Below, piece by piece: positions 1-64,000 of a DNA stretch of 64,000 nt. Position 1 is the stretch's first letter. Each line of letters starts with the position of its first letter. A program made the translations under genes and the position numbers. The stretch is from assembly GCF_005403045.1 (NCBI RefSeq), contig NZ_BJCL01000005.1, positions 1 to 64,000 of the forward strand. Reading direction: 5' to 3'. This DNA comes from Pseudaquabacterium pictum (lineage in GTDB: Bacteria; Pseudomonadota; Gammaproteobacteria; Burkholderiales; Burkholderiaceae_C). Below the pieces are notes generated by a model. It saw only the letters and a program-made list of their open reading frames with translations, was not told the DNA's origin and ran no database searches.

Positions 1-1299
1 GTGGCATCCGCCCCGGCCGCTGCCGGCCCGGCGCCCACGGCCACGGCCGGCGGTGGATCCGGCCCGGCGCCGGCATTGCCCAGCCCGGCGCCCCTGCCGG
101 CCGCCGAGGCGCCAGGCGCCAGTGTCTTCGACAGCCTCACCAGCAACCCCTGGTTGCTGCCCGGCGCCGGCCTGCTGGCGCTGGCACTCGGCGGCCTGGC
201 GGTGTGGCGGTTGCGCGGCCGGCCGAAGGCGGCCAGCGAGACCTCGTTCCTCGAGAGCCGCATGCAGCCCGATTCGTTCTTCGGCGCCAGCGGCGGCCAG
301 CGGGTGGACACCCGCGACGGCAGCAACAGCAACGCCAGCTCGATGGGCTACTCGCTCAGCCAACTCGACGCCATCGGCGATGTCGACCCCGTGGCCGAGG
401 CCGATGTCTACCTCGCCTACGGCCGCGACCTGCAGGCCGAGGAAATCCTCAAGGAAGCCATGCGCGCCACGCCCGACCGGCTGGCGGTGCGCACCAAGCT
501 GCTGGAGGTGTATGCCAAGCGCCGCGACACCAAGGGCTTTGAGCTGCTGGCCACCCAGTTGTATGCGCTGACCAAGGGCACTGGCGCCGATTGGTCACAG
601 GCCCAGGCCCTGGGCCTGCAGATCGACCCCGACAACCAGCTGTACCAGCCTGGCGGCCACCCCGAGGAGATCATCCTCGATGGCGAGCGGGTGGTCGTGG
701 AGCCGCTCAGCGCCACCACGCAGCCGCATTCCATCCTGGCACCGTCGACCGAGGTGATGCCTGATTCGGAGCTGCCCCAGCTGACCGATCTGGACCTCGA
801 CCTGAACCTCGACCTGCCCGACGGCGGCGACAGCGCCCGTGCGATGCAGGCCACCCAGCCGCTGGTGCCCAGCGCCCAGCGCCCGGGCGACCTGAGCCTG
901 GACTTCGACGAAGAGCCCACGATGCCGGTGCGGCGCAAGCAGCCGCCGGTCACGCCGGACCTGGACCTGGATTCGCTCACCATGGATCTGGACGACGGTC
1001 CGACCATCAGCCAGCCGACCATCAGCGAGCCCACCGTCAACCTGGGCAAGCGTGGTGGCGACACCACCATCGACTTTGGTGATTTCGACACCACCGACCG
1101 TGGCCCGCTGGCCGGCCCGACGACGGTGTCTTCCGGCAGCCTGGACGACGACCCCCTGGCCCGCAAGCTGGAACTGGCCGAGGAGTTCCGCCAGATCGGC
1201 GACCTGGAAGGCGCGCGCGACCTGCTGGAAGAAGTGGTGGCCAAGGCCGGCGGCACGCTGCGCGCCAAGGCCCAGGCCATGCTCGACGCCCTGAACTGA
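1..1299 (+). CDS. fimV: FimV-family pole/pilus assembly protein, C-terminal part
   Basis: This is the cytoplasmic end of a FimV/HubP-type inner-membrane protein, which in relatives organises the cell pole and type IV pilus or secretion functions. The reading frame is open at the window edge, so the N-terminal LysM-containing periplasmic part lies outside and the GTG at base 1 is not claimed as a start. After a Pro/Ala-rich linker there is one membrane segment at about residues 49-67. Next comes a TPR-like stretch at about 125-205 (motif AEADVYLAYGRDLQAEEIL), a long acidic region rich in DLDLDL repeats, and the FimV C-terminal helical module in the last 45 residues (ARKLELAEEFRQIGDLEGA). The stop codon overlaps the truA start by one base (TGATG). 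Placement immediately before truA is common in Burkholderiales and supports the call. Confidence 0.9.
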   Translation: MASAPAAAGPAPTATAGGGSGPAPALPSPAPLPAAEAPGASVFDSLTSNPWLLPGAGLLALALGGLAVWRLRGRPKAASETSFLESRMQPDSFFGASGGQRVDTRDGSNSNASSMGYSLSQLDAIGDVDPVAEADVYLAYGRDLQAEEILKEAMRATPDRLAVRTKLLEVYAKRRDTKGFELLATQLYALTKGTGADWSQAQALGLQIDPDNQLYQPGGHPEEIILDGERVVVEPLSATTQPHSILAPSTEVMPDSELPQLTDLDLDLNLDLPDGGDSARAMQATQPLVPSAQRPGDLSLDFDEEPTMPVRRKQPPVTPDLDLDSLTMDLDDGPTISQPTISEPTVNLGKRGGDTTIDFGDFDTTDRGPLAGPTTVSSGSLDDDPLARKLELAEEFRQIGDLEGARDLLEEVVAKAGGTLRAKAQAMLDALN

Positions 1300-2084
1300 T
1301 GCCGCGCCTGGCCCTCGGGGTCAGCTACCGCGGCGGTGCCTACCGCGGTTGGCAGAGCCAGCCGGGCGGGCAGACGGTGCAGGACGCGCTGGAGGCGGCG
1401 CTCACCGCCTTCGTCGACCAGCCGGTGACGACGGTCTGCGCCGGCCGCACCGACGCCGGCGTGCATGCCTTCAACCAGGTGGTGCACCTCGACAGTCCGG
1501 TCGAGCGCGGGCCCTTCAGCTGGCTGCGTGGAACCAACCGCCATCTGCCGGCCGACATCGCCCTGCAGTGGGCGCAGCCGGTGCCCGATGACTTCCACGC
1601 CCGCTTCCACGCCCGCGGCCGGCGCTACCGTTACCTGCTGCTGGAATCGGCGATGCGCCCGGCGCTGGAGGCCGGCGCCGTCGGCTGGACCTTCCGGCCG
1701 CTGGATGCCGAGGCGATGCGCGCCGCGGCGGTGCTGCTGGTCGGCGAGTACGACTTCTCGTCGTTCCGCTCGTCGGAATGCCAGGCGAAGAGCCCGGTGA
1801 AGACCCTGCGCGCCATCACCATCAACCGGCGCGGCCCGTACTGGCGCTTCGACTTCGACGGCTCGGCCTTCCTGCACCACATGGTGCGCAACATCATGGG
1901 CTGCCTGGTGGCCGTGGGCAGCGGCCGCCAGCCGCCGGGCTGGCTGGGCGAGGTGCTGGCCGCCCGCAACCGCGATGCCGCCGCGCCCACATTTGCCGCC
2001 GACGGCCTGTACTTTGCCGGGCCGTACTACGATGCGGCGCTGGGCCTGCCCGAGCACACGCCAGCGATGGACTGGCTGCCCTGA
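1299..2084 (+). CDS. truA: tRNA pseudouridine(38-40) synthase TruA
   Basis: TruA converts uridines 38-40 in the anticodon arm of many tRNAs to pseudouridine in the cytoplasm. The 261-residue product matches the usual family length. The catalytic motif GRTDAGVHA is intact, with the nucleophilic aspartate at residue 52. The conserved FHARFHARGRRYRY segment follows, and HMVRNIMG lies in the second half. The ATG overlaps the fimV stop by one base, which suggests translational coupling, and trpF begins six bases after the stop. This is an ordinary core gene. Confidence 0.97.
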   Translation: MPRLALGVSYRGGAYRGWQSQPGGQTVQDALEAALTAFVDQPVTTVCAGRTDAGVHAFNQVVHLDSPVERGPFSWLRGTNRHLPADIALQWAQPVPDDFHARFHARGRRYRYLLLESAMRPALEAGAVGWTFRPLDAEAMRAAAVLLVGEYDFSSFRSSECQAKSPVKTLRAITINRRGPYWRFDFDGSAFLHHMVRNIMGCLVAVGSGRQPPGWLGEVLAARNRDAAAPTFAADGLYFAGPYYDAALGLPEHTPAMDWLP

Positions 2085-2090
2085 GCAACG

Positions 2091-2756
2091 ATGAGCTTCC
2101 ACCCCCGCACCCGCATCAAGATCTGCGGCCTCACCCGTGAGGCCGACGTGGACGCGGCCGTCGAGGCCGGCGCCGACGCCATCGGCTTCGTGCTGTATGC
2201 CAAGAGCCCGCGCGCCGTCAGCGTCGACCGCGCCGGTGAACTGGCCCAGCGGCTGCCGCCCTTCGTCACGCCGGTGTGCCTGCTGGTCAATGCCGATGCG
2301 GCCCTGCTGCAGGCCACGCTGGCGGCGGTGCCGAATGCGCTGCTGCAGTTCCACGGTGACGAAAGCCCGGCCGACTGCGAGGCGGTGCATGCCCGGACTG
2401 GACGCCCCTACTTGCGGGCCGCGCGCATGGCGCCGGGCTTCGCTTTGCTAGACTTCGCGGCTGCGCATCCCCACGCGTCGGGCATCCTGCTCGATGCCCA
2501 CGTCGACGGCTATGGTGGGGGTGGAAAGGCATTCGATTGGTCGCTCATTCCCGCCCGCGTGCCCCGTCCGGTCGTTTTGTCTGGTGGGTTGCACATTGCC
2601 AACGTGATCGATGGCATCACGCAGGTGCGGCCCTGGGCGGTTGACGTCTCGTCTGGCGTCGAAGTCGCCAAGGGCCTGAAGGATGCGGCGCTGATGCGCC
2701 AGTTCTGCGATGCAGTGCGCGAGGCCGATGCCCGCATTGCCGACGCAGACAGCTGA
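2091..2756 (+). CDS. trpF: Phosphoribosylanthranilate isomerase TrpF
   Basis: This enzyme catalyses the Amadori rearrangement of N-(5-phosphoribosyl)anthranilate to CdRP, the third step of tryptophan synthesis. The 221-residue (beta/alpha)8 protein carries KICGLT near the start with the catalytic cysteine, FHGDE in the middle, [18 protein letters not shown] with the catalytic aspartate, and the phosphate-binding VLSGGL and DVSSGVE segments. It is a stand-alone TrpF rather than a TrpC fusion. It sits between truA and trpB, the usual arrangement in this group. A short GC-rich hairpin without a U-tract lies between it and trpB. Confidence 0.97.
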
Positions 2757-2766
2757 ACCACCCATT

Positions 2767-2786
2767 GCCCGGCCACTGAGCCGGGC
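2767..2786 (+). other. Intercistronic hairpin between trpF and trpB
   Basis: A perfect 7-bp stem (GCCCGGC / GCCGGGC) with a 6-base loop lies just upstream of the trpB ribosome-binding site. There is no following T-run, so it is not a canonical intrinsic terminator. It may modulate mRNA stability or trpB translation. This reading is inference from the sequence alone. Confidence 0.4.
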
Positions 2787-2799
2787 CCGAAGGACACCC

Positions 2800-4097
<1,298 letters not shown>

Positions 4098-4101
<4 letters not shown>

Positions 4102-4910
4102 GCCGCATCCAGTCGACGCTGGCCACGCTGCTGGCCCAGGGCCGCAAGGCGCTGATCCCCTACGTCACCGCCGGTGACCCGTTTTCCGATGCCACCGTCG
4201 AGATCATGCAGGCGCTGGCCGATGGCGGCGCCGACATCATCGAACTGGGCGTGCCCTTCAGTGACCCGATGGCCGACGGCCCGGTGATCCAGCAGGCCAG
4301 CGAGCGGGCGCTGGCCCGCGGCATCGGCCTGACCCAGGTGCTGGGCTTCGTGCGCGACTTCCGCCGCCACAACACCGCCACGCCGGTGGTGCTGATGGGC
4401 TACGCCAACCCGGTGGAGCGCTACGACCAGACCCACGGGGCCGGCCGCTTCATCCGCGATGCGGCCGAGGCCGGCGTCGACGGCCTGCTGGTGGTCGACT
4501 ACCCACCGGAGGAATGCGCGCAGTTCTCGGCCGACCTGGCGGCGGCCGGCATGGACCTGATCTTCCTGCTGGCGCCCACCAGCACCGAGCAGCGCATCCG
4601 CGACGTGGCACGGGTGGCCACTGGCTATGTCTACTACGTGTCGCTGAAGGGCGTCACCGGCGCCGGTCACCTGGACACCGACGCGGTGGCCGAGGCGGTG
4701 CCACGCATCCGGGCGCATGTCAAGGTGCCGGTTGGGGTAGGCTTCGGCATCCGTGACGCGGTGACGGCCCAGGCCGTGGCCCGGGTGTCGGATGCGGTGG
4801 TCATCGGCTCGCGCCTGGTGCAACTGCTGAACGAGGCGCCGCGGGCGCAGTCGGCAGCGGTGGCCAAGGGCTTCATGGCCGAGATCCGCACCGCACTCGA
4901 CACGCTGTGA
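4098..4910 (+). CDS. trpA: Tryptophan synthase alpha chain TrpA
   Basis: TrpA cleaves indole-3-glycerol phosphate to indole and glyceraldehyde-3-phosphate. The 270-residue TIM barrel has both catalytic acids in the classical positions: E49 in [11 protein letters not shown] and D60 in DPMADGP. The phosphate-binding region GVGFGIRD is present. The start ATG 4098 overlaps the trpB stop. A much longer in-frame extension upstream is only a shadow of trpB. accD follows after 19 bases, so the acetyl-CoA carboxylase subunit is probably co-transcribed. Confidence 0.98.
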
Positions 4911-4929
4911 ACTTGCTGGAGAGCACCTG

Positions 4930-5802
4930 ATGAGCTGGCTGGAAAAACTGCTGCCACCGAAGATCCAACAGACCGACCCGACCGAGCGCCGCTCGGTGCC
5001 CGAAGGCCTGTGGGTGAAGTGTCCGGCCTGCGAGACGGTGCTCTACAACACCGACCTGGCGCAGAACGTCAACGTCTGCCCCAAGTGCGGCCACCACCAC
5101 CGCATCGGCGCGCGGGAACGGCTCAATGCCTTCCTCGATGCCGAGGGCCGCTGGGAAATCGGCCAGGAGGTGGTGCCGGTCGACCCGCTGAAGTTCAAGG
5201 ACAGCCGCAAGTACCCCGAGCGTCTGAAGGACGCGCTGGAAACCACCGGCGAGACCGATGCGCTGGTGGTCTTCGGCGGCGCGGTGATGAGCGTGCCGCT
5301 GGTGGCCGCCTGCTTCGAGTTCGACTTCATGGGCGGCTCGATGGGCTCGGTGGTGGGTGAGCGCTTCGTGCGGGGCGTGCATGCCGCGCTGGAGCAGAAG
5401 GTGCCCTTCGTCTGCTTCACCGCCACTGGCGGCGCCCGCATGCAGGAAGGCCTGTTCAGCCTGTTCCAGATGGCCAAGACCAATGCCGCCCTGGGCCGGC
5501 TGGCCAAAGCCAAGCTGCCCTACATCAGCGTGCTGTGCGACCCCACGATGGGCGGCGTGTCGGCCAGCTTCGCCTTCGTGGGCGATGTGGTGCTGGCCGA
5601 GCCCAAGGCGCTGGTCGGCTTTGCCGGCCCGCGGGTGATCGAGAACACCGTGCGCGAGAAGCTGCCCGAAGGCTTCCAGCGCGCCGAGTTCCTGATCACC
5701 AAGGGCGCGATCGACCAGATCGTCGACCGCCGGCAGCTGCGGCCGACCATCGCCAGCATGCTGGCCATGCTGCAACGCCAGAGCGCCGACGCCGTCAGCT
5801 GA
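4930..5802 (+). CDS. accD: Acetyl-CoA carboxylase carboxyltransferase beta subunit AccD
   Basis: AccD forms the carboxyltransferase with AccA, transferring the carboxyl group from biotin to acetyl-CoA to make malonyl-CoA. The 290-residue protein starts with the Cys4 zinc ribbon (C31, C34, C50, C53; CPAC...CPKC), followed by the crotonase-fold carboxyltransferase domain with [12 protein letters not shown] and GGARMQEG. The start is preceded by GGAGAG. It is the last gene before a strong terminator, so trpF-trpB-trpA-accD look like one transcription unit. This linkage is widespread in beta- and gammaproteobacteria. Confidence 0.98.
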
Positions 5803-5824
5803 GGCCCGCCGCGCCGCATCCACC

Positions 5825-5851
5825 GGGCCCTGCGTGGGCCCGCTTTCTTTT
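5825..5851 (+). terminator. Intrinsic terminator after accD
   Basis: An inverted repeat GGGCCC-TGCGT-GGGCCC (5825-5841) is followed by GCTTTCTTTT, the classic shape of a Rho-independent terminator. It closes the trpFBA-accD unit. Its position also argues against a folC start at GTG 5834, which would place the hairpin inside the coding region. Confidence 0.85.
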
Positions 5852-5863
5852 CCGAGGCCGCTC

Positions 5864-7159
5864 GTGACCCTGCCCACCACGCTGGACCAATGGCTCGCCC
5901 ACTGCGAGCAGCTGCACCCCAAGACCATCGACATGACGCTGGAGCGGGTGGCCGCGCTGTGCCAGCGCCTGGGCCTGCAGTTCACCGTGCCGGTGGTGGC
6001 GGTGGCCGGCACCAACGGCAAGGGGTCATCCTGCGCGATGCTGGAAGCCATCGCCCTGCAGGCCGGCTACCGCGTCGGCCTGTACATCAAGCCGCACCTG
6101 GTGCACTTCAACGAGCGCTGCCGCATCAACGGCGAGATGGCTAGCGACGCGCTGCTGCTCGAGCACTTCCAGGCGGTGGAGGCGGCGCGCCAGGGCATCA
6201 CGCTGACCTGGTTCGAGTACACCACCCTGGTCATCATGCGGGCGCTGTCGCAGGCGCCGCTGGACCTGGTGATCCTGGAAGTGGGCATGGGCGGCCGGCT
6301 GGACGCGGTGAACGCGGTGGACTCGGACGTGGCGCTGATCACCAGCATCGCGCTGGACCACACCGAGTTCCTGGGCGACAACCGCGAGGCCATCGGCCGC
6401 GAAAAGGCCGGCATCATGCGCGCCGGCCGGCCCGTGGTGGTCAGCGATCCGCAGCCGCCGGCCAGCCTGCAGGCCCGCGCCACCGAACTGGGCGCCGACC
6501 TGCGCCAGCTGGGCGTGGACTTCAACTTCCAGGGCGACAAGCAGCAGTGGGGCTGGCGCGGCCGCAGCACCCGCTTCAACGGCCTGGCCTACCCGGCGCT
6601 GCGCGGTGCCAACCAGTTGCTCAACGCCGCCGGCGTGCTGGCGGTGTTCGAGGCGCTGCGCGACCGCCTGCCGGTCAATGCCCAGGCGGTGCGCAACGGC
6701 CTGGCGATGGTGGAATTGCCCGGGCGCTTCCAGATCGTGCCGGGCCAGCCCACCCTGGTGCTGGATGTGGCGCACAACCCGCAGTCGGTGGCGGCGCTGG
6801 CGCTCAACCTCGATCAGATGGGTTTCTACCCGGCCACGCATGCGGTGTTCGGCGCCATGCGCGACAAGGACCTGGCCACGCTGCTGCCGCACCTGGCGCC
6901 GCTGGTCGACCACTGGCACCTGACCGACCTGCCCACGCCCCGCGCCGCGCGCGCCCAGGAGCTGGCGGCACTGGTACAGGCCGCGGCGGGGGGGCGCACC
7001 GTCACCATCCACACCCACGCCAGCCCCGATGCGGCGCTGAAGGCGGCCGCTGCGTCGGCAGACCCCGCTGATAGAATCGTGGTCTTCGGATCGTTCTTCA
7101 CCGTGGGCGGTGTGCTGAAAGACGGCTTGCCCCGTCTGGCGGCCCGGCATCTGGGCTGA
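5864..7159 (+). CDS. folC: Bifunctional folylpolyglutamate synthase / dihydrofolate synthase FolC
   Basis: FolC adds glutamate to dihydropteroate (making dihydrofolate) and extends the polyglutamate tail of folates, an ATP-dependent Mur-ligase-type reaction. The P-loop VAVAGTNGKGSS and the substrate loop YIKPHLVHFNERCRING are intact, and the C-terminal Mur domain carries LDVAHNPQS. Start chosen at GTG 5864, which has GAGG seven bases upstream. The alternative GTG 5834 lies inside a terminator hairpin. The product is 431 residues, the normal length. Genes downstream (SPOR protein, cvpA, purF) follow the conserved enterobacterial/betaproteobacterial order. Confidence 0.95.
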   Translation: MTLPTTLDQWLAHCEQLHPKTIDMTLERVAALCQRLGLQFTVPVVAVAGTNGKGSSCAMLEAIALQAGYRVGLYIKPHLVHFNERCRINGEMASDALLLEHFQAVEAARQGITLTWFEYTTLVIMRALSQAPLDLVILEVGMGGRLDAVNAVDSDVALITSIALDHTEFLGDNREAIGREKAGIMRAGRPVVVSDPQPPASLQARATELGADLRQLGVDFNFQGDKQQWGWRGRSTRFNGLAYPALRGANQLLNAAGVLAVFEALRDRLPVNAQAVRNGLAMVELPGRFQIVPGQPTLVLDVAHNPQSVAALALNLDQMGFYPATHAVFGAMRDKDLATLLPHLAPLVDHWHLTDLPTPRAARAQELAALVQAAAGGRTVTIHTHASPDAALKAAAASADPADRIVVFGSFFTVGGVLKDGLPRLAARHLG

Positions 7160-7230
7160 CAACAAGCCCCGGCGCCGGCCCCGGCGGCCGCAACACCCCT
7201 TCACCACCACCGGCTGCGGCCCCTGCCCGC

Positions 7231-8001
7231 ATGGGTCTGCTGTCCCTCTTCCAACGCCAATTCGACGCCGCGGCCGATGCCCCGGCGGCCGAGCCCGATG
7301 CCGTCGCGGCGGCCCGCACCCGCGCCCGCCGCCGGCTGATCGGCGCGGCCGTGCTGCTGGGCATCGGCGTGGTGGGCTTCCCGCTGCTGTTCGAGACCCA
7401 GCCGCGGCCGGTGCCGGTGAACATTCCCATCGAGATTCCGCGCAAGGACGGCGCCCCGCCGCTGGCCCCGCCCGGGCCCAGCCCGGCGCTGTCGGCCGCA
7501 TCGGCTGCGGTGGTGGTCCCGGATGCCGAAGCCCCGGCGGCCCGGCCGGCCGAGATCACCGAGCGTGCCGCCGATGCCGGCCGCGAGATCCCGCCGCCGG
7601 CCTCGGCGCCCGCAGCGCGCGAGACCGCGGTGGCTGCCGCACCCAAGCCGGCCGTGCCGGCGTCCAAGCCCGCCGCGGCACCCTCCCGGCCTGCACCGGC
7701 CACCAATGACGGTGCCCGCGCCGAAGCCCTGCTCAACGGCCAGGCCGCCACGCCGCCAGCCAGCGCCCCCGCGGGCCGAACCGTGGTGCAGGTGGGCGCC
7801 TACACCGAGCCGGCCAAGCTGAAGGAAGCGCGGCAGAAGGTCGAGCAGCTGGGCTTCAAGACCTACACCCAGGTGGTGGAGGTCGATGGCACCAAGCGCA
7901 CCCGGGTGCGGGTGGGGCCGTTCGCCACCAAGGCCGAGGCCGACAAGGCCGCCGCCCGCATCAAGGCCAGTGGCCTGCCGGCGGCCATCCTCACGTTGTG
8001 A
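7231..8001 (+). CDS. SPOR-domain inner-membrane protein (DedD/FtsN-like)
   Basis: This is a bitopic cell-envelope protein whose C-terminal SPOR domain would bind denuded septal peptidoglycan during division. The 256 residues comprise a short Arg-rich cytoplasmic N-terminus (RTRARRR), one membrane segment at about residues 35-53, a long Pro/Ala-rich periplasmic linker, and a C-terminal SPOR fold (about 183-256) containing VVQVGAYTEPAKLKEAR and RTRVRVGPFATKAEADKAAARI. It lies between folC and cvpA, the position of dedD in related genomes. DedD is the best guess but FtsN-like function cannot be excluded. Confidence 0.9.
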   Translation: MGLLSLFQRQFDAAADAPAAEPDAVAAARTRARRRLIGAAVLLGIGVVGFPLLFETQPRPVPVNIPIEIPRKDGAPPLAPPGPSPALSAASAAVVVPDAEAPAARPAEITERAADAGREIPPPASAPAARETAVAAAPKPAVPASKPAAAPSRPAPATNDGARAEALLNGQAATPPASAPAGRTVVQVGAYTEPAKLKEARQKVEQLGFKTYTQVVEVDGTKRTRVRVGPFATKAEADKAAARIKASGLPAAILTL

Positions 8002-8012
8002 CGGCCACTGCC

Positions 8013-8510
8013 ATGCCCGCGCTCGGCTGGGTCGACTGGACGCTGCTGGCGGTGCTCGGCCTGTCGGTGGTGGTGGGCTTGTGGCGCGGGCTGGTGTTCG
8101 AGCTGATGTCGCTGGTGGGCTGGGTGGTGGCCTATGTGGCCGCGCAGCTGTACTCGGCCCAGGTGGCGCCGCACTTGCCGATCGGCCTGCCCGGCTCCGC
8201 CTTGAACCTGGGTGCCGGCTTCGCGCTCACCTTCATCGGCGTGCTGATCGCCTGGACGCTGCTGGCCCGGCTGGTGCGCCTGCTGGTGCATGCCACGCCG
8301 CTGACCCTGGTCGACCGCAGCCTGGGCGCCGCCTTCGGCCTGCTGCGCGGCGCCGTGCTGCTGCTGGCCGCGGCCACCATCGTCACGCTGACGCCGGCAG
8401 CGCGCAGCCAACCCTGGCAGGATAGCCAGGGCGCCGCCCTGCTGCGGGTGGCGCTGCAGGGCATCAAGCCGGTGCTGCCGGCCGAGGTGGCCCGGCACTT
8501 GCCGGCCTGA
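8013..8510 (+). CDS. cvpA: CvpA family membrane protein
   Basis: This multi-pass inner-membrane protein belongs to the family named for colicin V production; its molecular role remains unsettled and relatives affect envelope stress and biofilm. Four hydrophobic segments are visible, starting with [21 protein letters not shown], and the conserved FGLLRGAV motif is present. The start is uncertain: ATG 8013 is preferred on codon type, while GTG 7998 would overlap the preceding stop (GTGA) and add five residues. Neither has a clear Shine-Dalgarno sequence. The gene sits directly before purF, as in E. coli. Confidence 0.9.
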
Positions 8511-8581
8511 GCCACGTCCCCATCTGCTGTCCCTTCGCCCACGGCGCCCTCCATCTTTCCCAGCCTCCAGGACTCTCCACC

Positions 8582-10108
8582 ATGTGCGGCATCGTTGGCG
8601 TGATCTCCAAAGCGCCGGTCAACCAGCTCATCTACGACGCACTGTTGCTGCTGCAGCACCGCGGCCAGGACGCGGCAGGCATCGTCACCATGCAGGGCAC
8701 GCAGTGCTTCATGCACAAGGCCCGCGGCATGGTGAAGGATGTGTTCCGCACCCGCAACATGCGGGCGCTGCCCGGCCCGGTGGGCCTGGGCCAGGTGCGC
8801 TACCCCACGGCTGGCAATGCCTTCAATGAAGAGGAGGCGCAGCCTTTCTATGTCAACGCGCCCTACGGCATCGTGCTGGTGCACAACGGCAACCTGACCA
8901 ATGCCCATGCGCTGAAGACCGAGCTGTTCGACATCGACCGCCGCCACATCAACACCGGCAGCGACACCGAGGTGCTGATCAATGTGCTGGCCCACGAGAT
9001 GGAGCGCAGCGGCCGCGACGTGCCGCTGACGCCCGAGCTGGTGTTCCGCGCGGTGCGGGCGGTGCACCAGCGCATCCGCGGCTCGTATGCGGTGATCGCG
9101 CTGATCGCCGGCTACGGCCTGCTGGCCTTCCGTGATCCGTACGGCATCCGGCCGCTGGTCTACGGCGTGGCCGAGGGCCCGGACGGTCCGGAGATCATGG
9201 TGGCCAGCGAGACCGTGGCGCTGGAAGGCACCGGCCACACCACCGTGCGCGACGTGGCGCCCGGCGAGGCCCTGTTCATCGACCTGGACGGCAAGGTGCA
9301 TGCCCAGCAGTGCGCCGAACAACCGACGCTGCACCCCTGCATGTTCGAGTACGTGTACCTGGCGCGGCCCGATTCGGTGATCGACGGCATCTCGGTCTAC
9401 CAGGCGCGGCTGAACCTGGGCGAGACACTGGCCCAGCGGGTGATCAACACCATGCCGCCCAGCGACATCGACGTGGTCATCCCCATCCCCGAGAGCAGCC
9501 GGCCCAGCGCCATGCAGCTGGCGCAGAAGATCGGCAAGCCCTACCGCGAGGGCTTCGTGAAGAACCGCTACGTCGGCCGCACCTTCATCATGCCGGGCCA
9601 GCAGGCGCGCAAGAAGAGCGTGCGCCAGAAGCTCAATGCCATCGGCGTGGAGTTCAAGGGCCGCAACGTGCTGCTGGTCGACGACAGCATCGTGCGCGGC
9701 ACCACCAGCAAGGAGATCGTGCAGATGGCCCGCGAGGCCGGCGCCCGCAAGGTCTACATGGCCTCGGCCGCGCCACCGGTCCGTTATCCCAATGTCTACG
9801 GCATCGACATGCCGACCTCGGAAGAGCTGATCGCCCACAACCGCACCGTCGAGGAGATCCGCCAGTTCATCGGTGCCGACGCGCTGATCTACCAGGACGT
9901 GGACGCGATGAAGCGGGTGGTGGGCGCGCTGAACCCGGCCATCGTCGGCTTCGAGGCCAGCTGCTTCGACGGCCAGTACATCACCGGCGATGTCAGCGTG
10001 GCCGACTTCGCCGCCATCGAGGCCCAGCGCACCGCCGCCCGCAAGGACGACGAGGACAGCAACGACCGCACCCGCCTGACGCTGCAGAGCCGGGCCGAGC
10101 CCGCCTGA
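8582..10108 (+). CDS. purF: Amidophosphoribosyltransferase PurF
   Basis: PurF performs the committed step of purine synthesis, replacing the pyrophosphate of PRPP with ammonia from glutamine. The 508-residue protein begins with MCGIVGV, so Cys2 becomes the N-terminal nucleophile of the glutaminase domain after Met removal. The phosphoribosyltransferase domain carries the PRPP loop [13 protein letters not shown]. An AGGA precedes the start at suitable distance. The downstream gene metZ starts 26 bases later, as in other Burkholderiales and pseudomonads. Confidence 0.98.
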
Positions 10109-10134
10109 GCCTGCCTCAGTCCCTGACACCGACC

Positions 10135-11373
10135 ATGAGCGACCACGATCCCGAAGCCGCCCGCATCGCCCGCGCCCGGCTGCCCGACGGCCTGCGGCCC
10201 GAGACGCTGGCGGTGCGCACCGCCATGGCGCCCAGCCAGCATGGCGAGAACTCCGAGGCGCTGTTCCTCAGCACCGCCTTCGTCCAGCCCGATTCCGAGA
10301 CCTCGGCCCGGCGCTTCGCCAACAACGAGGATTTCACCTACGGCCGCACCAGCAACCCGACGACGCGCAGTTTCGAGGCACGGCTGGCGGCGATGGAAGG
10401 CGCCGAGGCGGCCATCGCCACCTCCACCGGCATGAGCGCGATCCTGCTGCTGGTCATGGGCCTGCTGAAGGCTGGCGACCATGTGGTGTGCTCGCGCTCG
10501 GTGTTCGGCTCCACCATCGGCCTGCTGGGCAAGGAGTTCGGCAAGTTCGGCGTCGAGACCACGTTCGTCTCGCAGACCGACCTGGCCGAGTGGCGTGCAG
10601 CGCTGAAACCGACGACCAAGCTGCTGTTCGCCGAGACGCCCACCAACCCGCTGACCGAGGTGTGCGACATCGCGGCGCTGGCCGAGATCGCCCATGCGCA
10701 CGGCGCGCTGCTGACGGTGGACAACACCTTCTGCTCGCCGGCGCTGCAGCGCCCGCTGGCCCTGGGCGCGGATCTGGTGATGCATGCCGCCACCAAGTAC
10801 CTGGACGGGCAGGGCCGGGTGATGGCCGGCGCGCTGGCCGGGCCGAAGAAGCTGATCGTCGACGTGTTCGGGCCGACCCTGCGCACCGTCGGCATGACGC
10901 TTGCGCCGTTCAACGCGTGGGTGGTGCTCAAGGGCATGGAGACGCTGAACCTGCGCATGAAGGCGCAGAGCGAGGCCGCGCTGGCAGTGGCCCGCTGGCT
11001 GGAGGCGCACCCTGCCGTCAGCCGGGTGCACTACCCCGGGCTGCCCTCGCACCCGCAGCATGCGCTGGCGATGGCCCAGCAGAGCGGCCTGGGCGGCGCG
11101 GTGGTGTCGTTCGATGTGAAGGCCGATTCACCCGAGGCCGCCCGCGCCGCTGCCTTCCGCGTCATCGACAGCACCCGGGTGCTGAGCATCGCCACCAACC
11201 TGGGCGACACCAAGTCCATCATCACCCACCCGGCCACCACCTCGCATGGCCGGCTGACCGAGGCGCAGCGCCAGGCCGCCGGCATCGGCCAGGGCCTGGT
11301 GCGCCTGGCCGTCGGCCTGGAGCATGTGGACGACATCACCGACGACCTGCAGCGCGGCCTGGGGCTGTGCTGA
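10135..11373 (+). CDS. metZ: O-succinylhomoserine sulfhydrylase MetZ
   Basis: MetZ is a PLP enzyme of the cystathionine gamma-synthase family that makes homocysteine directly from O-succinylhomoserine and sulfide in methionine synthesis. The product is 412 residues. The cofactor lysine is K221 in HAATKYLDGQGR. The PLP phosphate site is STGMSAI, and SIATNLGDTKSIITHPA near the C-terminus is typical of the family. The start ATG 10135 gives MSDHDPE; the much longer open frame upstream is a shadow of purF. Its position after purF supports MetZ rather than MetB. Confidence 0.93.
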   Translation: MSDHDPEAARIARARLPDGLRPETLAVRTAMAPSQHGENSEALFLSTAFVQPDSETSARRFANNEDFTYGRTSNPTTRSFEARLAAMEGAEAAIATSTGMSAILLLVMGLLKAGDHVVCSRSVFGSTIGLLGKEFGKFGVETTFVSQTDLAEWRAALKPTTKLLFAETPTNPLTEVCDIAALAEIAHAHGALLTVDNTFCSPALQRPLALGADLVMHAATKYLDGQGRVMAGALAGPKKLIVDVFGPTLRTVGMTLAPFNAWVVLKGMETLNLRMKAQSEAALAVARWLEAHPAVSRVHYPGLPSHPQHALAMAQQSGLGGAVVSFDVKADSPEAARAAAFRVIDSTRVLSIATNLGDTKSIITHPATTSHGRLTEAQRQAAGIGQGLVRLAVGLEHVDDITDDLQRGLGLC

Positions 11374-11385
11374 ACCATTCCTGAC

Positions 11386-12792
11386 ATGACCCAGCCCACC
11401 GTCCGTACCCGCATTGCCCCGTCGCCCACCGGCTTTCTGCACCTGGGCACGGCCCGCACCGCGCTGTATTCCTGGGCCTATGCGCGGCACCACGGCGGCC
11501 AGTTCGTGCTGCGCATCGAGGACACCGATGTGGCCCGCAGCACGCAGGATTCGGTCGACCAGATCCTGGCGTCGATGCGCTGGCTGGGGCTGAGCTACGA
11601 CGAAGGCCCGGTCTACCAGATGCAGCGCCTGGCGCGCTACCACGCGGTGGTGAACCAGATGCTGGCTGCCGGCACCGCCTACAAGTGCTGGTGCAGCCCG
11701 GACGAGCTGGACGCGATGCGCGAGGCGCAGAAGGCCCGCGGCGAGAAGACCGGCTACGACGGCCGCTGGCGCCCGGCACCGGGCAAGGTGCTGCCCGCGG
11801 TACCCGACGGCGTGCAGCCGGTGGTGCGCTTCGCCAACCCGCCCGACGGCATCGTCACCTGGAACGACCTGGTCAAGGGCCCGATCAGCATCAGCAACAC
11901 CGAGATCGACGACCTGATCATCCTGCGGCCGGATGGCGTGCCGACCTACAACTTCGCCGTGGTGGTCGACGACTGGGACATGGGCATCACCCATGTCTTC
12001 CGCGGCGACGAGCACATCAACAACACACCCTGGCAGATCAACATCTTCAACGCGCTGGGCGCGCCGCTGCCGCAGTTCGGCCATTGCCCGGTGATCCTGG
12101 GCGAGGACGGACAGAAGCTGAGCAAGCGCCGCGGCGCCGTCAGCGTCACGGCCTACGAGGAGAACGGCTACCTGCCCGAGGCCATGCTGAACTACCTGGC
12201 CCGCCTGGGCTGGAGCCATGGCGACGAGGAACTGTTCAGCCTCGACCAGATGGTGGCCTGGTTCGACGGCAGCCACCTCAGCAAAAGCCCGGCGCAGTGG
12301 GATGCCGCCAAGCTCAGCTGGGTGAATGCCCACTACATCAAGCAGGCCGACGATGCCCGACTGGCCGGCCTGGTGGCGGCGCAATTGGCCGGCCGCGGCG
12401 TGCAGGCGCCGGCCGATGCGCGGCTTGCGGCGATGTGCGCGCTGTTCAAGGACCGCTGCAACACCACCGTCGACCTGGCCGACTGGCTGCAGATGTATTT
12501 CGCCCCGGTCACGCCCAGTGCCGACGACTTGGCTGCCCACCTGACCGACGCGGTGCGCCCGGCGCTGGTGGGCCTGCGCGACCGGCTGGCCAACCTGGCC
12601 GATGGCGCCTGGGACAAGGCTGCCATCGCCCAGGCGCTGAAGGACACCCTGGCCGAGCACAAGCTGAAGATGCCGCAACTGGCCATGCCGCTGCGCGCGC
12701 TGCTGTGCGGCCGCACCCAGACGCCGTCGGTCGATGCGGTGGTGGCACTGTTTGAACGCCGGACCGTGCTGGAGCGCTTGCAGCACGTTTGA
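11386..12792 (+). CDS. gltX: Glutamyl-tRNA synthetase GltX
   Basis: This class I aminoacyl-tRNA synthetase charges tRNA-Glu. The 468-residue protein has the HIGH-type motif as HLGT (residues 19-22, in [16 protein letters not shown]) and the KMSKS-type motif as KLSKR (244-248), followed by the C-terminal anticodon-binding helices. The tRNA-Glu(TTC) gene lies about 170 bases downstream, so enzyme and substrate are physically linked. The last codons overlap the -35 region of the tRNA promoter. Confidence 0.97.
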
Positions 12793-12807
12793 AAGCTGTG
12801 CTATAGT
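12778..12807 (+). promoter_or_regulatory. Sigma-70-type promoter for the tRNA-Ala/tRNA-Glu unit
   Basis: TTGCAG at 12778-12783 and TATAGT at 12802-12807 are separated by 18 bp, close to the -35/-10 consensus. The -35 box lies inside the last codons of gltX. Transcription would start near 12814, about 30 bases before the first tRNA. Confidence 0.6.
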
Positions 12808-12828
12808 CATGGACTCGCTTGAACAGCA

Positions 12829-12843
12829 ACAGGTGAAACCTGT
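12829..12843 (+). other. 5' leader hairpin abutting tRNA-Ala
   Basis: ACAGGT-GAA-ACCTGT forms a perfect 6-bp hairpin whose last base is immediately followed by G1 of tRNA-Ala. Such a leader could influence RNase P recognition or 5' processing. The geometry is seen in the sequence; the role is inferred. Confidence 0.45.
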
Positions 12844-12919
<76 letters not shown>

Positions 12920-12961
12920 ACTTCAAGTTGATGGCGCTGTTCAAACGATGTCGTGAATTCA

Positions 12962-13037
12962 GTCCCCTTCGTCTAGAGGCCTAGGACACCACCCTTTCAC
13001 GGTGATTACAGGGGTTCGAATCCCCTAGGGGACGCCA
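12962..13037 (+). tRNA. tRNA-Glu (anticodon TTC)
   Basis: A 76-base cloverleaf with encoded CCA. The acceptor is GTCCCCT paired with AGGGGAC, the anticodon loop CTTTCAC gives TTC, and the T arm is AGGGG-TTCGAAT-CCCCT. The top of the anticodon stem appears to be a C-A pair (27/43), so only four Watson-Crick pairs hold the arm. It is adjacent to gltX, whose product charges it. Confidence 0.95.
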
Positions 13038-13072
13038 GATACACCGCCCGCCAACCGGCAGCGGTGGCAAGC

Positions 13073-13099
13073 AAAGAGCACTTCGGTGCTCTTTTTTGT
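13073..13099 (+). terminator. Intrinsic terminator after tRNA-Glu
   Basis: AAGAGCAC-TTCG-GTGCTCTT with a stable TTCG tetraloop, running into TTTTTT. A textbook Rho-independent terminator that ends the tRNA unit. Confidence 0.92.
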
Positions 13100-13186
13100 T
13101 TCTGGCGGCGCTGTCGCCGGCGGGCTATCGCCGCACCGCGCGGCGTGCACCATGGGCGCACCCCTCCACTGCCGCGCAGGTGCCCC

Positions 13187-13966
13187 ATGTCCGACACGTC
13201 CATCCTCGATCTGCCAGCCCTGGTCGACGACCTGTTCCGCCTGCTGCGGCTGAAGACCACGCCGATCGCGATGCAGCTGTTCGAGCGCGTCGACGACATG
13301 CTGGCCGTGCCCAAGATCCGCCGGCCCAAGGGCACCGTGCACACCACCGACCAGATCGTCGGCCAGGCGGCGCGCCTGGGCTTCACCGTGGGCATCACCG
13401 TCGACGACCTGGTGGGTCAGCAGTGCGGTGCGGTGATCGGCCTGGCGCCGCAGGACGCCAGCTTCCAGGCGGGCAAGGCCTTCGCCGGCGTCTGGTTCGC
13501 CACCGAGGCGGACGCTGCGGCCCACCAGAAGGCGATGACCTGCGTGCCGCATGGCCGCTACACCGCGATGGCGGCGTCGCCGCTGGCCGCCGGCCGCCTG
13601 CCGGCGCCCGACATTGCCCTGGTCTATGCCAACCCGGCGCAGATGATCCTGCTGGTCAACGGCCTGCAGTGGGCCGGCTACAAGAAGCTGGAATGGGGCG
13701 CAGTGGGCGAATCGGCCTGCGCCGACAGCTGGGGCCGGGCGCTCGCCACCGGCGAGCCCAGCCTGGCGCTGCCCTGCTTTCCCGAACGGCGCTACGGCGG
13801 CGTGCCCGACGACGAACTGCTGATGGCATTGAAGCCGGCGCAGCTGGCGCAGGCGGTGGAGGGCCTCAAGCGTCTGTCGGCCAACGGCCTGCGCTATCCG
13901 ATCCCGCCTTACGGCGTGCAGAACGACGTGCGCGCCGGCATGGCCGCCAGCTACGGCGCGCGCTGA
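13187..13966 (+). CDS. DUF169 family protein
   Basis: A 259-residue soluble protein of the DUF169 family, whose biochemical function is not established. Visible features are TTPIAMQLFE near the N-terminus, a central GKAFAGVWFATEADAAAHQKAM segment that splits into shorter conserved pieces, and GGVPDDELLMALKPAQL near the end. Single cysteines in VGQQCGA, MTCVPHG, ESACADS and LPCFPE could bind metal, as DUF169 proteins tend to keep them. Start chosen at ATG 13187 (CAGG upstream) rather than the longer open frame from 13064, which would run through the tRNA terminator. It lies 74 bases upstream of a photoactive-yellow-protein gene, with no evidence of a functional link. Confidence 0.82.
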   Translation: MSDTSILDLPALVDDLFRLLRLKTTPIAMQLFERVDDMLAVPKIRRPKGTVHTTDQIVGQAARLGFTVGITVDDLVGQQCGAVIGLAPQDASFQAGKAFAGVWFATEADAAAHQKAMTCVPHGRYTAMAASPLAAGRLPAPDIALVYANPAQMILLVNGLQWAGYKKLEWGAVGESACADSWGRALATGEPSLALPCFPERRYGGVPDDELLMALKPAQLAQAVEGLKRLSANGLRYPIPPYGVQNDVRAGMAASYGAR

Positions 13967-14040
13967 CGCAGGGCAGGGCTCAGGTTTGGAGGGTGGCGGC
14001 CGATAGCCAGAAGGACGCCACCTGCCAATCCAGCCCCGCC

Positions 14041-14433
14041 ATGTCCACACTGCAAGCCCTGCACTTCTCCGACGCCGGCCTGCTGCCAGCCCTGCAGCAA
14101 CTGTCCGACGCCGACATCGACACGCTGGAGTTCGGCGTCATCGGCATCGACGCGTCGGGTGTGGTGCGCCGTTACAACGCCTTTGAGTCCCGCCTGGCCG
14201 GGCTGTCATCGCAGCGCGTTCTGGGCCATCCGCTGTTCACCGTGGTGGCGCCCTGCATGAACAACTTCATGGTGGCGCAGCGCTTTGTCGACGCTGCCAC
14301 CGCGGCCCTGCCGCTGGACGTGACCATCGACTACGTGCTGACGCTGCGCATGCGCCCGGTCAAGGTCAAGCTGCGGCTGCTGGCCACGCCGGGCGAGGGC
14401 ATGCGCTACGTGCTGGTGCTGCGCCCGAGCTGA
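14041..14433 (+). CDS. pyp: Photoactive yellow protein (PYP) homologue
   Basis: PYP is a small PAS-fold blue-light receptor that carries p-coumaric acid thioester-linked to a cysteine. This 130-residue protein aligns along its whole length with Halorhodospira PYP. The chromophore cysteine is C72 in VAPCMN (C69 in the reference). The hydrogen-bonding Y45 and E49 in YNAFE match Y42 and E46. The M-x-P-x-KVK segment near residue 105 matches the reference region holding M100. Reference T50 and R52 are replaced by A53 and L55, so spectral and kinetic properties may differ. Start chosen at the ATG giving MSTLQAL; the longer upstream frame is a shadow of the DUF169 gene. A diguanylate cyclase follows 10 bases later. 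No tyrosine ammonia-lyase is in the window. Confidence 0.88.
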   Translation: MSTLQALHFSDAGLLPALQQLSDADIDTLEFGVIGIDASGVVRRYNAFESRLAGLSSQRVLGHPLFTVVAPCMNNFMVAQRFVDAATAALPLDVTIDYVLTLRMRPVKVKLRLLATPGEGMRYVLVLRPS

Positions 14434-14443
14434 GCACCGCGCC

Positions 14444-15766
14444 ATGGACGATCAGACGTCACAGGACCACGAGGCGCTGCTGCAGTTCCTGTACATGGCC
14501 CCGATCGGCCTGGTGCAGGCACGGCCGGACGGCGAGATCCTGATGGTCAACCCGCTGTGCGCCCAGCTGCTGATGCCGCTGGTCCCCGACGGTTGCCTGG
14601 ACAACCTGTTCACCGCGCTGCAGGCGGTGGCACCCGACCTGGCGCACCGTGCGGCCAGCTTCCAGGACACCCATGGCCTGGTGTGCGAGGCGATGCAGCT
14701 GCCCATCGGCGCCTGCACCGATGGCGCCGCCGGACCGCAGGTGCTGTCGCTGACCCTACTCAAGCTCGACAGCGAGCGGCTGATGGCGGTGCTCAGCGAC
14801 ATCACCCAGGCGGTGCAGCGTGACCGCGCCCTGCGCCACAGCCAGGCCTGGATCCACTCCATCGTCAGCAGCATCAACGACTACGCCCTGCTGCCGCTGG
14901 ACGCCGAGGGCCGCATCTCGGCCTGGAACGCCAGCGTCGAGCGGCTGACCGGCCACGGCAGCGACCAGGTGCTGGGCCGCCCGCTGGCGCTGTTCTACCC
15001 GGACGGCCAGCTGCCGCCGCAGCGCCTGGCCGACCGCCTGCTGGAGGCCGATCTGCACGGCTGGACGCTGGACGAAGGCTGGCGCATGCGCGCCGATGGC
15101 AGCCGCTTCTGGGGCAGCTGCCTGATCGCGCCGCTGCACGCGCCAGGCGACCAGCGGCCGGACGAGCGGGCCTACAGCCTGATCATCCGCGACATCACCG
15201 ACCGCCGCGAGGCCAACGAGGCATTGCGCCGCTCGGTGCTGTGCGACCACCTCACCGGCCTGGCCAACCGCCGCGCCTTCTTCGAGGCGGCCGAGCTGGA
15301 ACTGCACCGCTGGCAGCGCCAGCCGCGGCCGCTGGCCCTGGTGGCCTTCGACGCCGACCACTTCAAGCAGATCAACGACCGCCACGGCCATGCCGCCGGC
15401 GATGCCGTGCTGCGCCACCTGGCGGCCGGGCTGGGCGCCACCTTCCGCAACCTGGACCTGGTGGCCCGCAGCGGTGGCGAGGAATTCCTGGTGCTGCTGC
15501 CCGGCACCAATCTGGACGGCGCCCGGGCTGCGGCCTGGCGCCTGTGCCAGGCGGTGGCCGACCGGGAGGTGCTGGTCGACGGCGTGCCGATCCGCTGCAC
15601 CATGAGCGCCGGCGTGGCGGCCATGGACGCCGAGGTGGATGGCCTGGACGCGCTGATCAAGCGCGCCGACCTGGCGCTCTACCAGGCCAAGGCGCTGGGC
15701 CGCAACCGTGTCGAATGCTGGCAGCCCGGCCTGCGGCATGCCGCGCTGGCCGCCCAGGCTGGCTGA
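14444..15766 (+). CDS. PAS-PAS-GGDEF diguanylate cyclase
   Basis: This 440-residue soluble enzyme is predicted to make cyclic di-GMP from two GTP. A first PAS-like domain at about residues 10-115 contains FLYMAPIGLVQARPDG. A second, canonical PAS follows at about 140-265 with DITDRREANEAL as linker, then the GGDEF domain at about 270-430. The active-site motif is GGEEF at 344-348. An inhibitory RxxD product site (RNLD, 335-338) sits exactly five residues upstream, so product feedback is likely. No membrane segment is seen. It lies 10 bases after the PYP gene and 15 before a GGDEF-EAL gene, suggesting one operon in which PYP or the PAS domains supply the input. Confidence 0.93.
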   Translation: MDDQTSQDHEALLQFLYMAPIGLVQARPDGEILMVNPLCAQLLMPLVPDGCLDNLFTALQAVAPDLAHRAASFQDTHGLVCEAMQLPIGACTDGAAGPQVLSLTLLKLDSERLMAVLSDITQAVQRDRALRHSQAWIHSIVSSINDYALLPLDAEGRISAWNASVERLTGHGSDQVLGRPLALFYPDGQLPPQRLADRLLEADLHGWTLDEGWRMRADGSRFWGSCLIAPLHAPGDQRPDERAYSLIIRDITDRREANEALRRSVLCDHLTGLANRRAFFEAAELELHRWQRQPRPLALVAFDADHFKQINDRHGHAAGDAVLRHLAAGLGATFRNLDLVARSGGEEFLVLLPGTNLDGARAAAWRLCQAVADREVLVDGVPIRCTMSAGVAAMDAEVDGLDALIKRADLALYQAKALGRNRVECWQPGLRHAALAAQAG

Positions 15767-15781
15767 CGGACCGCCCGACCC

Positions 15782-17581
15782 ATGGCACCGGAGCAGGTGG
15801 CCTACGAGGCCTTGGTGGAGTTCCTCTACCGGGCACCGATCGGCCTGCTGCAGGCGCGGCCCGACGGCGAGGTCACGATGATCAACCCGATGTCGGCCCA
15901 GCTGCTGATGCCGCTGGCGCCAACCGGCGACCTGGGCAACCTGTTCGACGTGCTGGCGCCGGTGGCGCCGACGCTGCGCGGCCTGGCCGCTGCCCACACC
16001 ACGCCAGGCAGCGTGGTCTGTGACGGCCTGCGCCTGCCGCTGCCCGCCAGCGATGGCCGCGCGCTGCAGACGCTGGCGCTGAGCATCACCCGGCTGGACG
16101 CAGGCACGCTGATGTGCAGCCTCAGCGACGTGAGCCACACCGTGCGCGAGGAGCAGCACCGCCTGGCCCGCCAGCTGCACGACGTGGGCCGCATCGACGC
16201 GCTGACCGCGCTGCCCAACCGCGCGGTGGTGCGTGAGCGCATCGCGCAGGCCCTGGCTGCGCAGGCCGATCCATCCGGCGTGCAGCTGGCGGTGCTGTTC
16301 GTCAACGCCGATCGCTTCAACCAGATCAACCTCGCCCACGGCACGGCCGTGGGCGATGCGCTGCTGCGCCAGATGGCCCAGCGCCTGGGCGCCACGCTGC
16401 GTCCGGGTGATGCGGTGGGGCGCGCGGTGCCACCGGCGTCCACCGCGGCCCGGCTGGGTGGCGACGAGTTCGTGGTGGTGCTCGAGGGCCTGCGCGGCGC
16501 CGACGATGTGCAGCGCGTGGCTGCACGCCTGGTGCAGACGCTGTCGCAGCCCTATGCCATCGACGGTCTGGTGCTGCACCTGGGTGTCAGCGTGGGCATC
16601 AGCCTGGGCGGCTCGGTGCCCGGCGCCGATGCCGACAGCGTGCTGCAGGATGCCGGCATCGCGATGCGCGAGGCCAAGCGTGCCGGCGGTGCGCGCCATG
16701 CGGTGTTCGATCCGGCGATGAAGGTGCGCGCCACCTACCGCGGCCTGGTCGAGACCGAACTGCGCCAGGCGCTGGACCGCGGCGAACTGTTCGTGGTGTA
16801 CCAGCCCATCGTCTGGCTGGGTGACCACGACGGCGCCGGTGTGGGGGTGGAGGCGCTGGTGCGCTGGCAGCACCCGCTGCGCGGCATGGTGCCGCCGCCG
16901 GCCTTCATCGAGATCGCCGAGCAGACCGGCCTGATCGGTGCGTTGGGTGGCTTCGTGCTGGAGACGGCCTGCCGTCAGTTCATGGCCTGGCGCCAGACCC
17001 TGGGGCCGCTGGCGCCGCAGGGCCTGTCGGTGAACCTGTCGCGGGCCCAGCTGTGCGAGCCGCACCTGGTGGTGCAGGTGCAGCGCACCCTGGAGGGCAG
17101 CGGCATGCCGCCGGGGGCGCTGCAGCTGGAGGTGACCGAAAGCCTGGCCGCGCAGGACGACGCGGTGCGCCAGCGCCTGCAGGCGCTGAAGGCGCTGGGC
17201 CTGACGCTGGCGCTGGACGACTTCGGCACCGGCTATTCGTCGCTGTCCAGCCTGCACCAGCTGCCGGTGGACCTGGTGAAGATCGACCGCTCCTTCGTCA
17301 GCCAGCTGGAGACCAGCGCCCACCACCGCGCGCTGGTCAAGGCCACGGTGGAGGTGGCGCAGAGCCTGGGCATGGGCACGGTGGCCGAGGGCATCGAGAC
17401 ACCCGGCCAGGCCCGCGTGCTGCAGGCCCTGCAGTGCCAGAAGGGCCAGGGCTACTGGTTCGGCCGGCCGATGCCCGCCGCGGCGCTGGCCGAGTGGCTG
17501 GCAGCGCGCCAGGGCGCTGGCACCACAACGGCGGTCACGCCGCCGGTGGCCGCCACACCGGCGGTCACGCCGCCGGCTTGA
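15782..17581 (+). CDS. PAS-GGDEF-EAL cyclic di-GMP protein
   Basis: A 599-residue soluble protein whose EAL domain should hydrolyse c-di-GMP. Its N-terminal PAS-like domain (FLYRAPIGLLQARPDG, about residues 10-115) is clearly paralogous to that of the preceding cyclase. The GGDEF domain carries GGDEF at 226-230 but has an insertion before it and no RxxD inhibitory site. The EAL domain is complete: EALVRW from residue 357, NLSRAQL, DDFGTGYSS, VKIDRSF and AEGIET. It could therefore be a phosphodiesterase with a regulatory or active GGDEF half. The C-terminal tail is a Thr/Ala/Val-rich low-complexity repeat (TPPVAATPAVTPP). Its end overlaps by 17 bases the convergent amidohydrolase gene. Confidence 0.93.
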   Translation: MAPEQVAYEALVEFLYRAPIGLLQARPDGEVTMINPMSAQLLMPLAPTGDLGNLFDVLAPVAPTLRGLAAAHTTPGSVVCDGLRLPLPASDGRALQTLALSITRLDAGTLMCSLSDVSHTVREEQHRLARQLHDVGRIDALTALPNRAVVRERIAQALAAQADPSGVQLAVLFVNADRFNQINLAHGTAVGDALLRQMAQRLGATLRPGDAVGRAVPPASTAARLGGDEFVVVLEGLRGADDVQRVAARLVQTLSQPYAIDGLVLHLGVSVGISLGGSVPGADADSVLQDAGIAMREAKRAGGARHAVFDPAMKVRATYRGLVETELRQALDRGELFVVYQPIVWLGDHDGAGVGVEALVRWQHPLRGMVPPPAFIEIAEQTGLIGALGGFVLETACRQFMAWRQTLGPLAPQGLSVNLSRAQLCEPHLVVQVQRTLEGSGMPPGALQLEVTESLAAQDDAVRQRLQALKALGLTLALDDFGTGYSSLSSLHQLPVDLVKIDRSFVSQLETSAHHRALVKATVEVAQSLGMGTVAEGIETPGQARVLQALQCQKGQGYWFGRPMPAAALAEWLAARQGAGTTTAVTPPVAATPAVTPPA

Positions 17582-18437
17582 GCCCCAGCAGCCGCATCGC
17601 GTTCTCCTTCAGGATCAGCGGCTTCACCTTGTCCTTGTAGCCGGCCTCGTCGAAGTCCTTCATCCAGCGCTCGGGCGTGATCAGCGGGTAGTCGCTGCCG
17701 AACAGCATGCGGTCCTTCAGCAGGGTGTTGCCGTACTGCACCAGCTGCTGCGGAAAGTACTTCGGGCTCCAGCCGCTCAGGTCGATCCACACGTTGGGCT
17801 TGTGCAGCGCCAGGCTCAGCGCCTCGTCCTGCCAAGGCCAGCTGGGGTGGGCGATGACGATCTGCATGTCGGGGAAGTCGATCGCCACGTCCTCCAGCAG
17901 CATCGGGTTGCTGTTCTGCAGGCGCAGGCCGCCGCCGCAGCGCATGCCCGAGCCGATGCCCGAGTGGCCGCTGTGGAAGATGGCGGGCAGCTTGTACTCG
18001 GCGATCACCTCGTACAGCGGCCAGGCCATGCGGTCGTAGGGCAGGAAGCCCTGCACCGTGGGGTGGAACTTGAAGCCCTTGACGCCGTGGCTCTCGATCA
18101 GGCGCCGCGCCTCGCGCGCGCCCATCTTGCCCTTGTGGGGATCGATGCTGCCGAAGGCCATCATCATGTCGCTGTTCTTCTGCGCCGCCTCGCAGATCTC
18201 CTCGTTCGGGATGCGGCGCCGGCCGAGCTGGCTCTCACTGTCGACGGTGAACATCACCAGGCCGATCTTCTTCTCGCGGTAGTAGGCCACCGTCTCCTCG
18301 ATGGTGGGCCGGCGGTTGCTGCCGAAGTACTTGTCGGCCGCGCGGTCGTACTCCTCGCCGTAGTTGTCGAACGGGTTCCAGCACGACACCTCGGCATGGG
18401 TGTGGATGTCGATGGCGATCAGGTCGTCGATCTTCAT
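17565..18437 (-). CDS. Amidohydrolase family (TIM-barrel metal-dependent hydrolase)
   Basis: A 290-residue protein of the COG2159-type amidohydrolases, which includes decarboxylases and hydrolases of aromatic and beta-keto intermediates. Metal-site signatures are visible: HTH at residues 12-14 in AIDIHTHAE, the histidines in FHSGHSG and IAHPSW, and the terminal GSDYPL aspartate. It is divergent from the crotonase-ligase operon, sharing a 160-base promoter region with a perfect palindrome, and so probably belongs to the same regulon. The substrate is unknown. Hydrolytic cleavage of a beta-keto acyl-CoA or decarboxylation of a ring product would fit the neighbourhood, but this is speculation. 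Confidence 0.85.
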   Translation of the reverse strand: MKIDDLIAIDIHTHAEVSCWNPFDNYGEEYDRAADKYFGSNRRPTIEETVAYYREKKIGLVMFTVDSESQLGRRRIPNEEICEAAQKNSDMMMAFGSIDPHKGKMGAREARRLIESHGVKGFKFHPTVQGFLPYDRMAWPLYEVIAEYKLPAIFHSGHSGIGSGMRCGGGLRLQNSNPMLLEDVAIDFPDMQIVIAHPSWPWQDEALSLALHKPNVWIDLSGWSPKYFPQQLVQYGNTLLKDRMLFGSDYPLITPERWMKDFDEAGYKDKVKPLILKENAMRLLGLKPAA

Positions 18438-18548
18438 GGCGGGCCTTGATGATTAAGAATTGGAAGCAAAAGCAGGGCGTGAGCGCTGGCGCTGCCGGAT
18501 TCTGCGCTGCTTGATCTGGGCGAAACTTCGGGTTTGCCCTAATCATTC

Positions 18549-18565
18549 AGTTCATGAATTGAACT
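18549..18565. promoter_or_regulatory. Perfect palindromic operator candidate (MarR-type)
   Basis: AGTTCATGAATTGAACT consists of AGTTCA and TGAACT half-sites around a 5-base centre, in the divergent region between the amidohydrolase and crotonase genes, 33 bases before the crotonase start. Size and symmetry are typical of MarR-family operators, and a MarR gene ends this cluster at 29161. The TTGAAC inside the right half could also serve as a -35 box, so binding would repress. The assignment of the regulator is inferred. Confidence 0.6.
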
Positions 18566-18597
18566 ATCTTAGTGCCACTCCATAGCCTGGCGCCTCG

Positions 18598-19407
18598 ATG
18601 AGTCCTGACTTCACTCCCGTCACCGGCCTGCTGGCCTCGCTGGACCTGCTGGCCATCAGCCAGGCCGATGCCGTGCTGCACATCCAGCTCAACCGGCCGG
18701 CCAAGCGCAATGCCATCAGCGACGGCCTGGTGGCGCAGATCCACACCGCCTTCGTCAACCTGCCCGAGACGGTGAAGGCCGTGGTGGTCAGCGGCGCCGG
18801 CGCCCACTTCTGCGCCGGGCTGGACCTGTCGGAGCTGGTCGAGCGCGACATGAAGGGCGCCATCCTGCACTCGCGCTCCTGGCATGCGGCCTTCGACGCC
18901 ATCCAGTTCGGCACCGTGCCGGTGGTGGCAGTGCTGCACGGCGCGGTGGTGGGCGGCGGGCTGGAGCTGGCCGCAGCCTGCCAGATCCGCGTGGCCGAGG
19001 ATTCGGCCTACTTCGGCCTGCCCGAGGGCCAGCGCGGCATCTTTGTCGGCGGCGGCGGCTCGGTGCGCATTCCGCGGCTGATGGGCACGGCCCGCATGAC
19101 CGACATGATGCTCACCGGCCGCGTCTACGACGCCGACGAGGGCGACCGCGCCGGCCTGGTGCAGTACCGGGTGCGCGACGGCGAAGGCCTGGCCAAGGGC
19201 ATCGCGCTGGCGCAGAAGATGGCGGCCAATTCGCCGATGACCGCCTTTGCGGTGATGCATGCGCTGCCGCGCATCGTCGAGCAGTCGCCCAGCGAGGGCC
19301 TGTTCACCGAATCGCTGATGGCTGCCGCCGCCAGCAACACGCCCGAGGCGCAGGCACGGCTGCGCGCCTTCCTGGAGGGCAAGGCCGCGAAGGTGACGAA
19401 GTCATGA
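18598..19407 (+). CDS. Enoyl-CoA hydratase/isomerase family (crotonase)
   Basis: A 269-residue crotonase-fold enzyme probably acting on an aryl-propenoyl-CoA made by the downstream ligase. The oxyanion-hole motif HFCAGLDLSEL, the catalytic region GAVVGGGLELAA (first glutamate) and LPEGQRGIFVGGGGS (second acidic position) are present. It lacks the sequence signatures of the classical feruloyl-CoA hydratase/lyase, so simple hydration feeding a beta-oxidation route is as likely as aldehyde release. First gene of a plus-strand operon; its stop overlaps the ligase start by 4 bases. Confidence 0.88.
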   Translation: MSPDFTPVTGLLASLDLLAISQADAVLHIQLNRPAKRNAISDGLVAQIHTAFVNLPETVKAVVVSGAGAHFCAGLDLSELVERDMKGAILHSRSWHAAFDAIQFGTVPVVAVLHGAVVGGGLELAAACQIRVAEDSAYFGLPEGQRGIFVGGGGSVRIPRLMGTARMTDMMLTGRVYDADEGDRAGLVQYRVRDGEGLAKGIALAQKMAANSPMTAFAVMHALPRIVEQSPSEGLFTESLMAAAASNTPEAQARLRAFLEGKAAKVTKS

Positions 19408-21290
19408 GCAACGCCAAGTACCGCGATGCCAGCGTCGGCGGCTGCGTCAGCGCCACGGCCGAGCACCGGCCGGATGGATCGCTGGTGCTGCGTTCCACCG
19501 AGCCGCTGCGCTGGTTCCCCGACCGCCTGACCGACGCGCTGGAGCAGTGGGCCGCCGAAGCGCCCGACCGCACCCTGGTCGCCCGCCGCGGGCCCGACGG
19601 CCAGTGGATCCGCATCAGCTATGCGCAGATGCTGCAGCGTGCCCAGGCCGTGGGCCAGGCGCTGCTGGACCTGGGGCTGTCAGTGGACCGGCCGCTGGCC
19701 ATCCTCAGCGAGAACGACCTGGAGCACTTCACCCTGGCCATGGGCGCGATGTGGGCCGGCGTGCCGTATGCGCCGGTGTCGTCGGCCTATTCGCTGGTGT
19801 CGCAGGACTACGGCAAGCTGCGCCACATCCTGGGCGTGGTGACGCCGGGGCTGGTGTTCGCCTCCGATGCCCGCTTTGCCAAGGCCATCGCCACCGTGCT
19901 GCCGGCCGATGTGCCCGTCGCGCTGACCGACGGCGCCGCGGAGGCTGCGGCCGACGGCCCGCTGGCCGGCCGCCGGGTGCTGGGCTTCAACGCGCTGCTG
20001 GCCGCCGAGCCGGGCGCCGCGTTGGCCGCAGCCCATGCGGCCGTCGGCCCCGACACCATCGCCAAGTTCCTGTTCACCTCGGGGTCCACCAAGGCGCCCA
20101 AGGGCGTGGTCAACACCCAGCGCATGGTCTGCGCCAACCAGCAGCAGGTGCGCCAGTGCATGGCCTTCCTGGCCGAGGAGCCGCCGGTGCTGGTCGACTG
20201 GCTGCCCTGGAACCACACCTTCGGCGGCAACCACAACATCGGCATCACCGTCTACAACGGCGGCACGCTGTACATCGACGACGGCAAGCCCACGCCCAAG
20301 GGCATTGCCGAGACGCTGCGCAACCTGCGCGAGATCGCGCCCACGGTGTACTTCAACGTGCCCAAGGGCTTCGAGGAGATCGCCAGCGCGATGGACACCG
20401 ACACGGTGCTGCGCGACAGCCTGTTCAAGCGCTGCAAGGCCTTCATGTTCGCCGGCGCCGGCCTGGCCCAGGCGGTGTGGGACAAGCTCGACGCCCATGG
20501 CGAGGCGGCGGTGGGCGAGCGGCTGCGCATGGTCACCGGCCTGGGCATGACCGAGACGGCGCCGGCCTGCATGTTCGCGGTGGGCACCGACACCCGCTCG
20601 GGCCACATCGGCCTGCCGGTGCCGGGCGTGGAGGTCAAGCTGGTCAAGGACGACAGCACCGGCGGCAAGCTGGAGATCCGCTTCAAGGGCCCGAACGTGA
20701 TGCCCGGCTACTGGCGCGCGCCCGAGCAGACGGCCGATGCCTTCGACGACGAAGGCTTCTACCGCACCGGGGATGCGGGGCGCCTGATCGACCCCGACGA
20801 CATCCAGAAGGGCGTGTTCTTCGACGGCCGCACCGCCGAGGACTTCAAGCTCAGCACCGGCACCTTCGTCAGCGTGGGGCCGCTGCGGGCCAAGATCATC
20901 GCCGCCGGCGACCCGCTGGTGCAGGACGCGGTGATCACCGGCATCAACCGCGACGACGTGGGCGCCATGCTGTTCCCGCGGCCCGATGAATGCCGCAAGC
21001 TGGCCGGCCTGGGCGACGATGTGCCGCTGCCCGAGGTGCTGCACCACCCGGTGGTGCGCTCGCGCTTCCAGCAACTGGCCGACCGGCTGTGGCGCGACGC
21101 CACCGGCAGCGCCAGCCGGGTGGCCAGGCTGCATGTGCTGGCCGAGCCGCCGTCCATCGACAAGGGCGAGGTCACCGACAAGGGCTCGATCAACCAGCGC
21201 GCCGTGCTGCAGCACCGTGATGCGCTGGTGCAGGCGCTGTACGAGGGCACGGCGGCTGACCCCTTCCTGATTCTTCCGAACAAGGGCTGA
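19404..21290 (+). CDS. fcs: Feruloyl-CoA synthase-like aryl-CoA ligase
   Basis: This AMP-forming acid-CoA ligase is predicted to activate a hydroxycinnamate or related aryl acid to its CoA thioester. The 628 residues match the feruloyl-CoA synthase family, which is longer than most aryl-CoA ligases. The ATP loop is TSGSTKAPKGVV (near 223-234), the A5 motif is GLGMTETAP and the A7 region is YRTGDAGRL. The WLPWNHTFGGNHN stretch and the FDGRTAEDFKLSTGTFVSVG segment are characteristic of this family. It is translationally coupled to the crotonase. If it accepts p-coumarate, its product is also the activated form used to load PYP, whose gene lies 5 kb away. Confidence 0.85.
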   Translation: MSNAKYRDASVGGCVSATAEHRPDGSLVLRSTEPLRWFPDRLTDALEQWAAEAPDRTLVARRGPDGQWIRISYAQMLQRAQAVGQALLDLGLSVDRPLAILSENDLEHFTLAMGAMWAGVPYAPVSSAYSLVSQDYGKLRHILGVVTPGLVFASDARFAKAIATVLPADVPVALTDGAAEAAADGPLAGRRVLGFNALLAAEPGAALAAAHAAVGPDTIAKFLFTSGSTKAPKGVVNTQRMVCANQQQVRQCMAFLAEEPPVLVDWLPWNHTFGGNHNIGITVYNGGTLYIDDGKPTPKGIAETLRNLREIAPTVYFNVPKGFEEIASAMDTDTVLRDSLFKRCKAFMFAGAGLAQAVWDKLDAHGEAAVGERLRMVTGLGMTETAPACMFAVGTDTRSGHIGLPVPGVEVKLVKDDSTGGKLEIRFKGPNVMPGYWRAPEQTADAFDDEGFYRTGDAGRLIDPDDIQKGVFFDGRTAEDFKLSTGTFVSVGPLRAKIIAAGDPLVQDAVITGINRDDVGAMLFPRPDECRKLAGLGDDVPLPEVLHHPVVRSRFQQLADRLWRDATGSASRVARLHVLAEPPSIDKGEVTDKGSINQRAVLQHRDALVQALYEGTAADPFLILPNKG

Positions 21291-21299
21291 GGAGCGACG

Positions 21300-22076
21300 A
21301 TGAACATCCAGGGACAAAGCGCCATCGTCACCGGCGGTGGCTCGGGGCTGGGCGAGGCGGTGGCCCGCGCATTGGCCGCCGGCGGCGCCAAGGTGGCGGT
21401 GCTCGATGTGAACGCCGCCAACGCGCAGCGCGTGGCAGCCGACATCGCCGGCATCGCCTGCATCTGCGATGTGACCAACAGCGAATCCGTCACCGCCGCG
21501 CTGGATGCCGCCACTGCCGCGCACGGCGTGCCGCGCATCGTGATGAACATCGCCGGCATCGGCACCGCCAAGCGCATCATCGGCAAGGATGGATCGCCCG
21601 CGCCGCTGGAAGACTTCGAGCGGGTGGTGAAGATCAACCTGATCGGCACCTACAACGTGGCCCGCCTGACGGCCGCCCGCATCGCCGCCACCGAGCCGCT
21701 GGACGACGCGCTGAACAGCGGCGAGCGCGGCGTGATGGTCAACACCGCCAGCGTGGCCGCCTTCGACGGCCAGGTCGGCCAGGAGGCCTACAGCGCCAGC
21801 AAGGGCGGCGTGGTCGGCATGACGCTGCCGCTGGCGCGCGACCTGGCGCAGTGGGGCATCCGCGTCTGCACCATCGCTCCGGGCATCTTCGCCACGCCGC
21901 TGCTCCAGCAGTTGCCGGAAGCCGTGCAGCAGAGCCTGGCCGCCAGCATCCCGTTCCCCAAGCGGCTGGGCGACCCGGGCGAGTTCGCGTCGATGGCACT
22001 CGAGATCGTGCGCAACGGCCACCTGAATGGCGAGGTCATCCGCCTGGATGGCGCGCTGCGGATGGCGCCGAGGTGA
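21300..22076 (+). CDS. Short-chain dehydrogenase, HSD10/3-hydroxyacyl-CoA dehydrogenase type
   Basis: A 258-residue SDR with the NAD-binding TGGGSGLG loop (residues 11-18), a D at the end of beta-2 (AVLDVN) favouring NAD(H), and the catalytic Y164-x3-K168 (YSASK). Sequence style (NIAGIGTAKRI, APGIFATPLL, GDPGEFA) matches type II 3-hydroxyacyl-CoA dehydrogenases (HSD17B10-like). It would oxidise the 3-hydroxyacyl-CoA formed by the crotonase. It lies 9 bases after the ligase gene and overlaps the thioesterase start by 4 bases. Confidence 0.88.
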   Translation: MNIQGQSAIVTGGGSGLGEAVARALAAGGAKVAVLDVNAANAQRVAADIAGIACICDVTNSESVTAALDAATAAHGVPRIVMNIAGIGTAKRIIGKDGSPAPLEDFERVVKINLIGTYNVARLTAARIAATEPLDDALNSGERGVMVNTASVAAFDGQVGQEAYSASKGGVVGMTLPLARDLAQWGIRVCTIAPGIFATPLLQQLPEAVQQSLAASIPFPKRLGDPGEFASMALEIVRNGHLNGEVIRLDGALRMAPR

Positions 22077-22492
22077 GCAAGGTTCACGTCCACCGGGTCG
22101 AGGTCTGCTTCGGCGACTGCGACCCGGCCGGCATCGTGTTCTTTCCCAACTTCAGCAAGTGGATGGACACCGCCAGCCTGGCCTTCTTCATGGCCTGCGG
22201 CATTCCACCCTGGCGCGAGCTGGTGAAGACCCGCGGCATCATCGGCACGCCGCTGCTGGAGATCCACACCAAGTTCATCCAGGCGGCCACCTACGGCGAG
22301 ACGCTGGAGGTGCACACCAGCATCGAGTCCTGGGCTGCCAAGACCTTCCGCCAGCGCCATGTCATCAAGCGTGGCGACACATTGATCTGCGAGGGCACCG
22401 AGGTGCGTGCCTTCTGCGTGCGCGATGCCGACAACCCCGACCGCATCCGCGCCATCCCGGTTCCCGACGACATCAAGGCCCTGTGCACTTGA
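22073..22492 (+). CDS. Acyl-CoA thioesterase, 4-hydroxybenzoyl-CoA thioesterase fold
   Basis: A 139-residue hotdog-fold protein with the 4HBT signature FGDCDPAGIVFFPNFSKWMD, whose aspartate (DPAG) is the catalytic position in the Pseudomonas-type enzymes. It would release a free aromatic acid from its CoA ester at the end of side-chain shortening. The start is GTG 22073 inside a GTGA overlap with the dehydrogenase stop; a longer in-frame extension would run back through that gene. The binding-protein gene follows 34 bases later. Confidence 0.88.
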   Translation: MSKVHVHRVEVCFGDCDPAGIVFFPNFSKWMDTASLAFFMACGIPPWRELVKTRGIIGTPLLEIHTKFIQAATYGETLEVHTSIESWAAKTFRQRHVIKRGDTLICEGTEVRAFCVRDADNPDRIRAIPVPDDIKALCT

Positions 22493-22526
22493 TGCCCACC
22501 TGAAGCCCCCCAAGGAGACATCCACC

Positions 22527-23675
22527 ATGACACCGTTCCGCAAGACCCTGGTGGCCGCCGCCACCGCCATCGCCAGCCTGACCGCCGCCGTGCCCGCACT
22601 GGCCGACATCACCGTGGGCATCTCGCTGCCGCTGACCGGGCCGGCCTCGGGCCTGGGCATCCCGATGGCCAACTTCTTCAAGCTGTTCCCGGCCACCATC
22701 GCCGGCGAGAAGCTCAACGTCATCATCCTCGATGACGCCACCGATCCCACCAAGGGCGTGCAGAACGCCAAGCGTTTCGTCACCGAGGACAAGGTCGACA
22801 TCATCATCGGCTCTGCCGCCACGCCGGTGGCCGGCCCGATGGCCGCGGTGGCCGCCGAGAGCGGCACGGTGCAGCTGGCCGCCAGCCCGGTGGGCCTGCC
22901 GCCCGGCGGCGATGCCTGGACCTTCCGCCTGCCGCAGAGCAACGACGTGATGGCCCATGCCATGGTCAACCTGATGAAGAAGCAGGGCATCAAGACCATC
23001 GGCTTCCTGGGCTACACCGATGCCTATGGCGAGCTGTGGCTGAAGGCCATCACCGCCGAGGCCGAGAAGAACGGCATCAAGATCGTGGCCACCGAGCGCT
23101 TTGCCCGGGCCGACACCAGCGTCACCGCCCAGGCCCTGAAGCTCACCGCCGCCAACCCGGATGCGATGCTGGTGGTGGCTTCGGGTTCGGGTGCGGCCAT
23201 GCCGCACAAGGCCATCGTCGAGCGTGGCTACAAGGGCAAGATCTACCAGACCCATGCCGCGGCCACGATGGACCTGATGCGCGTGGGTGGAAAGGACGTG
23301 GAAGGCTCGTTCGTGGTCTCCGGCCCGGCCATGGTGGGCGACATCCTGCCCGACAGCCACCCCAGCAAGAAGCTGGCGAAGGACTTCGTCGCCCGCTACG
23401 AGAAAGCCTACGGCAACAACACCGCCAACCAGTTTGCCGGCCATGCCTATGACGCGCAGATCGTGCTGGAGAAGGTGGTGCCGGTGGCCCTGAAGAAGGC
23501 CAAGCCCGGCACCAAGGAGTTCCGCGCCGCGCTGAAGGACGCCATCGAGACCATGGGCCCCACGCCCTTCGCCCACGGCATGATGAACTGGACCAAGGAC
23601 AACCACTGGGGCTACACGCTGGACACCGGCGTGATGCTGGTGGTGAAGAACGGCGATTGGGCGTTGGCGAACTGA
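22527..23675 (+). CDS. ABC transporter substrate-binding protein (branched-chain amino acid / aromatic acid type)
   Basis: A 382-residue periplasmic binding protein of the LivK/HAAT family. The signal peptide covers about residues 1-26 (ending VPALA), followed by [19 protein letters not shown], the typical mature start. A strong AAGGAGA ribosome site lies 9 bases before the ATG. Because it is encoded inside an aromatic catabolic operon with its own permeases and ATPases, the ligand is more probably an aromatic acid such as a hydroxycinnamate than leucine; R. palustris CouP is a precedent. A GC-rich dispersed repeat separates it from the permease gene. Confidence 0.9.
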
Positions 23676-23677
23676 GC

Positions 23678-23756
23678 CCACCCCCTACCGGCTTCGCCGG
23701 CCCCCTCAAGGGGGCGACGCCAGCGGCCCGGCGAAGCCGGTTCCGCGGCGTCCGTT
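23678..23756 (+). repeat. Dispersed GC-rich repeat, copy 1
   Basis: An approximately 80-base element with internal hairpins (CCGGC-TTC-GCCGG and CCCCCT-CA-AGGGGG) followed by a conserved core. Over 23720-23750 the core matches 29 of 31 bases with the reverse strand of 54145-54175. It lies between the binding-protein and permease genes of the ABC operon and could stabilise the upstream mRNA or attenuate readthrough. Similar elements are, from memory, frequent in Comamonadaceae-like genomes. Confidence 0.75.
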
Positions 23757-23805
23757 GGGTTTCGGCGGCGCGGATCAACCGTCGGCGCGCAAGAACAAGG
23801 CAGTG

Positions 23806-24843
23806 ATGGACTTCTCGATCGCAAGCATCCTGGCGCTGGACGGCGCCACCAATGGCGCCATCTATGCGCTGCTGGCGCTGGCCACGGTGCTGGTGTTCGC
23901 GGTCACGCGGATCATCTTCATCCCCCAGGGCGAGTTCGTCGCCTTCGGCGCGCTGACGCTGGCCATGCTGCAGCAGGGCCTGGTGCCGGGCACGGTGTGG
24001 TTCCTGCTGGTGATGGCCGGCGTGGCGGCGGTGGCCGAGCTGGCCGCCGGCCTGAAGGCCCATCTGCCGCCCACCCGGCTGCTGCGCCGGCTGGCCGGCA
24101 TCGTGGTCTACCCGGTGGCCATCTCGCTGGTGGCGATCTGGGCCGCGCCGCTGAAGCTGCCGCTGCTGCTGCAGGCCTTGCTGACGCTGGCCCTGGTCAC
24201 GCCGTTCGGCCCGCTGATCTACCGCCTGGCCTACCAGTCGCTGGCCGATGCCAGCGTGCTGGTGCTGCTCATCGTGTCGGTGGGGGTGCACTTCGCGCTG
24301 CTGGGCCTGGGCCTGTTCTTCTTCGGCGCCGAGGGCTTCCGCAACCCCAGCTTCTGGGATGCGCGCTTCAGCATCGGCCCGCTCACGCTGAGCGGGCAGA
24401 CGGTGATCATCTTCCTGGCGTCGGTGGCACTGATCGTGGCGCTGTGGCTGTTCTTCGAGCGCACCTTGCAGGGCAAGGCGCTGCGGGCCACCGCAGTCAA
24501 CCGGCTGGGCGCGCGGCTGCAGGGCATCTCGTCGGATTCGGCCGGCTCGCTCACCTTCACCGTGGCCGCCTTCATCGGCGCGCTGTCGGGCCTGCTGATC
24601 GGCCCCACCACCACCGTGTTCTACGACAGCGGCTTCCTCATCGGCCTCAAGGGCTTCGTGGCGGCGGTGTTCGCCGGTCTGTCCAGCTACCCGCAGGCGC
24701 TGCTGGGCGCGCTGGTCGTCGGCCTGCTGGAGAGCTTCGGCTCGTTCTGGGCCAGTGCATTCAAGGAAGTGATCGTGTTCGGTTCCATCCTGCCGGTGCT
24801 GTTGTGGCGCAGCCTGCGTGACCCGCATTCGGAGGAGCACTGA
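23806..24843 (+). CDS. ABC transporter permease, LivH type
   Basis: A 345-residue multi-pass inner-membrane permease, longer than typical LivH (about 300) because of an inserted hydrophobic stretch around residues 90-125. The N-terminus ([23 protein letters not shown]) and the [22 protein letters not shown] region near the C-terminus are characteristic. Start ATG 23806 has AAGG upstream; an in-frame ATG at 23755 would read through the end of the repeat. The next gene begins one base after the stop. Confidence 0.9.
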
Positions 24844-24844
24844 C

Positions 24845-26616
24845 ATGCAGGCGCTCCACCGCTACGGCTTCTACGGCTTTGCAGCGCTGATGCTGCTGGT
24901 GCTGCCGCTGCTGCCGCTGCCGCCGTTCTGGGTGACGCAGCTCAACATGATCGGGCTCTCCAGCATCGCTGCGCTGGGCCTGGTGCTGCTGACCGGCGTG
25001 GCCGGGCTCACCTCGTTCGGCCAGGCGGCGTTTGTCGGCGTCGGCGCCTACACGGCCGCCTTCCTGGCCACCAAGCTGGGCATCTCGCCCTGGCTGACGT
25101 TGCTGGTCGGCATCGGCCTGAGCGTGGCCGTGGCCCTGGTGCTGGGTGCGATCACGCTGCGCATGTCGGGCCACTACCTGCCGCTGGCCACCATCGCCTG
25201 GGGCCTGGCGCTGAACTACACCATGGCCAACATGGACTTCCTCGGCAAGTACGACGGCCTGATGGGCGTGCCGCCGATCACCGTGGCCGGCCTGGCGCTG
25301 AACGACGGCAAGGGCATGTATGTGCTGATCTGGGCGTTTGCGCTGGCCGCCGCGCTGGCCGCGCTGCACCTGCTGGACAGCCGGCCCGGCCGCGCCATCC
25401 GGGCATTGAAGAGCGGCACCACCATGGCCGAGGCCATGGGCATCTCGACCTTCCGCTACAAGCTGGTGGTGTTCGTGCTGGCGGCCATCCTGGCGGCCCT
25501 CTCGGGTTGGCTGTACGCGCACTTCCAGCGCACCGTCAATCCGTCGCCCTTCGGCATCAACAAGGGCATTGAGTACCTCTTCATGGCGGTGCTGGGCGGC
25601 GTGGGCCATGTCTGGGGCGCCTTCCTGGGCGCGGGCGTGGTCAAGCTGGTGGAAGACCAGCTGCAGGTGCTGTTGCCCAGGCTGATCGGCACCAGCGGCA
25701 ACTTCGAGGTCATCGTCTTCGGCATCGTGATGATCGTGGTGCTGAAGTACGCGCCGGAGGGGCTGTGGAGCTTTGTCGCCAAGCGCTTCCCCAAGCCGGC
25801 GCGGCAGAAGGACTGGGCCGACGCACCGCCGCTGCCCGCACGCAGCAAGCCGCAGCGCGGCGAGCTGCTGCTGCAGGTGCAGGCGGTGCGCAAGGAGTTC
25901 GGTGGCCTGGTGGCGGTCAATGACATCAGCTTCGACATCCGCGCCGGCGACATCGTCGGCCTGATCGGCCCCAACGGCGCCGGCAAGAGCACCACCTTCA
26001 ACCTGATCACCGGCGTGCTGGGCCTCACCAAGGGCGCTGTGCGCTTCCGCGGCCAGCCGGTGGGGGGGCTGTCGTCGCGGCAGATCGCGCAGGCCGGCAT
26101 GTCGCGCACCTTCCAGCACGTCAAGATGATCCCGGAGATGACGGTGCTGGAGAACGTGGCCCTGGGCGGCTACCTGCGCAGCCGCAGCGGCACGCTGAAG
26201 GCCATGCTGCGGCTCGACCGCAGCGAGGAGCGCGGCCTGTTCGCCGAGGCCGAGGCGCAGCTCCAGCGCATCGGCATGGCCCACCAGATGCATGAGCTGG
26301 CCGGCAACCTGGCCCTGGGCCCGCAGCGGCTGATGGAGATCGCCCGGGCGCTGTGCACCGACCCCGCGCTGCTGCTGCTGGACGAGCCCGCCGCCGGCCT
26401 GCGCCACCAGGAGAAGCAGGCCCTGGCCGGCGTGCTGCGCCAGCTGAAGGCCGAGGGCCTGTCGATCCTGCTGGTCGAGCACGACATGGACTTCGTCATG
26501 GGCCTGACCGACCGCATCGTGGTGATGGAGTTCGGCACCCGGCTGATCGAGGGCACGCCGGCCGAAGTGCAGGCCAGCCCCATCGTGCGTGCCGCCTACC
26601 TGGGGACTGAACACTG

Positions 26617-26617
<1 letters not shown>
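24845..26617 (+). CDS. Fused LivM-type permease / LivG-type ATPase
   Basis: A 590-residue single polypeptide joining the second permease to its ATPase. Residues 1 to about 315 form the LivM membrane domain (GVAGLTSFGQAAFVGVGAY, then the FGINKGIEYLFMAVLGGVG loop). A linker of about 25 residues leads to the ABC domain from about 340: Walker A GPNGAGKST, Walker B LLLLDEPAAGL. The signature helix reads LALGPQR rather than LSGGQ or the LSYGQQR usual for LivG. The start codon is one base after the livH-type stop, and the stop overlaps the livF-type start by one base. Confidence 0.9.
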
Positions 26618-27351
<734 letters not shown>

Positions 27352-27363
27352 GGACACCCGCTG

Positions 27364-29154
27364 ATGTGGACCTACCAGGCCCCGGTGGCCGACATGCTGC
27401 ACCTGCTGACCCGGGTGCTCGATGCGCCCGCCAGCTGGGCGGCCCAGCCGGCGTTGGCTGACCTGGACGCCGACACCGCGGCAGAAGTGCTGGCCCAGGC
27501 CGGCCGCTTTGCCGGCGAGGTGCTGGCGCCCACCAACGCGGCGGGCGACCAGCAAGGCTGCACCTGGTCGCCTGCGGGCGTGACCACGCCGCCGGGCTTC
27601 CGTGCTGCGTACCGGGCCTTCGTCGATGGCGGCTGGCCGGCGCTGGCCTGCAGCTCCGATGCCGGTGGCCAGGGCCTGCCACAGGTGCTGAACATGGCGT
27701 TGTTCGAGATGCTGGCCGCCGCCAACCATGGCTGGACCATGTACCCCGGCCTGCTGCACGGCGCGTATGAGGTCGTGCTGCACCATGGCACGCCCGAGTT
27801 GAAGGCGCTGTACCTCGACCAGCTGGTCAGCGGTGAAGCCCTGGGCACGATGTGCCTGACCGAGCCGCAGGCCGGCAGCGATCTGGGCCTGGTGCGCACG
27901 CAGGCGACCGTGGTCGCTGGCGAGGCGGCCAACGGCGTGCCGGTGCAGGTGTCAGGCAGCAAGATCTTCATCAGCGGCGGCGACCACGACCTCACCGTCA
28001 ACATCGTGCACCTGGTGCTCTGCCGGCTGGCTGGCGCGCCGGCGGGCACCAAGGGCCTGAGTCTGGCCCTGGTGCCGAAGCTGCGGCCCGATGGCGCGCG
28101 CAACACCGTGGTCTGCGACGGCATCGAGCACAAGATGGGCATCCACGGCAGCGCCACCTGCCAGATGCGCTTCGATGCCGCCGACGGTTGGCTGATCGGC
28201 GAGCCCCACCGTGGCCTGGCGGCCATGTTCCTGATGATGAATGCCGCCCGCCTGCATGTGGCGATGCAGGGCGTGGGCCACCTGGAGGCGGCCACCCAGA
28301 ACGCCTGGCGCTATGCCAACGAGCGGCTGCAGATGCGCGCCGCCGTGCGCCCGGCTGATGCTGTTGCAGCGCCCGGGCCCGACCCGATCGCCTGGCACCC
28401 GGCGATGCGCCGCACGCTGTGGACGCTGCAGGCCCGCACCGATGGCTGCCGCGCCATTGCCTACTGGTGCGCGCTGTTGCTCGACGAGGCCGAACACCAC
28501 CCCGATGCCGCCCGCCGCGCCACCGCCGCCGGCCATGTGGCCATCCTCACGCCGGTGGCCAAGAGCCTGTTCACCGAGCTGGGCCACCGCAGTGCCGACG
28601 AGGCGCTGCAGGTCTGGGGCGGCTACGGCTATGTGCGCGACTACGGCATCGAGCAGACGGTGCGCGACAGCCGCATCGCCATGGTCTACGAAGGCACCAA
28701 CGAGATCCAGGCCATCGACCTGGTGCAGCGCAAGCTGCTGGACGACGGCGGCGCCCGCGCCCGCGCGCTGATGGCCGACCTGGCCGCCGAGGCCGCGGCC
28801 TGCCGCAGCCGGCCGGCGCTACAGCCGTTTGCCGATGCCCTGGCCCAGCAGCTGGCGCTGTGGGAGCAGGCGCTGCAGGCCCTGCAGGCCGGCCGCAGCG
28901 CCGATGCCGAGCACCCGCTGCGCGTGGCCGACGATGTGCTGGCCGGCGTCGGCCATGCGCTGCTGGCCTGGGCCTGGGCGCGCATCGCCCGCACGGCGGT
29001 GCAGGCCCCTCAGCCCGCGGTGCCTGGGGCCCGGTCGGCCGACCAGTGGCTGCAATCGGCCACCTTCGGCCTGCAGTGGTTGCTGCCGCAGGCCCAGGTG
29101 CACTGGCAGCGCGCCACCCAGCCCGGGCTGGCGCTGCCCTTCCTGGCCGCTTGA
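27364..29154 (+). CDS. Acyl-CoA dehydrogenase (long form)
   Basis: A 596-residue FAD-dependent acyl-CoA dehydrogenase of the extended type that includes DmdC, with an extra C-terminal helical domain beyond residue 460. The CLTEPQAGSDLG motif and the catalytic base in MVYEGTNEIQ (E443) are visible. It may desaturate a saturated phenylpropanoyl-CoA (for example dihydrocinnamoyl type) to the enoyl-CoA handled by the crotonase. The gene lies 12 bases downstream of the LivF-type ATPase and 6 bases before the MarR gene, so it is part of the operon. Confidence 0.9.
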   Translation: MWTYQAPVADMLHLLTRVLDAPASWAAQPALADLDADTAAEVLAQAGRFAGEVLAPTNAAGDQQGCTWSPAGVTTPPGFRAAYRAFVDGGWPALACSSDAGGQGLPQVLNMALFEMLAAANHGWTMYPGLLHGAYEVVLHHGTPELKALYLDQLVSGEALGTMCLTEPQAGSDLGLVRTQATVVAGEAANGVPVQVSGSKIFISGGDHDLTVNIVHLVLCRLAGAPAGTKGLSLALVPKLRPDGARNTVVCDGIEHKMGIHGSATCQMRFDAADGWLIGEPHRGLAAMFLMMNAARLHVAMQGVGHLEAATQNAWRYANERLQMRAAVRPADAVAAPGPDPIAWHPAMRRTLWTLQARTDGCRAIAYWCALLLDEAEHHPDAARRATAAGHVAILTPVAKSLFTELGHRSADEALQVWGGYGYVRDYGIEQTVRDSRIAMVYEGTNEIQAIDLVQRKLLDDGGARARALMADLAAEAAACRSRPALQPFADALAQQLALWEQALQALQAGRSADAEHPLRVADDVLAGVGHALLAWAWARIARTAVQAPQPAVPGARSADQWLQSATFGLQWLLPQAQVHWQRATQPGLALPFLAA

Positions 29155-29160
29155 TCGCGC

Positions 29161-29685
29161 ATGCCCACGATGCCGCGCCGCGCACCGCTCGACCAGCCCC
29201 CTGAGGCCCGTGCCGCCATGCCGGTGGCACCGTCGACGCGGCGCACCGCAGACCAGCCGCTGTCCCTGGGCGTGCTGTCCGATGTGCTGGGCTACCACGT
29301 GGCCCAGGCCGCGGTCACCACGGTCGACATGTTCGAGCGCCACATCGGCCAGCCCTATGGCCTGCGCAAGGTGGAGTACTCGCTGCTGCTGCTGCTGCTG
29401 GCCAACGGCCCGCTGACGCCCAAGCGCCTGGGCCAGGCGTTGGCGCTGTCCGGCCCCAACCTCACGCTGCTGCTCGACCGCCTGCAGGACCGCGATCTGC
29501 TGCGCCGCGAGCGCAGCGCCACCGACGGCCGCAGCCAGAACATCGTGCTGACCGAAGCCGGCCGCAGCCTCACCCAGGCCGCCGGCGAGGCGGCAGCCCC
29601 GATGGAGCGTGAATTGGACGACCGGCTCAGCCGTGCCGAGCGGCTGATGCTGATCGAGCTGCTGCGGAAGGTGGCAGGCCGGTAG
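29161..29685 (+). CDS. MarR-family transcriptional regulator
   Basis: A 174-residue winged-helix repressor, last gene of the aromatic catabolic operon. The HTH covers LTPKRLGQALALSGPNLTLLLDRL, and the wing carries the family DxR motif in ATDGRSQNIVLTEAG. An in-frame ATG at 29218 gives 155 residues and is a plausible alternative start. By analogy with CouR and FerC, which bind hydroxycinnamoyl-CoA, it may sense the ligase product. The perfect palindrome at 18549-18565 is its likely target. Convergent with the Rieske gene, with only 3 bases between stops. Confidence 0.9.
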   Translation: MPTMPRRAPLDQPPEARAAMPVAPSTRRTADQPLSLGVLSDVLGYHVAQAAVTTVDMFERHIGQPYGLRKVEYSLLLLLLANGPLTPKRLGQALALSGPNLTLLLDRLQDRDLLRRERSATDGRSQNIVLTEAGRSLTQAAGEAAAPMERELDDRLSRAERLMLIELLRKVAGR

Positions 29686-29688
29686 TCT

Positions 29689-30858
29689 TCACCAAGGGGC
29701 TCGGCCGATGCCCATGACGCGGCGGTACCACTCGTGGAAGTGCTGCATGCCGTCTTCCATCGGGCTCTGGTAGGGGCCGGCCTCGTCATCACCACGCTCC
29801 ATCAGGGCGCGGCGGCCGGCGTCCATGCGCAGGGCGATCTCGTCGTCCTCGACGCAGGTTTCCATGTAGGCGGCCTGCTCGCTCTCGATGAACTCGCGCT
29901 CGAAGGCGGCGATCTCCTCGGGGTAGTAGAACTCCACCATGTTCACCGTCTTCTGCGGCGCCTTGGGGTACAGCGTGCTCACCACCAGCACATGCGGGTA
30001 CCACTCGACCATGATGTTCGGGTAGTAGGTCAGCCAGATCGCGCCCTGCTTGGGCGGCTGGCCGTTGCCCAGGGCCAGCACCGCCTCGTGCCAGCGCTTG
30101 TAGGCCGGCGAGCCGGCCTGGCGCAGTGAGTCGTTGATGCCCACCGTCTGCACCGAATGGTGCGGGCTGAACTCCCACTTCAGGTCGTCACAGGTGACGA
30201 AGCGGCCCAGGCCGGGGTGGAACGGGCCGACGTGGTAGTCCTCCAGGTAGACCTCGATGAAGGTCTTCCAGTTGTAGTCGCACTCGTGCACATGCACCTT
30301 GTCGAGCACATAGCCGGTGAAGTCCAGGTCGGCCTTGGGGCCCACCTGGCCCAGCTCGGTGGCGATGTCGCGGCCGTTGTCCTCGAACACCATGCCGTTC
30401 CAGGTGCGCGTCTTGTAGCGCTGCAGGTTCAGGCAGGGGTCCTGCTGGAACAGCGGGGCGCCCAGCAGCTCGCCGGTGGTGCTGTAGGTCCAGCGGTGCA
30501 GCGGGCAGACGATGTTGCCGCCGCTGTGGCCCGGCGCGGTGTGGCGGGTGTTGCCGCGGCCACGCAGCATCAGCGCCTGGCGGTGGCGGCACACATTGCT
30601 GAGCAATTCCACGCCGTTGGCGGTGCGCACCAGGGCGCGGCCTTCGCCTTCCTGGGGCAGGGCGTGGTAGTCGCCCACCTCGGGCACGGCCAGTTCATGG
30701 CCGAGGTAGCGCGGCCCGTGCTGGAAGATCAGTTCCAGCTCGCGCTTGAACAGTTCGTCCGAGAAATAGGTGGTGACAGACAGTTGCGACCGCTCGGACC
30801 GCTCGTCGAGTCGGTGCGTGCGTGCAAGAGCTTCGAGTCTGGTGCTCAGGTCCGACAT
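29689..30858 (-). CDS. Rieske non-heme iron oxygenase, alpha-subunit type
   Basis: A 389-residue ring-hydroxylating-type oxygenase. The [2Fe-2S] ligands are C90-x-H92 (NVCRHRQ) and C118-x2-H121 (CPLHRW), and the mononuclear iron site is EDYHVGPFH. Start chosen at ATG 30858 (MSDLSTRLE); the open frame continues 46 codons upstream without support. No beta subunit, ferredoxin or reductase gene is nearby, so electron donors must come from elsewhere. Although it touches the aromatic cluster, it faces it convergently and is divergent from xseB-ispA-dxs. From memory this oxygenase/xseB arrangement recurs in Burkholderiales, so its substrate need not be aromatic. Confidence 0.9.
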   Translation of the reverse strand: MSDLSTRLEALARTHRLDERSERSQLSVTTYFSDELFKRELELIFQHGPRYLGHELAVPEVGDYHALPQEGEGRALVRTANGVELLSNVCRHRQALMLRGRGNTRHTAPGHSGGNIVCPLHRWTYSTTGELLGAPLFQQDPCLNLQRYKTRTWNGMVFEDNGRDIATELGQVGPKADLDFTGYVLDKVHVHECDYNWKTFIEVYLEDYHVGPFHPGLGRFVTCDDLKWEFSPHHSVQTVGINDSLRQAGSPAYKRWHEAVLALGNGQPPKQGAIWLTYYPNIMVEWYPHVLVVSTLYPKAPQKTVNMVEFYYPEEIAAFEREFIESEQAAYMETCVEDDEIALRMDAGRRALMERGDDEAGPYQSPMEDGMQHFHEWYRRVMGIGRAPW

Positions 30859-30984
30859 GATCCCCGGGATCTCCAGCGTGGATGTCAAGGCCCCCCACCC
30901 GGTGGCCCCGCGGATGGGCATGGTCAATGCTGATGAAAACGGCCGCCCCATGGGGGCAGCCGCGCCGCGGATTGTAGCCGTCGA

Positions 30985-31018
30985 CTGTCGCCGCACGGCG
31001 ACAGGGCGTGTCTAGAAT
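30985..31018. promoter_or_regulatory. Inverted repeat and -10-like box in the Rieske/xseB divergent region
   Basis: A perfect 9-bp inverted repeat CTGTCGCCG-CA-CGGCGACAG (30985-31004) is followed by TAGAAT (31013-31018), a good -10 match directed toward xseB. No convincing -35 was found. The repeat has no T-run, so it is more like an operator or structured leader than a terminator. The rest of the 204-base gap shows nothing further. Confidence 0.4.
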
Positions 31019-31062
31019 CAATGCTCTGCCAAGAAGTGCGCCCTTTCCCGGGCCACCCGTCC

Positions 31063-31314
31063 ATGCCCCCTTCCGCGCCGCCCGCCGACGACACCAGCCC
31101 GCCCCGCGACGCCCCGCGCTACGAGGACGCCCTGGCCGAGCTGGAGCGGCTGGTCAGCGCGATGGAAGGCGGCCAGCTGCCGCTGGATGCCCTGCTCGAC
31201 AACTACCGCCGCGGCGCCCAGCTGCTCGACCTGTGCCGCGCCCGGCTGCAGGCGGTGGAGCAGCAGGTCAAGGTGCTGGAAGACGGCCAGCTCAAGGACT
31301 GGGTGACCGAATGA
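31063..31314 (+). CDS. xseB: Exodeoxyribonuclease VII small subunit XseB
   Basis: XseB associates with XseA to form exonuclease VII, which degrades single-stranded DNA in both directions. The 83-residue product from ATG 31063 is the usual length; an ATG at 31021 would add 14 residues. The conserved helical hairpin [20 protein letters not shown] and [18 protein letters not shown] are present. It overlaps ispA by 4 bases (ATGA). The xseB-ispA-dxs order is standard in proteobacteria. Confidence 0.93.
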
Positions 31315-32210
31315 GCCAGATCGCCTTCGAGACCTGGGTGCAGCAGGAGCTGCAGCGCGTGGAGGCTGCCCTGTCGCGCTGGGTGCCGGCCGACGCACCC
31401 GCCGGCCTGGGCCTGGCCATGCGCTACGGCGTGCTCGACGGTGGCAAGCGCCTGCGGCCGCTGCTGGTGCGCGCCGCCTGCGAAGCGGTGGCCGGTGACC
31501 TGGCCGCCGCGCTGCGCGCCGCGGTGGCGGTGGAGCTGATCCACGCCTACTCCCTGGTGCACGACGACATGCCCTGCATGGACAACGACGTGCTGCGCCG
31601 CGGCAAGCCCACGGTGCATGTGCAGTACGGCGAGGCCGCGGCCATGCTGGCCGGTGACGCGATGCAGGCCCTGGCCTTCGAGGTGCTGACACCCGACGAC
31701 GGCGATGCCGAGACCATGCCACCCGCGCTGCAGGCCCGGCTGTGCAGCCTGCTGGCCCGCGCCGCCGGCCATGCCGGCATGGCCGGTGGCCAGGCCATCG
31801 ATCTGGCGTCCATCGGCAAGCCGCTGGCCGAGGACGCGCTGCGCGACATGCACCGCCGCAAGACCGGCGCCCTGCTGCAGGCCAGCGTGCTGATGGGCGC
31901 GGCCACCGGCGGCTGCAATCCAACCGCCCATGCCGCGCTCAGCGACTACGGCGCCGCCCTGGGCCTGGCCTTCCAGGTGGTCGACGACATCCTCGATGTC
32001 ACCCAGTCCTCGGCCACGCTGGGCAAGAGCGCCGGCAAGGACCTGGACGCCAACAAGCCCACCTATGTCACCGTGCTGGGCCTCGACGAGGCCCGCCACC
32101 AGGCCCAGGCCCTGCACCAGCAGGCGCTGCAGGCGCTGTCACGCGGCGGCCTGGCCGACGCCGAGCACCTGCGCCTGCTGGCCGACATGGTCGTCGACCG
32201 GCACAGCTAA
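31311..32210 (+). CDS. ispA: Farnesyl diphosphate synthase IspA
   Basis: A trans-prenyltransferase that condenses IPP with DMAPP and GPP to farnesyl diphosphate. The 299-residue protein has the first aspartate-rich motif as DDMPCMD (D85, D86, D91; the four-residue spacer typical of bacterial short-chain synthases), the second as [12 protein letters not shown] for substrate binding, and [10 protein letters not shown]. The start overlaps the xseB stop. It is co-transcribed with dxs, which begins 13 bases after its stop. Confidence 0.95.
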
Positions 32211-32223
32211 CAAGGTTCCCCGC

Positions 32224-34137
32224 ATGCCATCCTCCCTGCTGAACACCCTGAACGAGCCGGCCGACCTGCGCCGCTTGTCGCGTGGCGAACTGGGCCGGCT
32301 GGCCAACGAGCTGCGTGATTTCGTCATCCACAGCGTCAGCAAGACCGGCGGCCACCTGTCGTCCAACCTGGGCACGGTGGAACTCACCATCGCGCTGCAC
32401 TATGTGTTCAACACGCCCTGGGACCGCATCGTCTGGGACGTGGGCCACCAGACCTACCCGCACAAGATCCTGACCGGCCGGCGCGAGCAAATGCCCACGC
32501 TCAAGCAGCTGCACGGCATCAGCGGCTTCCCGCGGCGCGCCGAGAGCGAGTACGACACCTTCGGCACCGGCCACTCGTCCACCAGCATCTCGGCGGCGCT
32601 GGGCATGGCCCATGCGGCCAAGGTGAAGGGCGAGCACCGCCGCGCGGTGGCGGTGATCGGCGACGGCGCGCTGACCGGCGGCATGGCCTTTGAGGCGCTC
32701 AACCACGCCGGCGCGCCGCACGGCGTGGGCCCGGCCGACCTGCTGGTGATCCTCAACGACAACGACATGTCGATCAGCCCGCCGGTGGGCGCGCTGAACA
32801 AGCACCTGGCGCGGCTCATGAGCGGCAATTTCTACAGCGCCGCCCGCGAGGGCGCCAAGAGCGTGCTGAAGAACACGCCGCTCTACGAGTTCGCCCGCCG
32901 GTTCGAGGAGCACACCAAGGGCATGGTCGTGCCCGGCACCATCTTCGAGGAGCTGGGCTTTACCTACGTCGGCCCGATCGACGGCCACGACCTGGACGCG
33001 CTGATCCCCACGCTGGAGAACCTGCGCGACAAGAAGGGCCCGCAGTTCCTGCATGTGGTCACCAAGAAGGGCTACGGCTACAAGCTGGCCGAGAACGACC
33101 CGATCAACTACCACGGCCCCGGCAAGTTCGACCCCAGCGTCGGCATCACGCCGCCCGCCAGCGCGCCCAAGATGACCTTCACCCAGGTCTTCGGCCAGTG
33201 GCTGTGCGACATGGCCGCGGCCGACGAGCGCCTGGTCGGCATCACCCCGGCGATGCGCGAAGGCTCGGGCATGGTCGAGTTCGAGCAGCGCTTCCCCAAG
33301 CGCTACCACGATGTCGGCATCGCCGAGCAGCATGCCGTCACCTTCGCCGGCGGCCTGGCCTGCGAGGGCCTCAAGCCGGTGGTCGCGATCTACAGCACCT
33401 TCCTGCAGCGCGGCTACGACCAGCTGATCCACGACGTGGCGCTGCAGAACCTGCCGGTGGTGTTTGCGCTCGACCGCGCCGGCATCGTCGGTGCCGATGG
33501 CGCCACCCATTGCGGCGCCTACGACATCGCCTATGTGCGCTGCATCCCCAACATGGCGATGCTGACACCCTCCGACGAGGACGAGTGCCGCAAGGCCCTG
33601 TCCACCGCCTTCGCCCGCAACCACCCGGTGGCCGTGCGCTACCCGCGCGGCGCCGGCATCGGCAAGCGGCCCGAGGCCAACCTCGACACCCTGCCCTGGG
33701 GCAAGGGCGAGCTGCGGCGCAGTGCCGGCCCGCAGCCGGCGCTGGGCCGGCGGGTGGCCATCCTGGCCTTCGGCACGGTGCTGCATGCGGCGCTGGCCGC
33801 CGCCGACAAGCTGGACGCCAGCGTGGCCAACATGCGATTCGCCAAGCCCATCGATGCCGACCTGGTGCTGGAGCTGGCGCGCACGCACGACGCCTTGGTC
33901 ACGGTGGAAGAGGGCTGCCTGCCCGGCGGCGCCGGCAGTGCGGTCGGTGAATGCCTGGCCGCGGCCGGCGTCAGCATGCCGCTGCTGCACCTGGGCCTGC
34001 CCGACGAGTTCCTCGAGCATGGTGACCCGGCCAAGCTGATCGCGCTGGTGGGGCTGGATGCGGCCGGCATCGAGGCCTCGGTGCGCAAGCGCTTCGGCGC
34101 CGGGCTGTCGCTGGTCAAGCCTGCCGTCAACGATTGA
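32224..34137 (+). CDS. dxs: 1-deoxy-D-xylulose-5-phosphate synthase Dxs
   Basis: This thiamine-diphosphate enzyme joins pyruvate and glyceraldehyde-3-phosphate in the first step of the MEP isoprenoid pathway. The 637-residue protein shows [12 protein letters not shown] with the substrate histidine, the ThDP/Mg site GDGALTGG...NDNDMSI, and the transketolase-like [12 protein letters not shown] with the catalytic glutamate. Start ATG 32224 has AAGG upstream. It provides IPP/DMAPP for the upstream ispA product. Confidence 0.97.
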
Positions 34138-34159
34138 TGCGGCACGCGCCGGTGCTGCA

Positions 34160-35389
34160 GTGAGCCTCGCCACCGGGCTGATCGACGCCCAGGTGCACGA
34201 CGCCGTGGCGATGCGGCGTGCGCCGGCATCGCTGCTGCAGCTGGCGCTGATGGACGCGCGCAACCGCACGCTCGGCTGGCTGTCGGCCTTCGACGACCTG
34301 CAGTTCCAAGCCGTCTTCGATGGGTTCGACCCGCCCTGGTGGCTGGCCGGCCAGGCGGGCTGGACCCAGGAATTCTGGGTGGCGCGGCATGTGCAGCGCG
34401 GCCGCGGCGAAGCGGCCGACCCCGGCGGTTTGCGGCTGGCCTCGGTGCACCCGCAGGCCGATGCCTGGTTCGACCCCGCGGCCAGCAGCCGCGCCACCCG
34501 CTGGCAGGCCGGCGGCCCCGATGCCGAGACCTTGCGGCAGTACCTGGCCGACACGCTGGACACCACGCTGGATCTGCTGGACAAGGCCGGTGATGGCGAC
34601 GAGGCCCTGCATGTCTACCGCCAGGTGCTGCACCACGAAGACCGCCTGGGGGAGCAGCTGGCGGTGCTGGTGCAGGCCCTGGACCTGGCGCCCGAGCGCC
34701 AGCAGGCGCTGGTCGAGCGCGGCCTCTGGCCGGCCCTGCCCAGCCGCGCCCGGCGCGAGCCGCTGGTGCTGGGCGGCCAGCGTTTCCAGCTCGGCTCGCC
34801 ACCCGGTGGCTTCGTGCCGGCTGGTGAGCGCTGGGCGCATGCGGTGCAGGTGCCGGCGTTCGAGATCGATGTGCAGCCGGTGTGCTGGTCGCAGTTCGCC
34901 GAGTTCGTCGACGATGGCGGCTACGACGAGCGCCGCTGGTGGAGCGAGGCCGGCTGGGATCAGCTGGAAGCCAGCGGCCGCCGCGCACCGCGCTACGTGG
35001 AGCAGGTGTCCGGCGGCGTGCTGGCGCGCCGCGGCGGCCGGCTGCAGCGCCTGCCCGGTGCGCAGCCCGCGCTGCATGTCAGCGCCCACGAGGCCGAGGC
35101 CTGGTGCCGCTGGGCTGGCCGGCGGCTGCCGTCCGAGGCGGAATGGGAACTGGCGGCCACGCTGGCCGGCGCGCGCGGCTTTGCCTGGGGCGAGGTGGCC
35201 GAATGGGTGGCGGGCAGTGCCCGCGCCTACCCGGGCGGTGCGGCCTGGCCAGCCGATGCCGCCGCCAACCGGGTGCAGCGCGGCGCCAGCGCCTGGGGCA
35301 GCCCGCGGCTGCGGCATGCACGCGCCCGTGAGGCCGTGGCCGCCGGGCGCGACGAGGGTTTCGTCGGCTTCCGCAGCTGCGCGGTCTAG
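34160..35389 (+). CDS. EgtB-like DinB/FGE-sulfatase protein with degenerate iron site
   Basis: A 409-residue protein with the layout of ergothioneine or selenoneine synthases: an N-terminal DinB-like helical bundle (about 1-185) and a C-terminal formylglycine-generating-enzyme-type lectin fold (about 195-409; FEIDVQPVCWSQFAEF, AWCRWAGRRLPSEAEWE). The three-histidine iron site of EgtB appears eroded: the segment aligned with LGHIGW reads LAGQAGW (62-68), and the HExxHxE motif reads HEDRLGE (159-165), leaving one clear ligand. It may have lost the sulfoxide-synthase reaction. Start GTG 34160 is the first plausible codon after the dxs stop; no good Shine-Dalgarno is visible. It probably forms the end of the dxs unit. 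Confidence 0.8.
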   Translation: MSLATGLIDAQVHDAVAMRRAPASLLQLALMDARNRTLGWLSAFDDLQFQAVFDGFDPPWWLAGQAGWTQEFWVARHVQRGRGEAADPGGLRLASVHPQADAWFDPAASSRATRWQAGGPDAETLRQYLADTLDTTLDLLDKAGDGDEALHVYRQVLHHEDRLGEQLAVLVQALDLAPERQQALVERGLWPALPSRARREPLVLGGQRFQLGSPPGGFVPAGERWAHAVQVPAFEIDVQPVCWSQFAEFVDDGGYDERRWWSEAGWDQLEASGRRAPRYVEQVSGGVLARRGGRLQRLPGAQPALHVSAHEAEAWCRWAGRRLPSEAEWELAATLAGARGFAWGEVAEWVAGSARAYPGGAAWPADAAANRVQRGASAWGSPRLRHARAREAVAAGRDEGFVGFRSCAV

Positions 35390-35407
35390 CGCCGCTGCAG
35401 CCCGGCG

Positions 35408-36040
35408 CTATTTCTCGACCAGGCCTTCGCGCACCGCCAACCGCACCAGCGAGGTGACGCCGGCCACGCCCAGCTTGGCCATCACCCGGCTGCGGTAGGT
35501 GTCCACCGTCTTGGGCGACAGGTGCAGCTGCGTGCCGATGGCCGCGCTGCTGAGGCCGTTGACCACCATGGTGACGATCTGCCGCTCGCGCGGCGACAGG
35601 ATCGCGAACGGATCGGCCGGCGCGTCGTTGGTCAGCGCCTGCAGCGCCAGGTCGGCCACCTGCGGGCCGAAGAAGCGGCGGCCGGCGGCCACGGTGTCGA
35701 TGGCCTGCAGCAACTCGGCCGCGCCCGCGTCCTTCAGCACGTAGCCGGCCGCGCCGAGGCGCACCGCCTCGGCCACATGGCGGGGCTGGGCCGACATGGT
35801 GAGCACCACGGCCCGGACCGGCGATTCGCGCTTCTTCAGCTCCTGCAGCACCTCGAAGCCGGAGCGCTCGCCCAGGCCCAGGTCCAGCAGCATCACCTGC
35901 GCCTGCTGCTGCTGCGCCTCGACGACGGCTTGCGTGGGGTCGCTGCTTTCGCCGACGACCTGGTGGCCGGCGGTCTCCAGCAGGGCGTGCAGGCCGTCCC
36001 GCAGGATCAGCTGGTCGTCGACCAGGTAGATGCGGGTCAT
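35408..36040 (-). CDS. NarL/LuxR-type response regulator (orphan)
   Basis: A 210-residue two-domain response regulator. The receiver has the acidic pair at D8-D9, phospho-acceptor D53 (LLDLGLGE) and the conserved lysine in YVLKDAG. The C-terminal LuxR HTH is LSPRERQIVTMVVNGLSSAAIGTQLHLSPKT, quoted here in two overlapping conserved blocks. No kinase gene is adjacent; the nearest is at 44743. It is divergent from the PQQ receptor gene, and regulators of this type (AgmR/ErbR, PedR) control PQQ alcohol dehydrogenases in pseudomonads, so a role in this region is plausible. Start ATG 36040; a longer open frame extends upstream into the intergenic region. Confidence 0.9.
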   Translation of the reverse strand: MTRIYLVDDQLILRDGLHALLETAGHQVVGESSDPTQAVVEAQQQQAQVMLLDLGLGERSGFEVLQELKKRESPVRAVVLTMSAQPRHVAEAVRLGAAGYVLKDAGAAELLQAIDTVAAGRRFFGPQVADLALQALTNDAPADPFAILSPRERQIVTMVVNGLSSAAIGTQLHLSPKTVDTYRSRVMAKLGVAGVTSLVRLAVREGLVEK

Positions 36041-36302
36041 GGCCGGTGTCCTTCCATGTTGGCCCGAGCGCGTTGCGCAGTGCGCATATGGTGTTCCCTG
36101 GAAATGGCAGGCGTCCGTTGCGCCTGACACGACGATACCAAATGCAAGCGCCGTTGATCCGAATTGAAGCAATGCGCGGGAAAACGCGGGCTTGGTGATG
36201 GCACCACGCCACGGTCTGATGCGTGCCAACGATGCCGGCTGCCCCTGGGCAACGGCCAGATCCCTGTCCCGCACCTGGCGGGCAATTCCAAGACCCCTGC
36301 TG

Positions 36303-38435
36303 ATGAGACCGTCGACTCCCCTGCGCACCACCCTGGCCGCCGCCTGCTGGCTGGCCTGCGCCACCGCCCCGGCCTGGGCTCAGACCGAGACCGTGGTGGT
36401 CACCGGCTCGCCGCGTGCCCAGCGGGTCATGGACGCGCCGTTTGCCATCACCAGCATCGATGCCACCGCCTTGCGCAATGCCGGGCCGATGGTCAACCTG
36501 TCCGAGGCCCTGGTGGCCGTGCCCGGCCTGGTGGTGAACAACCGCAACAACTACGCGCAGGACCTGCAGATCAGCGCCCGCGGCTTCGGCGCCCGCGCCG
36601 GCTTCGGCGTGCGCGGCCTGCGCCTGTACACCGACGGCATCCCCGCCACCATGCCCGACGGCCAGGGCCAGGTGGCCCACTTCGACCTGGCCGGCGCCCA
36701 GCGGGTGGAGGTGCTGCGCGGGCCGTTCTCGGTGCTCTACGGCAACAGCTCGGGCGGCGTGATCGCGCTGTTCAGCGCCCCGGTCACCCGTGCCGAGGCC
36801 GAGCTGGGCGCCGATGCCGGCAGCTTCGGCCTGCGCCAGGCGCGTGCCAGCGTGGCCGCACCGCTGGGCCAGGGGTTCGACCTGCGGGCCAGCCTGTCGA
36901 CGCTGGAGACCGATGGCTTCCGCCCGCAGAGCGCGGCCGACCGCCGCCTGGCCAATGTGCGCCTGGGCTGGCAGGGCGCCAGCGACCGCGTCGTGCTGCT
37001 GGTCTCCGACCATGCACAGGATGCGCAGGATCCGCTGGGCCTGAGCGCAGCCGATCTGCGTGCCGACCCGCAGGGCACGGCCGCGGTGGCCACCCAGTTC
37101 AACACCCGCAAGACCATCGCCCAGACCCAGGCCGGCGTGAACTGGCGCCACCAGTTCGCCGACGGTGGCGTGCTGCGCGAGAGCAGCCTCAGCCTGCACA
37201 GCGGCCAGCGCAGCGTGGTGCAGTACCTGGCCATTCCCGCAGCCACCCAGGCCAATGTGCGCCACGGCGGCGGCGTGATCGACTTCGACCGCCGCTACGA
37301 GGGCGTCGAAGCCCGTCTGCAGTTCGGCTGGCCCGGCGTGGACGCGGTGGCCGGCGTGGCGCTGGAGCGCCAGACCGACGACCGCCTGGGCTACGAGAAC
37401 TTCACCGGCACCAGTGCCGCGCCCACCGCGCTGGGCGTGCAGGGCCGGCTGCGCCGCGACGAGACCAACACCGCCGAGAGCCGCGATGCCTTCCTGCAGG
37501 CCGACTGGGCGCTGGGCCCGTCGCTCAGCGCCACCGCCGGCGTGCGCAGCGGCCGGGTGGCCATCGACGTGAACGACCGCTACATCAGCGGGCTGAACGG
37601 CAACGACAGCGGCAGCCTGCGCTTCGACTACACCAACCCGGTGCTGGGCCTGCGCTACACCGCCGCGCCGGGCTGGGTGCTGCATGCCAGCGTGGCGCGC
37701 GGCTTTGAATCGCCCACCCTCGGCGAGCTGGCCTACAGCGCCGACAACTCCGGCTTCAACAAGACCCTGCAGGGCCAGACCAGCCGCCAGGCCGAGCTGG
37801 GCAGCAAGTGGCGCAGCGCGGCGCTGGACGTGGACGCCACGGTGTTCGTGGTGAACACCGACGACGAGATCGGCGTGCGCAGCAACACCGGCGGCCGGTC
37901 GTCGTTCCAGAACGTGGGCCGCACCAAGCGCCATGGCGCCGAGCTGGCCACCACCTGGCGGCCGGCCACCGGGCTGAAGCTGCAGGCTGCGCTGTCGTGG
38001 CTGCAGGCCGAGTACGCCGATGGTTTCAGCACCTGCACGTCGGCGCCGTGCCCCACCACGGCCAATCCGGCCGTGGCGGTGCCCGCGGGCAACCGCATCG
38101 CCGGCACCCAGCGCGCCCTGGCCTGGGCCCAGGCGGCCTGGCGCACCGGCCCGCTGGGCGGCGAGTGGGCGCTGGAATGGCGGGCCACGGCCCGCACCAT
38201 GGCCAACGACCTGAACACCGCCGCCGCGCCGGGCCACGCGCTGGCGCACCTGCGCTGGTCGGGCCGGCTGGCGCTGGGCGCGGCCGATTCGCTGGAACTG
38301 CTGGCGCGGGTGGACAACCTGTTCAACCGCGACCATGTCGGCAGCGTCATCGTCAACGATGGCAACGGCCGCTTCTACGAGCCCGGCGCCCCGCGCAGCC
38401 TGCTGCTGTCGGCGCGCTGGCAGCACCGGTTCTGA
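36303..38435 (+). CDS. pqqU: TonB-dependent outer-membrane PQQ receptor, PqqU/YncD-like
   Basis: A 710-residue TonB-dependent transporter with a signal peptide (about 1-25, ending APAWAQ) and a TonB-box-like ETVVVTG. The plug contains NYAQDLQISARGFGAR, LYTDGIPATMPDGQGQ and EVLRGPFSVLYGNSSGG, and the barrel end has DNLFNRDHVGSVIVN. These blocks match E. coli YncD, recently shown to be PqqU, the pyrroloquinoline quinone importer, both in order and nearly residue for residue in my recollection. It is immediately upstream of a SoxYZ-like carrier, a metallohydrolase and a PQQ alcohol dehydrogenase, so context agrees. Start ATG 36303 gives a proper signal peptide; the upstream ATG 36192 does not. 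Confidence 0.85.
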   Translation: MRPSTPLRTTLAAACWLACATAPAWAQTETVVVTGSPRAQRVMDAPFAITSIDATALRNAGPMVNLSEALVAVPGLVVNNRNNYAQDLQISARGFGARAGFGVRGLRLYTDGIPATMPDGQGQVAHFDLAGAQRVEVLRGPFSVLYGNSSGGVIALFSAPVTRAEAELGADAGSFGLRQARASVAAPLGQGFDLRASLSTLETDGFRPQSAADRRLANVRLGWQGASDRVVLLVSDHAQDAQDPLGLSAADLRADPQGTAAVATQFNTRKTIAQTQAGVNWRHQFADGGVLRESSLSLHSGQRSVVQYLAIPAATQANVRHGGGVIDFDRRYEGVEARLQFGWPGVDAVAGVALERQTDDRLGYENFTGTSAAPTALGVQGRLRRDETNTAESRDAFLQADWALGPSLSATAGVRSGRVAIDVNDRYISGLNGNDSGSLRFDYTNPVLGLRYTAAPGWVLHASVARGFESPTLGELAYSADNSGFNKTLQGQTSRQAELGSKWRSAALDVDATVFVVNTDDEIGVRSNTGGRSSFQNVGRTKRHGAELATTWRPATGLKLQAALSWLQAEYADGFSTCTSAPCPTTANPAVAVPAGNRIAGTQRALAWAQAAWRTGPLGGEWALEWRATARTMANDLNTAAAPGHALAHLRWSGRLALGAADSLELLARVDNLFNRDHVGSVIVNDGNGRFYEPGAPRSLLLSARWQHRF

Positions 38436-38446
38436 GGCGCAGGGCC

Positions 38447-39241
38447 ATGCAGCGGCGTCACCTGTTGCTGGCGGCCGGGGCGCTGCCGTGGTCGGCAGCC
38501 CTGCAGGCCGCGGCGCCGCGGGACCAGTTCGACGGCGACCCCTTCCAGTCCTTCCAGTGGCCCGAGCTGAAGAAGGAATTCCTCGGCCCGCGCGCACGCA
38601 CGGTGTTCGATGCCCGCGTCAAGGTGCAGGGCCCGGCCTTTGCCGAAGACCCGATGAACGTGCCGATCACGGTGGCGACCGACCTGCCCGGCGTGCAGCG
38701 CATCGTGGTGCTGGTCGACCGCAACCCGATCCGCAAGGTGCTGGAGCTGCAGCCGCTGGCCGCCCAGCCGGCGGTGAGCTTCCGCTTCAAGCTGGAGCAG
38801 GCCTCGCCGGTGCGCGCCCTGGTGCAGACGGCCGACGGCCTGTGGCATGTGGGCGGCACCTGGGTCGATTCGGCCGGCGGCGGCTGCACGGTCTCCGGCG
38901 CCACCCGGGCCGACGGCAGCTGGTCGCAGACGCTGGGCCAGGTCAGCGGCCGGGTGTTCGCAGGCCTGGCCAGCACGCCCGGCGGCGACGCCGCGGCGCG
39001 GCTGCGTGTGCGCATCATGCACCCCATGGACACCGGCCTGGTCGGCGGCATCCCGGCGTTCTTCGTCAGCAGGCTCAGCGTGCGCGATGCCGTTGACCGC
39101 GAGCTGCTGCGCATCCAGACCTTCGAGCCGGTCAGCGAGAACCCGGTGTTCAGCTTCGACTTCGCCAAGGCCCCGCCCGGGCCGCTGCGCATCGTGGGTG
39201 TCGACAACAACGGCAACCGCATCGACAGCAAGGTGGATTGA
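38447..39241 (+). CDS. Quinoprotein dehydrogenase-associated SoxYZ-like carrier
   Basis: A 264-residue exported protein fusing a SoxY-like domain to a SoxZ-like domain, as in the family annotated as quinoprotein dehydrogenase-associated SoxYZ-like carrier. The signal peptide spans about residues 1-23 (QRRHLLLAAGALPWSAALQAAA). The SoxY part ends in GGGCTV, whose cysteine is the presumed carrier residue, equivalent to the SoxY GGCGG swinging arm. The SoxZ part includes IMHPMDTGLVGGIPAFFV. The substrate carried is unknown. It overlaps the metallohydrolase start by one base and lies 11 bases after the PQQ receptor gene. Confidence 0.9.
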   Translation: MQRRHLLLAAGALPWSAALQAAAPRDQFDGDPFQSFQWPELKKEFLGPRARTVFDARVKVQGPAFAEDPMNVPITVATDLPGVQRIVVLVDRNPIRKVLELQPLAAQPAVSFRFKLEQASPVRALVQTADGLWHVGGTWVDSAGGGCTVSGATRADGSWSQTLGQVSGRVFAGLASTPGGDAAARLRVRIMHPMDTGLVGGIPAFFVSRLSVRDAVDRELLRIQTFEPVSENPVFSFDFAKAPPGPLRIVGVDNNGNRIDSKVD

Positions 39242-40236
39242 TGCGCCGCTCGATCGTCCCAGGCGCGCTGGTGCTGTGCGCCTCGCTGCTGGCCCTGCCC
39301 GCGCCACAACCGGTGTCGGCGCAGCAGGCGCCGGCCGGCCCGCCGCAGGTCAACATCGCCCGGCTCGACTACGGCCTCAAGGCCCGCGCCCTGGCCGATG
39401 GCGTGTACGTGGTCGAAGGCGCCAACGCCGACTTCACGCCCGCCAACGGCTGCAACATCATCAACACCGGCTTCATCACCACCGGTGCCGGCGTGCTGGT
39501 GATCAACACCGGCACCAGCCGGCTGTATGGCGAGCAGCTGCGCGCGCTGATCGAGCGGACCACGCGCGAGCCGATCGTGCAGGTGCTGCATCTGAACCTG
39601 CACCCCGACTACTTCCTCGGCAACCAGGCCTTCGCCAACGTGCCCATCGCCGCCACCGCCGCCACCCGCGCCGGCATGCAGCGCGAGGCGGCCAGCTACG
39701 AGACCAACCTCTACCGCCTGTGCGGCGACTGGATGAAGGGCACCGAGGCGCGCCTGCCCACCCAGACCATCGGCCCCGGCCCGCTGCGCATCGGCCAGCG
39801 GGAGTTCGAGCTGCGCGAGTACCGCGGCCACACCGCCAGCGACCTGGTGCTGGTCGACAAGACCAGCGGCGTGGCCTTCGTCGGCGGCCTGGTCTTCGCT
39901 GACCGCGTGCCCACCACGCCCCATGCCGACCCCAAGGCCTGGCTGGCCACGCTGGACACCCTGGCCGGCCTCAAGCCGGGCACGGTGGTGCCCAGCCACG
40001 GCCCGGTGCACACCGGCCTGCGCGGCCTGCAGCAGACGCGTGACTACCTGCAGTGGCTGGACGGCAGCTTCAGCCGCTGGGCCGCCCTGGGCTGGGAGAT
40101 GAACGAGGTGCTGCGCGCGGCGCCGCCGGAGGCCTTTGCCCGCTGGGCGGCCTGGCCGGCCGAGTACACCCGCAACGTGGCCCACCTGTACCCGGGTTAT
40201 GAGCGGGCCGTGCTGCAGCGTTCCAAGGGGCCCTGA
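39241..40236 (+). CDS. SoxH-like quinoprotein relay metallohydrolase (MBL fold)
   Basis: A 331-residue exported metallo-beta-lactamase-fold protein of the SoxH-related, quinoprotein relay group. The signal peptide ends near residue 29 (QPVSAQQ). The motif equivalent to HxHxDH reads [11 protein letters not shown], so the first histidine is asparagine. Later ligands are suggested by [13 protein letters not shown] and [11 protein letters not shown]. It probably acts on a product attached to the SoxYZ-like carrier encoded just upstream; this is the general hypothesis for the family, not demonstrated here. Start ATG 39241 overlaps the preceding stop. Confidence 0.88.
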
Positions 40237-40323
40237 GCCCCAGCGTCGGTCGCCGGCTGCCACAGCGCCGCCGCCGCCCTGTGCAAAGCTGGAACAGCCT
40301 GACTCGGGTTGACCCTGGAATTC

Positions 40324-40378
40324 GGTGCCGTCGTGGCACCCCGGTGCGGTGGCACGCTTTGTGCCGGGAATTCTTCCT
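40324..40378 (+). promoter_or_regulatory. Regulatory region of the PQQ alcohol dehydrogenase
   Basis: Three symmetric elements lie 50-110 bases upstream of the start: GGTGCC-GTCGT-GGCACC (40324-40340), GGCAC-GCTTT-GTGCC (40351-40365) and GGGAA-TTC-TTCCT (40366-40378). The second overlaps TGGCACGCTTTGTGC (40350-40364), which matches the sigma-54 -24/-12 pattern with the GG and GC doublets 10 bases apart and a single mismatch in the -12 block. The third resembles the palindrome at 48626-48638. Either a sigma-54 promoter or binding sites for a NarL-type regulator would fit. Confidence 0.5.
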
Positions 40379-40430
40379 GAAGCACCGGGCCCTGTCACCC
40401 GGTGTGACAACCCTCCCGGAGGAGACCACC

Positions 40431-42182
40431 ATGAAACTGAAGCTCTTGAGTCTGCTTGTTCCCCTGTGCCTGGCGTCGATGGGCGCCCAGGCCGCCACCC
40501 CGCCGGTCACCGACCGCATGATCGAGGGCGACGCCAGTTCCACTGGCGACGTGCTCAGCTGGGGCATCGGGCAGGAGGGTCAACGCTATTCGCCGCTGAA
40601 GACCATCCACACCGGCAACGTGGCCAAGCTGCTGCCCGTGTGGAGCTTCAGCTTCGGCGGCGAGAAGCAGCGCGGCCAGGAAAGCCAGCCGGTCATCCAC
40701 AACGGCAAGATGTTCGTCACCGCCAGCTACAGCCGCATCTTCGCGCTGGACGCCAAGACCGGCGCCAAGCTGTGGAAGTACGAGCACCGCCTGCCCGACG
40801 GCATCATGCCCTGCTGCGACGTGATCAACCGTGGCGCGGCGCTGTACGGCAACCTGGTGATCTTCGCCACGCTCGATGCCCAGCTGGTGGCCCTGAACCA
40901 GGACACCGGCGAGGTGGAGTGGAAGGAGAAGATCGACGACTACGCCGCCGGCTACAGCGCCAGCGCCGCGCCGCTGATCGCCGGTGGCCTGCTGCTGACC
41001 GGCGTGTCCGGCGGCGAGTTCGGCGTGGTCGGCCGCGTCGAGGCGCGCGACCCGAAGACCGGCAAGATGGTCTGGGTGCGCCCGGTGGTCGAAGGCCACA
41101 TGGGCAAGAAATTCGACAAGGACGGCAACGCCAGCGACAACGGCGTGTCCGGCACCGCCGGCAAGACCTGGCCTGGCGACCTGTGGAAGACCGGCGGCGC
41201 CGCCACCTGGCTGGGCGGCACCTACAACAAGAAGACCGGCCTGGCCTACTTCGGCACCGGCAACCCGGCGCCCTGGAACAGCCACCTGCGCAAGGGCGAC
41301 AACCTGTACTCCACCAGCACGGTGGCCATCGACATCAAGACCGGCCAGATCGTCTGGCACTACCAGAACACGCCGAACGACGGCTGGGACTACGACGGCG
41401 TCAACGAGTTCATCACCTACGACGACGGCGCCGGCAACATCCTGGGCGGCAAGGCCGACCGCAACGGCTTCTTCTACGTCAACGACGCCAAGACCGGCAA
41501 GCTGGTCAACGCCTTCCCGTTCGTCAAGAAGATCACCTGGGCCTCGGGCATCGACCTGAAGACCGGCCGGCCGAACTTCACCCCCGACGGCCGCCCCGGC
41601 GACCCGACGGCCGGTGCCGACGGCAAGAAGGGCAACGTGGTGTTCGCCGCGCCCAGCTTCTTGGGCGGCAAGAACCAGATGCCGATGGCCTACTCGCCGG
41701 AGACCAAGCTGTTCTACGTGCCGGCCAACGAGTGGGGCATGGAGATCTGGAACGAGCCCATCACCTACAAGAAGGGCGCGGCCTACCTGGGCGCCGGCTT
41801 CACCATCAAGACGCTGTCCGACGGCCCGATCGGCGCGCTGCGCGCGATCGACCCGAAGACCGGCAAGATCGTCTGGGAAGCACCGAACAACGCGCCGTTG
41901 TGGGGTGGCGTGCTGACCACCGGCGGCAACCTGGTCTTCTGGGGCACGCCGGAAGGCTTCCTGCAGGCGGCCGATGCCAAGACCGGCAAGATCCTGTGGA
42001 AGTTCCAGACCGGTTCGGGCGTGGTGGCCCCGCCGGTGACCTGGAGCGAAGGCGGCGAGCAGTTCGTGGCCGTGGCCTCGGGCTGGGGTGGCGCCGTGCC
42101 GCTGTGGGGTGGTGACGTGGCCAAGAAGGTCAACTACCTCGAGCAGGGCGGCTCGGTCTGGGTCTTCAAGATTCCGAAGTGA
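40431..42182 (+). CDS. PQQ-dependent alcohol dehydrogenase, lanthanide-type signature
   Basis: A 583-residue periplasmic quinoprotein of the methanol/ethanol dehydrogenase family, an eight-bladed propeller oxidising alcohols with PQQ. The signal peptide is about 1-21 (ASMGAQAA). The vicinal disulfide is C128-C129 (MPCCDV). W-motif repeats such as [13 protein letters not shown] are frequent. The catalytic base is D320 in GWDYDG, and D322 two residues later is the extra metal ligand that distinguishes XoxF/ExaF/PedH lanthanide enzymes from calcium enzymes. A strong GGAGGAG precedes the ATG. No heme-binding CxxCH is present, so it is type I and needs a separate acceptor. A tandem-hairpin region and HiPIP gene follow. 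Confidence 0.92.
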
Positions 42183-42194
42183 TGCCCTGACCTG

Positions 42195-42255
42195 CAGCGG
42201 CCCGCGTGGCCGCTGCCCAACCCCGCTGGCACAGGCCGCCCGAGGGCGGCCTTTT
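42195..42255 (+). terminator. Tandem hairpins after the alcohol dehydrogenase gene
   Basis: CAGCGGCC-CGCGT-GGCCGCTG (42195-42215) is followed by a second hairpin GGCCGCCC-GA-GGGCGGCC (42234-42251) running into TTTTC. The second has terminator form with a short T-run. Because the HiPIP gene starts 37 bases later, it may act as a partial terminator setting the dehydrogenase:HiPIP ratio. Confidence 0.65.
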
Positions 42256-42291
42256 CATGCCCGATGTCCAGCCAACCCCCGGAGATTTCCG

Positions 42292-42606
42292 ATGTTCCAA
42301 GCCAAACAACCCCGCCGTGTGTTCCTGCTGCGCGCAGCCGCTGTCTCCAGCGTGGTCGCTGCCGGCAGCGCGCAGGCACAAGCCAAGGTCGACGAGGCCG
42401 ACGAGACCGCCGTCGGCCTGGGCTACAAGCACGACACCACCAAGGTCGACACCAGGAAGTACCCCCAGCACAAGCCCGACCAGAAGTGCAACAACTGCGG
42501 CTTCTGGCAGGGCAGCGCCAGCGATGCCTGGGCCGGCTGCGCGATGTTCGGCCGCAAGCAGATCGCCGCCAACGGCTGGTGCGTGGCCTGGAAGAAGATC
42601 GGCTGA
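42292..42606 (+). CDS. High-potential iron-sulfur protein (HiPIP)
   Basis: A 104-residue exported precursor of a [4Fe-4S] HiPIP electron carrier. The N-terminus has RR at residues 8-9 followed by a hydrophobic stretch ending near AQAQA, compatible with Tat export, which HiPIPs need because they fold before export. The four cluster cysteines are C66, C69, C83 and C97 in KCNNCGFWQG, AGCAMFGRK and NGWCVAW. The LGYKHDTTKVD segment is typical of beta/gammaproteobacterial HiPIPs. Placed directly after a PQQ dehydrogenase that lacks a cytochrome partner in the window, it is a candidate electron acceptor or downstream carrier. GGAGA precedes the start. Confidence 0.93.
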   Translation: MFQAKQPRRVFLLRAAAVSSVVAAGSAQAQAKVDEADETAVGLGYKHDTTKVDTRKYPQHKPDQKCNNCGFWQGSASDAWAGCAMFGRKQIAANGWCVAWKKIG

Positions 42607-42740
42607 GCCGGCGCGGAGACAGCCTGGCGCTGAACGGCTGAACTGGCCGGCCGGCCGCCTGTTGATCCGGAGTTTTCCCCACACCCGTGTAGGGAACATT
42701 CGCACCGTGGGATCAGTTGTCCCCACAGGAGGTGCACCGG

Positions 42741-44690
42741 ATGGAGTTCTTTCGTTACCACGGCCCCTGGTCCCCAGGTGTGCGGCTGTTCCGCCGGCGG
42801 CTGTTCGCCACCAAGGCGCTGATCATCTCGGCGATGTTCCTGGTGCCGGTGGCCACGCTGGGCTGGAGTTATCTGGCCGACAAGGCCGCGGCCATCGGCT
42901 TCTCGGCCAAGGAGCGGCTGGGCGTGCGCCACGCCCAGGCGGCGTTGCCGCTGCTGCAGGCCGCGCAGGACCTGCGCCTGCAGGCCGTGCTGTCGGCCGC
43001 TGCCGGCACTGCCGCACCCGGCTGGGCGCCGGCGCAGGCCGCATGGCAGGCCGCGCTGCAGCAGCAGGCCGTGGTGGAGGCCGAGCTCGGCCCTGCGCTG
43101 GGCACGGCCACCGCGCATGCCGCGCTGCAGGCGGCTGCAGCCGATGTGGGCTGGCAGGCCGGGCAGGCGGATGCCGTGATGGCCCGGCACACCGCGCTGG
43201 TGGATGCGGTGCTGGCGCTGATCGGTCACGCCACCGACGGCTCCAACCTGACGCTGGACCCCGACATCGACAGCTACTACGTGATGGACGCGGCCCTGTT
43301 CCGCCTGCCGGCGATGCTGGAGATGGCCCAGCGGCTGCGCGGCGCGGCGGTGCTGGCCGGCCAGACCGGCAGTGCCTGGCCGGCGCAGCAGCGCACCGCG
43401 CTGGAAGCCGCCGCCGTGCATGCCCACCATGCCGACAACCTGAAGGCCGGCCTGGACAAGGCGCTGGCCGCCAGCCCTGAACTGGCCGAGCCGCTGCGCA
43501 CCGCCGACTGGCTGGGCCCGGTGCAGGCGCTGGTGGCCAGCACCCGGCAGCAGGTGCTGGCCGGTGCCGAGGCTGGCGCCGACCTGGCCCCCACCGCCGC
43601 CGGGCAGGCCGTGCTGGCCGCCCAGCTGCAGGCCAACCTGGGCCTGCTGCAGACGCTGGACCAGCTGCTGGCCACCCGCGTGGCCGGCCTGGAGCGCCAG
43701 CGCGCCGCCACGCTGGCCACGGTGGTGGTCTCGCTGTCGCTGGCCGCCTACCTGTTCTATGCCTTCTTCCTGGTCACCCGCGGTGGCATGCGCGAAGTGC
43801 GGCGCCATCTGGCGGCGATGACCGGCGGTGACCTCACCACCCAGCCCCAGCCCTGGGGCAATGACGAGGCGGCGCACCTGATGCAGTCGCTGGCCGAGAT
43901 GCAGGGCGCGCTGCGCCGGATCGTCACCGAAGTGCGGTCCGCCTCCGACAACCTGGTGCATGCCAGCAGCGACATCGCCAGCGGCGCTGCCGACCTGAGC
44001 AACCGCACCGAGCAGGCGGCGGCCCGGCTGCAGCAGTCGGCCGCGGCGATGGCGCAGGTGGCCGGCGTCGCCCGCGACACCGCCCAGGGCGCCGAGCAGG
44101 CCGCCAGCCTGTCCACCCGCAATGCCGACGCTGCGGTGCGTGGCGGCACGGTGATGGCATCGGTGGTCGAGATGATGGCGGGGCTCGAGGCCTCGTCGGC
44201 GCAGATCAGCGACATCGTTGCCACCATCGACGGCATCGCCTTCCAGACCAACCTGCTGTCGCTGAACGCGGCGGTGGAGGCGGCGCGGGCCGGCGCGTCC
44301 GGCCGCGGCTTCGCGGTGGTGGCGTCCGAGGTGCGCGGTCTGGCCCAGCGCGCCGCGGCGGCTGCAGGCGAGGTGCGCCGCCTGATCGGCGACAGCGTCG
44401 GCCAGGTGGCTGCCGGCGGCCAGGTGGTGCAGCAGGCCGGCGCGTCGATCAGCGAGGCATTGCACAGTGCCCGCCAGATGGATGCGCTGCTCACGCAGAT
44501 CGCCAGCGGTGCCCGCAGCCAGTCGGCCGGGGTGGACGACACCGCCCGGGCCGTGGCCGCGCTGGATGCGCTGACCCAGGCCAACACCACCCTGGTGGAG
44601 CAGACGGCCGCCGCCGCCGCGGCCCTGCACGACCAGGCCGGCGAGCTGGCCACCAAGGTGGCCAGGTTCAAGCTGCCGCAGCCGGCCTGA
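42741..44690 (+). CDS. Methyl-accepting chemotaxis protein
   Basis: A 649-residue transmembrane chemoreceptor. Membrane segments lie at about residues 31-52 and 327-347, enclosing an Ala-rich helical periplasmic sensor domain of about 275 residues. A HAMP region follows, and the signalling tip is well conserved ([20 protein letters not shown], with an alanine-serine [14 protein letters not shown] variant). No CheR-docking pentapeptide is present at the C-terminus. AGGAGG is placed 7 bases before the ATG. Located between HiPIP and the sensor kinase genes, it may sense an alcohol or its oxidation product, but the ligand cannot be read from sequence. Confidence 0.93.
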
Positions 44691-44742
44691 CGCGGCTGCC
44701 GGGCGGCGCGGTCCGGGGCGGCCGGCGCCGACAATCGGCGGC

Positions 44743-46272
44743 ATGCAACGACCCGCCCTGCCGCGCCGCAGCCCGCCCCTGGACCTGCCCCGCCTGGTGA
44801 TGCGCCGGGCCAGCCTGGTGGGCGTCCTGGTGCTGCTGCTGGCCCTGGTGCTGGGCCTGGCCCGCATGGGCGATGACATCGACGATGAGGTGGATGCGGC
44901 GATGACCCTGGCCGCCGCCATGGCCCGCCTGGGCCAGCTGGGCCAGACCGATGACCGCAGCGCGCTCGAGGCGCTGCGTGCGCTGCAGGCCGGGCACCCG
45001 CTGCGCCACCTGTCGCTGCAGGTGCATGCCCAGGATGGCCGGCTGCTGCTGGGCCCGCCACCGGCCGCGCCCGCGCCCGCACCGCTGCGCTGGCTGCTGC
45101 AATGGCACCAGGACTGGCTGTCGGTGCCCGATGACCGCCGCGTGGCCTGGCCGGTGCAGCGTGCCGATGGCAGCCGCTGGTCGGTGTCGCTGGCGGCCTC
45201 GCATGACAGCGAGCGGCACGAGGCCCTGGTCAGCCTGCTGGGCATGCTGGGCCTGCTGCTGCTGGCCGTGGCCGGGCTGCTGGCGGCCATGCACTGGAAT
45301 GTGCGCCGCGCCTTCGCGCCGCTGGGCCGGCTGCTGCAGGCGATTGCCGGCATCGAAGGCCACGACGCCCGCCAGGTGCAGGCCCTGCCGACCATGCCCA
45401 CGCGTGAGCTGGAATCGCTGGCCGCCGCACTGCGCCACCTGGGCGCCGCGCTGGACGAGGCCGAGGCCCAGCGCCGCCAGCTCAGCCAGCAGGTGCTGAC
45501 GCTGCAGGAGGATGAGCGCGCCCGCCTGGCGCGCGATCTGCACGACGAGTTTGGCCAGCGGCTCACCGCGCTGCGGGTGGACGCGGCCTGGCTGTCCCGC
45601 CGCGTTGCCGGTGATGCCGCATTGCAGCAGGTGGTCGACGGCATGGCCCAGCAGTGCGGCCTGGTGCAGCAGGACATCCGCTCGCTGCTCGGCCGGCTGC
45701 AGCCCTTCGGCCCGGCCGCGCCCGGTGCCGCGCCGGCCGAGAGCCTGGCCAACGGCACCGACCTGCTGCAGGCGCTGGTGGACAGCTGGCAGGGCAGCGG
45801 GCCCGAGCCCGGCCTGGCCTGCCGGCTGGAGCTGGCCTGGCTGGCCGCCGATGGCCAGCCGCAGCCCTGGCCCGCGGCCGATGCGGCGGCGCTGTGGCTG
45901 CCGCGCCCGCTGTGGCTGGCCGTCTACCGCATCAGCCAGGAGGCGCTGACCAACGTGGCCCGCCATGCCGGCGCGCAGCGGGCCGGCCTGCGGCTGCAGC
46001 TGCAGGGCGGGCGCCAGCCCGGTGCGCCGCTGCAGCTGCACTGGCAGGCCTGGGACGATGGCTGCGGCCTGCCGCCGCAGGCCACCGCCACCACGCCCCG
46101 CGCCGATGCCGTGCTGCCGCGCGGCAACGGCCTGGCAGGCCTGCAGCAGCGGGTGTGGGCGCTGGGCGGCGAGCTGCGCTGCACGGCCTGGCAGCCCGGC
46201 AGCGCCCGGCCCGGCCTGTGCCTGGCGGCCAGCTTCGACACCCGGCTGCTGCCGCCGCCACAGACCGCCTGA
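44743..46272 (+). CDS. NarX-type sensor histidine kinase (HisKA_3)
   Basis: A 509-residue membrane kinase. Two membrane segments (about 23-42 and 165-185) enclose a periplasmic domain of about 120 residues, followed by HAMP. The phospho-accepting H267 is in RLARDLHDEFGQ, the HisKA_3 dimerisation motif. The ATPase domain shows NVARHAG, DDGCGLPP and GNGLAGLQQR. HisKA_3 kinases phosphorylate NarL-type regulators; the nearest, at 48663, is separated by a divergently placed TonB receptor gene. A GCCGA-CAA-TCGGC palindrome lies directly before the start. PedS2-like control of PQQ dehydrogenases is a reasonable hypothesis. Confidence 0.92.
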   Translation: MQRPALPRRSPPLDLPRLVMRRASLVGVLVLLLALVLGLARMGDDIDDEVDAAMTLAAAMARLGQLGQTDDRSALEALRALQAGHPLRHLSLQVHAQDGRLLLGPPPAAPAPAPLRWLLQWHQDWLSVPDDRRVAWPVQRADGSRWSVSLAASHDSERHEALVSLLGMLGLLLLAVAGLLAAMHWNVRRAFAPLGRLLQAIAGIEGHDARQVQALPTMPTRELESLAAALRHLGAALDEAEAQRRQLSQQVLTLQEDERARLARDLHDEFGQRLTALRVDAAWLSRRVAGDAALQQVVDGMAQQCGLVQQDIRSLLGRLQPFGPAAPGAAPAESLANGTDLLQALVDSWQGSGPEPGLACRLELAWLAADGQPQPWPAADAAALWLPRPLWLAVYRISQEALTNVARHAGAQRAGLRLQLQGGRQPGAPLQLHWQAWDDGCGLPPQATATTPRADAVLPRGNGLAGLQQRVWALGGELRCTAWQPGSARPGLCLAASFDTRLLPPPQTA

Positions 46273-46287
46273 CCCGCCACCGCCCCG

Positions 46288-48555
46288 TCAGAACGTCAGC
46301 CGCAGCCCTAGCCACAGGCTGCGCGGCGCACCGGGCGCAACGAACAGCGCGTCTTCCTCGCTGCCGGTGAATTTGCCACGGGCGTCGAACACCGTCTCGG
46401 CCAGCGCGCCGTAGGTCTCGTAGCGCTTGTCCAGCGCGTTCGTCACCCGCGCCACCACGCTGAGCGCCGGCGTGGCCTGCCACTGCAGGCGCAGGTGCAG
46501 CAGGGTGTGGCCGGGGATGGAGAGGCGGTGCACCTCGGTGGCGCCGTCTTCCAGCAGGCCGTCCTCATTGCCCTGCACGCCGCGTGACGAGACGATCTGC
46601 ATGTCGGCCCCCACGCGCAGGCCGCGGCCCAGGGCCCAGTCGGCGCCCAGCTTGGCGCTGTGGCGCGGCAGGCCGGCCATCCTGGTGCCCGGGGTGATGG
46701 TGACGTTGCGTTCGCCCATGCGCAGCAGGCCGTGGGCCTGGTAGGTGGCCTGCAGGTGGCTGTAGCTGGCGGTGACGGCTACCGGGCCGTACTGCGCCTG
46801 CCAGGACGTGTCCAGCCCCTGGTGCCGGGTGCGCTGGAAGTTCTGGAAGTAGCCCAGCTGGCTGACCGCGCTGACGCTGCGGAAGACGATGTCGTCGCGG
46901 TTGTCGGTGCGGAACAGCGCCAGCTCCAGCCGCTGCCCCGGGGCCGGCCGCCAGCGCAGGCCGGCCTCCAGGCTGGTGGCGCGCACCTGCTTCAGGTAGG
47001 GGTCGCTCTGCAGGCCCACCGGCAGGCGGCAGGGTTCGTCGGGATCGGCGCAGCCCAGCTCGATGACGGTGGGCACCCGGGTGTTGCGCGCCAGGTTCGC
47101 AAACACCGCCAGGCCGGTGCCCACCTGCTGCGTGATGCCCAGCGCCGGGTTCAGGCTGGTGTAGGTGAAGCTCTCCTTGGGCTTGGCTTCCAGCACGCCG
47201 GTGTCGTCGTCCACCGTGGTCAGGGTGTTGCTGACGCGGCTGCGGTTGGCGCGCAGCGTGGCGGTGACATGGGTGCCCGGCGCCAGCTGCCAGGTGTCGG
47301 TGGCATACAGGCCCAGGTGCAGGCTCTTGCCGGTGACCGAGGCGCTGAGCTCGGCCTCCTCATCGCCGGCCAGCACGCCGCGGCTGGCATCGAAGCGGCC
47401 TTCCTGCTCCAGCTGGCGGTAACGCACGCGGCTGGCATCCACGCTGGCGCCCACCTGCCACTGGTGCGCGCCGCTGCGCCGGGCCAGGCTCAGTGCCGCG
47501 CCCCAGGCCGACTGGCGGGTGGCGGTGGTATTGAGCGAGGCGTTCTCGTCGGGCACCAGCGGGTCGAAGTCGTCCGCGCCGTCGCCATTCACCGTGTCGC
47601 GCCGGCTGTTGCGGGCATAGGCCAGGGCCTGCAGGCGGCTGCCGGCAGCCAGCTGCTGGCTGAGGTTGAACGTGGCCTGGGCCAGGCGGTTCTTCGTGCG
47701 GTCGGGGTGGGTGAAGACGGCGCTGCGCGAGGTGGCGTACAGGTCGGGCGTGCGGTTGCCGTCCTCGTCCAGCGTGGCGCTGGGCAGCAGGCCGTTGCCC
47801 ACCAGGGTGGCGCTGCCACCGAGCAGGCCCACGCTCCAGTCGGTGCCGCCCTGGCTGCGGCCCAACCTGGCCAGCACCAGCGCCTGCCTGCCGGGCGACT
47901 GGTCGCGCCAGCCGTTCTCGTCGAACACCGTGCCGCCCACGTAGCTGTGCCAGCCATCGGCATGGCGCTGGCCCAGGCCCACCTCGGCGCGCTGGCGGCC
48001 GTGGCTGCCGAAGCCCGCCTCGGCGCGCAGGCCCTCGGCGCTGCGGCCGTCCACCGTCTCCAGCACGATGGCGCCGCCCAGCGTGTTCAGGCCGAAGCTG
48101 GGGTTCGCCCCAGGCAGCACGGTGAGCGACTGCAGTGCGAACTCGGGCACCATGTCCCAGTTGATGACATCGCCGAAGGGCTCGTTGATGCGCACGCCGT
48201 CCAGGTACACCGACAGCCCCTGCGACGCGCCCAGCAGGCCCGAGGCGCGGTAGCCGCGGTAGGTGAGATCGGCCTGGAACGGGCTGCCCTGGATGTCGTT
48301 GACCTGCATGCCGGGCAGGCGGCGGGCCAGGAAGTCGGTCATGTTGTCGCCCTGGGCCTGGTCGAGCGCGCCGCGGCGCACCGTCTGGCTGGCATAGGGC
48401 AGCAGGTTGCGGTCGACGCCCAGGCCGGCCAGGGGCGAGGTGCCGATCACCTCCACCTGCGCGGTGGGGGCGTTCTGGGCGGACACGGTGGCGGGCCCGG
48501 AAGCGGTGATGGCTGCAATGGCGGCCAGGGCGGTGTGGCGCAGGCGTGGGAACAT
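46288..48555 (-). CDS. TonB-dependent outer-membrane receptor
   Basis: A 755-residue TonB-dependent transporter. The signal peptide ends near residue 27 (ATVSAQ), with a TonB-box-like VEVIGTSP. The plug contains DLTYRGYRASGLLGASQGLS and VYLDGVRINEPFGDVINWD, with SFGLNTLGGAIVLET at its end; the barrel closes with LWLGLRLTF. GAGGAG lies 10 bases before the chosen ATG 48555. It is not the PQQ-type receptor found at 36303, and its ligand is unknown. A metallophore, possibly for the lanthanide required by the dehydrogenase, is an attractive but unproven idea. It is flanked by a kinase and regulator on the opposite strand. Confidence 0.9.
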   Translation of the reverse strand: MFPRLRHTALAAIAAITASGPATVSAQNAPTAQVEVIGTSPLAGLGVDRNLLPYASQTVRRGALDQAQGDNMTDFLARRLPGMQVNDIQGSPFQADLTYRGYRASGLLGASQGLSVYLDGVRINEPFGDVINWDMVPEFALQSLTVLPGANPSFGLNTLGGAIVLETVDGRSAEGLRAEAGFGSHGRQRAEVGLGQRHADGWHSYVGGTVFDENGWRDQSPGRQALVLARLGRSQGGTDWSVGLLGGSATLVGNGLLPSATLDEDGNRTPDLYATSRSAVFTHPDRTKNRLAQATFNLSQQLAAGSRLQALAYARNSRRDTVNGDGADDFDPLVPDENASLNTTATRQSAWGAALSLARRSGAHQWQVGASVDASRVRYRQLEQEGRFDASRGVLAGDEEAELSASVTGKSLHLGLYATDTWQLAPGTHVTATLRANRSRVSNTLTTVDDDTGVLEAKPKESFTYTSLNPALGITQQVGTGLAVFANLARNTRVPTVIELGCADPDEPCRLPVGLQSDPYLKQVRATSLEAGLRWRPAPGQRLELALFRTDNRDDIVFRSVSAVSQLGYFQNFQRTRHQGLDTSWQAQYGPVAVTASYSHLQATYQAHGLLRMGERNVTITPGTRMAGLPRHSAKLGADWALGRGLRVGADMQIVSSRGVQGNEDGLLEDGATEVHRLSIPGHTLLHLRLQWQATPALSVVARVTNALDKRYETYGALAETVFDARGKFTGSEEDALFVAPGAPRSLWLGLRLTF

Positions 48556-48625
48556 CAGGAACTGTCTCCTCGTTGTGGTGTTGGAAAGCTGGTGATGCCT
48601 CTGCAAAGCATGGGCCCGGGCACCC

Positions 48626-48638
48626 GGGAAAACTTCCC
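48626..48638. promoter_or_regulatory. GGGAA-AAC-TTCCC palindrome in divergent promoter region
   Basis: A perfect 5-3-5 inverted repeat in the 107-base region between the TonB receptor and the response regulator, 25 bases before the regulator start. A near match, GGGAA-TTC-TTCCT, lies upstream of the alcohol dehydrogenase. This suggests a shared operator, perhaps for the NarL-type regulator encoded here. That assignment is inferred. Confidence 0.5.
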
Positions 48639-48662
48639 GATCTGTGCTGGGGAAATCCGGGG

Positions 48663-49295
48663 ATGACAGTGCACGTGATGCTGGTGGACGACCACGCCGT
48701 GGTGCGTGCCGGCTACCGCCGCCTGCTGGAGCTGGAGCCCGATTGCGTGGTCAGCGCCGAGTGCGGCGACGGCGATGCCGCCTATGCCCTGCTGCAGCAG
48801 CGCCAACCGCCGCCGGTGGACGTGATCGTGCTCGACCTGTCGATGCCCGGGCGCAGCGGCTTCGACCTGCTGCGCCGCATCGCACTGCGCTGGCCCACGC
48901 TGCGCCGGCTGGTCTTCAGCATGCACGACAGCCCGGCCATGGTGGCCCAGGCCCTGGCCGCCGGGGCGGATGGCTTCGTCACCAAGAGCAGCCCGCCCGA
49001 GGTGCTGGTGGCCGCGCTGCGCCGCGTGGCCGCGGGCGAGCAGCGGGTGCTGTCGCCCGACATCGCCGACGCACCCGCCCAGCCGGCGGCGCAGGCGCCG
49101 CACCTGGCCCTGTCACCGCGCGAGTTCCAGGTGCTGCAGGGCCTGCTGGCCGGTGACGCGCTGGACGTGATCGCCGAACGCCTGCACCTGAGCGCCAAGA
49201 CGGTGTCGAACCACCAGACGCTGATCCGGCAGAAGCTGGGCGTGGGCAATGCGGTGGAACTGCTGCGCTATGCGCAGCTGCACCGCTTGTTCTAG
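48663..49295 (+). CDS. NarL/LuxR-type response regulator
   Basis: A 210-residue response regulator with receiver acidic pair D9-D10, phospho-acceptor D58 in VLDLSMPG and the lysine in FVTKSSPP. The C-terminal LuxR HTH includes LSPREFQVLQGLLAGDALD and LHLSAKTVSNHQTLIRQKL. It is the probable partner of the HisKA_3 kinase at 44743, despite the intervening minus-strand receptor gene. Start ATG 48663 has GGGG upstream; longer in-frame extension covers the divergent promoter and is not supported. Confidence 0.92.
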   Translation: MTVHVMLVDDHAVVRAGYRRLLELEPDCVVSAECGDGDAAYALLQQRQPPPVDVIVLDLSMPGRSGFDLLRRIALRWPTLRRLVFSMHDSPAMVAQALAAGADGFVTKSSPPEVLVAALRRVAAGEQRVLSPDIADAPAQPAAQAPHLALSPREFQVLQGLLAGDALDVIAERLHLSAKTVSNHQTLIRQKLGVGNAVELLRYAQLHRLF

Positions 49296-49495
49296 CGGCG
49301 CGCGGCCCGCGGCTTCGCGGCCAGACAAGCGGCACTTCCTGTGCGGGCCAGTCGGTTGGCGCGCGGTCACCTAAGGTCACGGCACGGGTTCCGGGCTGCG
49401 CTGTGCAGCCTGGCGCGCGCGGAGTCGGCGCATCGATCCCGATGCCCGGTCCCAGGCAACCACATGACGCTCGCAGGAGCATGGAGACGCACGCA

Positions 49496-49966
49496 ATGGC
49501 CAAGCTGAAAGCGCAAGAGGAATATGTTCAGATCGACGACATGCCGTGGGCGCCGTTCCCGGATGCGTTCTCGAAGGGCGGCATCACCTGGCGGCTGCTC
49601 TATGTCTCGCCCGAGGCCGGCACCTGGACGGCCGTCTTCGCCTGCCCCGCGGGATCCTCGTTCAACGCCCACTTCCACACCGGGCCGGGGGAGTACTTCC
49701 TCTACGAGGGCCGGATGGACGTGCGCGGCGGCAAGGCCGCGGGCGGGGACACGGCGGTGGCGCCTGGCTACGGCTTCGAGTCCTCGGGCGCGCGGCACGA
49801 CAAGACGCAGTTTCCGGTCGACAGCGCCTTCTACATGACCTTCTCCGGCCCGCTGGCCTTCATCAACCCCGATGCGTCGGTGATCGCCAACATCGGATGG
49901 GAAGAGGCGCAGGGCGCCTGGCAGGCCCATGTCGACGCGCACAGCGCTGCCCGCAACGCCGCCTGA
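49496..49966 (+). CDS. Cupin-domain protein
   Basis: A 156-residue single-domain cupin. The metal motif is HFHTGPGEYFLYEGRMDVRGG (shown in pieces: HFH, then E eight residues on, and G at the end). Style resembles the small dioxygenase-like cupins such as 2,4'-dihydroxyacetophenone or acetylacetone-cleaving enzymes: APGYGFESSGARHDKTQFP and FYMTFSGPLAFI. Whether it is a dioxygenase or a ChrR-type sensor cannot be decided. Start ATG 49496 has GGAGA at proper distance; the earlier ATG 49481 is too close to its AGGAG. The 200 bases upstream show only a CCGCG-GCTT-CGCGG hairpin. Confidence 0.82.
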   Translation: MAKLKAQEEYVQIDDMPWAPFPDAFSKGGITWRLLYVSPEAGTWTAVFACPAGSSFNAHFHTGPGEYFLYEGRMDVRGGKAAGGDTAVAPGYGFESSGARHDKTQFPVDSAFYMTFSGPLAFINPDASVIANIGWEEAQGAWQAHVDAHSAARNAA

Positions 49967-50056
49967 TGCCGCTGCCGGCCGCCGCCACCCAACCGCGGGA
50001 CGGCGGCCGCTGCCCAACCCCGGGCCGACCACGGCCCCCAGCACCGCCATGTCCTG

Positions 50057-50452
50057 ATGCCCAAGATCATCCACACCATGGTCCGCGTCCTCGATCTCGC
50101 GCGGTCGATGCGCTTCTACGCCGACCTGCTGGCCCTGCGCGAGGTGCACAGGCTGGACTTTCCGGACTTCGCGCTGGTGTACCTGCGCAACGATGAGAAC
50201 GATGTCGAACTGGAGCTGACGCTGAACAAGGGCCGGGCGGAGCCCTACACCCATGGCACGGGCTATGGCCACATCGCCGCCGTGGTGGACGACGTCAACG
50301 CCGAACGCCATCGCCTGCGGGCACTGGGCCACGCGCCCGGTGACGTCAACGAGTTCAAGCGCGGCGACGAGCTGCTGGCCCGCTACTTCTTCATCCAGGA
50401 TCCGGACGGCTACAAGATCGAGGTGCTGGAGCGCCACGGCCACTATCGCTAG
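50057..50452 (+). CDS. Glyoxalase I family protein (lactoylglutathione lyase-like)
   Basis: A 131-residue vicinal-oxygen-chelate protein resembling glyoxalase I, which isomerises the methylglyoxal-glutathione adduct. All four metal ligand positions are filled: H6 (IIHTMVRV), E in VELELTLN, H in GYGHIAAVV and E in YKIEVLER. The glutathione-binding arginine region (LARSMRFYADLLAL) is conserved. The length is typical of bacterial GloA. It sits 90 bases after the cupin gene and may be co-transcribed. Confidence 0.88.
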   Translation: MPKIIHTMVRVLDLARSMRFYADLLALREVHRLDFPDFALVYLRNDENDVELELTLNKGRAEPYTHGTGYGHIAAVVDDVNAERHRLRALGHAPGDVNEFKRGDELLARYFFIQDPDGYKIEVLERHGHYR

Positions 50453-50557
50453 GCGACCGCTGCCATACTTGGCCGACACCAGGGCCGTCCAAGACAGCGC
50501 GGTGCCAGCGTCGCGGCGCAACAGCGACGGGAACGCACCGCCCAACGGAGACAAGGC

Positions 50558-51535
50558 ATGCATGCTGAACCCCGAGACGATGGCAGCCCCGGCACACGGC
50601 GGTGGTCGACGGCCGACGTGTGCCGGTCCGACACGACCGATGCCTGGCAGTCGGCGCTGAACGACAACTACGGTCACTGGCAGGTGACGCAGTCTGTCGG
50701 CGCGCAGTTCGCCGCCAGCACCCGCAACCGCGACTTCAATGGCGTGCGTGTGGTCGAGTGCGTGTGCGACCCCTGCACCGGCCGCCGCCTGCCGCAGTTC
50801 ATCGACCGCGACCCGCAGCCCTACATCGGCGTCCAGATCACCAAGGCCGGCCGCGAGCGGTTCCACCTGGGCGGGGAGGACATCAGCCTGGGTGCCGGCG
50901 ATCTGGTGATCTGGACCAGCACGCAGGCCGCCGAGTTCACGGTCATGGAGCGGCTGCACAAGGTGTCGCTGGTGCTGCCCTGGTCCGACATCCAGGAGCG
51001 GCTGCCGCGCGGCACGCGCTTCAACGGCACGGTCATCGACAGCCGCGTGGGCATCGGTGCGGTGCTGTACTCGCATGTGGACAGCCTGGCGCGCCAGCTC
51101 GACCTGTTCACCCAGACCGACCATGCCGCGGTGCGCCGGGCCACGCTGGAGCTGCTGACCGCCGCCATGAGCCACCGGGTGGAAGCACCCCAGCGCGGCC
51201 TGGCGATGCGCTACCTCAAGCAGTTGCAGGACTACATCCTGGCGAACCTGCAGGACGAGCAGCTGTCGCCGACGACCGTGGCCACGGCCAACAACATGTC
51301 GCCGCGCTATGTGCACATGCTGTTCGCGCAGATCGGGGTGAGCGCGTCGTCGTGGATCCGCCAGCAGCGCCTCGAGCGCTGCCGCGATGACCTGCGCAGC
51401 CGCACCTACCGGGACTGCAGCGTCGCCGAGATCGCCTACACCTGGGGCTTCGCAGACCCGTCGCACTTCACGCGCATCTTCAAGCAGCAGTTCGGTGTCG
51501 GGCCCCGCGCCTACCGCGAGGCCCAGCCGCGCTGA
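50558..51535 (+). CDS. AraC-family transcriptional regulator
   Basis: A 325-residue regulator with an N-terminal AraC_binding_2-type sensor domain (about 60-215) and a C-terminal double HTH (about 225-325): LSPTTVATANNMSPRYVHML and CSVAEIAYTWGFADPSHFTRIFKQQFG. The start gives MHAEPRDD; it lies 105 bases after the glyoxalase gene. Family members such as FeaR activate genes for aromatic amine or alcohol use. It ends exactly where the convergent SnoaL-like gene ends, and its target is unknown. Confidence 0.92.
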   Translation: MHAEPRDDGSPGTRRWSTADVCRSDTTDAWQSALNDNYGHWQVTQSVGAQFAASTRNRDFNGVRVVECVCDPCTGRRLPQFIDRDPQPYIGVQITKAGRERFHLGGEDISLGAGDLVIWTSTQAAEFTVMERLHKVSLVLPWSDIQERLPRGTRFNGTVIDSRVGIGAVLYSHVDSLARQLDLFTQTDHAAVRRATLELLTAAMSHRVEAPQRGLAMRYLKQLQDYILANLQDEQLSPTTVATANNMSPRYVHMLFAQIGVSASSWIRQQRLERCRDDLRSRTYRDCSVAEIAYTWGFADPSHFTRIFKQQFGVGPRAYREAQPR

Positions 51536-51988
51536 TCAGCCCGCGGTGAAGGTCTGCACCGCGATCCTGCCCTTGCGGATCACGAAGGTGTCGGTCGCCT
51601 GGTTCACGAAGGGCTTGGCCTCCCACACCAGGTAGGCCACATCGCCGTCGACCGCCTGCGCGCTGATCTTGAAGGCCTCCCAGAACCCCGGCTTCACCGA
51701 CTTCAGGAAGCCATCGAAGAAGCCCCGGATCTCGGTGGTGCCCCGGTACTGCTTGTCGTGCGTCAGGATCACCGACGCCGCCGTGTAGTCCTTCATGATC
51801 TCGTCCAGACCCTTGGCGAAGGCACCCAGATGGTGGTCCAGCACGGCCTTCGTCGACGGTGTCGCCGCCACGGCGGCCGCGGGCGTGCCCAGCAGCGGCA
51901 GCGCAGCCAGCGCCAGCGCGCCTTGCGCGAGCACTTGGCGCCGCGTGTCTTGCAGCGGCAGCGTCGAGGATGGGGTCCTGTCGGTCAT
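51536..51988 (-). CDS. SnoaL/NTF2-like protein with export signal
   Basis: A 150-residue protein with an N-terminal signal (RRQVLAQGALALAALPLLG, residues 16-34; twin arginines suggest Tat) and an NTF2-like alpha+beta fold (about 45-150). It is a clear paralogue of the upstream protein: both contain a KPGFWEAFKI or RPGFWEAFKI block and end in QTFTA. NTF2-like proteins include isomerases, dehydratases and ligand binders, so no function is assigned. The start overlaps the stop of its paralogue by 4 bases. Confidence 0.82.
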   Translation of the reverse strand: MTDRTPSSTLPLQDTRRQVLAQGALALAALPLLGTPAAAVAATPSTKAVLDHHLGAFAKGLDEIMKDYTAASVILTHDKQYRGTTEIRGFFDGFLKSVKPGFWEAFKISAQAVDGDVAYLVWEAKPFVNQATDTFVIRKGRIAVQTFTAG

Positions 51989-52353
51989 GGCTTGTCCTCT
52001 GCCAGTGCGGTGAAGGTCTGGATGTGGATCTTGCCGTCGCGCACCAGCAGCGTGTCGGTCGCCATCGCGATGAAGGGCCTGGCTTCCCAGGCGAGGTAGG
52101 CCACCTCGCCGCGCACCGCCTGGCGCTGGATCTTGAAGGCCTCCCAGAAGCCCGGGCGGATGCTCTTCAGGAACTCTTCGAAGAAGCTGCGGATGCCGGC
52201 CAGGCCGGTGATCGTGCCGCTCTGCAGGACGATGCTCGACTGCTCGGTGTAGTCGGCCACCAGCGCATCGAGACCGAGCGCAAAGGCGTCCAGATGGCTC
52301 TCCAACACTTCTTGCGTGCTGCGCACGCGGGATGGTTCCGGGACTGCTGGCAT
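51985..52353 (-). CDS. SnoaL/NTF2-like protein, cytoplasmic paralogue
   Basis: A 122-residue NTF2-like protein without signal sequence. Start chosen at ATG 52353 (MPAVPEPS); the open frame continues upstream without support. Shared blocks with the next gene are IRSFFEEFLKS / IRGFFDGFLKS, PGFWEAFKI, VAYLAWEA / VAYLVWEA, and ATDTLLVRDGKI / ATDTFVIRKGRI. This shows a local gene duplication in which the downstream copy gained, or this one lost, an export signal. Function unknown. Confidence 0.82.
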   Translation of the reverse strand: MPAVPEPSRVRSTQEVLESHLDAFALGLDALVADYTEQSSIVLQSGTITGLAGIRSFFEEFLKSIRPGFWEAFKIQRQAVRGEVAYLAWEARPFIAMATDTLLVRDGKIHIQTFTALAEDKP

Positions 52354-52480
52354 GCTGAGGTTCCTTGTCGTCGGCGCCCCCGCGGGGCCGGTGCGACGCA
52401 CGATACGCAAGCCCCTGGCGGCACACTGCCGCGCCAGCGAAACCCGGCTTGACCAGCAGCGCAGGCCGCCGGTGCCGGGC

Positions 52481-53467
52481 TCACTCGCCCTTGCTCGCCA
52501 GCCCCAGCCGCTCCACCACCACCCGCTCATGCTCGTACGCCGCACGCAGCGCGCGGCCGTAGTCCTCGGGCGCCAGGTACGCCGGCTCCTGGTCATAACG
52601 CGCCAGCTCGGCGACAAACGCCGGGTCCTGCATCGCGGCGCGGAAGGCCTGGTGCAGCACCTGCACCACGTCGGCCGGCATGCCCGCCGGGCCGGCCAGG
52701 CCGTAGGGCGACATGGCCACGATGTTGTGGCCCAGTTCCTTCAGCGTGGGCACGGTGGGCCAGCGCTTCGTGCGCTGTTCGCCGAAGGTGACCAGCAGCC
52801 GCAGCGTGCCCGCGTCGACGAACGGCGCAAAGCCGTTGCTGTTGACGCCCACCATCACCTGGCCGGCGGCCACGGCCACCATCTGCTCCGACGTGCCCTT
52901 GTACGGCACGTGGATGTAGCTGAGGCCGCGCTTGCCGAACAGCTCGTCGATCACCACATGCGGCGTGGTGCCGGCGCCGTTGGTGGCGATGGACAGCGCA
53001 TTCGGGTGGGCCTTGGCATGGGCGAACAGGTCGTCCAGCGTCCTGAACGGGCTGGCCGCCGGCACCACGATGCCGAAGGTGACGCCCGAGAGCTGCAGGA
53101 TCGGCGTGGTGTCGCGGATCGGGTCCCACAGCACCTTGCGGGTCCAGGGCGCGCGCAGCACCGTCTGCGGCAGCTGGGCCAGGGTGTAGCCGTCGGGCGC
53201 GGCCTGCTGCAGGATGGGCATGGCCAGCGTGCCGCCGGCGCCGCTGCGGTTCTCGATCAGCACCTTCTGGCCCAGGCGCCGGGCGGCGCCCTCGGCCAGC
53301 ACCCGGAAGGTGAGGTCGGTGGCGCCACCGGCCGGCCAGGGCAGCCACAGCGTGACCGGCCGGGTGGGAAAGCGCTGCGGCGCCTGCGCCAGCGCGGCGC
53401 CCCAGGCGGGGCCGAGGGACAGTGCGCCCAGCAGGCCCATCAGCTGGCGGCGGTGGTTCAGTTCCAT
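52481..53467 (-). CDS. Bug/TctC-type periplasmic substrate-binding protein
   Basis: A 328-residue tripartite-tricarboxylate-transporter-type binding protein, a family greatly expanded in Burkholderiales. The signal peptide spans about residues 1-27 (HRRQLMGLLGALSLGPAWGAALA). Typical blocks are PTRPVTLWLPWPAGGATD, IENRSGAGGT, HPNALSIATNGAGTTPH and PYGLAGPAGMP. No TctA/TctB membrane genes are nearby, which is usual for Bug orphans. Its start overlaps the lipoprotein stop by 10 bases, so it is translationally coupled to the PQQ-associated operon and may bind a product of alcohol oxidation. Confidence 0.92.
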   Translation of the reverse strand: MELNHRRQLMGLLGALSLGPAWGAALAQAPQRFPTRPVTLWLPWPAGGATDLTFRVLAEGAARRLGQKVLIENRSGAGGTLAMPILQQAAPDGYTLAQLPQTVLRAPWTRKVLWDPIRDTTPILQLSGVTFGIVVPAASPFRTLDDLFAHAKAHPNALSIATNGAGTTPHVVIDELFGKRGLSYIHVPYKGTSEQMVAVAAGQVMVGVNSNGFAPFVDAGTLRLLVTFGEQRTKRWPTVPTLKELGHNIVAMSPYGLAGPAGMPADVVQVLHQAFRAAMQDPAFVAELARYDQEPAYLAPEDYGRALRAAYEHERVVVERLGLASKGE

Positions 53468-54225
53468 TCAAGCAACTCCAGTGTCGTCTTGCCGCCGGCC
53501 AGGAAGGTGGAATTGGCCGGCTCGGTGCGTTCCAGCTTCACCAGGCCCACGCCCTTGCAATACCACTCGGTGGTGGTCAGCGGCATGTCCTTGAAGCCCA
53601 CCACCGGATCGGCGAACAGCTTCATCACCGCCGTGCCCTGCACGCGGATGCAATCGCTGAAGCTGCCGGCGCGGGTGGTCAGCTTGTCGCCCAGCGCCTC
53701 GATGCGGTAGGTCATGGGCACCGGCTTGTGGGTGTGGCGGATCTCGGGCGGAAAGTCGGCATTGCGGCGCAGCAGGTAGGTGGTGGTGGGGGCCTGCCAG
53801 CTGGTGCCCACGGCCAGCGGCATCTTCAGCACGAAGCGTGGTGCCTTGTCGGGTTCGGGCGCTTCCTGCAGGTCGGTCTTGCTGGCCACGCGGTAGATGC
53901 CGCTGTCGTCGGCCCGCAGCCAGTAGTCGATGCCGCTGTCGCTGCGGCGGCGCCAGGCGCTGCCGCTCTCGAGCTGGTCGCTGCCCAGGGCGCTCAGCAC
54001 CAGCGGCTCGCGCTCGACGGTGTTGTTCTCCCATTCGGTGACCTGCTCGTACACCCAGCGCTTGCCCGCCTCCAGCGGAAAGTAGGAGGTGCTGGCCGGT
54101 GGGCCGCCGCATCCGGTCAGTGCAAGTGCGGCCAGCCAAGCGGCCGCCGCGGAACCGGCTCTGCCGGGCCGCTGGGGGCGCCCCCCTGGGGGGGAGCGCC
54201 GCAGGCGCTTCGGGGGGGAGCTCAT
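53458..54225 (-). CDS. Predicted lipoprotein of the PQQ-associated operon
   Basis: A 255-residue protein not recognised beyond being a likely lipoprotein: a hydrophobic stretch ends in a lipobox LTGC (cysteine near residue 38). The mature part is beta-rich (YFPLEAGKRWVYEQVTEWEN, DSGIDYWLRADDSGIYRVA, VGTSWQAPTTTYLL). The basic first 25 residues (KRLRRSPPGGRPQRPGR) are encoded inside copy 2 of the dispersed repeat, so the n-region of the signal peptide derives from repeat DNA. It overlaps the upstream gene by 4 bases and the Bug gene by 10. Confidence 0.78.
   Translation of the reverse strand: MSSPPKRLRRSPPGGRPQRPGRAGSAAAAWLAALALTGCGGPPASTSYFPLEAGKRWVYEQVTEWENNTVEREPLVLSALGSDQLESGSAWRRRSDSGIDYWLRADDSGIYRVASKTDLQEAPEPDKAPRFVLKMPLAVGTSWQAPTTTYLLRRNADFPPEIRHTHKPVPMTYRIEALGDKLTTRAGSFSDCIRVQGTAVMKLFADPVVGFKDMPLTTTEWYCKGVGLVKLERTEPANSTFLAGGKTTLELLEWN
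54141..54222 (-). repeat. Dispersed GC-rich repeat, copy 2 (inside a coding region)
   Basis: The reverse strand of this segment matches copy 1 at 23678-23756: the core CCAGCGGCCCGGC, then two differing bases, then AGCCGGTTCCGCGGCG. The hairpin half is a diverged C-run/G-run (CCCCCCCAGGGGGG). This copy overlaps the end of a small membrane-protein gene and supplies the start of the lipoprotein reading frame. Confidence 0.75.
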
Positions 54226-54716
54226 TTTTCCGGTAGCTGCGGTGCGGGCATGTCGCGGATCTTGACGGCCTGCTCATCAGCACCCGGCCGCAGCCAGCCG
54301 ATGCCCTTCTTGCCGGCCTTGGGCTCGGCCGTGCCCATCTGGCTGATGCCCTGGCGGGCCTTCTTCATGCTCTCGTTGAGCAGGGCATGCAGGTCCTTGG
54401 TGTAGGCCAGCTTGTAGGCCCGCGGCTGGGCGATGGGCTTGCCCTTGTCGATGGCGTTGACCCAGATGTACAGCGCGCCGGCGGTCTTGCTGGTGGGCTC
54501 CTCGATCACCACCGCCAGCAGGGCAAAGCGTTCGGGCAGGGCATCGGGCGTGGGCCAGCCCGACAGGTTGTGCACCACGTCGTCGCCCCAGAAGTACAGC
54601 ACGGTGACGCCGGCCACCAGCAGGGCCTTCATCCACGCCGGCCAGCGCGACCACAGCAGCGCCAGGGCGCACAGCAGCACCAGGGCGGAGAACGCAAGGA
54701 TCAGGGCAAGGGACAT
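54222..54716 (-). CDS. Small membrane protein, function unknown
   Basis: A 164-residue protein with two closely spaced membrane segments (about residues 2-22 and 28-44) and a soluble C-terminal domain containing FALLAVVIEEPTSKTAGALYI and YTKDLHALLNESMKKARQG. No family was recognised. It lies between the ExbD-like protein (7 bases upstream) and the lipoprotein (4-base overlap), so it is probably a component of the same envelope complex. Start ATG 54716 begins directly at the first membrane helix; a longer upstream frame overlaps the ExbD-like gene. Confidence 0.75.
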   Translation of the reverse strand: MSLALILAFSALVLLCALALLWSRWPAWMKALLVAGVTVLYFWGDDVVHNLSGWPTPDALPERFALLAVVIEEPTSKTAGALYIWVNAIDKGKPIAQPRAYKLAYTKDLHALLNESMKKARQGISQMGTAEPKAGKKGIGWLRPGADEQAVKIRDMPAPQLPEK

Positions 54717-54723
54717 GGCAGGG

Positions 54724-55329
54724 TCAGATCCGTTCCACGATGGTCTTCGGCAGCGTGTTGATGTTGGTGACGCCGCCATCGGGCAGCAACGTGAAGCGGG
54801 CGGCGGTGGCCTCGTCGCCCTTGCGGGCCACGGTGACCTGGCCGTAGTACACGATCTCGGCGCGCGGGTTCACCTTGACGATGCTCACCGTCACATCCAC
54901 CGGCTTGCCGTCCTTGCTCTCGTAGTAATGGGCGTTGACGGTGTACTCGCCCGGGGCGATGCCGCGCAGCGTCACCACCTCCTGGTTCAGCGGGTTCACC
55001 ACCTGCTTGCCGTTGACCACGATGCTGTCGTTGGCCAGGCCGCGGTCGTCGCGGTCCAGGTGCATCAGGCCAGCCTCGCGGGCGCGGAACCACACCAGGT
55101 TGCCGCCCGGGTCCTGCACCCAGGCATCGATGTCGTTGGGATTCAGGTCGGGCCAGCTCACCGTGATGATGTACTCGGCCTTGGCCGGGATGTCGCCGGC
55201 CTTCAGCGCCTTGGGGTTCATCGCCAGCAGCGCCACGATGAAGCAGAAGACGAACGCGATCAGCATGTTGAACAACATGTCATAGAACGGGTCGACCTCG
55301 GCTTCGCGGGTGCGGCGGCGGCTGCGCAT
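54724..55329 (-). CDS. ExbD/TolR-like membrane protein with YfaP-like periplasmic domain
   Basis: A 201-residue single-pass protein. A basic N-terminus (RSRRRTRE) leads into DPFYDMLFNMLIAFVFCF, the position and pattern of the ExbD/TolR/MotB helix, with acidic residues D13 and D17 at its cytoplasmic edge. Instead of the usual ExbD periplasmic fold, the remainder resembles the YfaP/DUF2135 beta-sandwich: SWPDLNPNDIDAWVQDPGG, HLDRDDRGL and IAPGEYTVNAHYYES. It is 3 bases downstream of an ExbB-like gene, giving a probable ion-driven stator pair. The domain assignment is from pattern reading and should be regarded as tentative. Confidence 0.7.
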   Translation of the reverse strand: MRSRRRTREAEVDPFYDMLFNMLIAFVFCFIVALLAMNPKALKAGDIPAKAEYIITVSWPDLNPNDIDAWVQDPGGNLVWFRAREAGLMHLDRDDRGLANDSIVVNGKQVVNPLNQEVVTLRGIAPGEYTVNAHYYESKDGKPVDVTVSIVKVNPRAEIVYYGQVTVARKGDEATAARFTLLPDGGVTNINTLPKTIVERI

Positions 55330-55332
55330 GGC

Positions 55333-56034
55333 TCAGGGCTTGGGCGTGGCGCCGATGTGCAGGCCGGCGCGCTGGCAGTCGGCGACGAAGGCATCGGCAT
55401 ACCGGTCCAGCCGCGTCAGCTGCAGGCCCAGCAGGATGTTGCCCACCAGGCCGACCATGGTTGTCAGCAGCGCAATCCCCAGACCCTGCGTCAGGCTCTT
55501 CAGCAGGTCCTGGCTCTGGCTGGCGTCAAAGCTCTGGATGTTGCCGATCTGCAGCGCCAGCACCGAGAAACCGATCACCTTGCCCAGCAGCCCCAGCTTG
55601 AGCTGGATGCCGTTGACCCACCAGGCGGTGTGGTGCGGCGCCTGCGCCAGTTCCACCAGCAGGTCCAGCGGTGCGTTGTCGTCCACCGGCCGGGCGCGCA
55701 GGGCGGCCAGGTATTCGGCGGCCCAGCCCTCGCCACTGGTGGATGTGGCAACAGCGTGCAGCAGCCGGCGCTGGCGCTGCAGCTCGCGGCTGCGCGCGCC
55801 GCACCACAGCGTGCTGGCGAAGAACACCACGATGATCACCAGCGTGATGCCGGTGGGGTCGCTGCTCAGCAGCAGCGCCCACACGCCGCGCATGCCCAGC
55901 AGCCAGCTGCCGAACAGCAGCAGCCCGCCCAGGGCCAGCCATTCGAACCAGATCGGTTCGATCTGCAGGCCGTGCGGCCGGTCCGGCGTGCGCGCCGGCA
56001 GCGCGTTGGGGTGGGGGCGGTTGAAGAAGGCCAT
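55333..56034 (-). CDS. MotA/TolQ/ExbB-type proton channel protein
   Basis: A 233-residue inner-membrane protein with two membrane segments near residues 30-50 and 62-78 and the TolQ/ExbB channel core at about 145-205 (LKLGLLGKVIGFSVLALQI, SLTQGLGIALLTTMVGLVGN). The second half, with a conserved small-residue helix pair, is the ion-conducting module. It lies 11 bases after the ABC permease gene and 3 before the ExbD-like gene. No TonB-like gene accompanies it, so the energised partner may be one of the co-encoded periplasmic or lipoprotein components. Confidence 0.85.
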   Translation of the reverse strand: MAFFNRPHPNALPARTPDRPHGLQIEPIWFEWLALGGLLLFGSWLLGMRGVWALLLSSDPTGITLVIIVVFFASTLWCGARSRELQRQRRLLHAVATSTSGEGWAAEYLAALRARPVDDNAPLDLLVELAQAPHHTAWWVNGIQLKLGLLGKVIGFSVLALQIGNIQSFDASQSQDLLKSLTQGLGIALLTTMVGLVGNILLGLQLTRLDRYADAFVADCQRAGLHIGATPKP

Positions 56035-56045
56035 GGTGTGGAAAC

Positions 56046-56855
56046 TCAGCCGCCGCGTTTGGTCAGCTGACCGAAGCCGCGCTGCGGGTCATAGCCCCAG
56101 GCCGCCAGGAAGAAGCACAGGGCCAGCGTTCCCAGCACGATGAACGGCGACATGCCGGGGTCCTTGTCGTACAGCGCAAAGCGCATCCACTCCACCGCGT
56201 GGGTGAACGGGTTGAAGCGGGCGATCTGGTAGACCCAGGCCGCGCCGGACTCTTCCAGCTTCCACAGCGGGTAGAGCGCGGTGGACATGAAGTACATCGG
56301 GAAGATCACGAAGTTCATCGTGCCGGCAAAGTTCTCCAGCTGCTTGATGTGCACGCTCAGCAGCAGGCCCAGCGCGCCCAGCATCAGCGCCGACGACACC
56401 GCGGCGGCCAGCACCATCGGCGTGTTGGGTCCGATCACCGGCAGCGTCGTGCCCAGTGCCCAGGCCACCAGCACGAAGGCGGCGGCCTGCGCCAGGCTCA
56501 GCACCGCGGTGGCGGTGAGCTTGGCGAACAGGATCCACCAGCGCGGCAGCGGCGCGGTCAGCAGCAGGCGCATCAGGCCCATCTCGCGGTCGTAGACCAT
56601 GGCCAGGCTGCTCTGCATGCCGTTGAACAGTAGCACCATGCCCACCAGGCCGGGCGCGATGTAGACGTCGTACGGGATGTAGGTGTCGTAGGGCTCGTTG
56701 ATGGCCACGCCGAACACGTTGCGGAAGCCCGCGGCAAACACCGCCAGCCACAGCAGCGGCCGCACCAGGGCCGACACCAGCCGGCCGTACTGCCGCGCGA
56801 ACTTGAGAAGCTCGCGCAGCACGATGGCGCGCAGCGCCTGGAGTGCGTGGCTCAT
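56046..56855 (-). CDS. ABC permease of the PQQ-alcohol dehydrogenase-associated system (PedC-like)
   Basis: A 269-residue ABC-2-type permease with six predicted membrane segments. It starts with a cytoplasmic amphipathic region (RAIVLRELLKFARQYGRL) and has the EMGLMRLLLTAPLPRWWIL and FPMYFMSTALYPLW blocks characteristic of the PedC family found with PQQ alcohol dehydrogenases. Start ATG 56855 overlaps the binding-protein stop by 4 bases. With the ATPase at 59031 it would form an exporter-type transporter; the cargo is unknown. Confidence 0.92.
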   Translation of the reverse strand: MSHALQALRAIVLRELLKFARQYGRLVSALVRPLLWLAVFAAGFRNVFGVAINEPYDTYIPYDVYIAPGLVGMVLLFNGMQSSLAMVYDREMGLMRLLLTAPLPRWWILFAKLTATAVLSLAQAAAFVLVAWALGTTLPVIGPNTPMVLAAAVSSALMLGALGLLLSVHIKQLENFAGTMNFVIFPMYFMSTALYPLWKLEESGAAWVYQIARFNPFTHAVEWMRFALYDKDPGMSPFIVLGTLALCFFLAAWGYDPQRGFGQLTKRGG

Positions 56856-58033
56856 CGGGTTTTGCAGAGCTTCTCGGGTGCGTCGGCGCCGATGGCGTCG
56901 AGGTTGTTGGTCGGGTGCAGGATGCCCTCGGCCGGCGCGCTGGCGATGACGGCCTGGCCATCGCCCAGCAGCAGCGGCTGGCGCAGCTGGCCGTCCCAGG
57001 GGCGGAAGCTCATCGCCACGCCCTTGCTGCCGTCGAGCTCGGCCTTGGCCAGCGCGGTGGCGAAGGCGGCCGCGGGCCCGATCTTGGGGAGTTTGGGTGC
57101 CGCCACCGCAGCAGCGATCAGCGCCTTGCCGCCCAGCCAGGCTGACCAGGCATGCGCATCCATCGGTCGGCCTGCGGCGCGGGTGAGCCGGCGGGTGACC
57201 TGCGGTGCGCCGAAGCGCTCGTACTTGGCCGACCAGGCCATCGCCACCAGGCCGCCATCGCCCACCACCGGCCGGGGCAGGGCGGTGCGGTAGGGCAGGT
57301 TGACGGCGAACTCGCCGTCGGCGTCGACCACCCACACCACGTCGTAGGCCGCGCCGCCGCTGGCGGTGCCGGTCAGCAGCGCGGGGTTGGCCAGGTCGCG
57401 CTCGCGCGGGTCGGCCGACAGCTTGAAGGGCTTGCGGCCCACCAGCTTGAGCCCATAGCGCTGGATGGCCGCCGCCGCCACCGCGCCGCGTTCGGCATCG
57501 GCCGGGTCCTGGCTGACCAGCAGCAGCACGTGGCGCCAGTTGCGTGTCACCAGGGTCTGGGCGATGGCGTCGGCGCGCATGCGCTCGCTGGGGCCGATGT
57601 GCAACAGGTTCCTGCGGCAGTCGACGCCGCGCAGGCGGTCGGCAGCGGTGTAAAGGTTGAGCACCGGCAGCTTGCTGCCGTCGGCGGCGGCCAGCGTCCA
57701 GTCGGCCGGCAGGTCGGTCAGCAGCGCGGCGGCGCCGGCCTTCTCGGCCGCAGCGGCGGCGGCCCGGGCGGCGGCGGCATCGGCCACCGGCACAGTGTCC
57801 AGCGCCAGGCTGGCGCCAGCGGCGTCCAGTTCCAGCTTGCCTTCCTTCAGCGCCACGGCCACCGCATCGGCTGCCGGGCCCGACGGGTGGCCCGGCACGC
57901 CGCGCTCCAGCCGGCTGCGCGTGAGCCGCGGGTCGTCGGCCGGCACCAGCAGCACCGCCTTGAAGGCGGCGGCCTGGGTGGCGGTGGCTGCCAGGGTCAG
58001 CAGCGCGGCAGTGGTGATCCTGGCGAGCTTCAT
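56852..58033 (-). CDS. ABC substrate-binding-like protein of the PQQ-alcohol dehydrogenase system
   Basis: A 393-residue exported protein of the family annotated as substrate-binding component of the PQQ-dependent alcohol dehydrogenase ABC system. The signal peptide is about 1-23 (ALLTLAATATQAAA). Type-1 periplasmic-binding folds are suggested by VLLVPADDPRL, LLHIGPSERMRADAIAQTL and RNWRHVLLLVSQDP. C-terminal block: FRPWDGQLRQPLLLGDGQA. It is odd that a binding protein partners an ABC-2 (export-like) permease. Its start overlaps the beta-propeller stop by 4 bases. Confidence 0.88.
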   Translation of the reverse strand: MKLARITTAALLTLAATATQAAAFKAVLLVPADDPRLTRSRLERGVPGHPSGPAADAVAVALKEGKLELDAAGASLALDTVPVADAAAARAAAAAAEKAGAAALLTDLPADWTLAAADGSKLPVLNLYTAADRLRGVDCRRNLLHIGPSERMRADAIAQTLVTRNWRHVLLLVSQDPADAERGAVAAAAIQRYGLKLVGRKPFKLSADPRERDLANPALLTGTASGGAAYDVVWVVDADGEFAVNLPYRTALPRPVVGDGGLVAMAWSAKYERFGAPQVTRRLTRAAGRPMDAHAWSAWLGGKALIAAAVAAPKLPKIGPAAAFATALAKAELDGSKGVAMSFRPWDGQLRQPLLLGDGQAVIASAPAEGILHPTNNLDAIGADAPEKLCKTR

Positions 58034-59013
58034 TCGACGATGACGACGCTGTGCGGCACGCGGCCCACCTTCACCGTCTTGGTGGCCTTGGCGCTGGCCA
58101 CATCGACGATGCTCATGTCGTCCGACAGGCCGTTGACCACGTAGAGCGTCTTGCCGGCCTTGTCCAGCGCCACGCCCCAGGCGCGCTTGCCCACCAGCAC
58201 CAGGTCGGTGGTCTTGCGGCTGGCCACGTCGACGAAGGCCACATGGTTGGCCTTGCCCAGGCTGACGAAGGCGCGCGTGCCGTCGCGCGCCATGGTGATG
58301 CCCACCGGCGTGATGTCGGCCGCGCGGGCGCCCTTCACGGTGAACTTGATGGTGTCCAGCACCGTCTGCGCCTTGGTGTCGATGACGGTGACGCTGGCGT
58401 CCAGCTCGTTGGTCACCCACAGCTGGGCGCCGTCGGGTGTCAGCGCAAAGCGGCGCGGGCGCTTGCCGGCGGGGATGTTCTTGGCCACCTTGCCGCTGGC
58501 CAGGTCGACCACATGCACCAGGCTGGCGACTTCCGACGTGACATAGGCCGTCTTGCCGTCGGGCGACAGCTTCACGCCTTCGGGCTCTTCGCCCACCTTG
58601 ATGGCGCCGGTGCGCTTGCCGCTGGCCACGTCGACGATGCCCAGCTCGGCGTCTTCCTCGTTGGTGACGTACAGCGTCTTGCCGTCGGCGGTGACGTCGA
58701 AAATCTCCGGGTCGCTGCCCAGGGCCAGCAGGCGCACGCGCTTGCGTGTGGCCAGGTCGATCAGGTCGGCCTGGCCCGAATCACCGCAGGCCACCAGCAG
58801 GTGCTTGCCGTCGGGCGCGATCTGCATGTGGCGCGGCCGCTTGCAGGTGGCCACGGTGCCGGTGACGGTCTGGGTCTTCAGGTCGACCAGGGCCAGGGCG
58901 TTGTCCTTCTCGCTGGACACCCAGGCCGTGCCCTGGGCCTGGGCCAGGGTGGCGGTGAGCAGGGCAGCCGCCAGGGCAGCGCGGTGCAGGGGCAAGGGCA
59001 GGGCAAGGGGCAT
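58030..59013 (-). CDS. PQQ-dependent catabolism-associated beta-propeller protein
   Basis: A 327-residue exported seven-bladed YVTN-type propeller. The signal peptide ends near residue 26 (LAQAQG), followed by repeats of about 42 residues such as LVDLKTQTVTGTVATCKRP, VTADGKTLYVTNEEDAELG and LSPDGKTAYVTSEVASLVH. It belongs to the propeller family found with PQQ alcohol dehydrogenases and this ABC system. It may bind quinoprotein or substrate in the periplasm. It lies 17 bases downstream of the ATPase gene. Confidence 0.92.
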   Translation of the reverse strand: MPLALPLPLHRAALAAALLTATLAQAQGTAWVSSEKDNALALVDLKTQTVTGTVATCKRPRHMQIAPDGKHLLVACGDSGQADLIDLATRKRVRLLALGSDPEIFDVTADGKTLYVTNEEDAELGIVDVASGKRTGAIKVGEEPEGVKLSPDGKTAYVTSEVASLVHVVDLASGKVAKNIPAGKRPRRFALTPDGAQLWVTNELDASVTVIDTKAQTVLDTIKFTVKGARAADITPVGITMARDGTRAFVSLGKANHVAFVDVASRKTTDLVLVGKRAWGVALDKAGKTLYVVNGLSDDMSIVDVASAKATKTVKVGRVPHSVVIVE

Positions 59014-59030
59014 GGTGTCTCCGGACAGGT

Positions 59031-59777
59031 TCAGGCAGTGGCGCGGATGAAGGCTTCTTCGAGCGTGCCGCCGCCCAGCGCGGCGGCCACGGCGGCTGGC
59101 GTGCCATCGGCCAGCAGCCGGCCCCTGTGCAGCACCAGCACCCGGTCGGCGGCCTCGGCCTCTTCCACCAGGTGGGTGGCCCACAGCACGCTGCTGGCGC
59201 GGGCGCGCACATCGTCATGCAGGCGCTGGCGCAGGTCGCGCCGGCTCTTCGGGTCCAGGCCGACGGTGGGTTCGTCCATCAGCAGCAGACCGGGGCGGTG
59301 CAGCAGGGCACGCACCAGTTCCACCTTGCGGCGGTTGCCGCCCGACAGCTCGCGCACCGCGCGGTCCAGGTCGGTGGCCAGGCCGGCGGTGGTGCAGTCG
59401 TCGGTGATGCGCTGGGCGGCCAGCGCGCGCGGCAGGCCGTGCAGGTCGGCATGGAAGCGCAGGTTGCGCGCCACGCTCAGGTCCAGGTCCAGCGACATGG
59501 CCTGGAACACCACGCCGATGTGGCGCAGCGCCGCCACCGCCTGGTGGCGCAGGTCGTGGCCGTCCACCTGCACCTTGCCGCCGTCGGCGGCGAACAGGCC
59601 GGTCAGCACCTGGAACAGCGTGCTCTTGCCCGCGCCGTTGGGCCCCAGCAGCGCGGCAAAGCAGCCGGGCTGCAGCGTGAACGACAGGCCGTCCAGCGCG
59701 GCCCGGGCGCCGTAGCGCTTGGTCAGCTGGTCGATCTGCAGGCGCGGGCCGGCGGTGCTGGGCGTGGGATCGGTCAT
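59031..59777 (-). CDS. ABC ATPase of the PQQ-alcohol dehydrogenase-associated system
   Basis: A 248-residue ABC-2-type ATPase: Walker A GPNGAGKST, Q-loop VVFQAMSLD, signature LSGGNRRKVELVRAL, Walker B LLLMDEPTVGLD and switch histidine in ATHLVEEAEAAD. The start gives MTDPTPST. It would energise the PedC-like permease. It lies 79 bases downstream of the PqqB-like gene. Confidence 0.93.
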   Translation of the reverse strand: MTDPTPSTAGPRLQIDQLTKRYGARAALDGLSFTLQPGCFAALLGPNGAGKSTLFQVLTGLFAADGGKVQVDGHDLRHQAVAALRHIGVVFQAMSLDLDLSVARNLRFHADLHGLPRALAAQRITDDCTTAGLATDLDRAVRELSGGNRRKVELVRALLHRPGLLLMDEPTVGLDPKSRRDLRQRLHDDVRARASSVLWATHLVEEAEAADRVLVLHRGRLLADGTPAAVAAALGGGTLEEAFIRATA

Positions 59778-59856
59778 CGGGCTGCGGTTGTAGCCGCTGC
59801 GCCGCCGCCTGCCCATCTGCGGAATGCCCTTGCTTGCTCCAGGCCCGCACACCCGA

Positions 59857-60681
59857 TCACAGCTCGATCTCCATGCCGTCGTAGGCCAGGGCGATGCCGT
59901 CTTCGGCCCAGGTGGTGCCGCCGTCGGGGTCGGGCGTGTCGGCAAACAGCACCTTGTGGCGGGCCGGCATGTCGCGCAGCAGCGCCAGCCACGGCGGCGT
60001 GCCGACCGCGGCGCCGTCCCCGGGCAGCAGGTTGTCCAGCAGCAGGCAGTCGGCCTCGCGCATCCATTCGAACTCGGTGCTGCCGATCTGCGACAGGCCC
60101 GGCGCGCAGAACACCCGCTGGCCGGTGGCCAGGTCCTGCACCGCCAGCGCGATGCTGTCGCCCACCTGCGGTGACTCGCCGCGCGCCGTGGATGCCAGGT
60201 GCGGCGGCAGCGGGCTCTGCGTGGCCACCGCGGTGAACTGCAGGCTGGGCATGCCTTCCACCCGGAAGGCCGCCACCCGCCGGTCGCCGGCCACCGGCAC
60301 CACCCGCCAGTGCACGCTGCAATAGTGCTGCAGCACCGGCAGCACCGGGAGCGCCGTGGTCAGCTGCTCGAAGACGGCTGGCGTGGCGTACAGGTCGATC
60401 GGCGCGCCGTCGCGCAGGCTCAGCAGGCCGCCGACATGGTCGACCTGGGCATCGGTCAGCACCACGGCGCGCACCTCGGGCTCGGGCAGGCCGAGGTGGC
60501 TGTCCAGCCGCAGGTCGCTGTCGAGCTGGTGGGCCACGCCGGGCGACATGTTGACCAGCACCCAGCGGCCGCTGCCGTTGCCGATGGCCATCACGCCGCG
60601 CTCGCGGGTGGAGCCGGCAGGGCTGCCCGGTGCCCGGCGCCGGCGCAGGCTGCTGCCGCCCCGCAGGATCACGATCTTCAT
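59857..60681 (-). CDS. PqqB-like MBL-fold protein lacking the zinc-finger motif
   Basis: A 274-residue cytoplasmic metallo-beta-lactamase-fold protein resembling PqqB, the hydroxylase of PQQ biosynthesis. Shared features are MKIVIL at the start and VVLTDAQVDHVGGLLSLRDG, where PqqB has TDAQIDH instead of HxHxDH. The N-terminal CxCxxC motif of true PqqB is absent: that region reads SSLRRRRAPGSPAG. It may therefore be a repurposed paralogue rather than a biosynthetic PqqB. It is the first gene of the ten-gene minus-strand operon and is divergent from another MBL-like gene. No pqqA, C, D or E is in the window. Confidence 0.8.
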   Translation of the reverse strand: MKIVILRGGSSLRRRRAPGSPAGSTRERGVMAIGNGSGRWVLVNMSPGVAHQLDSDLRLDSHLGLPEPEVRAVVLTDAQVDHVGGLLSLRDGAPIDLYATPAVFEQLTTALPVLPVLQHYCSVHWRVVPVAGDRRVAAFRVEGMPSLQFTAVATQSPLPPHLASTARGESPQVGDSIALAVQDLATGQRVFCAPGLSQIGSTEFEWMREADCLLLDNLLPGDGAAVGTPPWLALLRDMPARHKVLFADTPDPDGGTTWAEDGIALAYDGMEIEL

Positions 60682-60926
60682 GACCGCTGCGTCGGTTGTG
60701 CCCGCACCCGCGGTGCGCCGCCCCGTGGCGGGATTGCGGCAAGATGGCTCATGGTTGCACGCCCCTCGGTGTTGTTGTGTTCCGCCGGCTGGCCCGCCGG
60801 CGGCGCTTTGGCCGCAGCGCTGCAAGACACATGCCGCCACCGCCGCAGTCCCTGCAGCCCGCGCCTGGGCGACCGGCCGCCGGCCTGCGCCAGGGGGTGT
60901 GTGACAGCCTGCCTCCGGAGTGTTCC

Positions 60927-61979
60927 GTGCTGACACAGGGGCAACCCTTGGTTGGCGGGATTGCGGCGTACCGCCCCATGGCGCAGCGGCTGGCACGGTG
61001 GCTGGCCGCCGGCCTGGGCCTGCTGTTGGCCGGGCTGGCCGCTGCGGCCGGTTGCCCTGGCCCAGCGCTGCGCCTGCAGCCGCTGGCGCCCGGCGTGTGG
61101 TGGCTGCCCGCAGCCACCGGCGACAGCACGCCGGCCAACCGCGGCCAGGTGTCGAACATCGTGCTGGTGCGCGATGGCCATGGCGCTGCGGCCCGGCTGT
61201 GGGCCCTGGGCAGCGGGCCCAGCCCGGCCTTCGGGCGGGCGCTGGCCTGCCAGGTGCGCCGGCAGCTGGGTGCATCGGTCACCGATGTGGTCAGCCCCTG
61301 GGCCCATCCCGAACTCGTGCTGGGCGTTGCCGGCCTGCCCGGGCCGTTGCGCCACTGGGCCCACGATGCGGTGGCCCAGGCCATGGCTGCCCAGTGCCCG
61401 CACTGCGTGGAGCGGCTGCGCCAGCGCCTGGGCCCGGCCGCTGCCGACCTGGGTCGCGACCCGATCCGCCTGCCGGACCACCGCCTGCAGGGCGAACAGG
61501 GCCGGCTGGGCCCGCTGCACTGGTGGCGCCTGCCGCGCAGCGATGGCCGCTGGGTGACGGTGTGGCGCACCGCACCGGCCGGCGCCGCGCCGATCTGGCT
61601 GGCCCATGGCCTGCTGCAGGGCAATGGCCCGCCCGATGGCCGCGATGCCGACCTGGCACTGCTGCAGCAGTCGGCCAGGCACCTGGCCGGTTTGGCTGCG
61701 GACGACGGGCCGGGCGTGCGTTTCGTGCCCGAGCAGGGCCCGCTGCTGCCGGCCGAGGCGCCGGTGTTGCATGCCGCCTACTGGGCCGGCCTGTTGGACA
61801 CCGCCCGCGCGGCGGTGGAGCGTGGCGACGACGAGACCGCCCCGCCACCCGGCTGGCCCGGTCTGCAGCGCGGCTGGCAGGCCGCGCCCTGGCATGCCGT
61901 CAACTGGCAGCGTGCCTGGCGGCAGGTGGAGCCGGCGGTGCTGGCGGCGCCACCGGCTGCGCCGGCCAGCCGGCCCTGA
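60927..61979 (+). CDS. SoxH/quinoprotein-relay-like MBL-fold protein with eroded metal site
   Basis: A 350-residue exported protein related to the quinoprotein relay metallohydrolases: LAPGVWWLPAATGDSTPANRG followed by SNIVLVRDG and LWALGSGPSPAFGRAL. The region corresponding to HxHxDH reads WAHPELVLG, leaving one histidine and a glutamate, so zinc binding is doubtful. Start GTG 60927 has GGAG six bases upstream; it yields a 24-residue basic n-region before the hydrophobic signal stretch AAGLGLLLAGLAAAAG. ATG 60978 is an alternative giving a shorter signal peptide. It is divergent from the PqqB-like gene and convergent with the AcoR-type gene. Confidence 0.78.
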   Translation: MLTQGQPLVGGIAAYRPMAQRLARWLAAGLGLLLAGLAAAAGCPGPALRLQPLAPGVWWLPAATGDSTPANRGQVSNIVLVRDGHGAAARLWALGSGPSPAFGRALACQVRRQLGASVTDVVSPWAHPELVLGVAGLPGPLRHWAHDAVAQAMAAQCPHCVERLRQRLGPAAADLGRDPIRLPDHRLQGEQGRLGPLHWWRLPRSDGRWVTVWRTAPAGAAPIWLAHGLLQGNGPPDGRDADLALLQQSARHLAGLAADDGPGVRFVPEQGPLLPAEAPVLHAAYWAGLLDTARAAVERGDDETAPPPGWPGLQRGWQAAPWHAVNWQRAWRQVEPAVLAAPPAAPASRP

Positions 61980-61986
61980 GCAACGG

Positions 61987-64000
<2,014 letters not shown>

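Follow-up and report, generated by a model that had tools for sequence, protein, structure and literature searches.

A four-gene cassette with an ExbB/ExbD-like core accompanies quinoprotein and PedA1A2BC-type ABC transporter genes in proteobacteria

The window, a 64,000-nucleotide stretch of Pseudaquabacterium pictum DNA (contig NZ_BJCL01000005.1, positions 1–64,000), contains a four-gene cassette that tends to occur with quinoprotein and PedA1A2BC-type ABC genes in alpha-, beta- and gammaproteobacteria. The best reading of the cassette is that it is a variant of the ExbBD/TolQR/MotAB motors, not described before in the literature covered. Full-text searches of open-access papers on lanthanide and PQQ systems brought up no account of a cassette of this kind; most subscription papers fall outside this search, and priority is not established.

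The cassette and its proteins

Six-frame open reading frames and their translations place the cassette in a minus-strand run, in the order ABC ATPase, β-propeller protein, binding protein, PedC, ExbB-like protein, ExbD-like protein, two-helix protein, lipoprotein and TctC-type protein, with gaps or overlaps between −10 and 17 bp throughout. The PedB-like ABC ATPase (59031–59777; TIGR03864, over the cut-off), PedA2-like β-propeller protein (58030–59013; TIGR03866, over the cut-off), PedA1-like substrate-binding protein (56852–58033; TIGR03863, 313 bits, under the 413.6 cut-off) and PedC-family ABC permease (56046–56855; TIGR03861, 356.8 bits, over the cut-off) form one operon in the window. By these NCBIfam assignments the genes, called “PQQ ABC” in the original prediction, belong to the PedA1A2BC family. 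A TctC/Bug-type solute-binding protein (52481–53467) is the final gene of the run. All of the features predicted at 53458–56034 are present there on the minus strand, with the tight spacing that had been claimed for them: gaps of 11 bp between PedC and ExbB, 3 bp between ExbB and ExbD and 7 bp between ExbD and the membrane protein, then overlaps of 4 bp between the membrane protein and the lipoprotein and 10 bp between the lipoprotein and the TctC-type protein. The window also encodes a PqqB-like metallo-hydrolase (59857–60735, minus strand; 137.9 bits, under the 245 cut-off), a TonB-dependent receptor (46288–48606, minus strand), a sensor histidine kinase (44743–46272, plus strand), a NarL-type response regulator (48663–49295, plus strand) and a PQQ-dependent alcohol dehydrogenase (PQQ-ADH; 40431–42182, plus strand) with a lanthanide-type DxD motif, GWDYDGVNE.

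The first cassette gene encodes a 233-residue ExbB/TolQ/MotA-like channel protein (55333–56034) with four hydrophobic segments and the motif LGLLGKVIGF ... ALLTTMVGL. This protein scored 20.9 bits against the Pfam MotA_ExbB model, just under the 22.9 cut-off; at E ≤ 0.01 the model recognized 23 of 24 family members, with 8e-11 as the lowest E value. The channel motif (TT-VG) is conserved, with G151, G155 and T192 invariant; position 152 is Thr in ≈90% of a diverse set and Lys in the clade of the window. From these profile matches, the channel subunit is assigned to the MotA/TolQ/ExbB superfamily, as originally proposed, and ion-driven motion is therefore the default reading. Direct PDB sequence matches for the ExbD-like and ExbB-like profiles included none that was informative beyond a weak MotA/ExbB chain.

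The ExbD-like protein (P0002; 54724–55329, 201 residues) has a short cytoplasmic N-terminus, one transmembrane helix and an outer β-sandwich domain related to DUF2135. Neither this protein nor any of 31 family members matched the ExbD models (PF02472), and the ExbD hits of the same genome do not include it. The family does have a membrane-entry Asp within its single N-terminal transmembrane helix. Of the two Asp residues highlighted originally, both within the helix sequence VDPFYDMLFNML, D13 is present in 67 of 74 homologues and D17, which is not universal, in 56 of 74; at least one of the two is found in all 74, and from lineage to lineage one seems able to take the place of the other. The direct match to DUF2135 (PF09906) was weak (E = 0.21; best member 0.004), and the domain was weakly matched by 6 of the 31 members. 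However, the ExbD-like profile matched a VIT-DUF2135 protein over its curated DUF2135 domain at 1.8e-6, so that the predicted DUF2135-like exterior is supported through profile intermediates.

Six residues, W59, D66, D68, D94, D95 and E117, are invariant in all 74 ExbD-like sequences, and this conservation suggests a functional acidic site. That the outer acidic residues bind metal is a guess, structurally unsupported because the region around residues 85–114 is of low confidence in the model. The AlphaFold model, comprising one transmembrane helix and a β-sandwich, is of moderate confidence (mean pLDDT 67.5), with residues 85–114 under 50. Foldseek gave no match to it at E ≤ 0.001. Its best structural neighbors include TerD proteins, with Z values of 5.4–7.0, too low for assigning the fold of the model; the best value, 7.0, may mean only a common arrangement, which leaves a calcium or lanthanide site as only an idea.

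The third gene (54222–54716) encodes an unrecognized membrane protein of 164 residues, with two predicted transmembrane helices followed by a β/α domain. Homologues favor the ATG at 54716 as its start over a longer 185-residue open reading frame, and the C-terminal QLPEK is invariant within the betaproteobacterial set. Its AlphaFold model is of moderate confidence (mean pLDDT 71.4), and a fold search with it gave no match at E ≤ 0.001, the best rows being scattered. The fourth gene (53458–54225, exact start uncertain) encodes a DUF3108-like lipoprotein with the lipobox LTGC. It scored 22.8 bits against DUF3108, under the cut-off of 27, and a relative in another locus (L118) scored 30.7, over the cut-off.

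The cassette resembles ExbB–ExbD(–TonB) and TolQ–TolR(–TolA) in pairing a channel of this superfamily with a single-pass anchor, encoded next, that carries an Asp at the membrane entry (P-F-x-D). It differs from them in that the outer domain is related to DUF2135, not to ExbD/TolR, no TonB or TolA gene is in the cassette, and there is a further two-helix protein and, in many cases, a lipoprotein. In YfaP and other DUF2135 proteins, to which the outer domain is related through profile intermediates, that domain belongs to a VIT/VWA-type protein, whereas here it hangs from a motor anchor. Zorya ZorA–ZorB likewise combines a MotA/ExbB-type channel with a single-pass partner. We rejected a Zorya defense role: matches to ZorA were weak (E = 0.003), P0002–P0004, including the ExbD-like protein, had no PADLOC match, no ZorC, ZorD or ZorE neighbors were identified, and the context is metabolic.

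Conservation and genomic context

The same four genes, in the same order and on the same strand, were found in dozens of genomes, and the arrangement is thus not a chance one of open reading frames. The cassette order is shared by alpha-, beta- and gammaproteobacteria, and the lipoprotein is missing from most subtypes of the alpha and gamma classes; the alpha- and gammaproteobacterial class names of the G-numbered genomes were assigned from sampling rank. Matches to the ExbD-like profile occurred in 7 of 399 genomes of the order sample, 18 of 398 of the phylum sample and 43 of 369 of the class sample, counts that include a few weak hits to DUF2135 domains of other proteins. Nine of 61 genomes of one alphaproteobacterial-type family also had matches. 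A plasmid search returned only distant Azospirillum relatives at ≈30% identity.

In records of Aquabacterium, Ideonella, Leptothrix, Sphaerotilus and Rubrivivax, the cassette lies between pedC and tctC, as in the window. Genome G008 has, between PedC and TctC, a single in-frame remnant that joins the N-terminal ≈44 residues of the ExbB-like protein to the C-terminal ≈10 residues of the lipoprotein; this genome has lost the cassette as a block and kept the flanking operon. Together, the conserved gene order and this block deletion show that the cassette is a single unit in the lineage of the window. The original prediction correctly embedded the unit in a PQQ ABC operon, and the linkage recurred in our neighborhood survey of other genomes. 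The lipoprotein, which had been taken as the boundary, instead belongs to the cassette, and the unit is not bound to the operon. No ABC genes were found near the cassette in G027 or in records of Piscinibacter, Rhizobacter and Ramlibacter, and an obligate linkage was therefore rejected. In the Ramlibacter record and G027, the gene just upstream of the cassette encodes a TonB-dependent receptor related to the one at 46288–48606 in the window.

Many cassette loci also contain genes of quinoprotein systems. In L126, genes for xoxF, a cytochrome (xoxG), a xoxJ-like binding protein, SoxYZ, a zinc hydrolase and a rhodanese follow one another in this order and in one direction, and the cassette comes after them. 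PedC, the ATPase, the propeller and the binding protein occur with it in L129 and L153; a histidine kinase, a response regulator, SoxYZ, PQQ-ADH and binding proteins in L118; and SoxYZ, a hydrolase and MoxJ-like genes in L066 and L151. The xoxF, cytochrome and xoxJ labels were assigned by reading the sequences, and the xoxF label is backed by TIGR03075 hits at the same places in four genomes (G856, G966, G1010 and G809). Genus g246 of the phylum sample we take, from its genome size of 6–9 Mb, to be Bradyrhizobium-like; its loci have a kinase and a phosphatase besides the histidine kinase and response regulator. Several gammaproteobacterial subtypes adjoin genes for an L,D-transpeptidase, DUF302 and VWA-FHA proteins.

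When a quinoprotein-context label, approximate because it was assigned by hand from locus contents, was placed on a tree of 74 ExbD-like proteins, it required 9 changes, compared with a mean of 20 for shuffled labels, and at least 6 of the changes were forced by well-supported branches. The linkage between the cassette and quinoprotein genes has thus changed several times on the tree.

Co-occurrence with ABC and quinoprotein genes

For co-occurrence, 38 genomes of the class sample that match the ExbD-like profile were compared with 42 that do not (80 in all), the 42 negatives being picked by stepping through handle numbers. The association of the cassette with ABC and quinoprotein systems was strong. 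The ABC binding protein was matched in 26 of the 38 cassette genomes and in 1 of the 42 others (Fisher, 1.4e-10; ≈2e-8 with one genome per family), although many of these matches, with E values from ≈1e-18 to 1e-31 in many gamma genomes, are partial and some may be paralogues. A strong PQQ-ADH match was found in 26 of 38 cassette genomes compared with 6 of 42 others (Fisher, 9e-7), where the line for “strong”, at E ≈ 1e-50, was drawn by eye after seeing the table. Among the PQQ-ADH genomes, 25 of the 26 that have the binding protein carry the cassette, compared with 1 of the 6 that do not.

The remaining 12 of the 38 cassette genomes lacked the binding protein, and most of these also lacked a strong PQQ-ADH match; they include f261, with genomes of roughly 1 Mb, family f166, G906, G874 and others. 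Conversely, the ABC genes persist in G008 after loss of the cassette, and G1039 has the ABC genes and PQQ-ADH but no cassette. Since some lineages carry the module with no PQQ system found, a quinoprotein role cannot be its only one. These lineages and the subtypes beside L,D-transpeptidase, DUF302 and VWA-FHA genes indicate that this core has, or once had, other tasks as well; with carriers lacking PQQ enzymes and subtypes beside peptidoglycan or signaling genes, the module is not exclusively linked to lanthanides.

Possible roles of the cassette

PedA1A2BC is needed for growth of Pseudomonas putida at low lanthanide concentration and was reported as a lanthanide importer, with homologues in every strain known at the time to produce lanthanide-dependent PQQ-ADHs (PMC6839425). 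In Methylobacterium extorquens, LutH and LutAEF take part in lanthanide uptake (PMC7391723), and the outer-membrane step in P. putida has been described as unresolved (PMC12997753). Four ABC genes and a TonB-dependent receptor, as in these systems, also accompany the cassette in the window. The cassette itself is an extra relative to them, and we did not find an ion-driven motor described for them in the open-access literature searched. Two MotA/TolQ/ExbB genes of Methylomicrobium alcaliphilum are repressed by La (PMC6277846); they could not be tied to the cassette family.

By analogy with these importers, the PedA1A2BC copy in the window is a putative lanthanide transporter. The link to quinoprotein systems that had been proposed is borne out by the co-occurrence and the loci, but metal delivery is better supported as the service than the “quinoprotein substrate” originally named, as the ABC genes belong to a family of reported lanthanide importers. 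In PQQ-ADHs, the lanthanide-type signature is an Asp two residues after the catalytic Asp. This DxD motif was present in all 11 PQQ-ADHs read in cassette loci, which supports lanthanide use by the enzymes; gene association is what points to lanthanide handling by the cassette itself.

We favor, tentatively and with slightly less than even confidence, the reading that a motor of this kind was recruited to energize a step of lanthanide or cofactor delivery in the envelope. The four genes would encode an envelope machine of the MotA/TolQ/ExbB kind, with a pair of ExbD-like anchors enclosed by five channel subunits. Ions passing D13/D17 would set the DUF2135-like outer domains in motion, and this motion would be transmitted by the two-helix protein and the lipoprotein to the periplasm or the outer membrane. 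Such a machine might serve to bring lanthanide ions, a lanthanide chelate or the PQQ cofactor through the envelope, at a stage upstream of a PedA1A2BC-type ABC importer and a lanthanide-dependent alcohol dehydrogenase. This delivery reading rests on gene association; the cassette genomes without binding protein or PQQ-ADH, the lipoprotein-less subtypes, the partial matches, G008 and G1039 count against it. A broader version, in which an undescribed class of ion-driven motor with a metal-responsive DUF2135-type outer domain would be general in proteobacterial lanthanide metabolism and would physically drive delivery of the ion or its chelate, we regard as somewhat unlikely. Of the route by which lanthanides pass through the envelope, known only in part, a receptor and an ABC transporter have been identified. 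A conserved ion-driven machine whose distribution follows that of the ABC importer would supply a candidate for a missing energized step, and would extend the ExbBD/TolQR/MotAB superfamily by a new architecture.

The motor and lipoprotein might instead open the nearby TonB-dependent receptor directly, as a dedicated energizer without TonB. A relative of the receptor in the window lies directly upstream of the cassette in L014 and L038, and the receptor profile was matched in 21 of 38 cassette genomes compared with 2 of 42 others. Nevertheless, we consider this unlikely: the cassette was present in 6 of 7 genomes with the ABC genes but no receptor and in 1 of 3 with the receptor but no ABC genes (small numbers), G801 and G1016 have strong receptor matches and no cassette, and the host genome encodes several canonical ExbD proteins. 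The distribution of the cassette is thus closer to that of the ABC transporter than to that of the receptor, and strict coupling to the receptor is disfavored. It is rather improbable that the cargo is PQQ, imported or loaded as a cofactor, in place of a lanthanide. PqqB-like and quinoprotein-relay genes are nearby, and the best NCBIfam match of the receptor in the window is the PQQ receptor PqqU, albeit far under the cut-off (89 of 1200 bits); the cassette, however, follows the ABC importer with its reported lanthanide dependence rather than PQQ-ADH alone.

The motor or its acidic outer domain might also sense metal or the state of the envelope and signal to the adjacent two-component system. 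A histidine kinase and response regulator comparable to those in the window flank the cassette in L014 and the Bradyrhizobium-like loci, and five of the invariant residues (D66, D68, D94, D95 and E117) are acidic, but many loci lack such neighbors and the low-confidence region of the model leaves metal binding without structural support; we give this reading a small probability. A general Tol-type motor for envelope maintenance, only secondarily near quinoprotein genes, would fit the subtypes beside L,D-transpeptidase and VWA-FHA genes and the cassette genomes without PQQ systems. It is made improbable by the strong co-occurrence and the repeated linkage with quinoprotein and ABC genes.

Cassette variants in other genomes

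In the Bradyrhizobium-like genomes (loci L067–L070 and L080), two genes followed the cassette, one for a metallophosphatase and the other for a Ser/Thr kinase-Usp protein, and a divergent histidine kinase/response regulator pair accompanied it. A cassette subtype at L122 (6979-11857), found likewise at L128 and L134, adjoined genes for a YkuD L,D-transpeptidase and for one DUF302 and one VWA-FHA protein; the two-helix membrane protein was duplicated in some of these loci. At L141 (8927-10689; 32% GC), the ExbB, ExbD-like and two-helix genes were retained, flanked by housekeeping genes, in a genome of about 1 Mb, where no PQQ system was found.

Channel and ExbD-like proteins

At residue 152 of the ExbB-like channel (window 55333-56034), the motif threonine is replaced by lysine in the betaproteobacterial clade. 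The ExbD-like profile also matched the DUF2135 domain at the end of a VIT-domain protein (L078, 7082-10435).

Other genes of the host

The host genome encodes a second PQQ alcohol dehydrogenase (L157, 1423-3258; G000:C7:109311-110828), which likewise carries a DxD motif (PYDYDATE) and neighbors a MoxJ-like protein as well as part of a sigma54-type regulator. In the window, two adjacent, mutually similar small proteins (51536-52617), encoded between an AraC-type regulator and the TctC gene, appeared NTF2/SnoaL-like by eye, and one of them has a Tat-like signal.
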